A model generated the notes under the pieces. That model was not told the DNA's origin, made no database searches, and saw nothing but the letters and a program-made list of their open reading frames with translations. Below, one piece after another: positions 1 to 64,000 of a stretch of DNA of 64,000 nt. The stretch comes from Cognaticolwellia sediminilitoris. Its GTDB lineage: Bacteria; Pseudomonadota; Gammaproteobacteria; Enterobacterales; Alteromonadaceae. A program made the position numbers and the translations under genes. The stretch lies in the NCBI GenBank assembly GCA_002104535.1, contig NBOG01000006.1, positions 237,817 through 301,816 on the forward strand, in the 5' to 3' direction. Each line of letters opens with the position of its first letter. The first letter of the stretch is position 1.

Positions 1-1
1 C

Positions 2-52
2 CCCAAAGATATAGATATTGCCATTGAGGAATTATCCAATGAAACTAATTAA
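2..52 (+). CDS. Possible 3' end of a truncated upstream gene
   Basis: One plus-strand frame is open from the window edge to a TAA at 50-52 and would encode a 16-residue acidic tail ending in N-E-T-N. If real, it is the C-terminus of a gene lying left of the window and convergent with tviC. It is too short to assign to a family and could be chance; the only support is the uninterrupted frame and the gap before tviC. Confidence 0.25.
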   Translation, partial: PKDIDIAIEELSNETN

Positions 53-130
53 AAGTTGTGGGGATCCTTCAGAATTTATTCGCCATGGCACAAGCCTAGA
101 TATAACCTACATAAAGCTCAGGTTTTGTAG

Positions 131-187
131 GTTGGTCTTTAGGCCAACACACTTATATGGTTTGATTTTGTCGGGCTGAAGCCCGAC
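131..187. repeat. Pair of REP-like hairpins downstream of tviC
   Basis: Two short palindromes lie side by side. The first (131-148) has GTTGG/CCAAC arms. The second (170-187) has GTCGGGCT/AGCCCGAC arms with a GA loop. Both are framed by TTTTG(T) before and CCTAC or similar after. The same two types recur at 3124-3249. They look like dispersed intergenic repeats; neither is followed by a T-run, so a terminator role for tviC is uncertain. Confidence 0.7.
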
Positions 188-218
188 CTACATAACCTTA
201 AAGTCCGAAACTACGAAA

Positions 219-1259
219 TCATTTTTTTGTTAAAAATTTTATGTACCATGGCATGGCTTTGTCGATGCCTTGTTGGATTCGGTATTCTGGTTGGTAGCCT
301 AGTAACTCTTGCGCTTTTGAAATATCAGCTTGTGAGTGGCGCACGTCTCCGGCTCTAAATTCACGATAGATGGCTGACTTGGTGTAGCTAACGCCGTTAG
401 CGTCTAGAGCGCTTGCTAAACTGCTGTATAATTCGTTAAGCGTTGTTCTGTCACCTAGTGCTACGTTGTAAACTTGATTTTTACCGGCATCATTAGCAGT
501 TGCGGCTAATATATTTGCCTGTACAGCATTTTCGACAAAGCAAAAGTCACGGCTGGTTTCACCATCACCATTAATATATAAGTCTTCGTTTTCTATCATC
601 GCTGCGGTCCATTTAGGAATTACCGCCGCGTAGGCACCATTTGGATCTTGGCGTTTACCAAAAACATTAAAGTAACGTAAACCTGTCGCGTTTAACCCAT
701 AGGTTTTATTGAACACGTCAGCGTATAGCTCATTAACATATTTAGTTACTGCATAAGGTGATAACGGCTTGCCAATGTTGTCTTCAACTTTTGGCAGTGC
801 CGGATGGTCGCCATAAGTTGAACTAGATGCCGCATAAACAAAAGTGCTGACTTTCGCATCCTTTGCTGCCGTGATCATATTGACAAAACCGGTGATATTA
901 GCCGAGTTTGTTAATATTGGGTCAGCAATTGAACGAGGTACCGAGCCCAATGCCGCTTGATGTAGCACGTAATCAACGGTTTGGTTATTAAAAGTGAGTG
1001 CTTTTTGACAATCTTCAATATTGCGAATATCGCCTTTAACAAATGAGAAGTTTTGCCATTGCTCAGAGCTTACTTGCGTTTGAACTTCATCTAAGTTGTG
1101 TTGATGGCCTGTGGCAAAATTATCTAAACCAATAACTTTTTGATTAAGTAGCAATAAATGCTCTAATAAATTAGAACCAATAAAACCAGCAACACCGGTA
1201 ACTAGCCAAACTTTAGGCGCTTGTTCAAGTTGCTTTTTTACTTCATCGTACTTAGACAT
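219..1259 (-). CDS. tviC: NAD-dependent UDP-sugar 4-epimerase, TviC/WbpP type
   Basis: A 346-residue extended short-chain dehydrogenase/reductase. The N-terminal Rossmann motif G22-x2-G25-x2-G28 binds NAD, and the catalytic pair Y169-x3-K173 follows the serine stretch near 146. The N-terminal extension before the Rossmann fold and the overall sequence match the WbpP/TviC class, which interconverts UDP-GlcNAc and UDP-GalNAc or their uronic acids. The start is set by GGAAG five bases upstream of ATG. It lies 68 bp downstream of tviB on the same strand, so the pair probably makes a hexosaminuronic acid for a capsule, exopolysaccharide or O-antigen. Exact substrate specificity cannot be read from the sequence. 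Confidence 0.9.
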
Positions 1260-1292
1260 ATTACTTCCGTTTTATAGTGTTTTATTGCTTTT

Positions 1293-1316
1293 ACTGACAG
1301 CTTAAAACTGTCAGCT
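1293..1316. repeat. CTGACAG/CTGTCAG inverted repeat
   Basis: Between tviB and tviC, CTGACAG (within ACTGACAGCT) and CTGTCAG face each other across seven bases. The decamer ACTGACAGCT recurs in several other intergenic gaps of this window. Confidence 0.55.
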
Positions 1317-1327
1317 TCTATTTGTTT

Positions 1328-2608
1328 TTACAAACGCATATCAACTGATTCTTTCGGTAACACATACTTTAAGTCGTAAAGCACATGATTAGCTTTACCT
1401 AATGCGCGAATATTATCAACGCCCATGGCTTTAAATTCGTTATGTGATACGGCAAGGATAACCGCGTCGTAGTGATTTTCTTTTGGTGTTTCAGTCAAGC
1501 TTAAATTGTATTCATGCTCTGCTTGCTCGCTTGAACACCATGGGTCGGTAATATCAACATTGATATTATATTCTTTAAGTTCACTAACAATATCAACAAT
1601 TTTAGTGTTACGTAAATCTGGGCAGTTTTCTTTAAAAGTCAGCCCCATAATCAACACATTTGCGCCTTCTACCTGAATACGCTTGTGTAGCATATGTTTA
1701 ACTAATTGCGATACTACGTAAGCGCCCATACCATCGTTTAAACGACGACCAGCAAGGATCATTTCAGGATGATAACCCACCGACTGTGCTTTATGCGTTA
1801 AGTAGTATGGGTCAACGCCAATACAATGGCCGCCCACTAGACCTGGGCGAAATGGCAAAAAGTTCCATTTAGTGCCCGCGGCTTCCAACACTTCTAGAGT
1901 GTCAATATTAAGCTTATTAAAAATAATTGATAATTCGTTAATCAGGGCAATATTAACGTCGCGCTGGGTGTTTTCGATAACTTTAGCCGCTTCTGCAACC
2001 TTAATTGAACTGGCTTTATGCGTACCAGCAATTATGATTGAACGGTATAAATTATCTACCAAGGTGGCAATTTCTGGGGTTGAGCCTGAGGTAACTTTTA
2101 ATATGTTAGTTACACGGTGCTCTTTATCGCCTGGGTTAATTCGCTCTGGTGAATAACCCGCGTAAAAGTCTTGGTTATATACTAAACCAGATACACGCTC
2201 GACTACCGGTATACAGGCTTCTTCTGTTGCGCCCGGGTAAACGGTTGATTCATAAATAATAATATCGCCTTGACTTACAACTTTACCAAGCATTTCACTG
2301 GCTTTGATTAACGGTGTTAAGTCGGGTTGTTTGTGGTCATCAATTGGTGTAGGCACAGTAACGATGTAAACATTCGCATTTTGCAAGTCGCTTGGTTCGC
2401 ATGAATAACTTAAGTTAGTGGTTTCGGCTAACTCTTCATCGCTAACTTCGAGCGTGCTGTCAGTGCCTTTTTGTAATTCAGCAATACGGCCTTTATTGAT
2501 ATCAAAACCTAAAGTTTGATATTTTTTACCAAACTCTACTGCCAACGGTAAACCCACATAGCCCAAGCCAATTATGGCAATTTTCACATCATTTAAGTCA
2601 CGTATCAT
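1328..2608 (-). CDS. tviB: UDP-N-acetylhexosamine 6-dehydrogenase, TviB/WbpO type
   Basis: A 426-residue UDP-glucose/GDP-mannose dehydrogenase family enzyme, which oxidises C6 of a UDP-N-acetylhexosamine to a uronic acid using two NAD. The NAD-binding G14-x-G16-x2-G19 is at the N-terminus. The catalytic cysteine is C262 in the G-G-H-C-I-G-V-D-P motif, and the C-terminal UDP-binding domain is present. The sequence resembles TviB/WbpO more than plain UDP-glucose dehydrogenases. AAGGA precedes the ATG by about seven bases. With tviC downstream it forms the two-step nucleotide-sugar module known from Vi antigen and Pseudomonas O-antigen synthesis. The sugar made is inferred. Confidence 0.92.
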
Positions 2609-3278
2609 TTTATAATCCTTCGCCCTGTATTTAGCCGGTTATTTTTATTCATGTGTTTTTATAATATTAATTCAATTTATTATATAGTTTTTTGTTGGAC
2701 TTAAGTCGGATTATAATCCGAAACTTCGATAGCCCCTACTTTTGTCGGGCTAAAGCCCGACCTACGAGTAATTAAGGTCAAAACCTAATTCCAACCCCAA
2801 AACATCGACCCAACAACACACTAATGGCTTTGGTTTTACTGACAGCTCTAGACTGAAAGCTTACAGCTATGTTTTCTCTACCGTAGGGGCGAATTTATTC
2901 GCCATGGCACCAACCTAAATACCCCCCAAAAACCATCGACCAAACACCACACTAATGGCTTTGGTTTTACTGACAGCTCTAGACTGAATGCTTACAGCTA
3001 TGTTTTCTCTACCGTAGGGGTGAATTTATTCGCCGTACCACAAGCCTAGATATAATAACAAAAAGACGACTGTACTCGCCCCTACAAGTTTGCATATCAC
3101 AACATAAAGCTCAGGTTTTGTAGGTTGGTCTTTAGGCCAACACACTCATATGTTTTGATTTTGTCGGACTGAAGTCCGACCTACATTAGACATTACATAG
3201 CCTGTAATTTATTTTGTTATGCTTATCTTTTGTCGGGCTAAAGCCCGACCTACAAAATCCTATAGCCCTATCTAGCAA
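2609..3278. repeat. Repeat-filled intergenic region between OPX gene and tviB
   Basis: About 670 bp without a credible gene. It holds three GTCGGRCT/AGYCCGAC hairpins at 2744-2761, 3163-3180 and 3232-3249, and a GTTGG/CCAAC hairpin at 3124-3141. There are two copies of a ~120-bp unit (2795-3043), and several CCGTAGGGGYGAATTTATTCGCC-type fragments. The 3163-3180 hairpin has changed both arms compensatorily (GGACT/AGTCC instead of GGGCT/AGCCC), so pairing is retained. The region looks like an accumulation site for non-coding repeats and may split the polysaccharide operon. Confidence 0.75.
2795..3043. repeat. Imperfect tandem duplication, period about 131 bp
   Basis: Two copies, about 2795-2912 and 2922-3043, share a long block starting CTAATGGCTTTGG at 2821 and at 2952. 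The block runs through ACTGACAGCTCTAGACTGAA and ends in the CCGTAGGGG...TTATTCGCC fragment. A few substitutions and one-base indels separate them. No open reading frame spans the unit. Confidence 0.8.
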
Positions 3279-5999
3279 TTAAATACCATTTATGGCTGCA
3301 ACTGCTACCGCGGCATTGTAAATAATTTGTGTTGCTGTTGACCACAATGTTAGATCATTCATGTACTCAGAGTCTAGCGGAACAACAATAGTATCACCTG
3401 GTTGTAATGATGTATCTGCAGTACCTGCAAACCAGTTACTCTTTTCAACCATTTTAATGCGACCACTAGCTGAAATTACATAAATACGGTCGGTATCAGC
3501 GCGTTTCTTAACTCCGCCACTTTGGGCAATGTAATCTTCTGCTGACATTCTAGCGTTATATATGTGAGAAGAGCCCACTTGAACTTGACCAATAACATTG
3601 ATTGAGTTTTTCATGGTAGGTACATATAGCACGTCACCACCTTCAAGCAACACTTGTTCGCTTTTATTGGCGATAACGTCTGGCAAGTTGATAACTAAGC
3701 GCCCAACCGGTTCTAAATTGGTAATATCTTCTAATAATTTTTGGGCATCGTCATAATTTGCTGAACTACCTTTTTCGGTTAATGACTTTGACGCCATTTC
3801 GATACGCAAATCGCTAGCAAGCTTAACTAAGTTTTTCTGTTCTAATTCTTTTAATTGCATGCGGGTAAACACAGATGCGTCTGGATGAGCATATTTTGTT
3901 AAGCCACCAGCTTTAACAATTAAGTCGGCTAAGGTTTCACCACGTCGAATGGTATATTTACCTGGGAAAACAAATTCGCCTCGAAGCTCAACCACATGGT
4001 TTTCACTCCACGCTGGAATTTTGTGAACGTTTAAGCGATCTTTACTTTTTAAAGCTATGTTTGATTGACTATCGCCTGCTAATGCTGACGCTAAGTTAAC
4101 ATCTAATGACACTTTGCTAGCACCACTGTCAGTTAACACGTTACGAGTAATTTCTGCTCGCGCTAGGTAGGCTGATTCTTTAACGCCACCTGAAGCCGCT
4201 AATAGGTCACGTACTTTGGCATTTTTAGCTAATGGGTAAATCCCAGGGAACTTCACTTGCCCGTCTATTTCAAGTAGCTGAATTGGTTGCCCTGAAGCGC
4301 CTTGTTGACGTAGTTTTCTTAACACCGGCTCTAACAAGCGTTGACGAGAAAACAAGGCCATTTCTCGAATACTAACCTCTTCATTTAAAGCGTTATTGGT
4401 AATTTGCACTAACGATTTATTAGCTAAACTTTCAGCTTCTTCATCAGTAACGTCATTAAGTGAGGCTTTTGAAGAATTGCCTCCGTACTTTTTCCAAAAA
4501 GACTTTTCTTGATGAGTACTTTTTGCTTGTTCACGCTCTTTGGCAAATAATTGCTCTTGTGTAAATGCCAAGTCATCTAACGACAATGCTTCGTCGATTT
4601 GCTTAGTAACATTAGAAAAAATCAATATTTTGTCATTTGGCGATAACAACAAATTGTCAGTTGAATCAGTTTGTGAAGTATCTAGTGCCTTCGCAACATT
4701 AAATTGTAAAATTTCAATGTTTCTGGCTTTATCTTTTTGACGAACCACTAAACCATAGCTTAAGTCAGCGTAAGGTAATATGTGTGAATTGAGGTTTGGT
4801 AATAAGTCAGCAATTTTAACACCTTGCTGCCATTGATATTTGCCAGGTCTTGTAACCGCACCAATAACAGTAATTGATTGTTGATATACACCTGAGCTTT
4901 TAAGGACACGAATATAATCGCCACTTTGCAGCAATTGTTTGCGCTCTGTTTTATCGGTTAAATCGACATTAATAATGCTGCGCAAGCTTTGTTCATTGTA
5001 GCGTTCAACCACCGTTGCTTGTGGATATGCAGAAGGTAACAATCCCCCCGCCATTTCGACAACTGCATTAAAGTCATCACCGTTTTTTAATTCGTAAATA
5101 GCTGGGCGTCTAACTTCACCAAGTATTGATACGCTTTTGCTTTGGCTTGGAATAAATACCACATCGCCTGATTGCAATAATATGTCGCTTGATGAATCGC
5201 CGTTGATCAGTAAGTCGTAAAGATCGACAGTTTGCACAACTTTACCAGCGCGCTTTACTTCAATATTACGTAATGAGCCAATATCGCTTACACCACCGGC
5301 AGCAAAAATAGCATGAGTGACGCTAGACAATGAGCTTAAAGTGTAAGGGCCAGGTTTATAGGCATCACCTAATACAAAAATGCGCATTGAACGAAGTTCA
5401 GCTAGGCTGACTACCACGTTAACACCGATGATTCTTTGTTGAATTCTTTCTGATAAGAAGTCTTTCATTTCTGCAAAGCCTAAGCCTGCAATTTTAACCG
5501 GCCCAACTTCTGGAATGAGTATTGTGCCTTCACGAGTAATAGGTAATACATATTCAGCGGTTTCTTTACCGTATATTTGTATCGATAACTGGTCGCCAAC
5601 ACCTAATATGTAATGCTCTGGGATCGCAATATCCATGGTTGGAGTAAATGTGCTTGGCGCATTAGCAAATACGTCCATACCAAATCTTTCAAGCGGTTTA
5701 AATAATTCAGCGTCACTTTCAAAAGCGTTAACTTCTACTTGCTGTTGCGAGTTGTTATTAGCCGTTGGTCTTGGGTTAACAGGAGTAGATGATAATCGAG
5801 GCTGTTGCGAGTTGCCTGAAATTTGCCCCATGATCTCATTTAAATCAACCCCCATGCTTTGCGCTAGAGCTTGTTGCTGAGACTTAGGGAGATTTTTAAA
5901 CTGCTGAATTTGTTGTTCACTAATTTGCGCTGACAATGCACTAAAAGAGAAGCTAATCAAAACGAAAAGGGTTGTCAGTTGACGAATAAAGTTAATCAT
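3279..5999 (-). CDS. Outer-membrane polysaccharide export protein with multiple SLBB domains
   Basis: A 906-residue periplasmic/outer-membrane protein. A signal peptide ends near residue 24 (A-L-S-A). The polysaccharide export domain is at about 126-200 (H-Y-I-L-G-V-G-D-Q-L), followed by repeated SLBB beta-grasp modules, recognisable by V-x-G-x-V-x-x-P-G-x-Y blocks, to near residue 880. Family members (Wza class) form the outer-membrane exit channel for capsule or exopolysaccharide. There is no lipobox cysteine, unlike Wza, and the protein is more than twice Wza's length because of the extra SLBB modules. The C-terminal segment (T-L-W-S...A-A-I-N-G-I) is amphipathic or hydrophobic and could be the membrane-spanning helix. 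It is the first minus-strand gene of the locus, upstream of tviB. Confidence 0.88.
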   Translation of the reverse strand: MINFIRQLTTLFVLISFSFSALSAQISEQQIQQFKNLPKSQQQALAQSMGVDLNEIMGQISGNSQQPRLSSTPVNPRPTANNNSQQQVEVNAFESDAELFKPLERFGMDVFANAPSTFTPTMDIAIPEHYILGVGDQLSIQIYGKETAEYVLPITREGTILIPEVGPVKIAGLGFAEMKDFLSERIQQRIIGVNVVVSLAELRSMRIFVLGDAYKPGPYTLSSLSSVTHAIFAAGGVSDIGSLRNIEVKRAGKVVQTVDLYDLLINGDSSSDILLQSGDVVFIPSQSKSVSILGEVRRPAIYELKNGDDFNAVVEMAGGLLPSAYPQATVVERYNEQSLRSIINVDLTDKTERKQLLQSGDYIRVLKSSGVYQQSITVIGAVTRPGKYQWQQGVKIADLLPNLNSHILPYADLSYGLVVRQKDKARNIEILQFNVAKALDTSQTDSTDNLLLSPNDKILIFSNVTKQIDEALSLDDLAFTQEQLFAKEREQAKSTHQEKSFWKKYGGNSSKASLNDVTDEEAESLANKSLVQITNNALNEEVSIREMALFSRQRLLEPVLRKLRQQGASGQPIQLLEIDGQVKFPGIYPLAKNAKVRDLLAASGGVKESAYLARAEITRNVLTDSGASKVSLDVNLASALAGDSQSNIALKSKDRLNVHKIPAWSENHVVELRGEFVFPGKYTIRRGETLADLIVKAGGLTKYAHPDASVFTRMQLKELEQKNLVKLASDLRIEMASKSLTEKGSSANYDDAQKLLEDITNLEPVGRLVINLPDVIANKSEQVLLEGGDVLYVPTMKNSINVIGQVQVGSSHIYNARMSAEDYIAQSGGVKKRADTDRIYVISASGRIKMVEKSNWFAGTADTSLQPGDTIVVPLDSEYMNDLTLWSTATQIIYNAAVAVAAINGI

Positions 6000-6369
6000 T
6001 TGCGCGTATTTCTTCCTATATATACGAGATAAGTATTTTAAACTAAAAATAATGCTGATTTTGAAGCAGCGTGGAGTTTATCAGTTAGTGTAACGAGGTT
6101 AAAGTAACTTTTGTGAACACTTTATCTCAGTGCTTAAATCCCTTTTAATTGTGAATATAAATAGATATCTTTCCACTAATAAATACAGAGATTAACCTGA
6201 CACACTTGCCTTTCAATGCTAGCAAAGGTATAAAACGGGCTGGATAAAACTGTTTTACACAATTGGCTCGACAAATTGCCGCGTTGTTTATTCCATTTGG
6301 AATGGCACTGCAAATCAGCTAAATAATAATAATTATGCAATCGAGCGTACTCTTTTAAGGAATTTTTAA
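6000..6369. other. Divergent intergenic region between the export gene and the peptide transporter
   Basis: 370 bp without a convincing gene. A perfect ATTCCA-TT-TGGAAT palindrome at 6290-6303 lies about 70 bp before the transporter start and could be an operator. Ribosome-binding sites are visible for both flanking genes. No riboswitch-like or RNA gene structure was recognised. Confidence 0.4.
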
Positions 6370-7917
6370 ATGACAAACCCTACCGCAGGTTCGTTTTTTG
6401 GTCATCCAGCAGGACTGAAAACACTCTTCATTACTGAAATGTGGGAACGCATGAGCTATTACGGCATGCGCGCATTACTTGTACTATTTATGACCGCTAC
6501 ACTTCAAGAAGGTGGTTTAGCATTAACCGTTGCGTCTGCAACCGCTATTTACGGTCTTTATACTGGTACTGTTTATTTTATGGGTTTACCCGGTGGCTGG
6601 ATTGCCGATCGCTTAATTGGCGGGCAAAAAGCTGTTTGGTATGGCGCTATCATAATTATGATTGGCCACATTATATTAGCGATACCTAACGATAAAACAT
6701 TTTTCATTGGTTTAATTTTCGTCATTATTGGTACCGGTTTATTAAAACCTAATATTGGCGCAATGGTTGGCCAACTTTACAGTGAAAAAGATGCACGTCG
6801 TGATAGTGGTTATGCCATTTATTACATGGGTATTAACTTAGGTTCATTTATTGGTTACTTAGTAACAGGTTATTTAGCACAAGATTACGGCTGGCATTGG
6901 GCATTTGGTGCTGCTGCAGTTGGTATGGCTATTGGCTTAATTCAATACAAAATCACCATGCCACAACTTGATGGCGTAGGTTCAACTCCTGTTAATCCTT
7001 TATCTCCTAAAGGACAAAAAATGAGTTGGAATGTCATTGGTTTATTCTTAATCTCCACAGCAATTGTTACTTATTTAACCTTTGAAGGTATTGTAGTATT
7101 TGACGCAGTTACGGTTGCACAATATGTTGCTATTGCTTTCACGGTTATCTTTGTCATTTACTATTCAGTTATTTACTTCTTCAGTAATTTAACTAGAAAT
7201 GAAAAGAAACGTTTATGGGCATTATTGCTAATTTGTGTTGCCTCTGCATGTTTCTGGTCTGGTTTTGAGCAAGCAGGTTCATCAATGAACTTATTCGCTC
7301 GTGATTACACTGACAGAATGATCGGGTCTTTTGAAATTCCAACGGCTTGGTTCCAATTCTCTAACTCAATGTTTATTGTTTTACTTTCACCATTTTTTGC
7401 CGCATTTTGGATTAAAATTGGTCAACGTATGGTGACACCAGCGTACGGTATTAAATGTGCAATCGGCCTAATTATTATGGCGAGTGGCTTTATCGTGATG
7501 TTTTTTGCCGCACAATATGCCGCAGAAGGTTTGAAAGTTGCGCCAATGTGGTTAATTACTACATACTTCTTACATACCGTTGGTGAGCTTTGTTTAAGCC
7601 CAATTGCATTAAGTGCTGTTAGTAAATTATCGCCAAGACGCTTTGCTGGTCAAATGATGGGTGTGTTTGTATTAACTTACTCTATCGGTAATATTATTTC
7701 TGGCCTATTAGCAGGTAACTATGATCCAAACAATGTTGAACAAATTCCAGCGCTATATATTCAAATAAGTTTATTTAGTATTGGTATTGGTCTATTCATG
7801 TTGATCATTGGTTTGAAATCTAGATTCTGGGAAAGCCTAGCATCAGATGACGATGAAAAAGCTGCCGAAGATGCTGCTAATAAAGCGGCTGAGAAAGCAG
7901 TAAATGCTCAAGCTTAA
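6370..7917 (+). CDS. Proton-dependent oligopeptide transporter (POT/PTR2 family)
   Basis: A 515-residue inner-membrane symporter for di- and tripeptides. The POT signature E23-x2-E26-R27-x2-Y30-Y31 in helix 1 is intact; in the family the ExxER motif couples proton and peptide binding. About 14 hydrophobic helices follow, with a G-T-G-L-L-K-P-N-I-G motif typical of helix 4. The C-terminus is an alanine/lysine/glutamate-rich soluble tail. AAGGA precedes the ATG and a strong terminator follows the stop, so the gene is probably monocistronic. It is related to DtpA/DtpB; the exact subtype is not resolvable by eye. Confidence 0.93.
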   Translation: MTNPTAGSFFGHPAGLKTLFITEMWERMSYYGMRALLVLFMTATLQEGGLALTVASATAIYGLYTGTVYFMGLPGGWIADRLIGGQKAVWYGAIIIMIGHIILAIPNDKTFFIGLIFVIIGTGLLKPNIGAMVGQLYSEKDARRDSGYAIYYMGINLGSFIGYLVTGYLAQDYGWHWAFGAAAVGMAIGLIQYKITMPQLDGVGSTPVNPLSPKGQKMSWNVIGLFLISTAIVTYLTFEGIVVFDAVTVAQYVAIAFTVIFVIYYSVIYFFSNLTRNEKKRLWALLLICVASACFWSGFEQAGSSMNLFARDYTDRMIGSFEIPTAWFQFSNSMFIVLLSPFFAAFWIKIGQRMVTPAYGIKCAIGLIIMASGFIVMFFAAQYAAEGLKVAPMWLITTYFLHTVGELCLSPIALSAVSKLSPRRFAGQMMGVFVLTYSIGNIISGLLAGNYDPNNVEQIPALYIQISLFSIGIGLFMLIIGLKSRFWESLASDDDEKAAEDAANKAAEKAVNAQA

Positions 7918-7940
7918 TTAACCTTTAAGTTATCAACATT

Positions 7941-7969
7941 AAAAACCAGCATTCATTGCTGGTTTTTTT
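7941..7969 (+). terminator. Rho-independent terminator of the peptide transporter gene
   Basis: AAAAACCAGCA-TTCA-TGCTGGTTTTTTT: a GC-containing stem followed by a run of seven T, 24 bp after the stop codon. Confidence 0.9.
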
Positions 7970-8071
7970 ATATCAAATTTTGCTTTTACTTTGTCTTTGC
8001 TATGTTTAAGCTTGGTGTAATTCGGTTTAGCTTAACAAAGTGATAACCACTAAATAAAACTATTAAGTCTT

Positions 8072-8707
8072 ATGAAAACACGACAAGCACTACGTCAAAC
8101 CATTCGAAATAAACGCCGAGAGCTAACCGAAGCGCAACAAAATTCCGCCGCACTCGCATTATTAAAACGGTTTTGTGAAAATGATAAAATTTTATCGGCA
8201 AAGCATATTGCCATTTATCTCAGTAATGACGGTGAATTAAATACGCAATTAATTATCGATTGGTGTTGGCATCAAGGTAAACAGGTTTACTTACCGGTAG
8301 TGCACCCATTTAGCAAAGGTCACTTACTTTTTTTACATTTTGATCAGCAAACCGAACTGGTGAATAACCAATATGGTATTGCTGAACCCAAACTTGATGT
8401 ACGAAAAATAATCCCCGCAAAGCAACTCGATATTATTTGTACGCCATTAGTCGCATTTGATAAAACCGGTGTTCGATTAGGTATGGGCGGCGGCTTTTAC
8501 GATAGAACCTTAAGCCAGTGGCATCAGCAAAATACCAAGAAAAATGCAATGCAAAGCATCATGGCTAATAACAAAAGCAATACCAAGACTCCATACCCTA
8601 TTGGTTTAGCACACGACTGCCAACTAGTGGACTCAATCCCCACGGAAGTATGGGACATTCCATTACCTGAAATAATAACCCCTTCTAAACAGTATGAATT
8701 CAATTAA
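8072..8707 (+). CDS. ygfA: 5-formyltetrahydrofolate cyclo-ligase
   Basis: A 211-residue enzyme that converts 5-formyl-THF to 5,10-methenyl-THF with ATP. The N-terminal basic segment (R-x3-R-x2-L) and the glycine-rich motif G-M-G-G-G-F-Y-D-R are those of the family. About 20 hydrophilic residues after that motif (N-T-K-K-N...S-N-T-K-T) look like an insertion compared with the typical enzyme. The ATG has only a weak ribosome-binding site. In many gammaproteobacteria this gene follows ssrS (6S RNA); here only about 100 bp separates it from the preceding terminator. The stop codon's last A is the first base of a repeat element copy, so the element sits exactly at the gene end. Confidence 0.92.
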   Translation: MKTRQALRQTIRNKRRELTEAQQNSAALALLKRFCENDKILSAKHIAIYLSNDGELNTQLIIDWCWHQGKQVYLPVVHPFSKGHLLFLHFDQQTELVNNQYGIAEPKLDVRKIIPAKQLDIICTPLVAFDKTGVRLGMGGGFYDRTLSQWHQQNTKKNAMQSIMANNKSNTKTPYPIGLAHDCQLVDSIPTEVWDIPLPEIITPSKQYEFN

Positions 8708-8816
8708 AAAGTGGGGTCAGATACACATTAAATTTCAACTGCCTAGCGTGATGGGAATATTGTTAATAAACATTGAATGTTAGCAAGCTAATTAATGTGT
8801 ATCTGACCCTACTTTT
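8707..8816. repeat. ~110-bp inverted-repeat element, copy 1
   Basis: Terminal arms of 25 bases (8707-8731 and 8792-8816) are complementary with one mismatch. The arm core is GGGTCAGATACACATTAA. The ~60-base centre has no coding potential. Copies 2 and 3 are at 8903-9011 and 11120-11229. This looks like a miniature non-autonomous mobile or REP/REPIN-type element; no transposase is in the window. No target duplication was apparent by eye. Confidence 0.85.
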
Positions 8817-8902
8817 ATTACTAGTAATAAATAAAATTTATTTAGATTCACTCTTGCCTTCCTCCTTGTTTTCTCCCTGTGATATTATTGTGATTGGCGC
8901 TA

Positions 8903-9011
8903 AAAAGTGGGGTCAGATACACATTAAATCTCAATCGCCTAGCCCGATGGGAGTATTGTTAATAAATATTGAAGTTGGCAAGCTAATTAATGTGTATCTG
9001 ACCCTACTTTT
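8903..9011. repeat. ~110-bp inverted-repeat element, copy 2
   Basis: Same arms and orientation as copy 1, separated from it by 86 bp, in the ygfA-rpiA gap. The centre is nearly the same sequence, with scattered substitutions. The element ends 48 bp before the rpiA start. Its two arms could pair in a transcript to form a long hairpin ahead of rpiA. Confidence 0.85.
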
Positions 9012-9058
9012 CTCAACACTAAATAAGACTATTACTAAACTAAACCGAAGGTTTCCTT

Positions 9059-9715
9059 ATGACTCAAGATGAAATGAAAAAAGCGGCTGCTATTAAAGCC
9101 TTAGATTATATAAAAGCAGATACGATTGTTGGTGTTGGTACAGGCTCTACGGTTAATCATTTCATTGATGCCCTAGCAACGATAAAAGATAAGATTGTTG
9201 GCGCTGTTTCTAGTTCTGATGCGTCAACTGAGCGTTTAAAGTCATACGGTATCGAAGTATTTGATCTGAACAACGTCGATGGTATTGATGTTTATGTTGA
9301 TGGCGCTGATGAAGTAAACCCACACATGCACATGATTAAAGGTGGTGGTGCCGCCCTAACCCGTGAAAAAATTGTTGCTGCAGTAGCTAAGACCTTTGTT
9401 TGTATCGCAGACAGCACTAAGCAAGTACCTATGTTAGGTAAGTTTCCATTACCTGTTGAAGTAATTCCTATGGCACGCAGCTATGTTGCTAGAGAACTAG
9501 TTAAATTAGGTGGTGACCCTGAGTATCGTCTAGGGGTAATTACTGACAATGGCAATGTCATTATTGATGTACATAATTTAGAAATAATGGATCCAAAAGC
9601 ATTAGAAAATAGCATTAATGCCATCGTAGGCGTGGTGACTAATGGTTTGTTCGCAAATCGCGCAGCTGATGTATTAATTATCGGCACCGATGAAGGTGCA
9701 AAAATAGTAAAATAA
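9059..9715 (+). CDS. rpiA: Ribose-5-phosphate isomerase A
   Basis: A 218-residue cytosolic enzyme interconverting ribose-5-phosphate and ribulose-5-phosphate in the pentose phosphate pathway. Signatures are G-V-G-T-G-S-T near residue 25, D-G-A-D-E near 82 and [10 protein letters not shown] near 95. The last contains the lysine and glutamate used in catalysis. Length equals the usual RpiA. AAGG lies upstream of the ATG. The order ygfA-rpiA-serA is conserved in related gammaproteobacteria, although here the first gap is filled by two repeat elements. Confidence 0.96.
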
Positions 9716-9742
9716 CGCTTTAGAGTTTATACCCTATATGCT

Positions 9743-9768
9743 AGTTTAGATATCTAGCCATCTAAACT
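9743..9768 (+). promoter_or_regulatory. Hairpin between rpiA and serA
   Basis: AGTTTAGAT and ATCTAAACT form a 9-bp stem with an 8-base loop, followed by GTTATTTTG. The U-tract is poor, so it may be a weak terminator or a leader structure ahead of serA (start 9799). Confidence 0.4.
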
Positions 9769-9798
9769 GTTATTTTGATCAAGAGAAGTTAAACTACC

Positions 9799-11028
9799 AT
9801 GAGCCATAATTCATTAGCGAAAGATAAAATTAAGATCCTTCTTCTAGAGGGTGTACATCAAAGTGCCCTTGAAGAGCTGAAAGCAAAAGGTTATTCGAAT
9901 ATAGAATACATTAAGACCTCACTTTCAGAAGCTGAACTGATCAAGAAGATTGCCGATGTGCATTTTATTGGTATTCGTTCTCGTACTGACTTAAACAAGA
10001 AAGTGTTAAGTCATGCGAAAAAGCTCGTCGCTATTGGATGTTTTTGCATTGGCACTAACCAGGTTGATAAAGCCGCAGCCCAGTCATTTGGTATTCCAGT
10101 ATTTAACGCACCATTTTCAAATACTCGTTCGGTAGCTGAGCTAGTTTTAGGTGAAACCTTGTTATTATTGCGCGGCATTCCTGAAAAAAGCGCACAAGCT
10201 CATCGTGGTGTTTGGAATAAGTCTGCTGTTGGTTCAGTTGAAGCACGTGGTAAAACCTTAGGTATTATTGGTTATGGTCATATTGGCATGCAATTAGGTA
10301 TTTTAGCCGAAACCTTAGGTATGAAAGTGCGCTTTTTCGATATTGAAACTAAATTACCACTAGGTAATGCCAGCCAAGCGCCAACCATGACGGCATTATT
10401 AAAAGAAGCTGATGTTATTAGTTTACACGTGCCCGAAACACCACAAACGAAAAACATGATGGGGGCGGCAGAATTTGAAGTCATGAAAGATGGCGTTATC
10501 TTCATCAATGCTTCTCGTGGAACAGTGGTTGATATTGATGCCTTAGCGGAAGCCTTGGAAAGCAAAAAAGTTGCCGGTGCAGCTATTGATGTATTCCCTA
10601 TAGAGCCAAAAGGTAATGATGAAGAATTCATTAGTCCATTACGTGCTTTTGACAATGTTATTTTAACGCCACATATTGGCGGTAGCACTAAAGAAGCACA
10701 AGAAAACATTGGTCTTGAAGTAGCAAGTAAATTAGCGAAATATTCTGACAATGGTTCAACGTTATCAGCGGTTAACTTTCCGGAAGTATCGCTACCTGAG
10801 CATACAGGTACCAGTCGCTTATTACATATTCACCGCAACCAGCCTGGCGTGTTAACGAAAATCAACCAAATGTTTGCTGAGCATAACATCAACATTGCTG
10901 CACAGTATTTACAAACGGCTGATCAAATTGGTTACGTAGTTATTGATATTGAAGCTGAAAGTCGTGAATTAGCGTTAAAAGAGTTGAAACAGATTGAAGC
11001 GACAATACGCGTTCGATTACTGCACTAA
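9799..11028 (+). CDS. serA: D-3-phosphoglycerate dehydrogenase
   Basis: A 409-residue enzyme catalysing the first step of serine synthesis, 3-phosphoglycerate to 3-phosphohydroxypyruvate with NAD. The NAD-binding motif G-I-I-G-Y-G-H-I-G is near residue 155. The catalytic histidine is in T-P-H-I-G-G-S-T near 292. A C-terminal ACT domain (from about 335, H-I-H-R-N-Q-P-G-V-L) is the site where serine inhibits the E. coli enzyme. Length and layout match E. coli SerA. GAGAAG lies upstream of the ATG. It is followed by an intergenic region full of repeats rather than by another plus-strand gene. Confidence 0.96.
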   Translation: MSHNSLAKDKIKILLLEGVHQSALEELKAKGYSNIEYIKTSLSEAELIKKIADVHFIGIRSRTDLNKKVLSHAKKLVAIGCFCIGTNQVDKAAAQSFGIPVFNAPFSNTRSVAELVLGETLLLLRGIPEKSAQAHRGVWNKSAVGSVEARGKTLGIIGYGHIGMQLGILAETLGMKVRFFDIETKLPLGNASQAPTMTALLKEADVISLHVPETPQTKNMMGAAEFEVMKDGVIFINASRGTVVDIDALAEALESKKVAGAAIDVFPIEPKGNDEEFISPLRAFDNVILTPHIGGSTKEAQENIGLEVASKLAKYSDNGSTLSAVNFPEVSLPEHTGTSRLLHIHRNQPGVLTKINQMFAEHNINIAAQYLQTADQIGYVVIDIEAESRELALKELKQIEATIRVRLLH

Positions 11029-11035
11029 CAAAAAA

Positions 11036-11263
11036 AGCTGTCAGTTATTAGCTGTCAGCTTTCAGCTAAACACCAAACCAAGTTGGTAGCTTAAAAGTAC
11101 TATCAGTTAAATTGGAAAAAAAAGTAGGGTCAGATACACATTAAATTTCATCGGCCTAGCCCGAAGGGTATATTGTTAATAAACATTGAATGTTAGCAAT
11201 CTAATTAAAGTGTATCTGACCCTACTTTTCGGAGTTAAAACTAACTATCAGTTACTGACAGCT
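11036..11263. repeat. Repeat cluster downstream of serA
   Basis: AGCTGTCAG occurs twice just after the serA stop, and ACTGACAGCT recurs at 11254-11263. Between them is copy 3 of the 110-bp element. AAAGCTG and CAGCTTT in 11036-11062 can pair and could end serA transcripts, though no clear T-run follows. Confidence 0.55.
11120..11229. repeat. ~110-bp inverted-repeat element, copy 3
   Basis: Arms at 11120-11144 and 11205-11229 carry GTAGGGTCAG and CTGACCCTAC, so the outer parts pair fully where copies 1 and 2 have a G/A mismatch. The inner arm differs at one or two bases (TTAAAG). Between serA and pgpA, which converge here. Confidence 0.85.
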
Positions 11264-11320
11264 GATAGCTCCAAACTTAAAGCTATATCTTACTGATAAC
11301 TTAAAATATTTAACTGTTTT

Positions 11321-11791
11321 TTATCCGAAGATTAGGTACATACACGCCCATGCGGCGATTCCTGCGACGATATCATCTATCATGATACCGAAGCCACCAT
11401 GGCAGTTTTTATCTAAATAAGAGATAGGCCACGGCTTTAAAATATCAAAAATTCGAAATAGTATAAAACCAACTAAAACTGTTTGCCAAGTTACGGGTAT
11501 TAAGAACATGGTGATCAGAAAGCCAACAAATTCATCCCAAACTATCGCGCCATGATCTGGTACGCCAGCATCTTCTGCCGCTTTGCCGCAAATATAAATA
11601 CCGGTAACACTCATGATTATTATCAACAGTAGGTAAAAAGTGCTGTTAAGCGGGGCAAGCAGTAAAAACAATGGCACTGCAGCCAAAGTACCAAAGGTAC
11701 CCGGTGCTTTAGGGGCTAATCCACTACCAAAACCTAATGCTAAAAAATGAATAGGATTTAATAGGCGAAAATTTGCGGTTGATTTTGTCAT
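11321..11791 (-). CDS. pgpA: Phosphatidylglycerophosphatase A
   Basis: A 156-residue integral inner-membrane phosphatase that dephosphorylates phosphatidylglycerol phosphate. Several hydrophobic segments and the motifs G-x-G-x-A-P-K-A-P-G-T-x-G near residue 23 and D-D-x-x-A-G near the C-terminus are family hallmarks. It lies two bases after thiL and ends the ribH-nusB-thiL-pgpA operon, an arrangement well conserved in gammaproteobacteria. Confidence 0.95.
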   Translation of the reverse strand: MTKSTANFRLLNPIHFLALGFGSGLAPKAPGTFGTLAAVPLFLLLAPLNSTFYLLLIIIMSVTGIYICGKAAEDAGVPDHGAIVWDEFVGFLITMFLIPVTWQTVLVGFILFRIFDILKPWPISYLDKNCHGGFGIMIDDIVAGIAAWACMYLIFG

Positions 11792-11793
11792 TA

Positions 11794-12765
11794 TCAGTCT
11801 TTGCTAGTGGCGAAATGTTCAAAACTTTTCGCTCGAATTGGCACAGACTTACTGTTTAATGTAGAAGTAATTTTAGCGGTGCGGTTGATCTGGCCAATAC
11901 ACGTGATGGTGTTACCTGTATCTGCTAAAGCTGTTTCCATTCCAACTTTATTGTCTTCACAAACGGTAAACAACAATTCGTAATCGTCACCACCAGCAAG
12001 GGCAATTTCACACGCTGTTTCTAAGCCAACTGTATCACGCAAAGCATTAGAAACCGGTAAGTCGTCGAGTACGATATTTGCGCCAACATTCGATGCTTCA
12101 CAGATATGACCAAGGTCAGCTAATAAGCCGTCAGATAAATCTATAGCAGCACTGGCATACTCTCTTAATGCTTGTCCTGCTAATACTCTAGGTGTTGGGA
12201 AGTCTAAGCTTTTGCGAACGTTTTCGATATATTCAGAAGCGACATTAACTTCTTTGTTAATATGTTTCAGTGCTAACGCTGCATCACCGATTTCACCCGT
12301 AACATAAACCCAATCACCGGCTTTTGCGCCTGAACGTGAAAGGTGTCTATTTTTAGGGACTAATCCTTGAGCGGTAACGGTAATACTTAATGGGCCTTGA
12401 GTAGTATCGCCACCAATAAGCTGTACGTTATAAAACTCGCATAACTCAAAAACGCCCTGACAGAACTCTTCAATCCATTGGAGATCGGCTTCTGGCAGCG
12501 TGATAGCTAATGAAACCCATGTAGGCTCTGCGCCCATTGCAGCTAAATCAGATAAGTTAACCGCAATCGACTTATGGCCAATTGCTCGTGCACTCGTTTG
12601 ATGAGGAAAGTGCACACCAGCAACGAGGGTGTCAGTGGTAATTGCAATATTTTGACGCTCTGATGGACTGACGATTGCACAGTCATCTCCAATACCAAGG
12701 ATGACATCTTTACGTTTAATCACTTGCTCAGTAAAGAAGCGCTTGATCATTTCAAACTCTTTCAT
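11794..12765 (-). CDS. thiL: Thiamine-monophosphate kinase
   Basis: A 323-residue ATP-dependent kinase converting thiamine monophosphate to the diphosphate cofactor. The N-terminal G-I-G-D-D-C-A motif (Mg/ATP binding), the T-D-T-L-V-x-G-V-H-F segment, the S-D-L-A-A-M-G-A motif and the late G-G-D-D-Y-E-L-L-F motif are all present. The gene is 18 bp downstream of nusB and almost touches pgpA. Confidence 0.96.
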   Translation of the reverse strand: MKEFEMIKRFFTEQVIKRKDVILGIGDDCAIVSPSERQNIAITTDTLVAGVHFPHQTSARAIGHKSIAVNLSDLAAMGAEPTWVSLAITLPEADLQWIEEFCQGVFELCEFYNVQLIGGDTTQGPLSITVTAQGLVPKNRHLSRSGAKAGDWVYVTGEIGDAALALKHINKEVNVASEYIENVRKSLDFPTPRVLAGQALREYASAAIDLSDGLLADLGHICEASNVGANIVLDDLPVSNALRDTVGLETACEIALAGGDDYELLFTVCEDNKVGMETALADTGNTITCIGQINRTAKITSTLNSKSVPIRAKSFEHFATSKD

Positions 12766-12783
12766 ATTACAACCAATTTTTTA

Positions 12784-13200
12784 TTATTCGTTTGGACGAA
12801 CAATTTTAACCACTTTATCTAAAACACCGTTGACAAACTTATGACTATCGTCGGCAGCAAATGCTTTTGCTAATTCAATCGCTTCATTAATAATGACGCG
12901 GTATGGCACATCTAGACAATCACTAAGCTCGTAGACAGCAACACGTAAAATAGCTTTTTCAACGTGATCAACTTCTGCTAATGGGCGTGCAACATGTGGA
13001 GAAATCTTCTCGTCCAATGTGCCAACTTGGCTTGCTACGCCACGCAGTAATTGTTGAAAGTAGACAATATCAAAACGACGAGCGCTATTCTCTGTCAAAA
13101 AGTTTAATTCAATTTCAGCAATGTTATTTTGGCTTAATTGCCATGAATAAATTGCTTGTACAGCCAACTCTCTGGCTTTTCTTCTAGGTGATGGTTTCAC
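12784..13200 (-). CDS. nusB: Transcription antitermination factor NusB
   Basis: A 138-residue all-helical RNA-binding protein that, with NusE (S10), binds boxA RNA and supports rRNA antitermination. The N-terminal arginine-rich stretch ([13 protein letters not shown]) and the C-terminal [11 protein letters not shown] and K-F-V-N-G-V-L-D signatures are typical. Twelve bases separate it from ribH. Confidence 0.96.
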
Positions 13201-13212
13201 AAATATTTCCTG

Positions 13213-13677
13213 TTATAACTTGTCGAGCACGTTAACCATTTCTAAAGCACTTAATGCTGCTTCAGCGCCTTTATTGCCTACTTTAAGGCCGGCACGGTCA
13301 ATTGCTTGCTCAATTGTGTCAGTGGTAATTACGCCAAATGCTACTGGCATAGTGTATTCCATTGCCACTTGCGCTAAGCCTTTGTTACATTCACCAGCAA
13401 CAAAATCAAAATGAGGTGTGCCACCACGAATAACGGCGCCAATAGCAATAATGCCATCGTAACCACCTTTGCTGGCTATTTTCTTAGCGGCTACTGGTAA
13501 TTCATATGCACCAGGAACACGAACAACGGTGATGTCACTATCAGCAACATTGCCATGGCGTTTAAGGGCATCAACTGCACCTTCTAATAAACTATCAACC
13601 ACAAAACTGTTAAAACGAGAGACAACGATTGCGAATTTCTTACCGGTTGCATCAAAGTTAGCTTCTACGACATTCAT
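13213..13677 (-). CDS. ribH: 6,7-dimethyl-8-ribityllumazine synthase
   Basis: A 154-residue riboflavin-pathway enzyme that condenses 5-amino-6-ribitylaminouracil with 3,4-dihydroxy-2-butanone 4-phosphate. Visible motifs are R-F-N (residues 21-23), V-P-G-A-Y-E-L-P (substrate loop), [12 protein letters not shown] and the conserved late K-G-A-E-A. Length is normal. First gene of the ribH-nusB-thiL-pgpA operon. No FMN riboswitch was recognised upstream. Confidence 0.96.
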
Positions 13678-13989
13678 TTAAAAATCACCTACTGATAAAA
13701 ATTGCCGCAATTCTAGCAAATTGCACGCGACTGAGGAACTCGTTTTAACAAATTTCTAGTAATAGTGGTCAACTTTTCTCCAAGGTTTTAAAAAGCGGCC
13801 ACTAAACTATATTGTTTTCAAGTGCTTTAGTGTTAAATGTAAGTTTATATAATCTTGTAACTAAAATGTATTAGCCCCAATAGTCTACCCGTTATATCGT
13901 GATTATTGCTTTTGCACATGGCACATTGAACGCCATTTTTGTATCATAGCCATATCATTAGTTTACGCGCAGATTTAGCCGACAATATT
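13678..13989. other. Divergent intergenic region upstream of ribH
   Basis: About 310 bp, AT-rich, between ribH (minus) and the small membrane protein gene (plus). It should hold both promoters. No RNA gene, FMN-riboswitch-like structure or repeat element was recognised. Confidence 0.4.
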
Positions 13990-14298
13990 ATGACTATTTA
14001 TTTCTCTTCAAATAAAATCCCTGCATTGCAGTCATTTAGCTTACATCAGCGACAAGCTATTTTAACTTTAGCGCAGGCTAAGCTTTCAGCGCCAGAAAAA
14101 TTCATTTTAAACCTGATTAAATTATCGCTATTAATACCGCCATTTTTATTTATTGCGAACTTACAGGGTTTTGCCTTACTTACATCTGTCGTGATCATTC
14201 TGGTTGGCTATTTTCTGTTATTAAGACCTATCATGTTGTTCTTTGCAGCAAAACACCTTGATAAAGCAATCAGCCAATACCAAAAAAGCGAACAATAG
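13990..14298 (+). CDS. Small membrane protein of unknown function
   Basis: From the ATG at 13990 the product is 102 residues; an in-frame TTG at 13939 would add 17. Two hydrophobic segments are visible: about residues 44-60 (S-L-L-I-P-P-F-L-F-I) and 63-85 (A-L-L-T-S-V-V-I-I-L-V-G-Y-F-L-L). They are flanked by a basic N-terminal half and a polar tail, so it is probably an inner-membrane protein. I do not recognise the family with confidence. A strong terminator contains the stop codon, which supports a real transcribed gene. It converges on mlaA. Confidence 0.65.
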   Translation: MTIYFSSNKIPALQSFSLHQRQAILTLAQAKLSAPEKFILNLIKLSLLIPPFLFIANLQGFALLTSVVIILVGYFLLLRPIMLFFAAKHLDKAISQYQKSEQ

Positions 14299-14308
14299 TT
14301 CGCTTTTT
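14282..14308 (+). terminator. Terminator overlapping the stop codon, probably bidirectional
   Basis: AAAAAGCGAAC-AATA-GTTCGCTTTTT. The upstream arm encodes the last residues of the small membrane protein and the stop TAG falls in the loop/arm boundary. A-run and T-run on both sides allow it to serve mlaA (minus) as well. Confidence 0.85.
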
Positions 14309-14352
14309 ATCTTTACCACTGCAGAGTTCTCGCTCTACTTTACCGATTAGGG

Positions 14353-15153
14353 TTAAAAGTCTTCCAACTCTTCTAGGTAAGCGTCAATATTTTCTTCTTC
14401 TGCTTGGTCAAGTTCAACCGGCGGATTGCCATCGTGAACTTTAAACTCCATGTTTTGGAAATAAGCATTTTTAACAAATTCGTAAGGGTCGATTGCATCA
14501 TTCACCATTGACTCTTGATCTACTAACGCAGCTCTTGCCTCAAGCCCCAAAATACCCGCGCGAAGAATGTTTGGCCAAAAGTCGATTATAGCAAGTGGCC
14601 AGTAGTAACTGTCGACATAATCACCTACTTCTTCACGTACCGATGATGGACCTAGTGCAGGAACCACTAGATAAGGTCCGTCACTAACACCATAACTGCC
14701 AAGCACTTCACCAAACTCTTCTTGTTGACGATTCCAGCCGAAATCACTGGCCGGGTCAAAAAAGCCGAATAAGCCAATAGTAGAGTTAAGAACAAAGCGT
14801 CCGGTTGATTTAGCAGCGTCTGTAAATTTAGCTTGTAGTAAATGATTAATAATTGTTGAGGGCTCGTTCAGGTTTAGCGCCATATTATGCATACCACTTC
14901 GCAAATCAGTTGGCACGTATTCTACATAACCTTGAGATGCTGGTTTAAAAACATATTTATCAGCATAATCCCAAGTAAAGGTCCAAAACGGTCGGTTAAT
15001 AACTTCAAGCGGATCTTTTGGATCTGTCGCTGACTGCTCAGAAGAAGGCGTACTTGAACAAGCACTTAAAAACATCGAGAACACTACTGTTAATATTAGT
15101 TTATAACTGGTTATACATTGTGCTTTCATGGCTATATTTTTTATTCTCTTCAC
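14353..15153 (-). CDS. mlaA: Outer-membrane lipoprotein MlaA (VacJ)
   Basis: A 266-residue lipoprotein with a signal peptide and lipobox L29-S30-A31-C32. MlaA is the outer-membrane component of the Mla pathway that removes mislocalised phospholipids from the outer leaflet and passes them to MlaC. The body shows the family blocks D-P-L-E-V-I-N-R, F-x-x-N-x-x-x-P-x-x-x-x-N and the G-x-Y-G-V-x-x-G-P-Y-L-V-x-P-x-x-G-P-S-S motif. An alternative start at the second methionine (M9) would give a more typical signal peptide. The C-terminus is acidic. It lies downstream of, and apparently separate from, the flagellar block. Confidence 0.93.
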   Translation of the reverse strand: MKRIKNIAMKAQCITSYKLILTVVFSMFLSACSSTPSSEQSATDPKDPLEVINRPFWTFTWDYADKYVFKPASQGYVEYVPTDLRSGMHNMALNLNEPSTIINHLLQAKFTDAAKSTGRFVLNSTIGLFGFFDPASDFGWNRQQEEFGEVLGSYGVSDGPYLVVPALGPSSVREEVGDYVDSYYWPLAIIDFWPNILRAGILGLEARAALVDQESMVNDAIDPYEFVKNAYFQNMEFKVHDGNPPVELDQAEEENIDAYLEELEDF

Positions 15154-15383
15154 TGCAAGTTCCTTGTTTAGCCCTTATGGGCTATTTGGTAATTTATTGA
15201 ATGCTTTATCGTTAACGCTACATCTTTAACACCATACTGTTAACACAATATAATTAACATAACATAGCTAACCCGCGCAGTTTAGCACGCTCGGCAATTG
15301 AGTCACATGAAGAATTTTTTAAACAATTTAATATTGAACGACCTAATACTTACTTAGATCGATTATAAGTCAGGAAAACAGCA

Positions 15384-15851
15384 TTACTTGGCTGATTTTT
15401 GTCGATGTACTGCCATTAACATTTCGGCTTCAGCTCTGGGTATATCACATTCACGCATGATTTCAGCAATATCAGCTCCTAGCTCAACTAACTTTTGAGC
15501 CCGGCTATATAGTTTATCTTCAGGTTGCTGATGTAATAGCTGCTCTATAGTTTGAAATTGACTAGCAAACTGCTCTTGTGTGACTTTAATACGATGTTCG
15601 AGTTGTTTACTGACTTGCTCGTTTTCTAATTGAGCTTCAGCACTTTGTTGTAGGAGAATTTCTAGCTGGGATTGGTTATGTGCCAGTAAAGTTTGTAATT
15701 CAACAAGTTGAAGTTCTTGACTTTGTACTTGCTGTTGCAGTTCATCAATTTGTTGAGTAAAACGATTTTTTAATGCTAACAATAACATAGCAACAAGCAT
15801 CACAATGGCAATTGCGACTAAGCTGAGTAAGTTTACTGGTATATTTTCCAT
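15384..15851 (-). CDS. DUF2802-type membrane-anchored coiled-coil protein
   Basis: A 155-residue protein with an N-terminal membrane helix (about residues 7-27). A long glutamine/glutamate-rich coiled coil (30-110) follows, then a short C-terminal domain with A-x-K-L-V-E-L-G-A-D-I-A-E-I-M-R-E-C-x-I-P-R-A-E-A-E-M-L. This resembles the DUF2802 family that closes the motC-motD-parA-cheW clusters of Pseudomonas and Shewanella. Its function is unknown; position suggests a role in polar chemotaxis or motility. It lies 113 bp after cheW, with a terminator and an inverted repeat between them, so it may be expressed separately or by read-through. Confidence 0.75.
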   Translation of the reverse strand: MENIPVNLLSLVAIAIVMLVAMLLLALKNRFTQQIDELQQQVQSQELQLVELQTLLAHNQSQLEILLQQSAEAQLENEQVSKQLEHRIKVTQEQFASQFQTIEQLLHQQPEDKLYSRAQKLVELGADIAEIMRECDIPRAEAEMLMAVHRQKSAK

Positions 15852-15873
15852 AATTAATTTGTTTCTATGGCAT

Positions 15874-15896
15874 TAAAAAGCCTGCTTGCACAGGCT
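15874..15896 (-). terminator. Terminator downstream of cheW, before the DUF2802-type gene
   Basis: On the minus strand AGCCTG-TGCAAG-CAGGCT is followed by TTTTT. It stands only 23 bases before the start of the next gene, so it may act as an attenuator for it. Confidence 0.75.
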
Positions 15897-15902
15897 GATC
15901 GG

Positions 15903-15960
15903 TATACCAATGCTCTAAAGTTATTTCCGCCTAAGTGAAAAAAATAATAGCATTGGTATA
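15903..15960. repeat. 12-bp perfect inverted repeat with 34-base spacer
   Basis: TATACCAATGCT at 15903-15914 and AGCATTGGTATA at 15949-15960 are exact reverse complements. The unit directly follows the cheW stop (complement of 15965-15967). It could be a miniature element or a transcript hairpin. Confidence 0.75.
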
Positions 15961-15964
15961 AACT

Positions 15965-16459
15965 TTAGAATTGTTTTAATTCATCCCATTCAACATCAGA
16001 CAGGAGTTTATTTAAATCAACTAAAATCAATAGTTCGCCGTCACGATTTGACACACCCTGAATGTATTTAGCACTTTCGTCGTTACCAACATTTGGCGCA
16101 ACATCAATATCTGAAGTTTTTAAGTATACAACTTCAGCAACACTATCGACTAAAATACCAATAACTTGGGTTTCTGCTTCAATGATAACAATACGGGTAT
16201 TATCCGTAAGTTCAGCTGATTCCATGCCAAATCGAGCGCGAGTATCAATGACAGTAACAACATTACCGCGTAAATTAATAATACCCATTACATAGGCTGG
16301 CGCCCCAGGTACTGGTGCAATTTCAGTGTAGCGCAGTATTTCCTGCACTTGCATAACGTTAATGCCGTAAGTTTCATTATCAAGCTTAAACGTGACTCGT
16401 TGAACCACTTCATCGTTTGGATCTACTGTTTTACTTGCATTACGTCTTTGTTCGGACAT
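15965..16459 (-). CDS. cheW: Chemotaxis coupling protein CheW
   Basis: A 164-residue two-SH3-fold adaptor that links chemoreceptors to the CheA kinase in the polar array. The core contains V-M-Q-V-Q-E-I-L-R, P-x-x-P-G-A-P-x-Y-V-x-G-I-I-N-L-R-G-x-V-V-x-V-I-D and the late L-I-L-V-D-L-N-K-L-L. The gene lies 84 bp after parP in the same direction. An N-terminal polar stretch of about 20 residues precedes the domain. This is the canonical CheW; the neighbouring parP carries a second, divergent CheW-like domain. Confidence 0.95.
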   Translation of the reverse strand: MSEQRRNASKTVDPNDEVVQRVTFKLDNETYGINVMQVQEILRYTEIAPVPGAPAYVMGIINLRGNVVTVIDTRARFGMESAELTDNTRIVIIEAETQVIGILVDSVAEVVYLKTSDIDVAPNVGNDESAKYIQGVSNRDGELLILVDLNKLLSDVEWDELKQF

Positions 16460-16543
16460 ACCGCTGGCCTCTTTTATTTTTTTCTAACTATAATAACTAG
16501 AATGCTTATGCTCTAAGTATACTGACAAGTTTCAATTCATCAA

Positions 16544-17404
16544 TTATTCTTGCGTTATATTTACGCCTTTTTCCAATAACTTAATTAACGAACCTACATC
16601 TAACAACGCACACATGCGATTTTTGACTAAACCAGCAAGCCAAGGACGTTTATTCGCTTTATCCAACCATTTTACGTCTTCTTGCTTTAATGTAACCGTA
16701 TCGACCAACTTCTCTGCCGTCAAGCCCCATGATGAATTTCCAAGCATGATAATATATTGGTAGTTAAGCGCTGATAATAACTTTTCATCACATTTTTCTG
16801 GCATAACCCAACGTGCCGTATCCACAACGTTGACCTTTTCTTCACGATACAACATAACGCCTTTGAACCAGTCAGGCTTGCCCATCAAGGAGGTGGTTTT
16901 ATCATTGTTGTGAATACCGCCTAACTCAATCAATGGAACAGCGATCATTAATCCAGCAACATCAAAAAACATCGCTTGGAAATCACCTTGGCGATAACTT
17001 CGTTGCTCAATCGCTTCAAAACCACCTGAACTTTTATGGGTTTTAAGTTCATTTTTCTCGTCAACATTTTGGTTAATCGATTGCTTAAGTGCAACTTCAG
17101 CTTCACGTTTAGGCTTTACGATATCAGGACTTGCTTTAACTACGGGTTGACTGATAACTTTCGCTGCAGCTGGCTTATCTTCAGTGACGACTTTAACTTT
17201 ATCTTTTGCCCGCGTAGTGGTTAATTTAGGCTCAACAGGCGGTTCAAAGACTTGTGTAGAAGTTACGTTACTGAGTAGCTTTTCAAGTGCTTTTGGTTCT
17301 TTTTCTTTTACCCGCACTGGTACAGTTTCAACTTCATCTTCGGTAAGCAGCTCTGACAAGTAGGTCTGCATCAGTTTTTTACTTGCAGCTAAGGACTTTG
17401 ACAT
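16544..17404 (-). CDS. parP: ParP-like polar chemotaxis array protein with CheW domain
   Basis: A 286-residue protein. The N-terminal ~140 residues are charged and low-complexity. The C-terminal half, starting near Y-R-Q-G-D-F-Q-A-M-F-F-D-V-A-G, is a CheW-like domain. In Vibrio, ParP uses this domain to bind CheA and keep the array at the pole, and it partners the ATPase ParC. The position three bases after the parC stop fits exactly. The N-terminal M-S-K-S-L-A-A-S-K-K-L-M-Q-T-Y resembles the conserved start of this family. The alternative name is a CheW-domain protein of the Pseudomonas che cluster; the ParP role is inferred from domain order and neighbourhood. Confidence 0.85.
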   Translation of the reverse strand: MSKSLAASKKLMQTYLSELLTEDEVETVPVRVKEKEPKALEKLLSNVTSTQVFEPPVEPKLTTTRAKDKVKVVTEDKPAAAKVISQPVVKASPDIVKPKREAEVALKQSINQNVDEKNELKTHKSSGGFEAIEQRSYRQGDFQAMFFDVAGLMIAVPLIELGGIHNNDKTTSLMGKPDWFKGVMLYREEKVNVVDTARWVMPEKCDEKLLSALNYQYIIMLGNSSWGLTAEKLVDTVTLKQEDVKWLDKANKRPWLAGLVKNRMCALLDVGSLIKLLEKGVNITQE

Positions 17405-17407
17405 GGC

Positions 17408-18184
17408 TTACTTACTCTCAGTATTTAAATTAATTAAATATTTTAATAAATTTCGATAGGCAATAACTCCGCGCGTACTTGCGGCGTAATCTGACGGAAC
17501 TTTTTGTGCTCTACTGGCATTTCGAAAGTTAGTATCAATCGGTATCACACCAGGCCAAACCGAATTTCCGTATAATTCTTGTAATTTTCTATAGGTTAAA
17601 ATTGAAGCTTTAGTACGCTTATCAAACATAGTCGGCACGATAGTAAACTTAAAAGGGGCCGCTTGTTCACCCTGCATGATATCTAATGTTTTCATCATCC
17701 GGTCTAAGCCTTTAAGCGCTAAAAACTCAGTTTGCATAGGAACAATAATTCTATCAGAGGCCGCTAAAGCGTTGACCATCAACACTCCTAATATTGGTGG
17801 GCAGTCAATCAGCACATAGTCATATTCATCTTCAATCGCGCGTAAAGCTTTTTTTAATACTAAGCCCATACCGCCTTTACTACCAAGCGCGCGATCAAGT
17901 GTCGCTAGGCCCATTGTGGCAGGCAGTATATCGATTTTGTCATAATGAGTAGGACATAAACTTTGCATGATCTGTTCTTTAGTAGAAACTTGTAAAAACA
18001 AATCATAAACGCTTAAGTCTAGGTCTTCAGATTCTATACCTAAATAATAACTCAATGAGGCATGGGGATCTGTATCGACTAGCAAAACCCGATGACCTTG
18101 CTCTGCCAATAAACCAGCTAGGGCGATAGTTGAGGTAGTTTTACCTACACCGCCTTTTTGATTTGCTACTGTCCAAACTACCAA
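17408..18184 (-). CDS. parC: ParA-family ATPase ParC (polar localisation of chemotaxis arrays)
   Basis: A 258-residue MinD/ParA ATPase. The deviant Walker A motif K10-G-G-V-G-K-T16 is at the N-terminus, and D-T-D-P-H and D-C-P-P-I-L-G follow as the switch and Walker B regions. In Vibrio, ParC recruits ParP and the chemotaxis array to the flagellated cell pole. It is not a plasmid partition protein: no parB or parS accompanies it, and it sits between motD and parP as in polar flagellates. Nine bases separate it from motD. The localisation role is inferred from the family and the synteny. Confidence 0.92.
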   Translation of the reverse strand: MVVWTVANQKGGVGKTTSTIALAGLLAEQGHRVLLVDTDPHASLSYYLGIESEDLDLSVYDLFLQVSTKEQIMQSLCPTHYDKIDILPATMGLATLDRALGSKGGMGLVLKKALRAIEDEYDYVLIDCPPILGVLMVNALAASDRIIVPMQTEFLALKGLDRMMKTLDIMQGEQAAPFKFTIVPTMFDKRTKASILTYRKLQELYGNSVWPGVIPIDTNFRNASRAQKVPSDYAASTRGVIAYRNLLKYLINLNTESK

Positions 18185-18193
18185 GAGTTATTC

Positions 18194-19192
18194 CTATTGC
18201 TCATTATCATTTTGTTCTGGTGGATTATCGATTTCATTCTCACCATTTTCTTCAGCGCGCGTAGTGATGCGAATGCCACCGTTTTCAAGACGAATGATTC
18301 TAATTTCATCGTCCTTTTCTTGCGAATCTATGTTTTTAATCGCCTCAACATCTTGAACCGATATTGTTGGGGTTGCTAATAAGTTCGCTTTCTCTAAACC
18401 ATATTTAGATATAGCAATAACAACTCGGCGGTTTTTTGCCCGGCCTGTCGCTGTCGCATTATCGGCATTTGGGTAGTATTGCCCATAACCTTCTATAGCC
18501 ATACGTGCTGGGTTAAGATTTAACTGTTCTAATTCTCGTAAAATTGCTGTCGCTCTAAAAACTGATAACTCCCAATTAGAAGAAAAAATTTCTGTCGCGA
18601 TGGCTTGGTTGTCGGTATAACCTCTAACGCGAATATAGTTGCTACTATCAGCAATCACACTATAGATAACAGATAAAATATCTTTGGCAGCATTGGTTGG
18701 CGATGAAGAGCCACTTGGAAACAGTAAACCACTGTTTAGTTCTATTTCTAGCCAGTCACCGTCAATTTGCAATTGTGCATAGCCTGATTCAACCAGCTCG
18801 TATAATGCTTCATGCAGATCTTCTTCTAAAGACGTTAATGTTGTCCCCACTTGCGCATCTGAAGCGTTAGAAAGAGTAACTTCACCATTAACTAGTTCAG
18901 GTCCAGCATCTTCTAATATACCATTTCCGAATAAACGTTTGTTAGTTTTTGAACTATTAACAGGCAAGATATCATCACCGTGACCACGGTTTTTAGGTTG
19001 TTCTTCATTTGCTTGAAATACACGACCAATAGATTCTGTGGCGGTTTCAAAGGGTTCTTCATTGATCATCGCCATCGCGTATAACACAACAAAAAGTGCA
19101 AATAATAAGGTCATATAATCAGCGTAAGATACTAACCAACGCTCGACATTATCATTTTCTACAGAGTGGCGCCTTGCGCGTAACCGACTCAT
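18194..19192 (-). CDS. motD: Flagellar motor stator protein MotD (MotB family)
   Basis: A 332-residue protein. A short cytoplasmic N-terminus is followed by one membrane helix (about 22-45), where W-L-V-S-Y-A-D-Y-M-T-L-L-F-A-L-F holds the aspartate (D26) that conducts ions. A long periplasmic linker leads to an OmpA-like peptidoglycan-binding domain (about 150-270, with G-Y-T-D-N and R-A-K-N-R-R-V-V). The ~65-residue acidic C-terminal tail, rich in E, N and I, is longer than in MotB. Its start overlaps the motC stop by four bases. The order cheB-motC-motD-parA matches Pseudomonas, hence the MotD name. Confidence 0.92.
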   Translation of the reverse strand: MSRLRARRHSVENDNVERWLVSYADYMTLLFALFVVLYAMAMINEEPFETATESIGRVFQANEEQPKNRGHGDDILPVNSSKTNKRLFGNGILEDAGPELVNGEVTLSNASDAQVGTTLTSLEEDLHEALYELVESGYAQLQIDGDWLEIELNSGLLFPSGSSSPTNAAKDILSVIYSVIADSSNYIRVRGYTDNQAIATEIFSSNWELSVFRATAILRELEQLNLNPARMAIEGYGQYYPNADNATATGRAKNRRVVIAISKYGLEKANLLATPTISVQDVEAIKNIDSQEKDDEIRIIRLENGGIRITTRAEENGENEIDNPPEQNDNEQ

Positions 19193-19935
19193 TGTTCCAA
19201 CCGAAATGCCGATAGTTTGTTTTCAATGGCATGAGGATTTTCTGCTAAGGCAATCGAAATTAGGCCTTCAGTCATCATTTCACGATACATGGTTTGTTGG
19301 TGAACAATAGCTTTAATTTTATTCGCTACGGGTAAATAAATAAGGTTGGCAAAACCAACACCGTAAATTGTCGCAACAAATGCGGTTGCTATGCCCTGAC
19401 CTAACAATTGCGGATCTGCTAAATTCGACATGGCGTGAATCAAACCGAGTACCGCCCCTAAAATACCAATAGTTGGACTATAGCCTCCCATTGATTCAAA
19501 AACGTGTGCAGATCGGAGATTATGTTCACGATACAGGTCTAAATCTAGCTCCAGCGAAACCCTTAAGTTTTCAACATCAACACCATCAACCAGTAAATTT
19601 AAGCCTTTGTTGGTATAAAAATCTTCTTCTTCTTCAGCAATATGTTCGAGCGACAAAAAACCAGACTCTCTTGCTTTTTCTGACCAATTGACAATGGAAA
19701 TAATGCCTTTCTCAATATCATATTTAGGTGGGATAAACAGCCATTTAAGCAATGTCATAGCATGAAAAAACTGACTTTGTGATGACTGCAACATTACAGC
19801 ACCGAGGGTGCCGCCAAAAACAATGATAAAAGCCGGCAATTGTAATAATGAAGATATTGCCCCGCCATCAATAATAAAACCGAAATAAATCGCTAAAATA
19901 GCGATTAATAATCCCGATATACTTAGTTTATCCAT
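19189..19935 (-). CDS. motC: Flagellar motor stator protein MotC (MotA family)
   Basis: The preferred start at 19935 gives 248 residues (M-D-K-L-S-I-S-G-L-L) with AAGGA upstream, and overlaps the cheB stop by eight bases. Upstream in-frame starts would lie deeper inside cheB. Four membrane helices are visible: about 5-25 and 30-50, then two after G-G-Y-S-P-T-I-G-I-L-G-A-V-L-G-L. The last motif is the MotA/TolQ/ExbB signature. With MotD it forms an ion-conducting stator unit. The coupling ion cannot be decided from sequence alone. Another stator pair may exist elsewhere in the genome. Confidence 0.92.
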   Translation of the reverse strand: MDKLSISGLLIAILAIYFGFIIDGGAISSLLQLPAFIIVFGGTLGAVMLQSSQSQFFHAMTLLKWLFIPPKYDIEKGIISIVNWSEKARESGFLSLEHIAEEEEDFYTNKGLNLLVDGVDVENLRVSLELDLDLYREHNLRSAHVFESMGGYSPTIGILGAVLGLIHAMSNLADPQLLGQGIATAFVATIYGVGFANLIYLPVANKIKAIVHQQTMYREMMTEGLISIALAENPHAIENKLSAFRLEQ

Positions 19936-21043
19936 GCTGTAGTTCCTTAAGAATCGCAGATGGAAAGCTTTCAATCGCTAGTGACAGTTCAGATATGCCA
20001 GCAACAGCTACTGCTTGAGGCATACCATAAACAACACAAGAGGCTTCGTCTTGTGCCCAGATGGTTGCTCCTTTACTTTTTAACAACCGTGAACCTTCAC
20101 GACCGTCAGAGCCCATACCGGTTAAAATTATGCCCAAAACATCGCCGCCATATATTTTAGCAGCAGAAGCAAAACTAATGTCCACACTAGGTTTGAATGC
20201 AATCCGTTCTGAATTGTCTTCTAGTATTCTTAGTTTTGCTGCATTTTCTGTACCATGAATGACCATTTGTTTTCCACCGGGGGCAAGATATGCATGACCC
20301 GGCTTTAAAATGTCGCCACTTTCCGCTTGTTTTACTTCAATTTTACACAAGGTATTTAAGCGGTTCGCAAATGCTAACGTGAATGCTGCAGGCATATGCT
20401 GAACCATGATGATCGGCAATGGAAAGTCTTTAGGTAATTGTATTAATAATTTTTGTAAAGCTACAGGGCCGCCAGTTGAGGTGCCAATAGCTAATAGTTT
20501 GTATTGCTTACCTGAGCTTTTTTTGAGTGAGGTGGGTTGGCTTATTGCCCCTGCGGCGGCAGAGTTTGACCGAGTTGTATTGCCAGTTTTTGCTTCAGTG
20601 GCCGCACGTGAGCGATGAGTAGACAAACGAGGTCTTTTCCCGGCGTTTTTCTTCGCTAACTGCACTACGCGTTCGCGCAACAAACTGCCAGCGTCTTCAG
20701 TTGTTTTGGCTATTTCATTGAATTTTTTTGGCAGAAAATCTAACGCGCCTGCGTCCAATGCTTCAAGTGTCGCTTGAGCTCCGGCATGCGTTAACGATGA
20801 GAACATGATGATAGCCGTTGGGGCTTGTGCCATTATTTGTTTAACCGCGTCAATACCGTTTAATAACGGCATTTCTATGTCCATGGTTATTACATCAGGC
20901 TTAAGCGCAATAGCTTTTTCTACCGCATCGATACCATTTACGGCAACATCAATTACTTCGAGGTTAGGATCATTATTGAGAATATCCGTTACTCGGCGTC
21001 GAAAAAAACTGGAGTCATCAACCACCAATACTTTAAAGGACAT
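19928..21043 (-). CDS. cheB: Chemotaxis protein-glutamate methylesterase CheB
   Basis: A 371-residue response regulator/hydrolase that demethylates and deamidates chemoreceptors. The receiver domain carries D9-D10 and phospho-acceptor D55 (M-D-I-E-M-P). A ~70-residue linker rich in T, R, A and S leads to the methylesterase domain. Catalytic S lies in A-I-G-T-S-T-G-G-P, H in V-Q-H-M-P and D in T-G-M-G-S-D-G-R-E-G. It is 29 bp downstream of cheA. No cheR gene is in the window; it must be elsewhere. Confidence 0.97.
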   Translation of the reverse strand: MSFKVLVVDDSSFFRRRVTDILNNDPNLEVIDVAVNGIDAVEKAIALKPDVITMDIEMPLLNGIDAVKQIMAQAPTAIIMFSSLTHAGAQATLEALDAGALDFLPKKFNEIAKTTEDAGSLLRERVVQLAKKNAGKRPRLSTHRSRAATEAKTGNTTRSNSAAAGAISQPTSLKKSSGKQYKLLAIGTSTGGPVALQKLLIQLPKDFPLPIIMVQHMPAAFTLAFANRLNTLCKIEVKQAESGDILKPGHAYLAPGGKQMVIHGTENAAKLRILEDNSERIAFKPSVDISFASAAKIYGGDVLGIILTGMGSDGREGSRLLKSKGATIWAQDEASCVVYGMPQAVAVAGISELSLAIESFPSAILKELQHG

Positions 21044-21072
21044 TTACAATCTATTTCCTGTTTGAATAAGTT

Positions 21073-23169
21073 TTAAGAACGCAATTTTTTATTAACTATC
21101 GATTTTTTTGCGTAATACTTCAGCATGCTTGGCACGTCAATGATTAAGGCGATTCCACCATCACTCGTTATTGTTGCGCCTGCCATACCTGGTGTACCGT
21201 GCAATAATCGATCTAACGGTTTTATCACCACTTCTTCTTGTCCAATAAGACTATCGACAACAAAGCCAATTTGTTGACTACCTAATTGCACAATAACAAC
21301 ATGGCCACGTTCACGTGATTTTTCAACGTGATTTTTTACCAACCATTGGTCGAGATAAAATAGCGGTATCGATTTTTCACGTACGATGATGGTTAACTGA
21401 CCATCAACTAAATTTGTTTTCGTTAGATCTAGGTGGAAAATTTCATTCACAGCGGCTAACGGTAAGGCAAAAGTCTGCTTACCAATGATTACCATTAAGG
21501 TCGGTAAAATAGCTAAGGTTAGTGGCACTTTAATTTCAAGAACAGTACCAACACCCATTTCAGAATCAATATTTACGGTGCCGTTTAATTGGGTGATTTT
21601 GGTTTTAACTACATCCATACCAACACCACGGCCAGATACTTCTGAAATTTCAGTTTTTGTTGAGAAGCCCGGAGCGAAAATTAAGCTAAACGCTTCTTTA
21701 TCAGACATACGTCCAGCAGCGTCAGCATCTAAAACACCCCGTTCGATGGCTATCTCTTTTAATTTATCGGCATTCATACCTGCACCATCATCTCGAATGG
21801 TCAGTAGGATATGATCACCTTCTTGCGAAGCCGACAATACCACAACACCTTCACGTGGTTTACCTGAAGCTTCACGTTTATCTGGGTCTTCAATGCCGTG
21901 ATCAACTGAATTACGCACCAAATGCACTAGTGGATCAGCTAAAGCCTCAACTAAGTTTTTATCTAAATCTGTCTCTTCACCTTCAAGGATCAGCTTAATT
22001 TCTTTATTTAAACTACGAGCTAAGTCACGTACAACACGAGGAAAACGACCAAAAACTTTCTTAATAGGTTGCATGCGCGTTTTCATCACCGCGCCTTGTA
22101 AATCTGTGGTCACGGCGTCTAAATTAGAAACCGCTTTAGTTAAATCTTCATCTTCTTTGGTCATACCTAAACTGGTTAAGCGGTTACGAACCAGTACTAA
22201 CTCACCGACCATGTTCATGATTTGATCTAAGCGTTTAGTATCAACCCTAACGGTTGTTTCAGCTTGCGGAGCTTTGGCTGGTGCAGCTTTTGTTTCAGTA
22301 GCTGCAGGCGCATTATTTACTACAGGTTTTGCCACGACTTTTTTAGCGGGGGCTGGAGGCGGAGCTTTTGCAACTGGCGCAGGTGTTGCAGCAGATGGCG
22401 GAGTTTGAGCTTTAGGCCCTTTTCCCTTTCCGTGTAATTCATCTAATAAAGACTCAAAGTCATCATCATTAATTTCATCAGACGAGGCAGCGCTAGCTGA
22501 TTTATTGGCTTTACCTGAAACATCTGGAGAAAACGCACCTTGGCCATGAAGTTCATCAAGCAAAGATTCAAATTCATCATCTGAAATATCATTACTATTT
22601 GATGCTGGCGGTGTTACAGGCGCTGGTGCACTGGGTGACGGCGATCCGCCACCATGAAGCTCATCAAGTAAACGTTCAAATTCATCTTCTGACATTTCAT
22701 CATTTGAACTGCCACTCGAGGCTGGGACACTTGTTTCAACGACTGCTTCAACAACTGGTGCAGCTTCTTCCTCTTGTCCTTCTGGCTGAGATAATCGGTG
22801 TAATTCAGCTAAAAGTGCAGGATCAGGCGATGAAAGTGGTTCTTTATTTTGTACTTGGGCAAATAGCGCATTAATGGTGTCAAGTGCCTGTAAAATAACA
22901 TCCATTAATGAAGAAGTTACAGATCGTTGTTGATTTCTTAAAGTATCAAAAACATTTTCCGCACCGTGACATGCGTCAACGAGTTCGGTTAATGATAAAA
23001 AGCCTGCGCCACCTTTGACGGTATGAAATCCTCTAAAAATGGCGTTAAGCAAATCGGCATTATTAGGGTCATTTTCGAGCTCAACTAATTGCTCAGACAA
23101 GGTCTCAAGTATTTCTCCAGCTTCAATTAAAAAATCCTGAAGAATTTCTTCATCTTGTTCAAATGACAT
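21073..23169 (-). CDS. cheA: Chemotaxis histidine kinase CheA
   Basis: A 698-residue kinase. The Hpt domain is at 1-110 with phospho-acceptor H49 (F-H-T-V-K-G-G-A-G-F). Dimerisation, HATPase (N-box H-L-V-R-N-S-V-D-H-G-I-E; G-x-G-M) and CheW-like regulatory domains occupy about 300-698. In place of a normal P2 domain, residues 150-300 form a disordered proline/alanine-rich linker. It holds three copies of a peptide of the form D-(D/E)-(D/E)-F-E-(S/R)-L-L-D-E-L-H-G at 161-173, 197-209 and 235-247. In Vibrio the corresponding region binds ParC/ParP; the repeats also resemble CheY-binding peptides (see findings). It is 13 bp after cheZ. Confidence 0.97.
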   Translation of the reverse strand: MSFEQDEEILQDFLIEAGEILETLSEQLVELENDPNNADLLNAIFRGFHTVKGGAGFLSLTELVDACHGAENVFDTLRNQQRSVTSSLMDVILQALDTINALFAQVQNKEPLSSPDPALLAELHRLSQPEGQEEEAAPVVEAVVETSVPASSGSSNDEMSEDEFERLLDELHGGGSPSPSAPAPVTPPASNSNDISDDEFESLLDELHGQGAFSPDVSGKANKSASAASSDEINDDDFESLLDELHGKGKGPKAQTPPSAATPAPVAKAPPPAPAKKVVAKPVVNNAPAATETKAAPAKAPQAETTVRVDTKRLDQIMNMVGELVLVRNRLTSLGMTKEDEDLTKAVSNLDAVTTDLQGAVMKTRMQPIKKVFGRFPRVVRDLARSLNKEIKLILEGEETDLDKNLVEALADPLVHLVRNSVDHGIEDPDKREASGKPREGVVVLSASQEGDHILLTIRDDGAGMNADKLKEIAIERGVLDADAAGRMSDKEAFSLIFAPGFSTKTEISEVSGRGVGMDVVKTKITQLNGTVNIDSEMGVGTVLEIKVPLTLAILPTLMVIIGKQTFALPLAAVNEIFHLDLTKTNLVDGQLTIIVREKSIPLFYLDQWLVKNHVEKSRERGHVVIVQLGSQQIGFVVDSLIGQEEVVIKPLDRLLHGTPGMAGATITSDGGIALIIDVPSMLKYYAKKSIVNKKLRS

Positions 23170-23182
23170 TTAGTAACTCCTA

Positions 23183-23926
23183 TTAAAAACCTAAGCTTGA
23201 TAATAAATCATCAACATCGTCTTGATCTGAAACTACGTCAGTACGACTTTCGCTATTCATGATTGGGCCTTCTACTAGATTTTCGCCCACTTTAGTTTGG
23301 TAATTTGATTTTTCTTGCTCTGAAGATATACCAAAAGCTGTTAGCATATTTATCAAGCTGTCTTCTACTTCGCGCACTAGGTCGATGACCTTGCGAATAA
23401 CCTGACCAGTAAGATCTTGGAAGTCTTGCGCCATTAGAACATCAGTCATCAAACTATGAATTTTTCCGGTGTCTGTTTCTGTCGTTTTTAATAAAACATC
23501 GATATCAACACATAATGCCTTAAACTCTTCAACATCGAGTTCATTATGAGTTAATTTTTGCCATAACGGCATTACGTTGGTAATGCGCTTTTGAATACTA
23601 TCAACGACAGGAAAGATAGATTCTACCGCGTCCATAGTTTTATTTGCGGCATCTTCAGTGCTTTTAATAACGAAATTCAACCGTTCTTTAGCGTCTGGAA
23701 TCTCCGCAGTCGCTAAGTCCGTTAAACGTGAATCAATGTTAAAATTATTTAATGAATCATGCAATTGTCGAGTTAATTTACCGATTTCTGCAAACAATTC
23801 GGTATTAATTGGATTTTGAATTTCAGCAATTAACTCATCAGCTTTATCTTGTTGATCGGTTTCTATGTACTCAACCAACATTTTAGCCTGTTCTAAAGAA
23901 ACATGGACACTAGTATTTGTACTCAT
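23183..23926 (-). CDS. cheZ: CheY-P phosphatase CheZ
   Basis: A 247-residue, mostly helical protein that dephosphorylates CheY-P. The catalytic region V-L-M-A-Q-D-F-Q-D-L-T-G-Q-V-I-R-K-V contains the conserved D-x-x-x-Q motif whose glutamine inserts into the CheY active site. The extreme C-terminus D-D-V-D-D-L-L-S-S-L-G-F is the standard CheY-binding peptide. It is 30 bp downstream of cheY and 13 bp before cheA, an order typical of polar flagellates. Confidence 0.96.
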   Translation of the reverse strand: MSTNTSVHVSLEQAKMLVEYIETDQQDKADELIAEIQNPINTELFAEIGKLTRQLHDSLNNFNIDSRLTDLATAEIPDAKERLNFVIKSTEDAANKTMDAVESIFPVVDSIQKRITNVMPLWQKLTHNELDVEEFKALCVDIDVLLKTTETDTGKIHSLMTDVLMAQDFQDLTGQVIRKVIDLVREVEDSLINMLTAFGISSEQEKSNYQTKVGENLVEGPIMNSESRTDVVSDQDDVDDLLSSLGF

Positions 23927-23956
23927 ATGACGTCCTTGCGTAGCAGATTTAGGTGA

Positions 23957-24340
23957 TTAACCAAGACGTTCAAAAATCTTATCAAGCTTGGTGTTTAACG
24001 TAGCAGCTGTAAATGGTTTTACGATATAACCATTAACTCCTGCTTGAGCCGCCATCACTATTTGTTCTTTTTTAGCTTCAGCAGTTACCATTAATACTGG
24101 AATATGTGCCAGCTTAGCATCGGCACGAATTGCTCTTAACAAGTCGATACCTTGCATACCAGGCATATTCCAATCGGTTACAACAAACTCGTAATCACCT
24201 TCTTTAAGCATTGGCAATGCCGTACTACCGTCATCTGCTTCTGAAATATTAGTGAAACCTAAGTCACGTAACAAGTTTTTGATTATACGTCTCATTGTTG
24301 AAAAATCGTCAACAACAAGTACTTTCATATTTTTATCCAA
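23957..24340 (-). CDS. cheY: Chemotaxis response regulator CheY (TTG start)
   Basis: The preferred product is 127 residues, starting at TTG (24340) as (M)[11 protein letters not shown]. GGAGG at 24346-24350 stands five bases upstream, ideal for this start. A start at 24361 would add seven residues and lacks such a site, and the ATG four codons later is too close to TTG to have its own. Receiver landmarks: D11/D12, phospho-acceptor D56 (T-D-W-N-M-P), T86-type threonine in V-T-A-E-A and K in V-K-P-F. CheY-P binds FliM to change motor rotation. First che gene after fliA. Confidence 0.95.
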
Positions 24341-24390
24341 GGCACCCTCCGGTGAGAACATTTAAAATTCTAACTATATTAGTATTCTAC

Positions 24391-25104
24391 TTAACTTTGC
24401 CAAGATTGCATACGAGCTTTCAACCTATGCATTGCTTGACTGTGTATTTGACTAACTCTTGATTCACTAACATCGAGCACTTGACCTATTTCTTTAAGAT
24501 TAAGTTCTTCATCGTAATACAACGACAGTACTAAAGCTTCACGTTCGGGTAAAGTGGAAATACATTCAGCCAATGATTTTTTAAAAGTACTATGTTCAAT
24601 ATTAGCATAAGGTTCATTATCCCTATCGCTATGTGCTATTTCAATTATATCTTCACTAACACCTAAATCTTCAATACCCAGAATTTTACCTGAACTGACT
24701 TCATTAAGCATATGATGGTATTCATTTATCGAAATATCAAGTTTTTCAGCCACTTCAATATCGGTAACATCACGTCCATGTAAAGCTTCAAGATTTTTTA
24801 TTGCTTCGCTGATCGTACGGCTATTTTTATGTACTGAGCGGGGAACCCAGTCGCCTCGACGAATTTCATCAAGCATCGCACCACGAATACGAATTCCAGC
24901 AAAAGTTTCAAAGCTAGCACCTTTGCTATTATCGAAATTATTTGAAGCCTCGAGCAAACCGATCATGCCTGATTGGATCAGATCATCAACAATTACACTG
25001 GCAGGTAAACGAGCAAGTAAATGGTAAGCAATACGTTTCACCAGAACCGTATGCTGCTCCAATAAAGCTGTTTTATCAACACTATAAGTATGTAGTTTGC
25101 CCAC
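24391..25104 (-). CDS. fliA: Flagellar sigma factor sigma-28 (FliA)
   Basis: A 237-residue sigma-70 family factor for late flagellar genes. Region 2 (L-I-Q-S-G-M-I-G-L-L-E-A...F-E-T-F-A-G-I-R-I-R-G-A-M-L-D-E-I-R-R-G-D-W-V-P-R) and the region 4 helix-turn-helix (L-N-L-K-E-I-G-Q-V-L-D-V-S-E-S-R-V-S-Q-I) are clear. It lies 21 bp after flhG in the flhA-flhF-flhG-fliA unit. Its targets in this window are readable: sites of the TAAA-N15-GCCGATAA type precede fliC1 and the proteolytic flagellin gene. Its anti-sigma FlgM is not in the window. Confidence 0.97.
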   Translation of the reverse strand: MGKLHTYSVDKTALLEQHTVLVKRIAYHLLARLPASVIVDDLIQSGMIGLLEASNNFDNSKGASFETFAGIRIRGAMLDEIRRGDWVPRSVHKNSRTISEAIKNLEALHGRDVTDIEVAEKLDISINEYHHMLNEVSSGKILGIEDLGVSEDIIEIAHSDRDNEPYANIEHSTFKKSLAECISTLPEREALVLSLYYDEELNLKEIGQVLDVSESRVSQIHSQAMHRLKARMQSWQS

Positions 25105-25125
25105 TATAGCTCACTTATCAGTCAG

Positions 25126-25968
25126 TTAATGTTCTAACAATTGCTCAATAAAAAACTCTAAATGCCCTGTAGGCTGCTGAGGCACAGGCCAATTAATGAT
25201 ATTATTGGCAAGCGCTCTAAAGCCTATTGACGCTGGTGAGTCTGGGTAAGCTTCAACAATGGCTTGTTGTTTTCTAACGGATTTTCGAATATTTTCATCA
25301 TAAGGAACTACGGCGACAAGTTCCAGAGTTACATCTAAAAATCTGTCGGTAACTTTCGACAATTTAGCAAATAAGTTTTGTCCTTCTTTAGGGCTACGAA
25401 CCATATTAGCTACGACTTTGAATTTGAATAAACCGTGATCTCGGCTTAATAGTTTCATTAATGCATAACAATCGGTAATTGATGTAGGTTCATCACATAC
25501 CACTAATAAAACATCTTGTGACGCACGACAAAAGCTCAATACCATATCCGAAATACCGGCGGCAGTATCTACAATCAGAATATCGAATTTGGTTTGCATA
25601 TCACTAAAAGCACGAATAAGACCCGCATGTTCAGATGGTGTTAAATCTACCATTGACTGCGTGCCTGAAGTGGCTGGGATTATATTAATGCCGGCAGGAC
25701 CTTTGATGATAATATCATCAAGTTCACATTCACCTGAAAGTACATGTGACAAATTACGTTGCACACGAAGTCCCAACATAACGTCGACATTAGCTAAGCC
25801 TAAATCGGCATCTAGCACTAACACGCGCTTACCTAATTTGGCCAATGAAATTGAAGTGTTTAATGACACGTTAGTTTTACCAACGCCGCCTTTGCCACCA
25901 GAAACTGCTATGACTTTTATATGTTGGGGATCTTGCATTTTTCTTAAGCCACTCGCTTGATCTATCAT
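25126..25968 (-). CDS. flhG: Flagellar number regulator FlhG (FleN), MinD-like ATPase
   Basis: A 280-residue P-loop ATPase with deviant Walker A S23-G-G-K-G-G-V-G-K31-T, preceded by the short N-terminal helix (Q-A-S-G-L-R) that stimulates the FlhF GTPase. D-A-D-L-G-L-A-N and V-D-T-A-A-G follow as switch motifs. FlhG limits flagella to one per pole by antagonising FlrA and FlhF. It is located directly between flhF and fliA, as in other polar flagellates. Confidence 0.96.
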   Translation of the reverse strand: MIDQASGLRKMQDPQHIKVIAVSGGKGGVGKTNVSLNTSISLAKLGKRVLVLDADLGLANVDVMLGLRVQRNLSHVLSGECELDDIIIKGPAGINIIPATSGTQSMVDLTPSEHAGLIRAFSDMQTKFDILIVDTAAGISDMVLSFCRASQDVLLVVCDEPTSITDCYALMKLLSRDHGLFKFKVVANMVRSPKEGQNLFAKLSKVTDRFLDVTLELVAVVPYDENIRKSVRKQQAIVEAYPDSPASIGFRALANNIINWPVPQQPTGHLEFFIEQLLEH

Positions 25969-26013
25969 CTATGTAACTTCTCTGTAAAACTGCTCTTGCC
26001 TTGTTTAAGGCGC

Positions 26014-27606
26014 TTAAACTGCGACGGCTGGTGCGGATGTTCGCCACGAACCGGTAACTGAGCTTTGAGACTTAATTGCCATTCTATCTGCAAGCGTAAC
26101 CAATTTCTCAGCATTTGCAACCTTAATATCTTCTGGAACTCTTTGTCCATCAGTAAGATAGCCAATAGCCAAGCCATTTTGTAATGAAGTGGTTATAATT
26201 TCGCCAACACTTAAACTTTCATCCAACTTGGTATAAATACAGCCGGCTAATGGAATACGCTTAAAGCGTTCAACATTTTCTTGCATTACCCTTTGTTGGG
26301 TGTTTGCAGCTAAGACTAGGTAATTACGAATCCTAACACGAGCGTTTGCGATTAAGGTAGTTAAATGCTCGGTTAAACGCATATCTCTTTGCCCCATACC
26401 TGCAGTGTCGATCAAAATAAGTTTCTTTTGAGCAAACTGTTGTAAAAGACTATCTAGTTCATTGCCATCGTTGGCAAGCTTTACTTGGCAACCAATAATG
26501 CGACCATAAGTAGCAAGTTGCTCGAAACCTGCAATTCGGTAACTATCAGTTGAAATTAAAATAACTTGGTCGGCGCCATGTACTTGGGCAAAGCGCGCGG
26601 CTAATTTTGCAATCGTTGTTGTTTTACCAACGCCTGTAGGTCCAACAAGAGAAACTACGCCACCGCGCTGAATAATATCGTTGTTTGTGGTATTTAATTG
26701 TTGAGCAATAATTTCTTTCGCATGTTGCCATGCATCTTGCTCTTGAGTATTAGCAGGAATATAACCAGCAATTTGATCAGCTACTTGCTCATTCAGTCCC
26801 ATCGCCATTAATTTATTAACCAGAACGGCACGCATAGGATCTTTCTGTGCCATATCTTGCCAAAGTAAGCCGGACATTTGATGCTCTAAAAGTTGACGAA
26901 TTGATGACATCTCTTTTTGCATATTATCAAATTCACTGCCGCTAATTTGACGCTCACCCTGTGAACTAGTGGAATTAGCTGTAGTGGCTGATGCAATGCT
27001 GTCATTAAATCCATCATAAGTAGGCGCATTATCACCATTAAATGCATCTTGGCTTGATGACTCTGGTGATTCCATCGGATTAGATTGCTCTAAACGCGTG
27101 GTAAAGTTTTTAAATTGTTGTTCAATATCTTGTGGCGCTGAAGGATTGCTCGCCTGCGCTGGTTGGCGAACTTGCGCTGGTTGTTGCTGCACTGGCGTGC
27201 TTGAATTTTCTATCTGGCTATTAAATGCACGAGTTGCAGGGGTTTTGTCGTAACCCTTTTGCTGAACTTGCCGCTTAAGTAATGCTGCTAAGCTATCAGC
27301 AGGGGCCTCAGTTGAAGCTTCGGTAACGTTAGACGCGCTAGAGATAGCAACGGTATCTTCGCTGATATCTATACGATTTTTCGCTTCGGGTGGTTGTGCT
27401 GTATTAGGCTGTTGGTGTTGTTCCTGCACAGGCGTTGGTTGTGCTGGCTTAACGCTTTGGTTGTAATCAACCGCCGCCATAAGTTCGACACCTTCCGGGA
27501 TTTTTTTATTAGACATAATGACAGCGTCAGCACCTAACTCTTCTTTTATTTGTGCAAGTGCGCTTCTCATATCTTTTGCTACGTAACGTCTAATTTTCAC
27601 CGCCAA
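26014..27606 (-). CDS. flhF: SRP-type GTPase FlhF (flagellar pole placement)
   Basis: A 530-residue protein. A basic N-terminal B domain (1-50, K-I-R-R-Y) is followed by a ~180-residue glutamine/serine/proline-rich linker. The NG GTPase module has P-loop G322-P-T-G-V-G-K328 and later D-T-A-G and T-K-L-D motifs. FlhF recruits the first basal-body components to the pole. The linker is long and of low complexity compared with the GTPase part. It lies 52 bp after flhA and 45 bp before flhG. Confidence 0.96.
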   Translation of the reverse strand: MAVKIRRYVAKDMRSALAQIKEELGADAVIMSNKKIPEGVELMAAVDYNQSVKPAQPTPVQEQHQQPNTAQPPEAKNRIDISEDTVAISSASNVTEASTEAPADSLAALLKRQVQQKGYDKTPATRAFNSQIENSSTPVQQQPAQVRQPAQASNPSAPQDIEQQFKNFTTRLEQSNPMESPESSSQDAFNGDNAPTYDGFNDSIASATTANSTSSQGERQISGSEFDNMQKEMSSIRQLLEHQMSGLLWQDMAQKDPMRAVLVNKLMAMGLNEQVADQIAGYIPANTQEQDAWQHAKEIIAQQLNTTNNDIIQRGGVVSLVGPTGVGKTTTIAKLAARFAQVHGADQVILISTDSYRIAGFEQLATYGRIIGCQVKLANDGNELDSLLQQFAQKKLILIDTAGMGQRDMRLTEHLTTLIANARVRIRNYLVLAANTQQRVMQENVERFKRIPLAGCIYTKLDESLSVGEIITTSLQNGLAIGYLTDGQRVPEDIKVANAEKLVTLADRMAIKSQSSVTGSWRTSAPAVAV

Positions 27607-27658
27607 CCCCTTATAATTCAGTACAACTTACTTTGAAGTATTTTTTTACTGCTGTTAT

Positions 27659-29761
27659 TTACTGACCGATCGCGCTGACAATTTTAATTTGCTTGTCATC
27701 AGGAATTTCTTGATATGAAATTACCCTTAATCCTGGGATGGTATATTTCACAAACTTAGCGAGTACTGATCTTAAAATGCCTGACGTTAATAAAATTGGT
27801 GTATCGCCAGCCATTTCTTGCTGTTGTGCACCATCGGTCAATGATTTTTGTAGTCGTTCTGCTAAGCCTGGTTCGATACCTGCGCCATCGTCTCCAGCCA
27901 TTTGCATTGACTGGTGCAACATTTGTTCCAACTCTGGTGACAAAGTTATGACAGGTACTTCAATGGTCGGCCCGACCAACTCTTGAATAATAAATTTACG
28001 CAAAGTTATACGCACGGCAGCCGTTAATACTTCTGGGTCTTGGCTCTTAGGTCCATATTCAACTAAAGTTTGAATAATGCTACGCATATCACGTACAGCG
28101 ACCCCCTCGTTCATTAAGTTTTGCAATACTTTAACAACGGTTCCTAATGATAAAATATCTGGAATTAGTCCTTCAATAAGCTTCGGATAACTCTTGGCTA
28201 ACATATCAAGTAGGTTTTGAACTTCTTCATGGCCTAATAGCTGTGCGGTATTATTAGTTAATATTTGACTTAAATGAGTTGCTAAAACAGTCGCTGCATC
28301 AACAACGGTGTAACCAAGTGATTGGGCATGCTCACGTTGCTCTTGTCTGATCCAAACTGCATCTAAGCCAAAAGCTGGATCTTTGGTAATGATGCCGTCA
28401 AGCTTACCGAAAACTTGTCCAGGATTTATCGCGAGTTCATGATCATGTCGAATTTCTGCTTCACCGACAGTTACGCCCATCAGCGATATACGATAGCTGT
28501 TAGGATCTAAATCTAAATTGTCACGAATATGGACGGCAGGTACCAAAAAGCCGAATTCTTGCGAAAGTTTTTTCCGAACGCCTTTAATACGATTAAGTAA
28601 CTCACCACCTTGAGCTTTATCGACAAGCGGTATTAAGCGAAAACCAATTTCTAAGCCGATAACATCAACATGGTTAACGTCATCCCACCCCAAGTCTTTA
28701 ACCGCGGCATCTTGTTCCTGACTTTTAGCTTCAGCGGCATGACCTTGCTCAACTAACAACGCGGCTTTAGCCAATTTGTACTTAGTACTAAAAAAGGCAA
28801 TACCTGCAATTAATACCGCGAAAATTAAAAACGCAACATGAGGCATGCCAGGTACAATGCCCATAATAAACATGACACCAGCAGCAATATAAAGCGATCT
28901 TGCTTGTCCAAGCTGAGTGCTTACCTGCTCGCCCATATCTTGTGATGTATTTTGACGAGTAACAACAATCGCGGTACCCACTGATAACAGTAACCCCGGA
29001 ATTTGTGCAACTAAACCATCACCAATAGTTAATAGCGTATAAATTTCAACTGCGGTGTCAAAGTCCAAGTCATGTTGAACCATGCCGATAACTAAACCGC
29101 CGACGATATTAATAAATAAAATTAAAATACCAGCAACCGCGTCACCTTTAACAAATTTACTCGCACCATCCATTGAGCCGTAAAAATCTGCTTCATTGGT
29201 CACTTCAGTACGTCTTTCACGCGCTTGATCAGCAGTAATAAAACCTGCGTTCAAATCAGCGTCGATTGCCATTTGTTTACCTGGCATAGCATCAAGAGTG
29301 AAGCGGGCTGTAACTTCTGAAATACGCCCTGCACCTTTAGTAATTACCACGAAGTTAATAATGATCAGAATCAGGAAGACCACCAAACCAACGGCATAAT
29401 TACCACCGATAACTACCGAACCAAAGGCTTCGATAACTTTACCGGCCGCCGCTGGACCTTCATGGCCTTCAAGCAAAACAACACGAGTACTCGCCACATT
29501 TAGGGCTAGTCGTAAAATTGTCGCAATAAGCAACACGGCAGGGAATGAGCCAAACTCTAGTGGCTTCAGGGTATAAACCGTGATCAACAGCACGACTAAA
29601 GACAAAGCGATATTGAAGGAAAATAGGATATCAAGTAAGAATGCCGGCATTGGTAAAATCACCATACCGAGCGCCGCCATTACAAGAAATGGCGTTCCTA
29701 GACCAGAAAGTAAATTAAGTTTCTGTTTTTTTAAATTATTAAAAGTTGCTGCTAGTTGCAT
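27659..29761 (-). CDS. flhA: Flagellar type III export gate protein FlhA
   Basis: The ATG at 29761 gives 700 residues; an in-frame GTG two codons upstream is possible, and neither has a strong ribosome-binding site. The N-terminal half has about eight membrane helices with the FHIPEP signature region (R-F-T-L-D-A-M-P-G-K-Q-M-A-I-D-A-D-L). The C-terminal half is the cytosolic export-chaperone docking domain. FlhA is the largest export-gate subunit. A sigma-54 site stands about 40 bp upstream, so flhA-flhF-flhG-fliA and the che genes probably form a FlrA-dependent unit separate from fliK...flhB. Confidence 0.97.
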   Translation of the reverse strand: MQLAATFNNLKKQKLNLLSGLGTPFLVMAALGMVILPMPAFLLDILFSFNIALSLVVLLITVYTLKPLEFGSFPAVLLIATILRLALNVASTRVVLLEGHEGPAAAGKVIEAFGSVVIGGNYAVGLVVFLILIIINFVVITKGAGRISEVTARFTLDAMPGKQMAIDADLNAGFITADQARERRTEVTNEADFYGSMDGASKFVKGDAVAGILILFINIVGGLVIGMVQHDLDFDTAVEIYTLLTIGDGLVAQIPGLLLSVGTAIVVTRQNTSQDMGEQVSTQLGQARSLYIAAGVMFIMGIVPGMPHVAFLIFAVLIAGIAFFSTKYKLAKAALLVEQGHAAEAKSQEQDAAVKDLGWDDVNHVDVIGLEIGFRLIPLVDKAQGGELLNRIKGVRKKLSQEFGFLVPAVHIRDNLDLDPNSYRISLMGVTVGEAEIRHDHELAINPGQVFGKLDGIITKDPAFGLDAVWIRQEQREHAQSLGYTVVDAATVLATHLSQILTNNTAQLLGHEEVQNLLDMLAKSYPKLIEGLIPDILSLGTVVKVLQNLMNEGVAVRDMRSIIQTLVEYGPKSQDPEVLTAAVRITLRKFIIQELVGPTIEVPVITLSPELEQMLHQSMQMAGDDGAGIEPGLAERLQKSLTDGAQQQEMAGDTPILLTSGILRSVLAKFVKYTIPGLRVISYQEIPDDKQIKIVSAIGQ

Positions 29762-29798
29762 GAGCACTTAGTGGTATTTTTTTGACATACCTACCAAA

Positions 29799-29816
29799 AA
29801 GCAATAATCAGACCAA
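29799..29816 (-). promoter_or_regulatory. Sigma-54 promoter of flhA
   Basis: The minus strand reads TTGGTCTGATTATTGCTTT: GG and GC separated by exactly ten bases, with a consensus-like TTGCT at -12. It is about 37 bp upstream of the flhA ATG. The -24 box (TGGTCT) departs from TGGCAC at one or two positions. Confidence 0.75.
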
Positions 29817-29837
29817 CTCACTAAAACCAAAGCTTTA

Positions 29838-29847
29838 AGCTGTCAGT
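29838..29847. repeat. Copy of the ACTGACAGCT intergenic motif
   Basis: AGCTGTCAGT, the reverse complement of a decamer found repeatedly in intergenic DNA of this window, between flhB and flhA. Confidence 0.6.
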
Positions 29848-29890
29848 TTTATGCTTTCAGTTAAAAACAGTGAAGTTAAAAGCTGCTTTT

Positions 29891-31021
29891 TTAATAACGA
29901 AATTCGTCAGGAATAGGCAGATTTTTTGACACCGGTTTCGGGCGTCTCGCTTTACCCTCTTTGTGGGCATTTAACTGAAAAATAAACGCTAATATTTGTG
30001 CAACCGCGGCGAACAATTGCTCTGGGATCTCTTCATTAGGCTCTGCGGTATAATATAACGATCTGGCGAGTGCTGGTGAGGCAATAATTTCAATATTATG
30101 CTCTTTGGCAATGGTACGGATGTGTAAAGCCATTTCATCAATACCTTTAGCAACTAACACCGGTGCACCGCCTACTTCAGCGTCATATTTAAGCGCCACA
30201 GAATAGTGCGTTGGGTTAGTGATCACCACATCTGATTGTGGAACATCTTGCATCATTCGCCGTTGTGACATTTCATATTGTGCTCTTCGTATTCGGCCTT
30301 TAGTCTCTGGGCTACCATCAGAGCTTTTCATTTCATCTTTGATTTCTTGCTTGGTCATTTTTAACTGTCGATTATGGTTCCAGACTTGATATGGCGCATC
30401 AATAACGACAATAATGCCCAGTGAAAGTGCCAAAGCTAGAAACATCCACATCAGTAATGACACAGCATGTGAAAAGTTTGCCGGAATATTTTCAGTACTT
30501 AAATTTACAATCTGGCCAAATAAGCTGCTCAGTAACAAATACGCGGAAATAAAAACCACAAAGAACTTCAAAATTGATTTAATCAGCTCAACATAAGCTT
30601 GCACACCAAACATACGTTTAAAGCCAGCAAAAGGCGAAAGTCGGCTAGCTTTAGGCGCCATGGCTTGCCAAGAGAAGCTAATACCACCGAGCAGCATATT
30701 GCCAATCAATGCTGCAAAAACAATAATGACGTGGATCCAGATAAAAGGCACTATGATCGCGCTTACACCATCGCTAGCGATTTGAAAAAGTGCATGTACA
30801 TCCATGGTTTCTTTACGATTTAAACTAAATAATCGCGTCATCATGGTAGACAAACCTTCTACTAAAGCGTTTCCCATAAGTAAAAGCGCAGCAGCACTTC
30901 CGACTAAGACAAACATAGTGCCTAAATCTTTTGAGCGTGCTATTTGACCTTTTTTTCTCGCATCGGAGAGCTTTTTCGCCGTGGGTTCTTCGGTTTTTTC
31001 ACCACTATCAGACTCAGCCAT
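29891..31021 (-). CDS. flhB: Flagellar export switch protein FlhB
   Basis: Starting at 31021 the product has 376 residues (M-A-E-S-D-S-G-E-K-T-E-E-P-T); the ATG overlaps the fliR stop in TAATG. A start 11 codons upstream lies inside fliR and is less likely. Four membrane helices lead to a cytosolic domain with the self-cleaving N269-P270-T271-H272 motif, which switches export from rod/hook to filament substrates together with FliK. The C-terminal ~20 residues are basic and proline-rich. Last gene of the fliKLMNOPQR-flhB unit. Confidence 0.97.
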   Translation of the reverse strand: MAESDSGEKTEEPTAKKLSDARKKGQIARSKDLGTMFVLVGSAAALLLMGNALVEGLSTMMTRLFSLNRKETMDVHALFQIASDGVSAIIVPFIWIHVIIVFAALIGNMLLGGISFSWQAMAPKASRLSPFAGFKRMFGVQAYVELIKSILKFFVVFISAYLLLSSLFGQIVNLSTENIPANFSHAVSLLMWMFLALALSLGIIVVIDAPYQVWNHNRQLKMTKQEIKDEMKSSDGSPETKGRIRRAQYEMSQRRMMQDVPQSDVVITNPTHYSVALKYDAEVGGAPVLVAKGIDEMALHIRTIAKEHNIEIIASPALARSLYYTAEPNEEIPEQLFAAVAQILAFIFQLNAHKEGKARRPKPVSKNLPIPDEFRY

Positions 31022-31806
31022 TAGGGTAACGCTCCGCAGTCCATAAGGTAACAACTAAAGTCTAAAGCACGTTCCCATTGCATAATAAAATGACTATAAA
31101 AATTCCCCATGGTTAACCACATGATCAAAAGACCAGCACACATGGTGATAGGAAAACCAATGGCGAATATATTTAATTGCGGCGCAGCGCGGGTCATGAT
31201 ACCAAAAGAGAAGTTGATCAATAACATAGCTGTTAAAGGAGCGATGGCAAGTGACAATGCGGTTGCAAACATCCAACTGCCCCATAGGGCTATTTCTTTA
31301 AACTTGATATTTGAAAATTCAGGTGCTGGAATTGGAATGGTATCAAAGCTCGCTACCACCATCTGCAAATAGGCTAAATGACCATCCATAGCCCAAAACA
31401 ACAATGATGATAAAATAAGGAAGAACTGCCCCACTGCTGGCACGCTCGTTCCACTTGCGGGATCAACGAGTGAAGCAAAGCCTAAACCTGTTTGCATCGC
31501 TATAATTTGACCAGCCAAGGTGAAGGTATTTACCACCATCACAGTAACAAACCCCAACATAATACCGATGATCATTTGTTCACCAATCAGCAATGCCGTT
31601 GCCAATGAAAACATGTCATCAACACGTGTTGGCGGCAGTGCCGGCATTACCGCAACGGTTATTGCCAAACAAAAAAACAATTTCACTCGGCCAGGAATAG
31701 CTTTTGCGCCTAAACCTATCATCGACATAACCATCGCTGAAATACGTACAAGCGGCAATAAGAAGTCAGCCATAGTTTGATTAATAACTGACTCAGTAAA
31801 CTCCAT
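31021..31806 (-). CDS. fliR: Flagellar export gate protein FliR
   Basis: A 261-residue membrane protein with about six hydrophobic segments, a core subunit of the FliPQR export channel. The family stretch G-x-G-F-A-S-L-V-D-P-A-S-G-T-S-V-P near the middle is intact. It is two bases after fliQ and overlaps flhB by one base, so translation is probably coupled. Confidence 0.95.
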   Translation of the reverse strand: MEFTESVINQTMADFLLPLVRISAMVMSMIGLGAKAIPGRVKLFFCLAITVAVMPALPPTRVDDMFSLATALLIGEQMIIGIMLGFVTVMVVNTFTLAGQIIAMQTGLGFASLVDPASGTSVPAVGQFFLILSSLLFWAMDGHLAYLQMVVASFDTIPIPAPEFSNIKFKEIALWGSWMFATALSLAIAPLTAMLLINFSFGIMTRAAPQLNIFAIGFPITMCAGLLIMWLTMGNFYSHFIMQWERALDFSCYLMDCGALP

Positions 31807-31808
31807 GG

Positions 31809-32078
31809 TTAACTCACCACACTAGGGATACTACCAATCAGTCGAATGGCGTAATCCATCAGCTTTTGCACCAACCAATGACCACCCATAATCAATGCCA
31901 GTAGCGTAACAATTAAACGTGGTAAAAAACTTAGTGTTTGTTCATTAATCGAAGTCGCCGCTTGGAAAACAGCAACTATTAAGCCGACTATCAAACTGGG
32001 CACAATAACAGCACTTACCAGTACAATGACTAACAGTAATGCGTCTCGTAGAATATCAACAAAGACTTCAGGACCCAT
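31809..32078 (-). CDS. fliQ: Flagellar export gate protein FliQ
   Basis: An 89-residue protein with two membrane helices, the normal size for FliQ. The segment F-Q-A-A-T-S-I-N-E-Q-T-L-S-F-L-P-R between helices is the conserved loop that lines the export pore. Its ATG overlaps the fliP stop by one base (TAATG). Confidence 0.96.
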   Translation of the reverse strand: MGPEVFVDILRDALLLVIVLVSAVIVPSLIVGLIVAVFQAATSINEQTLSFLPRLIVTLLALIMGGHWLVQKLMDYAIRLIGSIPSVVS

Positions 32079-32875
32079 TACGTGGCTCCCATTCCATAAC
32101 TTGTCGCCAACGTCCCTATAACTAAATTCCAGCCGTCAATAAGCACAAATAACATCAGTTTAAACGGTAAAGATACGATCATCGGGGATAACATCATCAT
32201 ACCCATGGCCATCAATATACTGGCCACAACTAAATCTATAATCAGAAATGGAATAAATAACATGAAGCCAATTTGAAAGGCGGTTTTGAGCTCACTGATA
32301 ACAAAAGCAGGAATAATCACGGTCATTGGTAAATCAGTCGGTTTATCCACTTGAGTAATACCGGCCATGCTGGCTAATGTATCAAGGTCTTTTATCCGTG
32401 TTTGCTCTAACATAAAGGCTCGTAATGGGACTTTAGCCTTATTAATAGCTTCCACGGAGGTTAATTGGTCTTGCAAATACGGTTGAATCGCTCGGGCATT
32501 AATTTCGTTATAAACCGGCGTCATAATAAACAAGGTCATAAACAAGGTAATACCAATAATGACCTGGTTTGACGGAGTTTGCTGTAAACCAAAGGCTTGT
32601 CTTAATATCGCCATAACAACGACAATTCGCGTGAAAGACGTCATCATGATCACCGCTGCTGGAATAAAACTCAGCGCGGTCATAAAAATTAATATTTGTA
32701 AGGTAACTGAATACTCTTGTGAGCCATCCGGATTAGTAGTTAAGGTCAGCGCTGATAATGACAGGTCATCTGCTGCAAAACTACTATTACTGATCAGTAA
32801 AAACGACAAAATCGTAAACAGTAAAGTTACGATTTTGTTGAACGATAATAATGATTTTTTATTTTTGTTTATCAT
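32078..32875 (-). CDS. fliP: Flagellar export gate protein FliP
   Basis: A 265-residue membrane protein with a cleavable-type N-terminal signal (to about residue 34, S-S-F-A) and four further hydrophobic segments. Family blocks include [16 protein letters not shown] and the late [13 protein letters not shown]. Its start overlaps the end of fliO by 17 bases. Confidence 0.96.
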
Positions 32876-33338
32876 AACTTTTTATCGCTTTTTGTTTGAG
32901 TAGCTTTGCCAACGATTGGGCAAAATCAACACCACTTTCTTTTGGCTCTACTAAAGGTTCATCGAGCGTTTCTAATAATGTTATTTGCTGTGGCGTGACA
33001 CCAAGCAACAACTGTTTATCTCCGGCTTGCACCACGACTAATTTTTCTTTCGACCCTAGATGCAAACTAGTCACTATTTTCAGGCCATTAATACTATGTC
33101 GCACACCTTGAAAACGTTTCAATATCATAGCACTAATGATGATAACAGCTAACACCATTAATAATGATACTATCATACTCATCGCGTCCATATTGGCAGC
33201 AACATGCTTGCCTACTTCAACTGGCGCGGCTTCGATAACAGCAGTCTCAGTTGCAGTAACTTGGCTAATTGCTTCTTCAGCATGAGCTATAGCGATTAAA
33301 TTACAGCAGATAAAACTGGCGAATAATGACTTTTTCAT
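32859..33338 (-). CDS. fliO: Flagellar biosynthesis protein FliO
   Basis: Using the ATG at 33338 (GAGAG upstream, seven bases after fliN) the product has 159 residues with a signal peptide M-K-K-S-L-F-A-S...A-H-A. A start 16 codons upstream would lie inside fliN and mask that signal. One membrane helix (near 55-75) is followed by a small cytoplasmic domain ([21 protein letters not shown]). FliO assists assembly of the FliP ring. Confidence 0.9.
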
Positions 33339-33345
33339 TAACTCT

Positions 33346-33738
33346 CTATTTAAGCTTTTTAATACGTTCAACTTGACTGATAACATCAGTTAATCGAATA
33401 CCAAATTTATCGTTTACTACAACAACTTCACCATGAGCGATTAACGTACCATTGACTAAAACATCAAGCGCTTCACCGGCAACACGATCAAGCTCTACCA
33501 CCGAGCCCTGGTTTAGTTGCAACAAGTTACGAATACTAATATTACTACGGCCAACTTCCATTGAAATAGTAACGGGAATATCTAAAATAGCATCGAGTTT
33601 GCGTTTTTCTTCACCGGTAATAGTTTCATTATCATCTTGTAAATCTTCAAGCTCGACAGTCTCAGCAGCTTCAGACGCAGCCTGCTCATCCATTGCCTCA
33701 TCCCACATGCCTAAATCTTCTTCGTTATCTGTACTCAT
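33346..33738 (-). CDS. fliN: Flagellar motor switch protein FliN
   Basis: With the start at 33738 (M-S-T-D-N-E-E-D) the protein has 130 residues. An acidic N-terminal ~50 residues precede the C-terminal SpoA domain. That domain contains I-P-V-T-I-S-M-E-V-G-R, L-N-Q-G-S-V-V-E-L-D and G-E-V-V-V-V-N-D-K-F-G-I-R-L-T. FliN lines the bottom of the C-ring and also docks the FliH export complex. The gap to fliM upstream is 124 bp, large for this operon, but no promoter was recognised in it. Confidence 0.95.
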   Translation of the reverse strand: MSTDNEEDLGMWDEAMDEQAASEAAETVELEDLQDDNETITGEEKRKLDAILDIPVTISMEVGRSNISIRNLLQLNQGSVVELDRVAGEALDVLVNGTLIAHGEVVVVNDKFGIRLTDVISQVERIKKLK

Positions 33739-33862
33739 GCTGTTTTGCCTCAATTTTCTTCATATAACGTCAAAATAATCACGTTACACGTTTGTTATTT
33801 GCCTATTATGCGATTTTTACACCACATTGAGTAAAATTATGATTTTACTCAATTCTTTATCG

Positions 33863-34924
33863 TTATAAATCATCTTCTAACATATGAAGCTCAGCGTCAC
33901 TGTCTAAGCGTTTACCGTCTTTGGTTAATATGGTTAGTTCTGATTTCACTGACTCAGGTCGTTTAATTTTTGATTCAATTTTAAGGGCTAAATTATCACG
34001 GCTTCGACCAAGTTTCGCTCTAAATGACGGTAAATTCTCAATCAATACCGTTATATGGTCAGGCATTTCGATAGGGATAATATCGCCAGCCTTGAAATCC
34101 ATAATTTTCTGCAGTGATAATTCAACCTCGATGAATCTAGTCGATAGCTCAACAGGCACATCCATAATTTCATCGCGCAAAGCCTTCGACCAGCGCATAT
34201 CGGTGTCTTCTTTATCACTTTGCACACCCGCATCAAGTAGTTCTCGAATAGGTTCCAACATCGAATAAGGCAAGGCAACATGAAAATCGCCACCACCACC
34301 ATCAAGTTCGATATGAAAAGAGCTAATCACTACCACTTCTGTAGGACTAACAATGTTTGCCATGGACGGGTTTACTTCTGAGTCAAGGTATTCAAATGAA
34401 ACATCCATCACCGGAGACCATGCTTCTTTATAGTCTTCGAAGATAATTTTTAACAACATCTGAACGATACGACGTTCTGTGGGGGTAAATTCACGACCTT
34501 CAATTTTGGCATGATAACGTCCGTCACCGCCAAAAAAGTTATCCACTAAAATGAATACTAGTCGCGCTTCCATGGTGATTAATGCAGTACCTTTTAAAGG
34601 TCTAAAGCGCACCATATTCAAACTAGTCGGGACGAATAAGGTATGTACATACTCGCCAAACTTAATCATTTGGATACCATTAAGCGAAACTTCAGCGGTT
34701 CGACGCATCATATTAAATAGGCTAATTCTCATATGACGAGCAAAACGTTCATTAACCATTTCGAGCGTAGGCATGCGACCACGCACAATGCGATCTTGCG
34801 AAGAAAAGTCATAATCAGAGGTTATTTCTCCTTCGGAGTAGTCCTCTGTTACGTCATCTTCATCGACATCATCGACACCATGTAATAGTGCATCAATTTC
34901 GTCTTGAGATAATAAATCACTCAC
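33863..34924 (-). CDS. fliM: Flagellar motor switch protein FliM
   Basis: A 353-residue C-ring protein. The N-terminal peptide L-S-Q-D-E-I-D-A-L-L-H-G is the CheY-P docking site. It is followed by an acidic linker, the middle domain that contacts FliG (with G-G-D-G-R near 130) and a C-terminal SpoA-like domain. It is 44 bp after fliL. Length is a little above the E. coli protein, with an extended C-terminus (from about residue 335). Confidence 0.97.
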   Translation of the reverse strand: MSDLLSQDEIDALLHGVDDVDEDDVTEDYSEGEITSDYDFSSQDRIVRGRMPTLEMVNERFARHMRISLFNMMRRTAEVSLNGIQMIKFGEYVHTLFVPTSLNMVRFRPLKGTALITMEARLVFILVDNFFGGDGRYHAKIEGREFTPTERRIVQMLLKIIFEDYKEAWSPVMDVSFEYLDSEVNPSMANIVSPTEVVVISSFHIELDGGGGDFHVALPYSMLEPIRELLDAGVQSDKEDTDMRWSKALRDEIMDVPVELSTRFIEVELSLQKIMDFKAGDIIPIEMPDHITVLIENLPSFRAKLGRSRDNLALKIESKIKRPESVKSELTILTKDGKRLDSDAELHMLEDDL

Positions 34925-34968
34925 TCAATAGTCTCTTTATCTTATTAAATTAATTAAGCCGGTTAAAT

Positions 34969-35505
34969 CTATTGCATCACAAAGCCAGTAAACAGAACTT
35001 TTTCAACCACTTTACTGTCTTCGATTTCTGTCATCGTTTTTTGAACTTCAGTAATAGCTTTTTGTTTTAAAGATGTTTTTCCAGCACTGGTCGCTAATTC
35101 ATCGGCATTGGCCTGTGAGAATACAGTCAATAATGTACTTTCAATTAACGGCACATGCTTTTTAGCTGTTTCTTCATTGTCAGAGCCACGCACTAACAAT
35201 TGAACGCGAATTTCGACAAAACGGTCACGTGAAGCACCAGGAACATTAAAACGAAAAGGTCTTGGCATAGGAACATAAATAGCAGAGCCAAGTTCAGCCC
35301 CTGAAACCGGCGCTTCTACAACTTCAGTAGTTTCAGCTGAATCTAAAGCAGCATCAAGTTCTTCTTGAGAAACTTCGTCCTCACCGCCCATCATAAAAAA
35401 AGCACCTGCGCCACCGGCAAATAGTATCACCACAATAGCGATAATAATTATTAGCTTTTTCTTCTTCCCTGAATCATCCATTTCAAGTTCATTTTCGTCT
35501 GCCAT
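34969..35505 (-). CDS. fliL: Flagellar basal-body-associated protein FliL
   Basis: A 178-residue single-pass membrane protein: a short charged N-terminus with a lysine cluster, a helix at about 18-38 (L-I-I-I-I-A-I-V-V-I-L-F-A-G-G) and a periplasmic stomatin-like domain. The acidic stretch after the helix is followed by Y-V-P-M-P-R-P-F-R-F-N-V-P. FliL surrounds and supports stator units. Its start has AAGG about nine bases upstream. Confidence 0.95.
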   Translation of the reverse strand: MADENELEMDDSGKKKKLIIIIAIVVILFAGGAGAFFMMGGEDEVSQEELDAALDSAETTEVVEAPVSGAELGSAIYVPMPRPFRFNVPGASRDRFVEIRVQLLVRGSDNEETAKKHVPLIESTLLTVFSQANADELATSAGKTSLKQKAITEVQKTMTEIEDSKVVEKVLFTGFVMQ

Positions 35506-35604
35506 GGTCCCAACCTTAAAAAGTTAATATCACTGTTGTAAACTATATCGTTGAATAGCCGCTAATCCAAAGAGTTTATCAAGTATTGTGAGTGTAAAAG
35601 TAAA

Positions 35605-37956
35605 TTAAGCATAGTAATCAACCCCAGTTGATGAAGCTTTAACCACATTCATCACTGAATTATCATTTTCGCTCATTTCACTGTCAGCTAATTCACCATT
35701 TTGGCCATGAGTATTACCTTCATTTGTGCCTTCGCCATTTTGTTCCTTCGCTTGACGTTGTTCTATATTGGCATCTCCAACATCAACGCCACTTTCAGCT
35801 AGCATTTCACGTAATTTACCCATATTTTGCTCAAGTGCGTCTTTCGCTTGCTGGTTTTGTACTACAAATTGCACTGCAGCTTGTTCATTTTGTAAATTCA
35901 CACGAATATGAATATTGCCCATTTCTGGCGGGTCAAGTTGGATCTCAACTTGCTGGATCTTTTGATTGATCATCACCATGACTTTATCTTTGACCGCATT
36001 AGCAAAATCTTTACGGTAAATTGCAATCGTTTCTGCATTCAGAGCGGTAATTGACTTCTGTGTTTGTACCGTACTAGTCGTTATTTTATTGGTAATACTT
36101 TCGAAGCTTTGCTCTTGCTGCATAGCTAATTCACTAGGGCTAATCATAGACTTCGTCGCTTGAGCATCTAATGTTTGATTAAAAGCTGAAGCTATCTTGT
36201 CAGCTTGTGGCATCAATTTATCATTATCAATTTTGGCTAATTTTTCCGAATCTCCGACCGCTGACTTTTCCAAAACTTCTTTCGTTGTTATCTTCTGTTC
36301 AGTTTCACCCTGGCTTCGAGAAGTTGCAGCATGAATCACTGTTGCAGTACTTTGGTTTATCGTACGAGGTTGCAATACTTCGTTATCGACTATTGTTTTT
36401 AAATCAACTTTATTTGGCTGAGCTTCACTTTGCACATTATTCCCTTGCACATTCACGTTAGGGCTTTCTGTTGCAGTTTTTTTACTTTCAACAATGAGTT
36501 CCTGATTAAGTACACCTTTAGAACTTGTTTGTTCAAATTCATTATTTTCACTGGCTGCCATTTTTTCTAAATCATCATTTACTAGCATATTTTTTACTGC
36601 TAGTTCATTTGACGGTTCTAACACTGGTCCAATAGTCTGACGCTTTTCCTTAAATAAAACTGTATTGTTCATTCCACTATTTAAACCTGTGGATTTTGTA
36701 GAATCAACTATCGCTTTAACGCGCTTGTCATCAACCTTTTTAATACCGGCTTCTAAATTAAATACAATTTCTTTTCCTTCACCGTCAGGCTTACTAATAA
36801 CTTTACTTTCATTGATTACCTTGTCTAACACCACATTTTCTATAGTTGAATTAACTTTTTGCTCTGCACCAGAAATTTTCAACACCGGCTTGAGATCATT
36901 ATTTGATGATTTAACAGAAGTATCTTGCTCTACCATCAACTTATTAGTTTCAAGAAGTTGTTTCGCGCTAGCCGAAGATTGATCTACTTTTAACACATCA
37001 TTTTTAATAGTTGGCTCGCTAGCACTAACTTCAGTAGCCTTTTTGGTAATAAAGTTTTTCGCACCATTCAACATTTTAAGCAGGTCAACAGCATCGTCAG
37101 TTTCGCTTTCTTTGACCAAAACATTACTCGGTTGCCCTTCTTGTAATTTAATTTGAGCATGGAACGATAAATCGACAGCCGGTTTTTTCTCTGTGTTAGT
37201 GACAATAACATCAGGTTTAAGTACTTTGTCACTTTCCTCATTTCCCTCAACTTCCGCATTTAAAGGTGAAACAGGGATGGGTAAGATTTCCGCGTCATTA
37301 TTTCTAGCAATTTTAGCAATCAAATGACCTGTGTCTAAAGGCTTATTCTCCGCTAAAGTATCCTCACTTTCAGCGTCGATTAACTCTGCGACTAATTGCT
37401 CACCATTAACAGTTGGTGCAACAGGTAATATTTCTGCATTATCAACTAACTTTAATTTAGTAGATAAATCTGTTGTTAACGATTTGTCGTCAATCGGTAA
37501 AGGTAGCGGTAATATTTGGCCATCATCGGTGCTTTTTAATTGCTCAATTAACGCTAAATTATCAATCGGAGATGGTACAGATAAAACATGTGCATTTCGA
37601 CTATCTAATCCCGCTGTAGCTAACGGTTTATCTACTTGAATTTTGTCTGTGTTAACTTTCTCTGCTTCAGGTTTTGAGATAGGCCCATCGCTTTTAACTT
37701 CAATCGACTTTACTTGCTTTGTTTCAATAGTACTTTTATCAACCGGTGGCTGATTGTTTGCCGCTTTAGACGCAGAGTTGCCGTTTTCTTCGCTTTTAGT
37801 TTGCTTTACAGCCGGCTCTTTCTTGGGATAATGTTGCTCCATTGCATCAGAAAATGCGCTAGACTTCGCTTGACCAATTATTGACGAATCACCCTTAGCA
37901 CCTTTTAAATCAGGTGTTTGAGCAACATCTACAGATAATAAACTGACTTGTGACAT
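35605..37956 (-). CDS. fliK: Flagellar hook-length control protein FliK
   Basis: A 783-residue protein, long for FliK. Residues 1-600 are low-complexity, rich in K, S, T, E, N and V, as expected for a molecular ruler; they include three I-L-P-(x)-P repeats around residues 148-230. The C-terminal Flg_hook domain (about 640-740) contains I-Q-Q-V-E-I-Q-L-D-P-P-E-M-G-N-I-H-I-R-V and L-R-E-M-L-A-E-S-G-V. That domain contacts FlhB to switch export specificity. A good sigma-54 site lies about 66 bp upstream, so fliK begins its own unit running to flhB. Confidence 0.93.
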   Translation of the reverse strand: MSQVSLLSVDVAQTPDLKGAKGDSSIIGQAKSSAFSDAMEQHYPKKEPAVKQTKSEENGNSASKAANNQPPVDKSTIETKQVKSIEVKSDGPISKPEAEKVNTDKIQVDKPLATAGLDSRNAHVLSVPSPIDNLALIEQLKSTDDGQILPLPLPIDDKSLTTDLSTKLKLVDNAEILPVAPTVNGEQLVAELIDAESEDTLAENKPLDTGHLIAKIARNNDAEILPIPVSPLNAEVEGNEESDKVLKPDVIVTNTEKKPAVDLSFHAQIKLQEGQPSNVLVKESETDDAVDLLKMLNGAKNFITKKATEVSASEPTIKNDVLKVDQSSASAKQLLETNKLMVEQDTSVKSSNNDLKPVLKISGAEQKVNSTIENVVLDKVINESKVISKPDGEGKEIVFNLEAGIKKVDDKRVKAIVDSTKSTGLNSGMNNTVLFKEKRQTIGPVLEPSNELAVKNMLVNDDLEKMAASENNEFEQTSSKGVLNQELIVESKKTATESPNVNVQGNNVQSEAQPNKVDLKTIVDNEVLQPRTINQSTATVIHAATSRSQGETEQKITTKEVLEKSAVGDSEKLAKIDNDKLMPQADKIASAFNQTLDAQATKSMISPSELAMQQEQSFESITNKITTSTVQTQKSITALNAETIAIYRKDFANAVKDKVMVMINQKIQQVEIQLDPPEMGNIHIRVNLQNEQAAVQFVVQNQQAKDALEQNMGKLREMLAESGVDVGDANIEQRQAKEQNGEGTNEGNTHGQNGELADSEMSENDNSVMNVVKASSTGVDYYA

Positions 37957-38021
37957 AACAGACCTTCTTATGCGTTGACCTTACAGCAATTCAACAAATT
38001 ATTTTACAATTGTCGTTAAGA

Positions 38022-38040
38022 AAGCAAAATCCGTTCCAAA
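38022..38040 (-). promoter_or_regulatory. Sigma-54 promoter of fliK
   Basis: The minus strand reads TTTGGAACGGATTTTGCTTT: GG-N10-GC with -12 TTGCT and -24 TGGAACG. It lies in the 178-bp gap between fliJ and fliK. Confidence 0.8.
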
Positions 38041-38134
38041 TGGTTATTTAAAATAAATTTCGCGAAGGGTATCTAAGAAAAAGTAAAGTTAGCCCAATGC
38101 TTGCAATGAATTACGTGATTTTATAAAGACTCGA

Positions 38135-38569
38135 TCAAATACGACGGCGGATAAATTGTTGGGTGGCAATTTCATCAAACATTTTTTGTTCTTGCCTATC
38201 AGCTAGTAGACGCTGAGCTGTCAGTTTTTTATCACGTAATAATTCTACTGCCTGTACTTTTCGTCGTTGCTCTAACCATTGTTTTCTTCTTGTTTCAACT
38301 AATGATTTGGCTTGATGTGCGGCAACTTTAACTTGTTGAGCAGCATTATCTAATTTGGCGATAAAAGCATGAAAATGACTATACGTTGCACTATCAATCC
38401 CCTCAAGTGAACGCTGATTAAGCCGCTTCATGTACTCTAAACGATAGTCACTCACGCTCTTTAAACGCTCTTTGTGTTGTTGATAATCTAATTCAGCTGC
38501 TTGTAATTCCTTTGATGCTTTTTTTTCTTTATCTAGCTCAAATTTATATAAGGTATTTAACTGTTTCAT
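38135..38569 (-). CDS. fliJ: Flagellar export chaperone FliJ
   Basis: A 144-residue, highly charged helical coiled-coil protein, the central stalk of the export ATPase. It has little conserved sequence but the right length, composition (K/Q/E/R-rich), N-terminal pattern and position 19 bp after fliI. The C-terminus is basic (Q-Q-F-I-R-R-R-I). It ends the fliEFGHIJ unit. Confidence 0.92.
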   Translation of the reverse strand: MKQLNTLYKFELDKEKKASKELQAAELDYQQHKERLKSVSDYRLEYMKRLNQRSLEGIDSATYSHFHAFIAKLDNAAQQVKVAAHQAKSLVETRRKQWLEQRRKVQAVELLRDKKLTAQRLLADRQEQKMFDEIATQQFIRRRI

Positions 38570-38588
38570 TGTTTTAATGACCTTTTAG

Positions 38589-39953
38589 CTATTGAGCTGA
38601 TTGATTTTGTTGTGCATGAGCTTGTGCCGCTGCCAAGACTTCTTGTAACTGAGTTAAGCTTTGATCATACGGAATAATTTCAAGCATTTTTTGTTGTAAG
38701 AAGAACTGTATAACTGGTTGTAAATCAATAGCCTGATCTATTCGAGGGTCGGTACCTTTGCTATAAGCACCGATCGAAATAAGATCTTTGTTTTCTTGAT
38801 AAAGCGAATAAACTTGTCGTAACTGCCTTGCAAGTTGTTGATGCTCTTCACTGGTCACCATCGGCATAACACGACTTATTGAACCTTCGATATCAACGGC
38901 AGGATAATGTCCAGCATCTGCAAGTTTTCTCGATAAAACAATATGGCCATCTAGAATAGCACGTGCCGCGTCGGCAATAGGGTCTTGTAGATCATCCCCT
39001 TCAGTTAGTACGGTAAAAAAAGCACTGATGGAGCCTTGTCCATCGCCACCATTACCTGCACGTTCTACTAATTGCGGTAATTTAGAGAAAACAGAAGGCG
39101 GATAGCCTTTAGTCGCTGGGGGCTCGCCAACCGCTAATGCAATTTCACGTTGCGCTTGTGCATAACGTGTAATTGAGTCAACCAGTAATAAAACCTTCAA
39201 ACCTTGATCGCGAAAGTATTCACTGATTTGTACCGCGGTTTCACAACCTTTAAGGCGCATTAAAGGCGAATTATCCGCCGGCGCCGCTACAACAACTGAG
39301 CGAGCACGACCTTCTTCACCTAATATTTCTTCAATAAATTCTTTAACTTCTCGGCCACGTTCACCAATTAATCCCACCACAATAACATCAGCATTTGTGC
39401 CTCGAGTCATCATACCTAGCAAGACACTTTTACCGACACCAGAGCCAGCAAATAAGCCCATACGCTGTCCAACACCAACGGTTAAAAAGCTATTTATCGA
39501 ACGTACACCAACATCTAGCGGCTCAGTAATAGCACGACGTGAAAGTGGGTTTATGGGTTTACTGTCATATTGATAACTGTCAGAGGTTTTTATTGGACCT
39601 TTACCATCAAGTGGCTTTCCTACACCATCGACAACTCGGCCCAATAAGTCCATTGATAGCGGTAAGCGTGCTTTAGTTGAAAGTGGTACTACACGTGCGC
39701 CGGGTAAAACGCCTTGTAAACTTTGCTCGGGCATTAAAAAGGTAATATCTTGGGCAAAACCAACAATTTCAGCAATGAGGTCGCCTTGTGAAGTTTCGAC
39801 TAAACATTGACTACCCACCGGTGCTTTTACCCCGACAGCCTCTAATGTTAAACCAACGACACGTACTAAACGCCCAGCCACTGACACACTGTGTGGGTGA
39901 ATTAGATTTTCACAGTTTTTTAAACGTTCAGTGATTCGGTTTATATCGACCAT
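38589..39953 (-). CDS. fliI: Flagellum-specific export ATPase FliI
   Basis: A 454-residue hexameric ATPase related to F1-beta. Walker A A169-G-S-G-V-G-K175-S and the [15 protein letters not shown] block are intact. Walker B is L-L-L-V-D-S-I-T-R. An N-terminal beta-barrel and a C-terminal helical domain complete it. It works with FliH and FliJ to deliver export substrates to FlhA. The gap to fliH is 56 bp. Confidence 0.97.
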
Positions 39954-40009
39954 CGATTATTCACGCTTGGTTAATAGAGTTTAAAATACACATTTATTAT
40001 GTGTAGAAA

Positions 40010-40810
40010 TTATTGATGCAAAGCATCCTGTAAGAATGCTTCCAATACTTCGTTCAAGCGTGACTTTACACTTAAGTCAATACTCGACGTACTATTTTCA
40101 ATTTGACAACTACCTGGGATTAATTGTGGAGCAGCCAATAACCGCCAGCCTTGCTCTTTGATATGATCCGCACCAAATTGTTCTTCAACTAATTTTATAT
40201 CTTGTGGATTGAGTAATATTTGCGTTTCTGACGTTTGACCCGGTAAAGCTTTAATGCCTTCAGCAATGGCTGACAACAAAATATCAGGATTCGTTTTCGC
40301 TTCATGCTTCGTTACGGCTTGAGTTAATTGCACCACTAATTGTAAAAGTTGCGCTTCGACATTTTTTTCAACGTTTGTAAAAGGTTGATGCAATTGTTCA
40401 AGTAAGCTTTGCATTTGAGCAATTTGCTCATCGCTAGTTTCTTTTCCTAGTGCTAAACCTTCGGCTTTACCCTCTTCGAGACCAGTTATTAGCCCTTCTT
40501 GATGTCCGCTGACTTTTCCTTCTTCAATACCTAGCGTAAAACCTTCTTCTTTACCTTGATTAAAACCTTCTTCGTAGGCAGCTTGCCGAATAGACTCTAT
40601 TTCTTGTGCAGTTAAAGGCTCAGGTTCGGCTATTTCTGTTTCTTCAGGTGGTTCATAACGCCAGGTACGCGATTTACCTAATGCATTTGTTTGACCGTCA
40701 TCTTGGTTTTCATCTAATTGAACATCGGGTACTTTCCAAGCATCCACTCTTGGCGTTTCACCAGAACCAGATGCCGTCGTTGCAGCGTTTTGCTCAGATT
40801 CCGACTTCAT
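40010..40810 (-). CDS. fliH: Flagellar export ATPase regulator FliH
   Basis: A 266-residue protein. A long polar N-terminus (1-70) is followed by a stretch of G-x3-G repeats around 95-145 (E-E-G-F-N-Q-G-K-E-E-G, then E-E-G-K-x-x-G), the hallmark FliH helix-packing region. The C-terminal domain binds FliI. FliH tethers the ATPase to FliN at the C-ring. It is 24 bp after fliG. Confidence 0.95.
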   Translation of the reverse strand: MKSESEQNAATTASGSGETPRVDAWKVPDVQLDENQDDGQTNALGKSRTWRYEPPEETEIAEPEPLTAQEIESIRQAAYEEGFNQGKEEGFTLGIEEGKVSGHQEGLITGLEEGKAEGLALGKETSDEQIAQMQSLLEQLHQPFTNVEKNVEAQLLQLVVQLTQAVTKHEAKTNPDILLSAIAEGIKALPGQTSETQILLNPQDIKLVEEQFGADHIKEQGWRLLAAPQLIPGSCQIENSTSSIDLSVKSRLNEVLEAFLQDALHQ

Positions 40811-40834
40811 AATTGAGCGCTCTTAAATTCAAAA

Positions 40835-41884
40835 TTATAAGAATTCATCGCCACCACCACCACCGCCAAGCATAATTTCGCCAGCGTCAGATAGTCGACG
40901 AGCAATTGAAAGAATTTCTTTTTGCGCAGCTTCCACTTCACTAATACGAACTGGCCCCATGGCTTCAAGATCATCAATTAACATTTCTGCAGCTCGTTTT
41001 GACATATTGTTCATGATTTTTTCTCTTAAGGCCTCATCGGCACCCTTAAGCGCTTTCATCAAGGCATCTTGTGCAACTTCTCTTAAGATTGCTTGAATAC
41101 CTCTATCATCAACATCAGCAATATTTTCAAAGACAAACATTAAGTCTTGAATTTGTTGACTCATTTCTTCGTCATGCTCACGAATTGAGTCCATCAACAT
41201 GCCTTCAACATTAGTATCAAGATAGTTCATGATATCGGCTGCAGCTTTCAGGCCGCCCATTTTCGCAGCTTGTGCGCCAGCTTGACCAGCAAACTGTTTC
41301 TCCATAATCTCATTTAATTCTTGTAGTGCTGCCGGTTGCACTTCTTCTAAATTAGCAATACGCATCATCAAGTCTAAGCGTACTTTTTCAGCAAACTGAG
41401 TCATTATTTCAGCTGACTGCTCAGGCGCGAGATAAGATAAAACGATGGTTTGAATTTGAGGATGCTCATTACGAATAATGTTAGCAACTTGCTTAGAGTC
41501 CATCCATTTCAATGAGTCTAGACCTTTAGCTCCACCACCCATAACGATTTGTTCAATAAGGTTGCCAGCACGATCTTCACCTAATGCAGCAGTTAACGCT
41601 TTACGAACAAACTCTTCACTTTGGAAACCGATAGTAGAAAAGTTCTGGATTTCATCAATAAATAATTTATGCACGGCGCTAATTTTTTGTTGGGTAAAAT
41701 CTTCCATACCGGCCATGATCGTACCCACTCTTTGCACCTGCTTTGGCTCAAGCAGTTTCAAAATTTGTGCAGCATCTTCTTCTGAAAGGCTTAATAGTAA
41801 AATCGCAGCTTTTTCAGAACCATCGAGCTTATTTACGTCAAATCCAGACGGTTGCTCGGCTAACTCTTGAATTTCATCACTCAT
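40835..41884 (-). CDS. fliG: Flagellar motor switch protein FliG
   Basis: A 349-residue rotor protein. The N-terminal domain binds FliF; the middle domain carries the E-H-P-Q-I-Q motif; the C-terminal domain has charged residues that contact the stators (D-D-R-G-I-Q-A-I-L-R-E-V, D-D-L-E-A-M-G-P-V-R-I-S-E-V-E). The tail ends with a glycine run (M-L-G-G-G-G-G-G-D-E-F-L), longer than in E. coli. Its start overlaps the fliF end by eight bases. Confidence 0.97.
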   Translation of the reverse strand: MSDEIQELAEQPSGFDVNKLDGSEKAAILLLSLSEEDAAQILKLLEPKQVQRVGTIMAGMEDFTQQKISAVHKLFIDEIQNFSTIGFQSEEFVRKALTAALGEDRAGNLIEQIVMGGGAKGLDSLKWMDSKQVANIIRNEHPQIQTIVLSYLAPEQSAEIMTQFAEKVRLDLMMRIANLEEVQPAALQELNEIMEKQFAGQAGAQAAKMGGLKAAADIMNYLDTNVEGMLMDSIREHDEEMSQQIQDLMFVFENIADVDDRGIQAILREVAQDALMKALKGADEALREKIMNNMSKRAAEMLIDDLEAMGPVRISEVEAAQKEILSIARRLSDAGEIMLGGGGGGDEFL

Positions 41885-43601
41885 CTTCGTTCAACCAACT
41901 TTTAACTACTTGCGATGATAGTTCTGGCTCATTCGCCACTAATGCTCGAATAGCTTTTAAGACATCTTCATCACGGTGTAAATCAGGTAATTGTAAACTA
42001 CCATCAGGAGCGAAGCCAACGGCGCCAGCATCAAATTCAGATGTTAACATATCCATGGTTTCATCACCCAAATCAATATGACTATCAAGCGATTTGTCGC
42101 CATAGTCATCCGGCGTTTGATCTGGATTAATTAAGCGTTTCAGCATCGGACGTACTACAGAGAAGAATAGTACAGCGATTAAAAATACCGCGCCAATAAG
42201 TTTGGCATATTTGAACACTGTAGGGTCTTTCCATAATGGTAACTCTTCCACTTCAATCACGTCTGCACGAGAAAATGGTAATGTAACAACGTCTAATGAA
42301 TCGCCGCGTTGTAAATCAAAACCAATACTGCCCTGCAGTAAGCGACGAATATTAGCCATTTCTTGTACTGATCGCGGTGTCGGTGTTGGCTGACCTTCAG
42401 CATTTACTTCAGGTAAATAATCTAAAGCCACTGAGACACTAATGCGTCTAATAACACCTGTTTGTTGCTTGGTATAACTAATAGCTTCGTCCAGTTCATA
42501 ATTACGAGTAGATTCGGTATGTTTGCGACCCGGCATTACTTTTTGTTGGCTATTGCCGGTAGCATCTTCAGGAATATTGCTGTCAAGTGGTGGCTGGTTA
42601 GTTAACGCGCCTGGTATACCACCGAGTAAGCCACCGATAGTATTATCTTCGACTTTCATTTCGCTACGTAAAGCAGGTAAGTCTGGGTTATATCGACGTT
42701 GAGTTTCTTCAGTGTTGGTAAAGTCCATAGCAACGTCAACTTGCGCGGTATAATTACCTAAGCCGACCACTGGAATTAAAATCGAGTCGATTTTATCCAT
42801 GTATTCTTGTTCACGTTTTTGCTCAATTTCAAATTCTTTGCGTGAACGTGACGAAACTGAATCTTGTGATCCTGAGTTTAATAAACGGCCATTTTGATCG
42901 GTTACTGTCACGCGGTTTGGGTCAAGGCTCTGCACGGCTGAAGCGACGATATCGACGACCGAGTCAACTTCTTCTTCAGAAAGTAAACGACCGCGACGTA
43001 GTGTTAAGACCACAGTAGCAGATGGATTTTTTTCGCGTTTTGCAAAAATGTTTTCACGAGGAATGGCTAACAAAACCCGGGCACGTGCAATAGATTGTAA
43101 TTCTTCAATGGTACGCGAAAGTTGTTGTTCGCGAGAATGTTTAAGACGTTCAGTTTCTAGCCTTTGGCTAACACCAAAGCCCATATCTTGCATTAAAATT
43201 TCACTACCTTCCGAAGGGCCATCACTCAAACCTTCACGTGCAAGCATCAATTTAACGTTTTGGTATTCTTCACTTTCTACGGAAATAGTGTTGTTTTCTT
43301 GACGATAATTAATTTTATTCGCGTCAAGGTAATCCATAGTCTTGATCAGTTGCTCGGTCGGCAGTTTGGTTAAGTAACGGTACTCTGCTTGATTAGCCCA
43401 CATGATGACAAAGATAGCGATGGCTAAACAAATGGCTAATGCCATGACGATGGTAATTTGACGTAGGAAGTCAACATTACCCATGGCACCAGCTAAGCCT
43501 GACTTTTGTTCACTAACAACATCATCATCGCTATCATTAGCGACCAAGTCATTGTTACCTTCTGCCAACGCTAAACTTGTGTTGTCTGTTGTATCTGCCA
43601 C
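41877..43601 (-). CDS. fliF: Flagellar MS-ring protein FliF
   Basis: A 574-residue inner-membrane protein forming the MS ring. A first membrane helix (about 50-70) and a second near 455-475 bracket a large periplasmic region with the YscJ/FliF ring-building motifs (L-A-R-E-G-L-S-D-G; L-E-R-x-I-x-x-L-x-x-V-x-x-A-R-V type). The cytoplasmic C-terminus (after R-P-M-L-K-R-L) ends in L-x-x-W-L-N-E-D-E, the FliG-binding tail. It is 72 bp after fliE. Confidence 0.97.
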   Translation of the reverse strand: MADTTDNTSLALAEGNNDLVANDSDDDVVSEQKSGLAGAMGNVDFLRQITIVMALAICLAIAIFVIMWANQAEYRYLTKLPTEQLIKTMDYLDANKINYRQENNTISVESEEYQNVKLMLAREGLSDGPSEGSEILMQDMGFGVSQRLETERLKHSREQQLSRTIEELQSIARARVLLAIPRENIFAKREKNPSATVVLTLRRGRLLSEEEVDSVVDIVASAVQSLDPNRVTVTDQNGRLLNSGSQDSVSSRSRKEFEIEQKREQEYMDKIDSILIPVVGLGNYTAQVDVAMDFTNTEETQRRYNPDLPALRSEMKVEDNTIGGLLGGIPGALTNQPPLDSNIPEDATGNSQQKVMPGRKHTESTRNYELDEAISYTKQQTGVIRRISVSVALDYLPEVNAEGQPTPTPRSVQEMANIRRLLQGSIGFDLQRGDSLDVVTLPFSRADVIEVEELPLWKDPTVFKYAKLIGAVFLIAVLFFSVVRPMLKRLINPDQTPDDYGDKSLDSHIDLGDETMDMLTSEFDAGAVGFAPDGSLQLPDLHRDEDVLKAIRALVANEPELSSQVVKSWLNEDE

Positions 43602-43673
43602 TTACTTTCTCCGCATCACTGGGTATTATTCTTAAAATATTGCTTAATACTAAAGCTACTCTTCGGTGAGTAA

Positions 43674-44018
43674 CTAAACTGGCATACTCATAATTTCTTT
43701 ATAAGCTTCAACAAACTTATTACGCACCTGTACGGTCGCATCAAAAGCAATACCGGCTTTAGAGGCTGAAATCATGGTGTCAGCTAAAGTTACACTGCGA
43801 TCGCCGAGCTCAAACGCGGTACGTTTCTGTCCAGCATCAAGCTGAAGTTCGTTGACATTGTTTACCGCGTCTTTTAACAAGCTACCAAAGTCACTGCCAG
43901 CTTTATTAACGGCTGGAGTACCCATGCCACTTTCATTGCCAATGGGTAGTCTATTGCCCATGGCTTCCATCGACATACTTTGCATCTGGGCGTATAAAGA
44001 GTTGGTTTTAATATCCAT
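43674..44018 (-). CDS. fliE: Flagellar hook-basal body protein FliE
   Basis: A 114-residue rod adapter joining the MS ring and the rod. The C-terminal pattern L-A-D-T-M-I-S-A-S-K-A-G-I-A-F-D-A-T-V-Q-V-R-N-K-F-V-x-A-Y-x-E-I-M-S-M-P-V is the family signature. First gene of fliEFGHIJ, with an excellent sigma-54 site about 55 bp upstream. Confidence 0.96.
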   Translation of the reverse strand: MDIKTNSLYAQMQSMSMEAMGNRLPIGNESGMGTPAVNKAGSDFGSLLKDAVNNVNELQLDAGQKRTAFELGDRSVTLADTMISASKAGIAFDATVQVRNKFVEAYKEIMSMPV

Positions 44019-44068
44019 AGCTATCTCGCTTGCGTCAATTTCTTGTTACTTTCTATTACCTATGGTTA

Positions 44069-44087
44069 AAGCAAGCTTAGTGCCAAG
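44069..44087 (-). promoter_or_regulatory. Sigma-54 promoter of fliE
   Basis: The minus strand reads TTGGCACTAAGCTTGCTTT, which matches the TGGCAC-N5-TTGCT consensus exactly, between the flrC terminator and fliE. Confidence 0.92.
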
Positions 44088-44154
44088 CTAATAACTATAA
44101 AAAAGTCTTTAAAAAACGCTTTAAAATCAATTAAGAAGGAGGATGATAGAATTG

Positions 44155-44182
44155 AAAAAGCGACGTTGAACTCGTCGCTTTT
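44155..44182 (-). terminator. Terminator of flrBC
   Basis: On the minus strand AAAAGCGACG-AGTTCAA-CGTCGCTTTT continues into TTTC: a 10-bp stem with T-run, 29 bp after the flrC stop. Confidence 0.9.
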
Positions 44183-44210
44183 GGTGATTTACATTAGAAT
44201 ATTTTGCTGC

Positions 44211-45551
44211 TTAAGCAGGAATTTGAATACCACTGTCACGCATACGTGCAATTTTATAGCGTAATGTACGTGGGCTAATGCCTAAGCGCTCCGCAACATC
44301 TTTACGACTTCCGCGACATGCATGTAATGTATCTAAAATGATTTGGTGTTCTTGTAATTTAAGTTCACTACCTAATTTATCATTTTTGTCTGAGTCTTCT
44401 GGTTCGCTTTGAACTTTTGGGGTATCAAAGTTATCAATTAAAAGATCATTAGCATCAATACATCGATCACTTTGTAAAATTAACGCCCGTTGAATAACAT
44501 TATCGAGTTCGCGAACATTGCCCGGCCAGTCATAAGCAATAAGTTTACTTCTAGCAGCCACGGTAAATTCAGGAATAACGTTACCATCTTTTTGACAAAT
44601 TCGAGAAATAAGGTGTGTCGCTAAAGGCAAAATATCATCTCTGCGTTCATTAAGCGGCAACCAAGTTAACGGGAAAACATTTAAACGATAGTATAAATCT
44701 TCTCTAAATATACCTTCCTGTACTGCTTCTTTTAAATCTCGGTTACTCGTTGCGATGACTCTAACGTCTAAGTTAATGGTTTTTCTACCACCGATACGCT
44801 CGACTTCTCGCTCTTGTAGTACTCGTAAAATTTTTGCTTGTAAGCCTAAATCCATCTCGGTGATTTCATCAAGTAAAATGGTACCACCTTGTGCTTGTTC
44901 AAATTTACCCGGACTGGCTTGAATCGCGCCTGTGAAGGCACCTTTTTCATAACCAAATAATGTTGCTTCGAGCATATTTTCAGGAATAGCCGCACAATTA
45001 ATCGCCACAAATGGCGCTTGGCTTCTCGGTGATGAGTTATGAATATACTGAGCCAGTACTTCTTTACCCGAACCGCTTGGTCCTAACACCATTACAGAGG
45101 CTTCGGTATTGGCAACTTTTTTCGCTAATTTTAGTAACTCAACACTTTGCGCATCGGCGACCACTGGATCGCAACCTTCACTGTTTTGTAATGGCACATA
45201 TTGATTAACCATATTCAATAACACTTCTGGCGCAAACGGTTTAGCCATGTAATTACATGCGCCATCACGCATTGCTTGCACAGCATCGTCAATAGTGCCG
45301 TAAGCTGTCATGATCAATACCGGTAAGTTTGGGAAGTTATTACGGACACTTTTTAAAAGGGATAATCCAGACATGCCACCCATTTGCACATCACTGACGA
45401 CTAAATCGACAGCATGCGTTTTAAGTTTGATAAGCGCATCTTCGCCTGAATCTGCAGATAAACATTGGTAGCCTGCAAGCAGTAAAGTATCAACAAGTGC
45501 CTCTCTAAGTCCGGCATCATCTTCAACTACCATGATTTTACTTGTGGTCAT
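44211..45551 (-). CDS. flrC: Sigma-54 response regulator FlrC (FleR)
   Basis: From the ATG at 45551 (overlapping flrB by 14 bases) the product has 446 residues. A start ten codons upstream lies deeper in flrB. The receiver domain has E10-D11-D12 and phospho-acceptor D54 (V-S-D-V-Q-M). The AAA+ domain has Walker A G-P-S-G-S-G-K-E and the sigma-54 contact loop G-A-F-T-G-A. The C-terminal Fis-type helix-turn-helix is R-K-D-V-A-E-R-L-G-I-S-P-R-T-L-R-Y-K. It activates class III flagellar genes after phosphorylation by FlrB. Confidence 0.96.
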   Translation of the reverse strand: MTTSKIMVVEDDAGLREALVDTLLLAGYQCLSADSGEDALIKLKTHAVDLVVSDVQMGGMSGLSLLKSVRNNFPNLPVLIMTAYGTIDDAVQAMRDGACNYMAKPFAPEVLLNMVNQYVPLQNSEGCDPVVADAQSVELLKLAKKVANTEASVMVLGPSGSGKEVLAQYIHNSSPRSQAPFVAINCAAIPENMLEATLFGYEKGAFTGAIQASPGKFEQAQGGTILLDEITEMDLGLQAKILRVLQEREVERIGGRKTINLDVRVIATSNRDLKEAVQEGIFREDLYYRLNVFPLTWLPLNERRDDILPLATHLISRICQKDGNVIPEFTVAARSKLIAYDWPGNVRELDNVIQRALILQSDRCIDANDLLIDNFDTPKVQSEPEDSDKNDKLGSELKLQEHQIILDTLHACRGSRKDVAERLGISPRTLRYKIARMRDSGIQIPA

Positions 45552-46746
45552 TGCTAAACTCCTTAGACAAATCAGTTTCATTTGAATTTTTAGTTAATTC
45601 TGAGTTAGATTTTTCACTAACAAGTCGAGGTATTTTCATACAGAAATGAGCACCTTCACCTGGTTTACTAAGCAAGCTTACTTCACCTTGGTGTGCGTTG
45701 GTTACAGACTTAACCACTGCAAGTCCTAATCCTGTGCCCTGACTTCTTGAAGTATAAAAAGGTTCGAATATTTTATCGCTCAGCTCTGCGCTGATTCCTG
45801 GGCCATTATCACGAACACTAATGTAGGCGAAGTCACCTTGACAGTAAGCGCTGATATCAATAACGGCCTCTGATTTAATGACCGATAAGCTGTTGTGTAT
45901 TAAGTTTTGAATGGCACCTGACAAGGCACTAACGTTACCTAAAATCTCACAGTTTTGGTCACTAAAGTATAAATTTACTTTCGCGTTGGCTTGAGCAACT
46001 TGTGCCTCAATCGCTTGCTTAGCATGTTCAATCAGTTGATTAACATTAACCGGCTCTACTACCGCTTTATTGCCACTTTTTGCAAACAACAGCATGTCGT
46101 TAACTTGTTGTTCTAAGTCATGCAGACGCAGCATTAGTTTGTCTTGAAAGTTATCTCGCGCATCATCATTAAGTTTTTTATTCTTTAAATTTGCGCCGTA
46201 TAACATAGCCGCGGATAAAGGTGTGCGAATTTGATGAGCTAATTTTGACACCATGCGCCCTAACGAAGAAAGTCGTTGTAGTTGACCTAACTTGTCTTGC
46301 AGTAAGCGAGTTTCTGTTAAATCAGTGATCATGATTAATTGACCCGGTTGATCACCTAGCGCGGTAATTTCTAATTTAACGCGACGACCATCATTAAGTG
46401 AAACTTCATGCCAATCATCTGCTCTAGGTTTAAACGAGCGCTTAATAACGCCAAACCAAGGTTGGCCTAAAATGGGTTCATCTAGTAATCGTTGTGCGGT
46501 ATCATTCATTTTTACCACAATGCCATTACCATCAAGTATTATCATACCGGTTGGCATAACATTAATGACATGTTGTAACTGTTGATTTTGTTGGCGTAAA
46601 AACGCCAATTCACCCGCGTAGTTTTCGCTTTCTAATCGATTATTTTGCTCGTGCTTTAAGTTAACCTCATCAAATGAAGTAAATACACGATTCAGCACTG
46701 GATTAGCTGAAGAAGAGTTTGTCGATGTCGAATAGGCTAGAGCCAT
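45538..46746 (-). CDS. flrB: Flagellar sensor histidine kinase FlrB (FleS)
   Basis: A 402-residue cytosolic kinase without a membrane helix. A PAS domain (about 50-150, M-P-T-G-M-I-I-L-D-G-N-G) is followed by the phospho-acceptor H171 (L-A-H-Q-I-R-T-P-L) and an HATPase domain (N-box N-L-I-H-N-S; G-P-G-I; G-T-G-L-G-L-A-V-V). The C-terminal tail after P-R-L-V is serine/asparagine-rich. It phosphorylates FlrC. A sigma-54 site lies about 37 bp upstream, consistent with FlrA control. Confidence 0.95.
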   Translation of the reverse strand: MALAYSTSTNSSSANPVLNRVFTSFDEVNLKHEQNNRLESENYAGELAFLRQQNQQLQHVINVMPTGMIILDGNGIVVKMNDTAQRLLDEPILGQPWFGVIKRSFKPRADDWHEVSLNDGRRVKLEITALGDQPGQLIMITDLTETRLLQDKLGQLQRLSSLGRMVSKLAHQIRTPLSAAMLYGANLKNKKLNDDARDNFQDKLMLRLHDLEQQVNDMLLFAKSGNKAVVEPVNVNQLIEHAKQAIEAQVAQANAKVNLYFSDQNCEILGNVSALSGAIQNLIHNSLSVIKSEAVIDISAYCQGDFAYISVRDNGPGISAELSDKIFEPFYTSRSQGTGLGLAVVKSVTNAHQGEVSLLSKPGEGAHFCMKIPRLVSEKSNSELTKNSNETDLSKEFSNDHK

Positions 46747-47133
46747 AATATTTCACCCGAGTAAAGAAGTACACTCGTATAAAGCATTAAGCATGCCAAC
46801 CAATTAAAGCTATATTATTCAATAATTAACATTAACATTTAAGGCTGTACCTTAGCTGTCAATAAAATGGCTGAAGCCAAGAAACAATAAAAATAATTCT
46901 AAAAATCACATCTAAATTAGCACTATTCTCATTAGAAAAAAGCAATTACGCTCACGTTTAAAATAATGCCAATGAATAATTAGCATTTAGATTAGATATC
47001 AACACAAAAAACCGTTAAATTTAATTTAGCCTGAGTAACTGAAAACCGAAAGCTTGTGTTTTTTCTTAAAACTACCAGCTTAATACTTTTCTCGTTTCTT
47101 ATAACTGACAGCTAAGTACTGACAGCTTGTTTT
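46747..47133. other. Intergenic region between flrA and flrB
   Basis: 387 AT-rich bases without a gene. At its left end is the flrBC sigma-54 promoter (46782-46799). At its right end, just after the flrA stop, two direct copies of ACTGACAGCT lie at 47104-47113 and 47118-47127. Nothing else was recognised. Confidence 0.6.
46782..46799 (-). promoter_or_regulatory. Sigma-54 promoter of flrBC
   Basis: The minus strand reads TTGGCATGCTTAATGCTTT: GG-N10-GC, with TGGCATG at -24 and ATGCT at -12. The predicted leader is about 25 bases. Confidence 0.88.
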
Positions 47134-48615
47134 TTAATGGTTTTCTTTTTGTAAGTTATATTTACGCATCTTTTCTACTAACGTCGTGCGGCGCATCCCC
47201 AAAAGTTCAGCAGAGCGAGCGACAACCCAATCATTTTTATCTAAAGCTTGAATGATTAACGCTACCTCTAATTCAGCTAAATAATCTTTCAAGTTCAGGC
47301 CATCGCTAGGCAATACGTCAACGGCTTTACCTTGAGTTCCGTTTGAAGATTCTGAATGGCTATTTTCTGTTTCGTCTTCATCATCGTCATAATCGAAACC
47401 AGAAAACAATTCATTTATTGCCTCGCGCTCTTGTATCTCTTCTGGATATTCGGGTTGATAGTCATCAACATCTAAATGACGGTATTTCAGTGGCAACTGA
47501 CCAACATTAACCACTTGTTCACCAAACATAATAATCATACGTTCGATTAAATTAGAAAGCTCTCGAACATTACCCGCCCAAGGATGTTCTTTTAATGACT
47601 CTATCGCTTTATCAGTAAAACGGACTGATTGTCCTTGTTCAGCGGCAAACCTAGAAATCAGCTCCTGCAGTAACAAAGGGATATCGTCTTTTCGTTCTCT
47701 TAATGCCGGTGTTTCAATTGGAAAAACATTGAGTCGGTAATAAAGATCTTCTCGAAACTGATTAGTTTTAATCATATCTTCTAAATGTTGATGCGTTGCA
47801 GCAATTATACGAACATTCGCCTTAATGCTTTTCGTTCCCCCCACTCTTTCAAAAGTACGCTCTTGTAATACACGCAAAAGTTTTACCTGCATCGGTTGCG
47901 GCATATCACCAATTTCATCAAGGAATAAGGTACCGCCTTCAGCCATTTCAAATCGTCCTTTACGCGTTGATATAGCGCCAGTAAAAGCGCCCTTTTCATG
48001 ACCAAATAACTCACTTTCCAATAAATCTGCTGGAATTGCCCCACAATTAACCGGCACGAATGGCCCTTTACTTCGATCTGAAAGATTGTGAATATTACGA
48101 GCAACCACTTCTTTACCTGTGCCCGACTCACCTAAAATCAATACATTAGCGGCAGTCGCAGCAACTTGTTCAATTAAAAACCTTACTTGCTGCATGGGCT
48201 CACTGTTACCGACCAATGAGCGAAATAAGGCATTAGGACCACTAACGTTACGTTTTGACGGTAAGTTATTATGGTATTGATGGCTGTGATGAATCAGCTC
48301 TGTCAATTGAGCATAGTTTAACGGCGTGGTGAGTTCGCCGATGATATTGACGTAACCATCAATTTGTTGTTTATCAATAATATCGTGAAATACAAATGGG
48401 AAGGTGGGATGAGATTTAATAATGTCTTGTAGCTTTGCAGAAATATCACCACACAATATCACCGTTAAAATATTTGGCGTTTGTGCTAAATACTTATCAA
48501 TTTGATCCTCAGAGAAAACATGGAAATGCTCACCAACAAAGGCTAAAACGGTTTCTAATTGATGACGTCTTGCTGCGTCGTTATCGACGACTAGAATATG
48601 TTTTTGGCCTTGCAT
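47134..48615 (-). CDS. flrA: Master flagellar regulator FlrA (FleQ), sigma-54 activator
   Basis: A 493-residue protein. The N-terminal FleQ domain (1-115) is receiver-like; in FleQ homologues it is not phosphorylated and the protein responds to FlhG/FleN and c-di-GMP. The AAA+ domain has Walker A G162-E-S-G-T-G-K168-E and the sigma-54 contact loop G209-A-F-T-G-A214. The C-terminal Fis-type helix-turn-helix is [20 protein letters not shown]. An acidic, serine-rich linker (about 400-445) precedes it. AGGG lies upstream of the ATG. It should drive the sigma-54 promoters of flrBC, fliE, fliK and flhA. Confidence 0.95.
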
Positions 48616-49034
48616 TTTTTACCCTAAAGTTAACATAGTGCGCTGATAAACCACATGTTGATATTATGTTTAATTATCACTATCTTAACTTGCTACGGTG
48701 ATTTATCAACAATAAATTGACGCTTACCTGTCATTTTATTGTCAGTTTAGGTGTTTGTCGTATCCATTTCAGTGCTAAACAAACGCAGCTAATGTTTGTT
48801 TATTTTCTAAAAATTATGCTTAATATGTCATTGTCAAAAAATTAACAGCTATACTTAGATGTGATCTATTATCTTTTAACTATACAGTAGGTTAAACGAA
48901 AAACATTAAAAAACATTTGATTATCAACTAGATACCATCAAGATCAGCAACAAGAAAAAACAAAACAAAAAAAGTGGCATGAAATAAGCTTAACAAAAAA
49001 CAATATTAGAAATGAAGTTTAATAGGAATGTTCA
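48616..49034. other. Divergent intergenic region between flrA and the fliS island
   Basis: 419 bp, strongly AT-rich, with no gene recognised. It must contain the flrA promoter (minus); no sigma-54 site was found for it. A sigma-54-like site directed to the plus strand is at 48975-48990. Confidence 0.5.
48975..48990 (+). promoter_or_regulatory. Sigma-54-like promoter of the orf94-fliS-fliT unit
   Basis: TGGCATGAAATAAGCT keeps GG-N10-GC and a good TGGCATG at -24. The -12 box AAGCT is weaker than TTGCT. It lies 45 bp upstream of the first gene of the plus-strand island. Confidence 0.65.
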
Positions 49035-49319
49035 ATGTTAATTATTAACGGCACAGCTGAACTTATGAAAGACACAGAGAATTTAAATAAAGGCGACAGA
49101 TATGAATTCAATATGTTTTCATCACATATGCCGCTTGAAGACCAGCTCAACCAAATAGAAGAGTATTTAGTTACACGAGGCTGGGATAATATCGAAGTAG
49201 TTGATAATGGTATTGTTGGTGATCCAAACGATATTGAACACGATGTTTTACTTACAGCATATGAAAAAGCAAAAAGTGAAGGCTTTGCTGTAACAATAAA
49301 CAATCAACCCTTAGTATAA
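49035..49319 (+). CDS. Hypothetical acidic protein in the fliS island
   Basis: A 94-residue soluble, acidic protein; AGGA precedes the ATG. No signal peptide, membrane helix or known motif is visible. The middle (P-L-E-D-Q-L-N-Q-I-E-E-Y-L-V-T-R-G-W-D-N-I-E-V) suggests a helix followed by a strand, and the C-terminal half alternates similarly, so a small alpha/beta fold is likely. I do not recognise the family. A sigma-54-like site upstream and fliS 65 bp downstream suggest a flagellar role, perhaps export or filament related; this is inference from position only. Confidence 0.7.
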   Translation: MLIINGTAELMKDTENLNKGDRYEFNMFSSHMPLEDQLNQIEEYLVTRGWDNIEVVDNGIVGDPNDIEHDVLLTAYEKAKSEGFAVTINNQPLV

Positions 49320-49384
49320 TTTATCCCACTGAACTTTTTTAAATTTAGTATTATTAAATTATCGCATTATAATTGGAGATATCT

Positions 49385-49783
49385 ATGACTCACGCGTCAT
49401 TAAAAAAATATCAACAAGTTAACAAGAGCACCGCTCAAGAAGCGTCACCCTATCAGTTGGTTGCTATGTTATTTCAAAAATTGTTGGATAATATTGCTAC
49501 CGCTAAAGGGGCTATTACTCAAAAAAATTACGACAAAAAAGGCACCGAGCTATCGAATGCAATTGCCATTATTGGCGTATTAGAAGCCTCAATTGATTAT
49601 GAACAAGGTGGTGAAATTTCAAATAACCTTGCTTCAATTTATATGTACTGTTCGGAGCAGTTATTGTTAGCAAGCACCCATAATGATGTTGACAAGCTCA
49701 ATGAAGTGGCGCAGATATTAATCCCTATTAAATCTGGTTGGGACAGCATTCCAACTGAGAACCAAGAGCAGGTATGCTTTTAG
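49385..49783 (+). CDS. fliS: Flagellin export chaperone FliS
   Basis: A 132-residue helical protein that binds the C-terminal D0 of flagellin and prevents premature polymerisation. Family landmarks: Y-Q-Q-V near residue 9, A-S-P-Y-Q-L-V-A-M-L-F-Q-K-L-L-D near 20, and G-G-E-I-S-N-N-L-A-S-I-Y-M-Y in the middle. The ATG at 49385 has GGAGAT five bases upstream; a TTG four codons earlier is unlikely. It is followed by a 10-base overlap with the next gene. It lies on the opposite strand from fliD and the two main flagellins, which is unusual. Confidence 0.93.
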   Translation: MTHASLKKYQQVNKSTAQEASPYQLVAMLFQKLLDNIATAKGAITQKNYDKKGTELSNAIAIIGVLEASIDYEQGGEISNNLASIYMYCSEQLLLASTHNDVDKLNEVAQILIPIKSGWDSIPTENQEQVCF

Positions 49784-50139
49784 TGACCACTGAGATTGCT
49801 AACACTCTGGAAAATATCATTTCGGTATCTAAGGCTATTCTTGTTCAAATAGAGCCGAATGATATCTCCAGTAAGCGATCAACAAGATCAAGGGGTGACG
49901 ACATATCCAAAGACAAAGAGTTAATTGATATGATGGCCAAACGTGATCGCTTAATTCACCAAGTATTCGAACAATTTAGCCATGATGAACTAAAAAAACA
50001 TTCCTCGGCATTAACGTCAATTTATTCGCTAGATAAAATGCTTGTAGAGAATATTAATAAAAGTCAAAAATCAGCAAAATCAAAAATAGTGGCGTTTAAG
50101 AAAAATAAAAAAGCTATTAACATTTATCAAAAAATTTAG
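49774..50139 (+). CDS. FliT-like putative flagellar chaperone
   Basis: A 121-residue, charged, helical protein. It overlaps fliS by ten bases, so translation is probably coupled. FliT, the chaperone of the filament cap FliD, is small, poorly conserved and usually next to fliS; length, helical content and position fit. The middle (D-M-M-A-K-R-D-R-L-I-H-Q-V-F-E) is reminiscent of FliT's central helix. The tail is lysine-rich. The assignment rests mainly on position; it could be another small flagellar protein. Confidence 0.6.
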   Translation: MLLVTTEIANTLENIISVSKAILVQIEPNDISSKRSTRSRGDDISKDKELIDMMAKRDRLIHQVFEQFSHDELKKHSSALTSIYSLDKMLVENINKSQKSAKSKIVAFKKNKKAINIYQKI

Positions 50140-50275
50140 TCCTACTTGTTTTTCTTTAGTTTGACCAAAACCTCATAATTATCAAAGCGATCTTACAAAT
50201 AATTAAGCCCTTCACATTAAAATACTTGTCATAAAAACTTTAAGATCAGAAACAAAACCTAACAGTACTTTATAT

Positions 50276-50302
50276 TAAAGTTCTGCTTTAACCTGCCGAT
50301 AA
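50276..50302 (+). promoter_or_regulatory. Sigma-28 promoter of the proteolytic flagellin gene
   Basis: TAAAGTTC at -35, then GCCGATAA (50295-50302) after exactly 15 bases following TAAA. This matches the FliA consensus TAAAGTTT-N11-GCCGATAA at all but one position. The predicted leader is about 80 bases. Confidence 0.93.
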
Positions 50303-50335
50303 CCTCTGATAACAGCACTGTGCTTTTAACCCGTA

Positions 50336-50365
50336 TAATATAATCAACTGAAATTGATTATATTA
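50336..50365 (+). promoter_or_regulatory. 12-bp leader hairpin upstream of the proteolytic flagellin
   Basis: TAATATAATCAA (50336-50347) and its exact reverse complement (50354-50365) flank a 6-base loop, CTGAAA. It lies within the predicted leader, 28 bases before the start codon. No T-run follows, so it is not a terminator; control of translation or RNA stability is possible. Confidence 0.65.
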
Positions 50366-50393
50366 GTAGCCCAAAAATGTAGGCGCCTCCCTA

Positions 50394-52142
50394 TTGTTTA
50401 CGATTAATACAAATGTCAGCCAGCTATTTATGCAGCGGCAATTAAATGAAGTCAATAACGGCTTAGCGACAACTTTTAGTCGTTTGTCTTCAGGCATGCG
50501 TATTAACTCAGCGAAAGATGATGCTGCCGGCTTACAAATATCAAATCGACTTACCTCTCAAATAAATGGCCTTGTTGTCGCACAACGTAATGCAAATGAT
50601 GGTATTTCACTCGCCCAAACAGCAGAAGGTGCATTAACAGAAAGTACCAATATCTTGTTCAGAATGCGTGATTTATCCTTACAAGCAAGTAATGGTTCAC
50701 TTTCCACGAAGGATCGAGAAGCATTAGATAAAGAGTCGACTCAACTTAAGGCAGAGTTAAATCGCATTAATAATACCACCACATTTGGTGGCAACAACGT
50801 CTTTGATACCAACGCAAATACAGCCGTCTTCGATAAGGTTGAACGCGATATTATTACCACACTGCAAAGTGGTTTATTAGCAGAATCTGAAAACATTATT
50901 AAAGACCAATTAGGTTTAATTGGAGACGGCGCGACTTTTAAAATTAATTTAGAAAACATTGATGGCGCAAGTGGCGTTCTAGCATCAGTATCATACGCAG
51001 GTGCCGGTACAAATTTGGTGATGAATATCGATCTTGGCGATTTCTCTACCAATACCAGTGACAAAATCACGCAATTAAAAAGCACAATCCTCCATGAAAT
51101 GACCCATGCAGTAATGGCTAACAATATGAATTTAAGTTCAAATCCTACGTGGTTTGCAGAAGGAACTGCTGAAGCGATTAGAGGTGCTGATACACGGCTT
51201 AAAGCTGATATAGCCAATTTAGGCGTAAGTGCCATTAAATCCGGATTAAATGCCATCTTTACTAATAACAGTGCACCAACTGGTACCGCAGCTGAAGTCG
51301 CCAGTGTTTATTCAGGCGGGTATGTGGCTATGCGCTACCTTGAAAGCCAATTTGGCGCTAATGGCATCAAGAGTATGATGTCAACATTAGCAGGTGGAGG
51401 CAGTTTTGACGCAGCTATAAGTGCTGCCTCAAACGGTACACTTGCTAATGCTAGCGCCTTTCAATCACAGCTTATGTCCGGCACCGTTTTCGAAGACTTC
51501 ATTACGAGTGATATGAATTTAACAAATATAGATAATGGCGCTTTCGGTGGTTTTGACGCCAGCGGTGGATTAGTACGAGCGGAAACTATTGTGGGTGGTG
51601 TCAGTAGCAAAACTACAGCAAACTTTGCTACCACTTTTGTTTCAGGGGATGACGACAATGCCAATGATTTTGATCCAGCAACTAACTACGCAGCAGCGGG
51701 CTTCAAAGAAGTAAGGTTGGAGGATTATAATGTTGAAATCAGTGACGCTGTCGGTCAAAAAACTGCCTTTCAAGTTGGTGCAAATGCTAATGAAACACTA
51801 AATATGGTTTTAGGTGGTTTTTCTACCACAGTGTTAGGGCTTGAAGATTTCGATTTAGTTGATAATCCACAAGGGGGTACAACAGCTATTGACGACGCAC
51901 TAAGATATCTCGATGGACAGCGAAGTGGATTGGGTGCCTTTATGAACCGTATCGAGCACACCATCGCAAATTTAAGCAACATCCAAGAAAATGTCACTGC
52001 CAGTCGATCCCGCATCCAGGATACTGATTTTGCTATTGAAACAGCTAATCTAACTAGGTTTCAAATTCAACAACAAGCTATCACAGCGATGATGTCACAA
52101 AGTAAGTTACAGTCTGAACTTGTTTTGAAGCTTTTAGGTTAA
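50394..52142 (+). CDS. Proteolytic flagellin (flagellinolysin): flagellin with HEXXH metallopeptidase insert
   Basis: A 582-residue protein. Residues 1-140 are a flagellin N-terminus ([20 protein letters not shown]), and about 450-582 a flagellin C-terminus ([16 protein letters not shown]). Between them is a ~300-residue insert with the zinc motif H234-E235-M-T-H238. A downstream W-F-A-E256-G-T-A-E260 offers the glutamate third ligand of gluzincins. This is the layout of flagellinolysin, whose surface-exposed insert is an active protease in assembled filaments. The extreme ends (D0) differ clearly from the two main flagellins. The only in-frame start is TTG with a poor ribosome-binding site. 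A sigma-28 promoter and a leader hairpin precede it. Activity and incorporation are inferred. Confidence 0.9.
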
Positions 52143-52302
52143 TGTCACAAAACCGCTGAAACGTACCGTCCTTCTCACCAACTTAATTTAGAGTCTTTAT
52201 TTATATATCATTATTTTATTCAGCTAATCACTGAACTTAAATATTCATGATACAAAACTAAAATTAATCGCTTTTCCGAGTTAAAGTAAAATACTAAGTG
52301 CC

Positions 52303-52337
52303 AAAAAAAATCGTTTTAACTTAAAAGCTAAAACGAT
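52303..52337 (-). terminator. Terminator of fliD
   Basis: On the minus strand ATCGTTTTA and TAAAACGAT form a 9-bp stem followed by TTTTTTTT. It stands between the convergent proteolytic flagellin and fliD genes; read on plus it has a poor T-run. Confidence 0.85.
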
Positions 52338-52371
52338 TTATATATAATTGGTTAATTGTATTTACAGTCAA

Positions 52372-53796
52372 TTAGTTATTGTCTCTCACCACGCCAGGCA
52401 TATTATCCAGTTGTTGCTGTAAATAGCTGCTGGTTGAATTTAAGTTAGCAACCAGTAAATCCATTGCATTATATTGGGCAAATAAACGCGCCTCTAATGC
52501 TTCCATTTTACGTTCAAAAGCAAGCTTTTCATCATCTAGTCTATCTAATTGAGTAGTCCTACTGTCAATACGGTTTTGAATGAGTCCATCACTGTCAGTG
52601 TAAAACTCAGTTAAATTTTTCAATGAGTTAGCAAAACCATCTTTAGACTCACTACCAACAAAAAACTGTTGCACAGCATCAACATTGTTATCAATATACT
52701 CAGTTAAATCTTCGGTGTCTAAGCTTAAAACACCATAACGGTCGCTGCGTACACCAAGTTCTGACAGCGATAGCGTTTTACCATCACCAATATCAAAACC
52801 TTTACTAAACTCTTGACGTAACTTCCCCATGATACCACGTAACAATGAGTCCCCGGCAAGCGGGCCGCTACCATCTTCTCCTGCACGTCCTAAATTTTTA
52901 CTCAATTCTTGCAATTCGTTGTAACTTTCGATGAACTGCTCTAAACCCGCTTGAATATTGCTATTATTGGCAGAAAGGCTAATTTGGCTAACATCATCAT
53001 CAACGCTATGCATTTTCTTTGCGGTAATATCGATTCCATCAATTACATTTTTAAATTCATTAGTACTATTAGAAATAACTAACGTGCCATCAATAGTAAT
53101 TTGTGCGTCAAGCGCTTTATCAACTTCTGCTAAGTTCGTGGCATAGGTAGGAGAGGCTTCATCAGCATCATATGCTAAGCGTGACAGCCCAACATTATCG
53201 GTGTTGTTGCCATCACTAACATCGGTAACGGTTGTGGTTATTGCATTAGCAACACCAGTTTCCTTACTAGTTAAAATCAGGTGTTGCCCGTCATTATCAG
53301 TAACTATTGTGGCGATTACTGATTCATTATCTGAGCTCTCATTAATTGCATCTCTGATATCACTTAAGGTATCACTCGTACCAACTGCGATATCAAAGCT
53401 TTCACTATTTACCGCAATATTTAACGTACCCTCACCAACCGCTTCGCTACCATCAAAAGCCCCCGACATTAATTTATGGGCTTTAGCTAGCGCATCTACT
53501 TGCACAGAATAATTACCAATTTGTGCATCTTTATTAGCAGATAAATTAACAAAAGTATCGGAACCACTGGCTTTACGTAGTTGATAATTGTCAGCATCAG
53601 CTAAGCTAGCGATAGAGTTTGTAACACTTTCTAAAGCAGACTTTAATGCGCCAACAGCTGAAATATCAGTGGTTAATTTTGCTTCTTGTTTATTTGTACG
53701 AGAGACAAAAGGAGCGGTTTCAGCACCAACTATAGCATTGACAATTTCGCTAACCTGTAAACCTGAGCCTATTCCTGTAAACGTTAAATCAGGCAT
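52372..53796 (-). CDS. fliD: Flagellar filament cap protein FliD
   Basis: A 474-residue cap protein (HAP2). The N-terminal D0 starts L-T-F-T-G-I-G-S-G-L-Q-V-S-E-I-V-N-A-I-V. The FliD_N and FliD_C domains follow, and the C-terminal coiled coil has Y-N-A-M-D-L-L-V-A-N-L-N-S-T-S-S-Y-L-Q-Q-Q-L. AGGAGG precedes the ATG. Length is normal. It is 94 bp after flaG. No fliS follows it here, unlike the usual order; fliS is on the other strand beyond the proteolytic flagellin gene. Confidence 0.96.
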   Translation of the reverse strand: MPDLTFTGIGSGLQVSEIVNAIVGAETAPFVSRTNKQEAKLTTDISAVGALKSALESVTNSIASLADADNYQLRKASGSDTFVNLSANKDAQIGNYSVQVDALAKAHKLMSGAFDGSEAVGEGTLNIAVNSESFDIAVGTSDTLSDIRDAINESSDNESVIATIVTDNDGQHLILTSKETGVANAITTTVTDVSDGNNTDNVGLSRLAYDADEASPTYATNLAEVDKALDAQITIDGTLVISNSTNEFKNVIDGIDITAKKMHSVDDDVSQISLSANNSNIQAGLEQFIESYNELQELSKNLGRAGEDGSGPLAGDSLLRGIMGKLRQEFSKGFDIGDGKTLSLSELGVRSDRYGVLSLDTEDLTEYIDNNVDAVQQFFVGSESKDGFANSLKNLTEFYTDSDGLIQNRIDSRTTQLDRLDDEKLAFERKMEALEARLFAQYNAMDLLVANLNSTSSYLQQQLDNMPGVVRDNN

Positions 53797-53890
53797 AAGA
53801 CCTCCTATTTGTATAAATTATGGCAACGTATAATGAAACCATAAAGAGTTGAACAAGATAAATATATTAATTGATTATCGCTAAAGCAGA

Positions 53891-54322
53891 TTAAACTTTC
53901 GCATCAACGAAGCCACCAACCATCTCTGATAATTTAGAGACTAATGATAGTACTTCTTCTGATGGATATTGCTTTAATAAATCGCCGCTACTTTTGTCAA
54001 TCACTTTGATTACGTCTCGACCAGAGTCCTTATCAACAGTAAATTGTAAACCACGATTCATTTCACCGACAAAATCTTGCAATTGTTGAGCCACCTTTTC
54101 CAACTGCTGAGGAGTTAGAGGCTCAGATTTAACCTTATCCCCCTCTTGGGATTTATCTACTTCCTTCAGTCTTTGATCTATCTTTTGTATATCTATTGTA
54201 TTTTTATCTTGTAGTTCGCTTTTATTATTACTTTTCATTGAATCTTGCATTCTAACCGTTTTTTCAAGATCCTGCGTTGGGTTAGTCAGACCTAAGACAG
54301 TGTTATTTGATACTGTACTCAT
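53891..54322 (-). CDS. flaG: FlaG family flagellar protein
   Basis: A 143-residue protein. A variable N-terminal ~60 residues precede the conserved FlaG domain (V-A-Q-Q-L-Q-D-F-V-G-E-M-N-R-G-L-Q-F-T-V-D; V-I-K-V-I-D-K-S-S-G-D-L-L-K-Q-Y-P-S-E-E-V-L). FlaG influences filament length in Pseudomonas and Campylobacter; its biochemical role is unclear. AGGAG precedes the ATG. It sits between fliC1 and fliD, the standard place. Confidence 0.93.
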   Translation of the reverse strand: MSTVSNNTVLGLTNPTQDLEKTVRMQDSMKSNNKSELQDKNTIDIQKIDQRLKEVDKSQEGDKVKSEPLTPQQLEKVAQQLQDFVGEMNRGLQFTVDKDSGRDVIKVIDKSSGDLLKQYPSEEVLSLVSKLSEMVGGFVDAKV

Positions 54323-54418
54323 TGTAGACTCCTTACTTATTTCAGTTATTTTATTTAAAAACTCTTAGCTTAATAATAGCGTTTAAAACGAGAAATAAAT
54401 AAATATATATTAAAACAC

Positions 54419-54448
54419 AAAAAGGAAGAGGTATTCTAGCCTCTTCCC
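54419..54448 (-). terminator. Terminator of fliC1
   Basis: On the minus strand GGAAGAGG-CTAGAATA-CCTCTTCC is followed by TTTTTG. Stem of eight GC-rich pairs between fliC1 and flaG. Confidence 0.92.
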
Positions 54449-54514
54449 TTCTAACGCTTTAGGCTATGCATAAGCCACTTGATTACCCTATATTAGGTAA
54501 TGGTGGCCTATTAA

Positions 54515-55897
54515 TTAACCAATTAAGCTTAATGCAGCTTGTGGCAACTGGTTAGCCTGGGCAAGAATAGAGGTACCTGCTTGTTGCAAGATCTGGTTCT
54601 TGGTCATTTGCGCTGTTTCAACAGCAAAGTCAGTATCTTGAATTCGGCTACGTGACGCTGATACGTTCTCTTGGATATTAGCCAAGTTACTGATAGTGTG
54701 ACTCAAACGGTTTTGAACAGCACCTAAGTCAGCTCGTTGTCCATCTATTTGAGATAATGCTGCGTCAATAGTACCAATGGCTGTTTGTGCCGTTGTTGCA
54801 CTAGTTGATATATCAACAGATGCAATCGTAGTTTTAGCTGACGCTGTTCCACCTGAAATTGTACCTGTTGTACCTGAGATAGAAAAAGCACCATCTGAGC
54901 TCAAAGATAATTTAGATGAGAAACTTGAAGTAGCAGCCGTGCTATCAGTACCGCCTAATGCCGTATCCCCCGCAGTCGCTCCAGAAATATCAATACCTGC
55001 AACACCTGTCGCTCTGATAGTTATAACACCTGCTGTACTTACAGAAGTATCATAACCAGCCTTACCTAGATCTTCTGCTAACGCTGTGTTATCAGTACCA
55101 TAATTAGCTAAAGCAAAAGTATTACCACCTATCGCCAAAGTACCAGAACCAGCAACTTTTAGCTCAATGGTTGTTTCAAGTACTGCTTCAGCTTCAACAC
55201 CTAAGTTTAATGCATTTAAACCTGCAGCAGTTTCAACTGCGGTATCAGTAGCTACTGATGTGTATGAACCAGTACCTTTAGGTCCATTAAGTGTAAATGC
55301 GTTAGTCGTACCTTCAGCTAAAGTACTTAATGCTGCACCAGCTGCACCTACACCATATTCTGTACCCGCAGAGTTTAGGGTATAGTTACCTAAATCTGTA
55401 GATGAAATACCTGAAAGTGTTACTGATATAGTTTGGTTAGCGTCTGAACCAACTTGGAAATTTTTTGTACCAAAATTTCCGTCTAATAAGTTAGTACCAC
55501 CAAAAGAGGTTGTATTAGAAATACGCGTTAACTCTGTTTGTAGAGCGCCCACTTCTTTTTGAAGAGCATCTCTATCAGATTGACTGTTAGAACCGTTAGC
55601 TGATTGCAATGCTAGCTCACGCATACGCTGTAAGATACTAGTTGATTCTTGCATCGCACCTTCAGCAGTTTGCGCCATTGAGATACCGTCGTTAGCGTTA
55701 CGTTGTGCAACACCTAAACCATTTATTTGAGATGTTAAACGGTTTGAAATTTGTAGACCCGCTGCATCATCTTTTGCGCTGTTAATACGCATACCTGATG
55801 ATAAACGTTGCATTGATGTTGCTAGACCTTCACCTGATTTACTTAAGTTACGTTGTGCATTTAGTGAAGATGTATTTGTGATTACTGATAAAGCCAT
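54515..55897 (-). CDS. fliC1: Flagellin, proximal copy (sigma-28-dependent)
   Basis: A 460-residue filament subunit, larger than the ~270-380 residues usual in Vibrio or Shewanella. D0/D1 ends are canonical ([30 protein letters not shown]). The central ~200 residues are rich in A, G, S and T and form the surface D2/D3 part. It is nearly identical to fliC2, including the central region. AGGAG precedes the ATG; a sigma-28 site lies 90-117 bp upstream and a terminator follows. The symbol is a local label for one of two paralogues. Confidence 0.95.
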
Positions 55898-55987
55898 AAT
55901 AAAACTCCTGATTACAAATGTGTAATTCGTTTGTTAGTAGTTACATCAGGTGCCTAGTAAATTAATCAAGCTCCCGTTCTAATAACA

Positions 55988-56014
55988 TTAACGGCAGCAA
56001 ATAAATTAACTTTA
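55988..56014 (-). promoter_or_regulatory. Sigma-28 promoter of fliC1
   Basis: On the minus strand TAAAGTTA-N11-GCCGTTAA: correct spacing (15 bases after TAAA) and one mismatch to GCCGATAA. Confidence 0.88.
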
Positions 56015-56182
56015 ATCTTTTTTATCAATTTATTTAATTAAACGCTGTATAAACTTACTTATTCGCTTAAATATTAGGCTTTATAATAACTGGGCGGATT
56101 TAATATTGACTATTTAGCGACTAAAGTCGTGCCCTACAACCTCATTTATATGTAAGTCCTAAAGAATCAAGAAAAAAATCAT

Positions 56183-56210
56183 AAAAAAACCGAACAATAG
56201 TTCGGTTTTT
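56183..56210 (-). terminator. Terminator of fliC2
   Basis: On the minus strand AAAAACCGAAC-TATT-GTTCGGTTTTTTT. The A- and T-runs on both sides would allow bidirectional use. Confidence 0.92.
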
Positions 56211-56256
56211 AATATTAATGATATTAACCAGATTAATAATTTTCTGGCTAGTTGTA

Positions 56257-57642
56257 CTAACCACCAAGCAAGCTTAAAGCGGCTTGTGGTATCTGATTAG
56301 CTTGAGCTAAAATCGACGTACCTGCCTGCTGCAATATTTGATTCTTGGTCATGTTTGCAGTTTCGATTGCAAAATCAGTATCCTGAATTCGGCTACGCGA
56401 TGCTGATACATTTTCTTGGATATTAGCTAAATTACTAATAGTGTGGCTGAAACGATTTTGTACCGCACCTAGTCCAGCTCTTGAGTTGTCGATTTGTGAC
56501 AAGGCTGCATCTATCGTTACAAGCGCCCCCTGTGCTGTCGCCGCACTAGTACCAACATCTATACTTGCCACTGTGGTTTTAGTTGAACTAGTTCCACCTG
56601 AAATTGTTCCTGTCGTGCCAGCAATAGAGAATGCGCCATCTGAACTCAAAGATAATTTAGATGAAAAACTTGATGTAGCAGCAGTACTATCAGTTCCACC
56701 TAATGCCGTATCTCCTGCGGTAGCCCCAGAGATATCGATTCCTGCAACACCTGTTGCCCTAATTGATATTACACCTGTTAAACTTACAGAAGTATCGTAA
56801 CCGGCTTTACCTAAGTCTTCTGCTAACGCTGTGTTATCAGTGCCATAATTAGCTAATGCAAAGGTATTGCCACCTATAGTTAATATTCCAGAACCCGCAG
56901 CCTTTAGTTCAATGGTTGTTTCGAGTAAGGCTTCTGCTTCTACACCAAGGTTTAAAGCATTTAAGCCCGCAGCTGTTTCAACCGCACTATCAGTAGCAAC
57001 TGACGTGTATGAACCAGTACCTTTAGGACCGTTAAGCGTAAATGCATTAGTTGTACCTTCGGCTAGTGTGCTTAATGCGGCGCCAGGTGCACCTACACCA
57101 TATTCAGAGCCCGCAGAATTTAAGGTATAATTACCTAAGTCGGTCGCCGAAACACTACTAAGTGAAACAGAAATAGTTTGGTTTGCATCAGCACCAACCT
57201 GAAACTGCTTTGTTCCAAACGTGCCATCAAGTAAGTTAGTACCACCAAACGATGTGGTATTAGAAATACGCGTTAACTCTGTTTGTAAAGCACTGACTTC
57301 TTTCTGAAGTGCATCTCGATCAGATTGACCATTTGAACCATTGGCCGCTTGTAGCGCCAATTCACGCATTCGTTGTAAAATACTGGTTGATTCTTGCATG
57401 GCACCTTCAGCAGTTTGTGCCATTGAAATACCATCGTTAGCATTGCGCTGTGCAACCGCCAACCCTTGTATTTGCGATGTTAGTCTGTTGGATATTTGCA
57501 AGCCAGCTGCATCATCTTTTGCACTATTAATTCGCATACCAGATGATAATCGTTGCATAGCCGTTGCCAACCCATCACCAGATTTTGTCAAGTTACGTTG
57601 AGCATTCAATGATGCCGTGTTAGTTACTACAGATAAGGCCAT
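56257..57642 (-). CDS. fliC2: Flagellin, distal copy (sigma-54-dependent)
   Basis: A 461-residue filament subunit. Nearly identical to fliC1 from the start to the C-terminus, with scattered substitutions (for example Q-G-L-A-V instead of N-G-L-G-V near residue 60) and an extra final glycine. AGGAG precedes the ATG. Upstream, at 57863-57880, is a sigma-54 site, not a sigma-28 one, with a leader of about 210 bases. That suggests an earlier expression class than fliC1, as with FlaA in Vibrio. The symbol is a local label. Confidence 0.95.
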
Positions 57643-57862
57643 GATAGACTCCTAGTAATTTAAATTATCTTTACATTGTTTTTGCGTTAATAAATTTGAC
57701 GGCTTAGCCAGACTTACAACACTGTTAATTTCAGCCCTTTACTCACAGTTACTAAAACAACTTATGCAATGCTTTTGGGCTTCATTGGCCTTAACAGCCA
57801 CGGTTTTGCGATTAAGGCTTCTAACCTGAAACCGCCAGTTTTATGTTTATCTAAGATTAATA

Positions 57863-57880
57863 AAGCAATACTTGTACCAA
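57863..57880 (-). promoter_or_regulatory. Sigma-54 promoter of fliC2
   Basis: The minus strand reads TTTGGTACAAGTATTGCTTT: GG-N10-GC with TTGCT at -12 and TGGTACA at -24. About 220 bp upstream of the fliC2 ATG and just after flgL. The leader contains GCCTTAA/TTAAGGC arms that could pair. Confidence 0.78.
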
Positions 57881-57924
57881 AATTAAACAATCGAACATAA
57901 AAATCGACTAAATAAGTAAAAAAA

Positions 57925-59130
57925 TTATCGAATATAATTAAACAAAGACAAACCTTGCACTTGCGTAAACGCTTGCTGCGCGGCCTGTAGCGCTATTTTT
58001 GATTGTTCGAAAGTAGATATTGCTTTAGCAAAATCTAAATCTTCAATTGACGACCTAGCAGAAGATAAATACAGCGCAGTATCTAAATGGTTATTCTTTT
58101 GACGATCGATAACTTGTAAATTAATACCTGACTGGGCGCGACGTGATGTTAAGTGATTCATTGAGTCACTTAACTGGCCTAAGATATGATCAAAGTCGAC
58201 CTGTATCTGTGGATCTTCACCTTTACTGGACTTGGAGCTGATCCAATCAATAGCTGACTTAATAGTTTCAAAAACACTGATATTTTGCTCTGGAGCTATT
58301 GAAAAGTTATCACCCGGCAATGGATTGCCGCTTAATTTAACCTCGATACCATTAAAGGCAATGGTTTGCCCAGCTACATAACCGGCAATATTGGTAACAT
58401 TGCCAGCACCATCAGTAATGGTTAAATCTGTTTCAGTGGTAAAGTCAAAGGTGAAGTCTGCAGGGTTTAGCGCGCTGTTATAAATACTTGGATCGGCGAT
58501 AACGGCACTTTCAACACTAACACCTGACGTGTTTATATTATAATTAGCGGAAAAATCACCAACAGCATTAGGCACTTTCTCAAATATGTTTTCGCCACTT
58601 TGATTAGTCGTAATAGACACATTTTTTGCTATTTGTAATTCTCGAACACCATTGTCACCACGATAGCTTACCGAGTTATCCGTTTGTATAACAAATGGCG
58701 CCTCATCGACTTGATAACCGGCAAAGACATAACCACCCGTTTCATCTTGTGTATTGGCAATAGCTAATATTTGCTCCAAACTATGACTAGCCTGTTGAGC
58801 AATTGAGTCAAGGTCTTCACTAGAATAAGCACCATTATTTGCTTGCAGTAGCAAATCTTTTAACTCATTCATAATATCTTCAGCATTGGCAAGTGAAGTA
58901 TCAATTAGTCCGTTTTGATTTTCGGCTTGTGTGATATTACGCTGATACTTTTCAATGCTAGCCAGATCATTTTTATACCCAGCCAAAGTACCATAAGAAA
59001 CAGCATCATCTTTTGCAGTAAGTACTCGCTTGCCACTTGAAATATAACTGACTTGTTCACTAACACCAGATTGCTGATTAGACATTTGCAAGCCAGTTTG
59101 AATATAAAACTGTGATGTTGAAACGCGCAT
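57925..59130 (-). CDS. flgL: Flagellar hook-filament junction protein FlgL
   Basis: A 401-residue junction protein (HAP3) with flagellin-like terminal helices: M-R-V-S-T-S-Q-F-Y at the start, A-K-A-I-S-T-F-E-Q-S-K-I-A-L-Q-A-A-Q-Q-A-F at the end. GGAGC precedes the ATG. It lies eight bases after flgK and is followed by the fliC2 promoter region. Confidence 0.95.
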   Translation of the reverse strand: MRVSTSQFYIQTGLQMSNQQSGVSEQVSYISSGKRVLTAKDDAVSYGTLAGYKNDLASIEKYQRNITQAENQNGLIDTSLANAEDIMNELKDLLLQANNGAYSSEDLDSIAQQASHSLEQILAIANTQDETGGYVFAGYQVDEAPFVIQTDNSVSYRGDNGVRELQIAKNVSITTNQSGENIFEKVPNAVGDFSANYNINTSGVSVESAVIADPSIYNSALNPADFTFDFTTETDLTITDGAGNVTNIAGYVAGQTIAFNGIEVKLSGNPLPGDNFSIAPEQNISVFETIKSAIDWISSKSSKGEDPQIQVDFDHILGQLSDSMNHLTSRRAQSGINLQVIDRQKNNHLDTALYLSSARSSIEDLDFAKAISTFEQSKIALQAAQQAFTQVQGLSLFNYIR

Positions 59131-59138
59131 AAAAGCTC

Positions 59139-61139
59139 CTATCTAGCAGCCGCTAATAATGTATCAAAAATGGTATTTGCCACAGAGATAATCTGTGATG
59201 ATGCTTGGTATGCTTGCTGATATTTCAACAAGTTCGCCGCTTCTTCATCGAGATTAACCCCCGACTTAGATTGGTTTCGGTTATACGCTTGGTTATATAA
59301 GGCATGTGCTGTATCAGCCACTAACTCGGCAGAGCTGGCATTCGAACCAACTTCCGCTGTTGCTGTCGCTAATGCTTGACTAAATGATTGCTTCCCACCA
59401 TCAAGAATTTGTTGTTCTTGCGTGGTAGCAATATAAGTTGCATTTCGACCATTACCAGAACCAAACGCATCAACAAGGGTAAATTTTTCACGCGCTAAAC
59501 TTCCTTGACCAACCGGCAAACCACTTATTTCTATTTGAAAAGCGGCTGAAGCTGGTGAAGGCGGCATATCAATTAATGCTGTTGCACCTGCTGCAAAACT
59601 GCCACTTGCTAATGTTGCCGACGGTGGTGGATTAGCCGCATCATAAACGCGGTAATCAAATATACCTGGCGCACTTTCATAAACATCTACGGTTAGTTGT
59701 GCGTTAGTACCTTCGGTATATGAACGTGCAACTTCAGGACTGGTAACATTAACAATATTAACCGCGCCATTACTGACGTTATTTTCATCAACTTCAACTT
59801 CAATAGCAGAACTTGCTGCAATGCCTTTAGGGTCAGTTAATTGAACCCGCATTAATCCCGCGCTATTTTCAGTAGGACGAATGGTAAAAGTATCATTGAT
59901 ACTGGCAGTGCCAGAGTTAACTTTAAAGTCAAAGCCATGACCGGTTGGATAAACCCCTGGTGAAGAAGCAACAAGTGTTGTTTCTGCACCATCACGTTCA
60001 TTGGTCATGATAAAATCAGTACCGTCAAATCTAATGGTAAACTCATTAGTTGGCACTAAAGACACGTCAGTAATAGTAACGCCGGCTTGTAAACTACCCG
60101 CGTTTTTGGATGAAGCAAGTACACGTGAATTTTCTAACGTTGTACTATTAATATCAGTAAAAATGTTCAGACCTTGTTTAGCATTCAAATCAAGACCTTG
60201 AGATTGTGCTTGATTTAATGTTTCCGAAATAGCCATAGCTAAACGGTTTAAATCGCTACGGGCAGCAGTAACATGCTCATCACGGTAGGCCATTTTGGCT
60301 GCTATAGCACCGCCCAATTTAGTGCCATCAAGCGCAACTTTGCCATTTCGGCCATTTAACTGCAGGGTAGTTTGTTTGGGATCCGGATCACCTGCTTGTA
60401 CGCTAATCGTAATCGGGGTAATGCCCGCAACCAGTGTTGCGCCATTTCCGATCATCACGGTCATAACACCGTTAGAATCTTCAAGGGTATTAACTGAGGT
60501 ATATTCGCCCAGTTGATTGATCAGTTTATCGCGTTGATCAAGTAAATTATTAGGTTGACCGGTTAATGATAAGTCACCTTTTTGAATTATTTGTTCATTG
60601 ATTTTTGCTAAATCGAGTGAGATCTGCGAAATTTTATTCGCCATCTGTTCAATTTCTTGATTGGTTGATTTTTCAAGTTGCTCTAAATTTTGGCTAACAC
60701 TGTTAAAGTCATTCGCTACGACGCTAGCTTGGCTAAGCGCAATATTACGTAAACCCAGATCATTGGGTTTATCTGCAATAGCATTTATTGCTTGATAAAA
60801 ACGATCAATAGAACCACTAATAGTTTCATTAGTCGCTGACATAATTTGGTTTAATTGATTAAGGTCTAAACTAATAGAGTTGGCATTACCCAAGTTACTG
60901 GTATTGGTTAATTGCTCTTTATAGGAAAATTGATCGTATAGACGTGAGATGTCTTGAACATACGTACCAGAGCCAATAAAATTACCGGTATTATAATTAC
61001 CTACCATAGTGCCTTGTTCTGCACGTTGGCGGGTATAACCTTCGGTATTTACGTTAGCAATGTTATGCCCTGTAGTCGCTAACTGTTGTTGCGAGGCAAG
61101 TAAACCACTAACTCCAGTTTGATACAGATTAATCGACAT
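59139..61139 (-). CDS. flgK: Flagellar hook-filament junction protein FlgK
   Basis: A 666-residue junction protein (HAP1). The N-terminus Y-Q-T-G-V-S-G-L-L-A-S-Q-Q-Q-L-A-T-T-G-H-N-I-A-N-V-N-T-E-G-Y-T-R-Q is the rod/hook-family signature; the C-terminus S-G-V-N-L-D-E-E-A-A-N-L-L-K-Y-Q-Q-A-Y-Q-A is characteristic. It is longer than E. coli FlgK (about 547), the extra length being in the central surface region. AGGAG lies about nine bases upstream of the ATG. Confidence 0.96.
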   Translation of the reverse strand: MSINLYQTGVSGLLASQQQLATTGHNIANVNTEGYTRQRAEQGTMVGNYNTGNFIGSGTYVQDISRLYDQFSYKEQLTNTSNLGNANSISLDLNQLNQIMSATNETISGSIDRFYQAINAIADKPNDLGLRNIALSQASVVANDFNSVSQNLEQLEKSTNQEIEQMANKISQISLDLAKINEQIIQKGDLSLTGQPNNLLDQRDKLINQLGEYTSVNTLEDSNGVMTVMIGNGATLVAGITPITISVQAGDPDPKQTTLQLNGRNGKVALDGTKLGGAIAAKMAYRDEHVTAARSDLNRLAMAISETLNQAQSQGLDLNAKQGLNIFTDINSTTLENSRVLASSKNAGSLQAGVTITDVSLVPTNEFTIRFDGTDFIMTNERDGAETTLVASSPGVYPTGHGFDFKVNSGTASINDTFTIRPTENSAGLMRVQLTDPKGIAASSAIEVEVDENNVSNGAVNIVNVTSPEVARSYTEGTNAQLTVDVYESAPGIFDYRVYDAANPPPSATLASGSFAAGATALIDMPPSPASAAFQIEISGLPVGQGSLAREKFTLVDAFGSGNGRNATYIATTQEQQILDGGKQSFSQALATATAEVGSNASSAELVADTAHALYNQAYNRNQSKSGVNLDEEAANLLKYQQAYQASSQIISVANTIFDTLLAAAR

Positions 61140-61191
61140 GTCCTAAACTCCTACAGTAACCTTAATTTCAACAGTGAAATTATCGATAAAC

Positions 61192-62190
61192 TTATTTATT
61201 TAATAAGCTAGTTACTGTCCGAAGTGTTCCCATTATTTTTTCTGCATATTTTGGGTCGGTAGCATAACCAGCACTCTGTAAGCTATGCAAAAATTGCTCC
61301 ACATTGGTAGAATTATCCAACGCGCCTTGATAACGCTCGCTTTTGGTTAATAAATTTAAGTAATCATTAACGCTTTGAGCGATTGATTCATAGACTCTAA
61401 ACGGCTCACGTTTTTTCACCATAGCGCCGTTTTCAAACTCTAAAGTTTCCTTGTGTGTTTTCTCGCCAGACCAACGGCTATCAGCTTTGATATTAAATAA
61501 GTTGTTAGAACTTTCGCCGGATTCTGTTTTAATAATTTTTTGGCCCCAGCCTGTTTCTAGCGCTGCTTGTGCAATGACCACCTCAAAAGGCACGTTAATT
61601 TTATTCTGCACCTTTTTAGCTTCATCGGTTAAGGCGCTAACAAAGTCTTTTGGTTCGGAGAATACAGGGCTTTGGAGCATACTTGCCGCTTGGGCGGCAA
61701 TAGAGCCATTTGTTTGACGATCTTTATTAGGATCGTCAGACGTTGACGAGTCTTTGACTGTACCAGTTTTACTAATAAATGCCGCTTCAGTAACTCTTAC
61801 GCTACCGCGACTATCTAAGTTGCCATCGGCGCGTAATATGGTGTGTGGCGTAAAGTTTTCAGTATCACCACCGAGTTGTCTGACGATTAATTCTGATAAA
61901 CCTAATGCGCCATTATTAGATAGTTCAAGTGACATTTGTTGATCATGCATATCACGATAAAACTTAGTGGACTCTGAATTAAATGGGCTGTCAGACTCCA
62001 ACACTTCTTGTGCTTTACGCATGCTTTTCATTAGCATTTGCATAAAAATAGCTTCAAATTGCTTAGCTGCTTGCTGTAAAGCTGCATCATTACTGGCTTT
62101 ATCATCAGATTTTGCGTCCTGACGAATAGAGTTCAAACCATTAATATCTAAGAAATTTTGTGCATCAGCAATCCGTGTTGTCATAAGCAT
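61192..62190 (-). CDS. flgJ: Peptidoglycan hydrolase and rod-cap protein FlgJ
   Basis: A 332-residue bifunctional protein. Residues 1-120 are the rod-capping domain (A-A-K-Q-F-E-A-I-F-M-Q-M-L-M-K-S-M-R). About 180-330 is the glucosaminidase domain, with catalytic-type glutamate in A-Q-A-A-L-E-T-G-W-G and Y-x-S-I-A-Q-S-V-N-D-Y. It opens the peptidoglycan for rod growth. ATG at 62190 or two codons later; no clear ribosome-binding site, so coupling to flgI (10 bases upstream) is likely. Confidence 0.96.
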   Translation of the reverse strand: MLMTTRIADAQNFLDINGLNSIRQDAKSDDKASNDAALQQAAKQFEAIFMQMLMKSMRKAQEVLESDSPFNSESTKFYRDMHDQQMSLELSNNGALGLSELIVRQLGGDTENFTPHTILRADGNLDSRGSVRVTEAAFISKTGTVKDSSTSDDPNKDRQTNGSIAAQAASMLQSPVFSEPKDFVSALTDEAKKVQNKINVPFEVVIAQAALETGWGQKIIKTESGESSNNLFNIKADSRWSGEKTHKETLEFENGAMVKKREPFRVYESIAQSVNDYLNLLTKSERYQGALDNSTNVEQFLHSLQSAGYATDPKYAEKIMGTLRTVTSLLNK

Positions 62191-62200
62191 TAAATGATCA

Positions 62201-63298
62201 TTAAATAATGATCAAATCTCCGCGTAATGCACCGGCTTGATCTAGCGCTTCTAATATCGCCATCACATCACCAGGACCAGCGCCAACTTGGTTAATGGCA
62301 CGTACTAAGGTATCTAAACTAACACCGGGGTCAAAAACAAACATCCGTGAGTCATCTTGTTGTACGTCAATAATTGTTTGAGTTGTCGCAACCGTATCAC
62401 CTTCAGCGAAGGCATTAGGTTGTGAAATATCTTCCATCTCATTGATAGTAACTGTAATACCACCATGGGTAACTGCGGCAGGTAATAAACGCACATCGGC
62501 ACCTATCACTATGGTACCCGTACGAGAGTTAACGATAATTTTCGCTGATGGTGAACCCGGTTCAAATTCTAAATTCTCTAATGTCGCTAAGAAACTAACG
62601 CGATCAGCAGCATCTCTAGGCGCGGTAACTTTTACTGATGCTGCGTCTATAGCACGTGCTGAACCAGCAATTAAATTATTAATCGTGTCGGACAGTCGTT
62701 TAGCTGTTGTAAAATCAGCATTATGTAGATTAAAGGTAATGTGATCACCCGAAGCAAAAGGCGATAAAACTTCACGTTCAACCATCGCGCCATTCGCTAT
62801 ACGACCCACCGTTGGGGTATTGGCGATCACTTTAGAACCGTCTAGCCCTTCTGCGCCTAAGCCGCTAACAATTAAACTACCTTGCGCCACAGCATAAGCG
62901 TTACCATCAAGACCCATTAATATGGTTTGTATCAACGTACCACCACGTAAACTTTGTGCGCTCCCCATTGAAGACACAGTTACGTCAATGGTCTGCCCCG
63001 GTTTAGCAAATGCCGGTAATTCTGCGTGTACCGCTACAGCGGCAACATTTTTAATTTTTGGCTTTAGGTTTGCTGGCATCGTAATACCGAAGTTGCTCAG
63101 CATAGTTTTAAAACTTTGCTCGGTGAAAGGGCTTTGTTCGCCCGTCCCCGGTAAGCCGACAACCAAACCATAGCCAATCAGTTGGTTACTTCTCACACCT
63201 GCTACATCAGCTAAGTCTTTAATTCGTTGGGCATTGGCTTCAGGTAACAGGAGTAATAATGTTAAACAAGCAACGCTATATAAATATTTTTTCATCAT
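62201..63298 (-). CDS. flgI: Flagellar P-ring protein FlgI
   Basis: A 365-residue periplasmic protein with a signal peptide ending in A-N-A at about residue 23. The mature N-terminus [26 protein letters not shown] and the C-terminus [13 protein letters not shown] are diagnostic. It forms the peptidoglycan-level bushing of the rod. Nine bases after flgH. Confidence 0.97.
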
Positions 63299-63307
63299 AT
63301 TTTCCTA

Positions 63308-64000
63308 CTAAAGAGGCCACCATGAACTACTGAAAAACTTCGATAACCAACCTTGCTCTTGAACGTCGGCAAAAGTACCAGTACCGGCATATTCAATACG
63401 AGCGTTGGCAACTTTACTCGAAGTAACTGTGTTATTTGAGCTTATATCTTGCGAGCGAACGACACCTGTTAAGCGAATAAATTCATCGCCATTATTTAAT
63501 GACATCCATTTTTCACCACGGATCATTAAGTTACCATTGGGTAAAACCCGCAATACATGAACAGAAATATTGCCTGACAGACTGTTACCTTGGTTAGCTT
63601 TTGAGTCACCTTTAAAATCAGAAGTTTGGTCATAACCTAATTGTATCGATTTATTGTTAAAGTTAACCGGTACCCCACCCAAACCTGTAATTGGATTTAA
63701 TGTCGCGCTATTGGCCTTTTTCAATTCCGTTTTTGCATTCTTTTGAGCCTGTGTACTTTCACTTAAAATAACTGAAATAATATCGCCAACACGATGCGCT
63801 TTAGAGTCAGAATATATGTTGTTGACATAATTCATTTTGAAAAGTGACCCCGTAGGTACTAAAGGCTCATCCTCCATCTCAGGTAAAATGGGGGCAAAAT
63901 CAGGATCATTAGGCAATGTTTTTGCCTGCTCTACACTGGCACAGCCAGCAAACAAAATTGCGACAATGCCGGCAATAAATAGCCGTGTGATTTTTAAGAC
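63308..64000 (-). CDS. flgH: Flagellar L-ring lipoprotein FlgH (5' end outside window)
   Basis: The frame is open from the stop to the window edge, giving 230 codons. The visible N-terminus (V-L-K-I-T-R-L-F-I-A-G-I-V-A-I) leads into the lipobox L-F-A-G-C at residues 16-20, so only the start codon and at most a few residues are missing. The body has the FlgH blocks S-L-F-K-M-N-Y-V-N-N-I-Y-S-D and H-R-V-G-D-I-I-S-V-I-L-S-E, and later L-P-N-G-N-L-M-I-R-G-E-K-W and G-V-V-R-S-Q-D-I. It forms the outer-membrane ring. Confidence 0.95.
   Translation of the reverse strand, partial: VLKITRLFIAGIVAILFAGCASVEQAKTLPNDPDFAPILPEMEDEPLVPTGSLFKMNYVNNIYSDSKAHRVGDIISVILSESTQAQKNAKTELKKANSATLNPITGLGGVPVNFNNKSIQLGYDQTSDFKGDSKANQGNSLSGNISVHVLRVLPNGNLMIRGEKWMSLNNGDEFIRLTGVVRSQDISSNNTVTSSKVANARIEYAGTGTFADVQEQGWLSKFFSSSWWPL

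What the first reader, a model, noticed from the sequence alone, without database searches (positions are those of the whole stretch)
50394..52142. Flagellin with an HEXXH metallopeptidase domain (flagellinolysin) in a polar flagellar locus
Seen: intact flagellin N- and C-terminal domains flank a ~300-residue insert with H234-E-M-T-H238 and a W-F-A-E-G-T-A-E segment 18-22 residues later, the spacing expected for a zinc gluzincin. Known: flagellinolysins are a described family of proteolytic flagellins whose filaments can be enzymatically active. Inferred: in this organism the filament would mix a protease subunit with two ordinary flagellins, possibly to digest extracellular polymers on particles.
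Basis: partly seen in the sequence, partly recalled or inferred. Interest (0 to 1): 0.85.

Follow-up and report, generated by a model that had tools for sequence, protein, structure and literature searches.

The report
Protease-bearing flagellin (flagellinolysin) in Colwelliaceae
This marine bacterium carries, beside its ordinary flagellin genes, a flagellin with a zinc protease built into its outer part, a kind of protein already described elsewhere; what is added here is how its gene is placed, how it seems to be expressed, and which other proteins carry the same protease part.

Summary
ORF 50394-52142 (+, 582 aa, TTG start) has intact flagellin N and C regions around a ~255-residue insert with H234-E-M-T-H238 and E256 18 residues later. 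The curated flagellinolysin model NF033876 scores 323.7 bits (cut-off 205). The insert, folded alone (pLDDT 90), resembles collagenases, M30 and M1 peptidases. It is a new member of a known family (MEROPS M101; PMC5595980, PMC7643111), not a new kind.

Added here: the gene is accessory (3 of 17 genomes of the genus, 24 of 196 sampled in the family) and sits at one of two places in the flagellar cluster; 6 of 6 fetched genomes without it keep the same gene order. It has a strong sigma-28 promoter, yet 1 of 30 gammaproteobacterial copies has a Shine-Dalgarno and 17 of 30 a non-ATG start, against 14 of 14 and 0 of 14 for ordinary flagellins. This suggests a co-regulated minor subunit limited at translation. 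Ten of ten related Selenomonadales proteins tested carry the same protease domain with RTX repeats instead of flagellin regions. Activity and filament assembly are untested here.

The parts
50394..52142 (+). flagellinolysin gene (FlaMP), 582 aa, TTG start
   Evidence: NF033876 323.7 bits, cut-off 205
50403..50813 (+). flagellin N-terminal region (residues 4-140)
   Evidence: PF00669
50826..51593 (+). gluzincin-like metallopeptidase insert (residues 145-400)
51030..51032 (+). D213, aligned with the Asp that corresponds to Ca-binding Asp206 of FliA(H)
   Evidence: Asp at -27 from the first His in three Clostridium rows aligns with D213; D 32, N 9, other 2 of 43 rows
51093..51107 (+). HEMTH zinc motif (residues 234-238)
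51150..51173 (+). WFAEGTAE (253-260): third zinc ligand E256, basement A259
   Evidence: E256 and A259 in 43 of 43 rows
51882..52136 (+). flagellin C-terminal region (residues 497-581)
   Evidence: PF00700
50276..50302 (+). sigma-28 (FliA) type promoter, 15 of 16 consensus positions, beginning 118 nt before the start codon
49035..50139 (+). upstream genes: conserved 94-aa unknown, fliS, fliT-like (last name by position only)
52372..53796 (-). fliD, convergent neighbour
54515..55897 (-). ordinary flagellin, sigma-28-type promoter (14 of 16)
56257..57642 (-). ordinary flagellin, sigma-54-like site (9 of 11)
47134..48615 (-). flrA/fleQ-type regulator

Best explanation
A true flagellinolysin: a sigma-28-transcribed flagellin that is exported through the flagellum and copolymerises by its core with the two ordinary flagellins, so that a calcium-stabilised zinc gluzincin endopeptidase is displayed on the filament surface. 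H234, H238 and E256 hold the zinc, E235 is the general base, D213 belongs to the calcium site. Weak translation initiation (TTG, no Shine-Dalgarno) probably keeps it a minor subunit. Shown: sequence, family, predicted fold, conserved residues, promoter match, gene order. Inferred: export, assembly, activity, share of the filament, substrate (probably proteins near the cell, cut before hydrophobic residues as in the two characterised enzymes).
Against: No expression, assembly or activity data for this organism. Pfam's own peptidase models fall under their cut-offs. The gene is absent in 14 of 17 genomes of the genus, so it is dispensable. The invariance in the 43-row alignment is partly by construction, because rows were picked by the motif. 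The dosing idea: its start region is weak against flagellins but not against other window ORFs (p 0.12).
Confidence: 0.93

Rival explanations
1. A flagellin whose insert keeps the gluzincin fold but serves structure or adhesion and no longer cuts.
For: Many flagellin outer domains are not known to be enzymes (PMC5595980); a predicted fold does not show activity (note).
Against: Zinc, base and basement residues kept and the calcium Asp kept; protein sequence of the insert constrained; 24 of 24 over-cut-off genomes keep the motif.
Confidence: 0.05
2. A real flagellinolysin that is hardly made, or is released as a soluble protease instead of being built into the filament.
For: TTG start without Shine-Dalgarno; patchy presence; some copies elsewhere look disrupted.
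Against: Sigma-28 promoter, intact flagellin core, constraint. Its start region is not weaker than those of other window ORFs (p 0.12).
Confidence: 0.12

Closest known systems
Flagellinolysin FliA(H) of Clostridium haemolyticum (PMC5595980)
   Same: Flagellin core with gluzincin insert, HExxH (233-237), distal zinc Glu and Ala basement, Ca-binding Asp; accompanied by a structural flagellin
   Different: Distance from the second His to the zinc Glu is 18 here, 25 there by the paper's numbering; Gram-negative polar-type system; no Shine-Dalgarno, whereas the 7 Firmicute copies with a start found have strong ones
Flagellinolysins of Hylemonella gracilis and Pseudoalteromonas tunicata (PMC7643111)
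   Same: Proteobacterial members of the same family; the H. gracilis insert alone is an active Ca- and Zn-dependent protease
   Different: The H. gracilis gene lies outside flagellar clusters; here it lies between a fliT-like gene and fliD
Bacterial collagenases, peptidase M9 (ColH, ColG, Grimontia collagenase)
   Same: Similar predicted fold and aligned zinc motif
   Different: Weak sequence match, under Pfam's cut-off; here the domain sits inside a flagellin
Selenomonadales RTX-repeat proteins with a flagellinolysin-like domain (L098-L113)
   Same: Same peptidase domain by profile, 88-148 bits
   Different: RTX repeats and no flagellin region in 10 of 10 tested

Membership tests
Flagellinolysin (NF033876; MEROPS M101) | Curated model over cut-off | tested here: met
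   323.7 bits, cut-off 205
Flagellinolysin (NF033876; MEROPS M101) | Insert between complete flagellin N and C regions | tested here: met
Flagellinolysin (NF033876; MEROPS M101) | HExxH plus distal zinc Glu and Ala basement | tested here: met
   H234 E235 H238 E256 A259
Flagellinolysin (NF033876; MEROPS M101) | Ca-binding Asp ahead of HExxH | tested here: met
   D213 by alignment with Clostridium rows; binding not measured, FliA(H) itself not aligned
Flagellinolysin (NF033876; MEROPS M101) | Gluzincin fold of the insert | tested here: met
   predicted model only
Flagellinolysin (NF033876; MEROPS M101) | Proteolytic activity and presence in the filament | not testable with these tools
   needs protein work
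Peptidase M9 collagenase | Pfam model over cut-off | tested here: not met
   17.4 bits, cut-off 26

The most novel reading that the evidence does not exclude
In Gammaproteobacteria the protease flagellin is dosed by design: it is switched on with the late flagellar genes by sigma-28, but most copies keep a start region without Shine-Dalgarno and often without ATG, so that a potentially self-cutting enzyme is a sparse subunit of the filament; and the protease domain is a mobile cassette that has entered several flagellin backbones and also RTX-repeat proteins.
Probability: 0.4. Interest if true: 0.45.

Novelty: new member of a known kind. Interest (0 to 1): 0.27.

Why it matters
Flagellinolysins turn a propeller into a long surface of enzyme, and their natural role is still open. 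Related species with and without the gene at otherwise alike loci make a natural comparison, and the contrast in start regions gives a testable reason why the enzyme might be a minor subunit. Relatives of the domain in RTX-repeat proteins bear on where the domain came from, which the 2017 paper calls undetermined.

Tried and rejected
M9 collagenase or plain Peptidase_MA as the family: both under Pfam's cut-offs. Recent gene conversion with the resident flagellins: DNA identity in the N region only 62-63%, longest identical run 14 nt. A single origin of the whole gene: rejected for the flagellin backbone (AU p 1e-37, 34 copies against 17 flagellins, one long row left out; p 0.005, 29 against 15 proteobacterial rows). 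These are quick trees with long branches, of the 35 copies that passed the script's filters, not of all copies fetched.

A wrong strand for flrA in my first gene map gave false plus-strand flrA hits; the corrected map is. The count of sigma-28 -10 boxes (23 of 30 flagellinolysins, 0 of 14 flagellins) is not used as a contrast: its pattern misses GCCGTTAA, which the flagellin at 54515 has. Searches with the full model listed only flagellins (50 rows shown each), so the insert was folded alone; the Foldseek table for the insert alone was not obtained, only the second look.

what was left out: copies with the same first 200 residues counted once; one window flagellin (54515-55897) missed by the script, which has ATG and CAGGAG by eye; disrupted or partial copies that the pattern did not take; loci above L052 except L063, L064, L071 and L084. 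For L023 the script took an upstream ATG that is probably wrong. Two of the four loci L071 and L084 gave flagellins but no flagellinolysin to the counts. Relatives are not independent, and against 47 window ORFs the flagellinolysin start regions do not differ (p 0.12). In one search six Firmicute loci gave no start and are not counted.

The flagN/noflag label is a crude pattern that also misses true flagellins; the claim on non-flagellin relatives rests on Pfam.

Full report
What is there. The ORF at 50394-52142 (+) codes for 582 residues from a TTG start. The next ATG in frame is codon 13, and the nearest relative (L021/L037, 80% identical) has GTG at the matching place, so the TTG is the likely true start. 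Pfam finds Flagellin_N and Flagellin_C. NCBIfam's flagellinolysin equivalog matches residues 111-512 with 323.7 bits, cut-off 205. The own genome holds no second copy; its other matches lie in the two ordinary flagellins and the flgL-like gene.

Active site. In an alignment of 43 relatives H234, E235, H238, E256 and A259 never vary. These rows were chosen by a motif search, so the check without that bias is the family search: 24 of 196 sampled genomes of the same family pass the model's cut-off, and all 24, own included, keep HExxH followed by WFxEG. In the characterised enzyme the zinc ligands are H233, H237 and E262, the basement is A265 and the calcium ligand D206 (PMC5595980). The three-residue step from zinc Glu to basement Ala fits E256 and A259. 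The residue 27 before the first His is Asp in three Clostridium rows and aligns with D213; over all rows that column is D 32, N 9, other 2. FliA(H) itself was not fetched.

Constraint. Against the nearest relative pS is 0.79 (saturated) and pN 0.12 over the whole gene; the insert alone gives 0.80 and 0.12. The protein is under purifying selection.

Place and spread. Flagellinolysin is in 3 of 17 genomes of the genus and in 24 of 196 of the family sample, by my count of the table in 10 of 52 genera. In the window and in G056 (L125, L037) the order is flrA(-), 94-aa unknown(+), fliS(+), fliT-like(+), flagellinolysin(+), fliD(-). In G091 of the same genus (L123) and in ten named-record Colwelliaceae loci (L039-L047, L049; L042 carries the same protein as G091) the gene lies instead between flrA and the 94-aa unknown. 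Six genomes of the genus without it were fetched, and all six keep the order flrA, unknown, fliS, fliT-like, fliD with no room for the gene at either site (L117-L122). Three Methylophaga-like loci (L052, L064, L084) have it between fliS and flrA, the last two as split copies. L038 (Thalassomonas), L050, L051, L053 and L063 show no match to the other cluster genes in the DNA held, so the flagellar setting is not general. The Colwelliaceae copies form one clade by backbone (18 rows, support 100), next to the resident flagellins (support 87), and all copies as one clade are rejected. Backbone and insert have partly separate histories, as the 2017 paper proposed. Some copies elsewhere look broken or split; they were only noted.

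Expression. A sigma-28 box with 15 of 16 consensus positions begins 118 nt before the start; 300 shuffled stretches reached at most 12. The flagellin at 54515 has a similar box (14 of 16), fliD a weaker one (13); the flagellin at 56257 has a sigma-54-like site (9 of 11, reached or passed by 6 of 300 shuffles). Among 30 distinct gammaproteobacterial copies, 15 start with GTG, 2 with TTG, 13 with ATG, and 1 has a Shine-Dalgarno tetramer; of 14 ordinary flagellins from those loci and L071 and L084, all 14 have ATG and a Shine-Dalgarno. Median pairing energy is -2.4 against -6.9 kcal/mol (p 1e-7, relatives not independent). This is a contrast with flagellins, not with genes at large (p 0.12 against 47 window ORFs, median -3.5). 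The 7 Firmicute copies for which one search found a start all have strong Shine-Dalgarno sites, so the feature is not general in the family.

Print. The words start codon and Shine-Dalgarno do not occur in the main text of the 2017 paper, and start codon not in that of the 2020 paper. Searches for flagellinolysin (6 papers), proteolytic flagellin (24 papers, 20 listed) and flagellin with metallopeptidase and Colwellia (2 papers) listed no title or abstract on this point; of these I opened three papers, PMC5595980 and PMC7643111 in part and PMC12153261 by passages.

Relatives of the domain outside flagellins. A profile of the insert scores 88-148 bits on ten Selenomonadaceae or Selenomonadales loci (L098, L100, L101, L102, L105, L107, L108, L109, L112, L113). 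In all ten the protein tested has RTX repeats over Pfam's cut-off and no flagellin domain. A 688-aa Desulfovibrio protein (L099) scores 151 bits, has a haemolysin-type calcium-binding-related domain, and reaches 202.2 of 205 bits on the flagellinolysin model. Seven Riflebacteria-type loci with ~430-aa proteins score 43-47 bits, and three M9-like collagenases of the family 26-29 bits. The RTX-repeat proteins are thus closer to flagellinolysin than M9 is; they may be the reservoir of the domain or an offshoot, and direction was not tested.

Verdict. A well-supported new member of a known, unusual family, with added facts on its placement, its start region and the wider home of its protease domain.

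Noticed in passing
L098, L100, L101, L102, L105, L107, L108, L109, L112, L113 (coordinates): Flagellinolysin-type peptidase domains in proteins with RTX repeats and no flagellin region, from Selenomonadales; 10 of 10 tested.
   Followed up: partly
window 49035-49319: Conserved 94-aa protein ahead of fliS (77-81% identical in six genomes of the genus) with no Pfam or NCBIfam match.
   Followed up: partly
L069:6787-10230: A 1148-residue ORF in Clostridium aestuarii that holds a flagellinolysin insert, with a second flagellinolysin gene (L091) on the same contig.
   Followed up: no
window 55898-56200 and 57643-57942: The two ordinary flagellins seem to be under different promoters: sigma-28-type for 54515-55897, sigma-54-like for 56257-57642.
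   Followed up: partly
L120:5556-7852: A gap of about 2.3 kb between flrA and flrB in one genome of the genus, where others have 0.3-0.6 kb.
   Followed up: no
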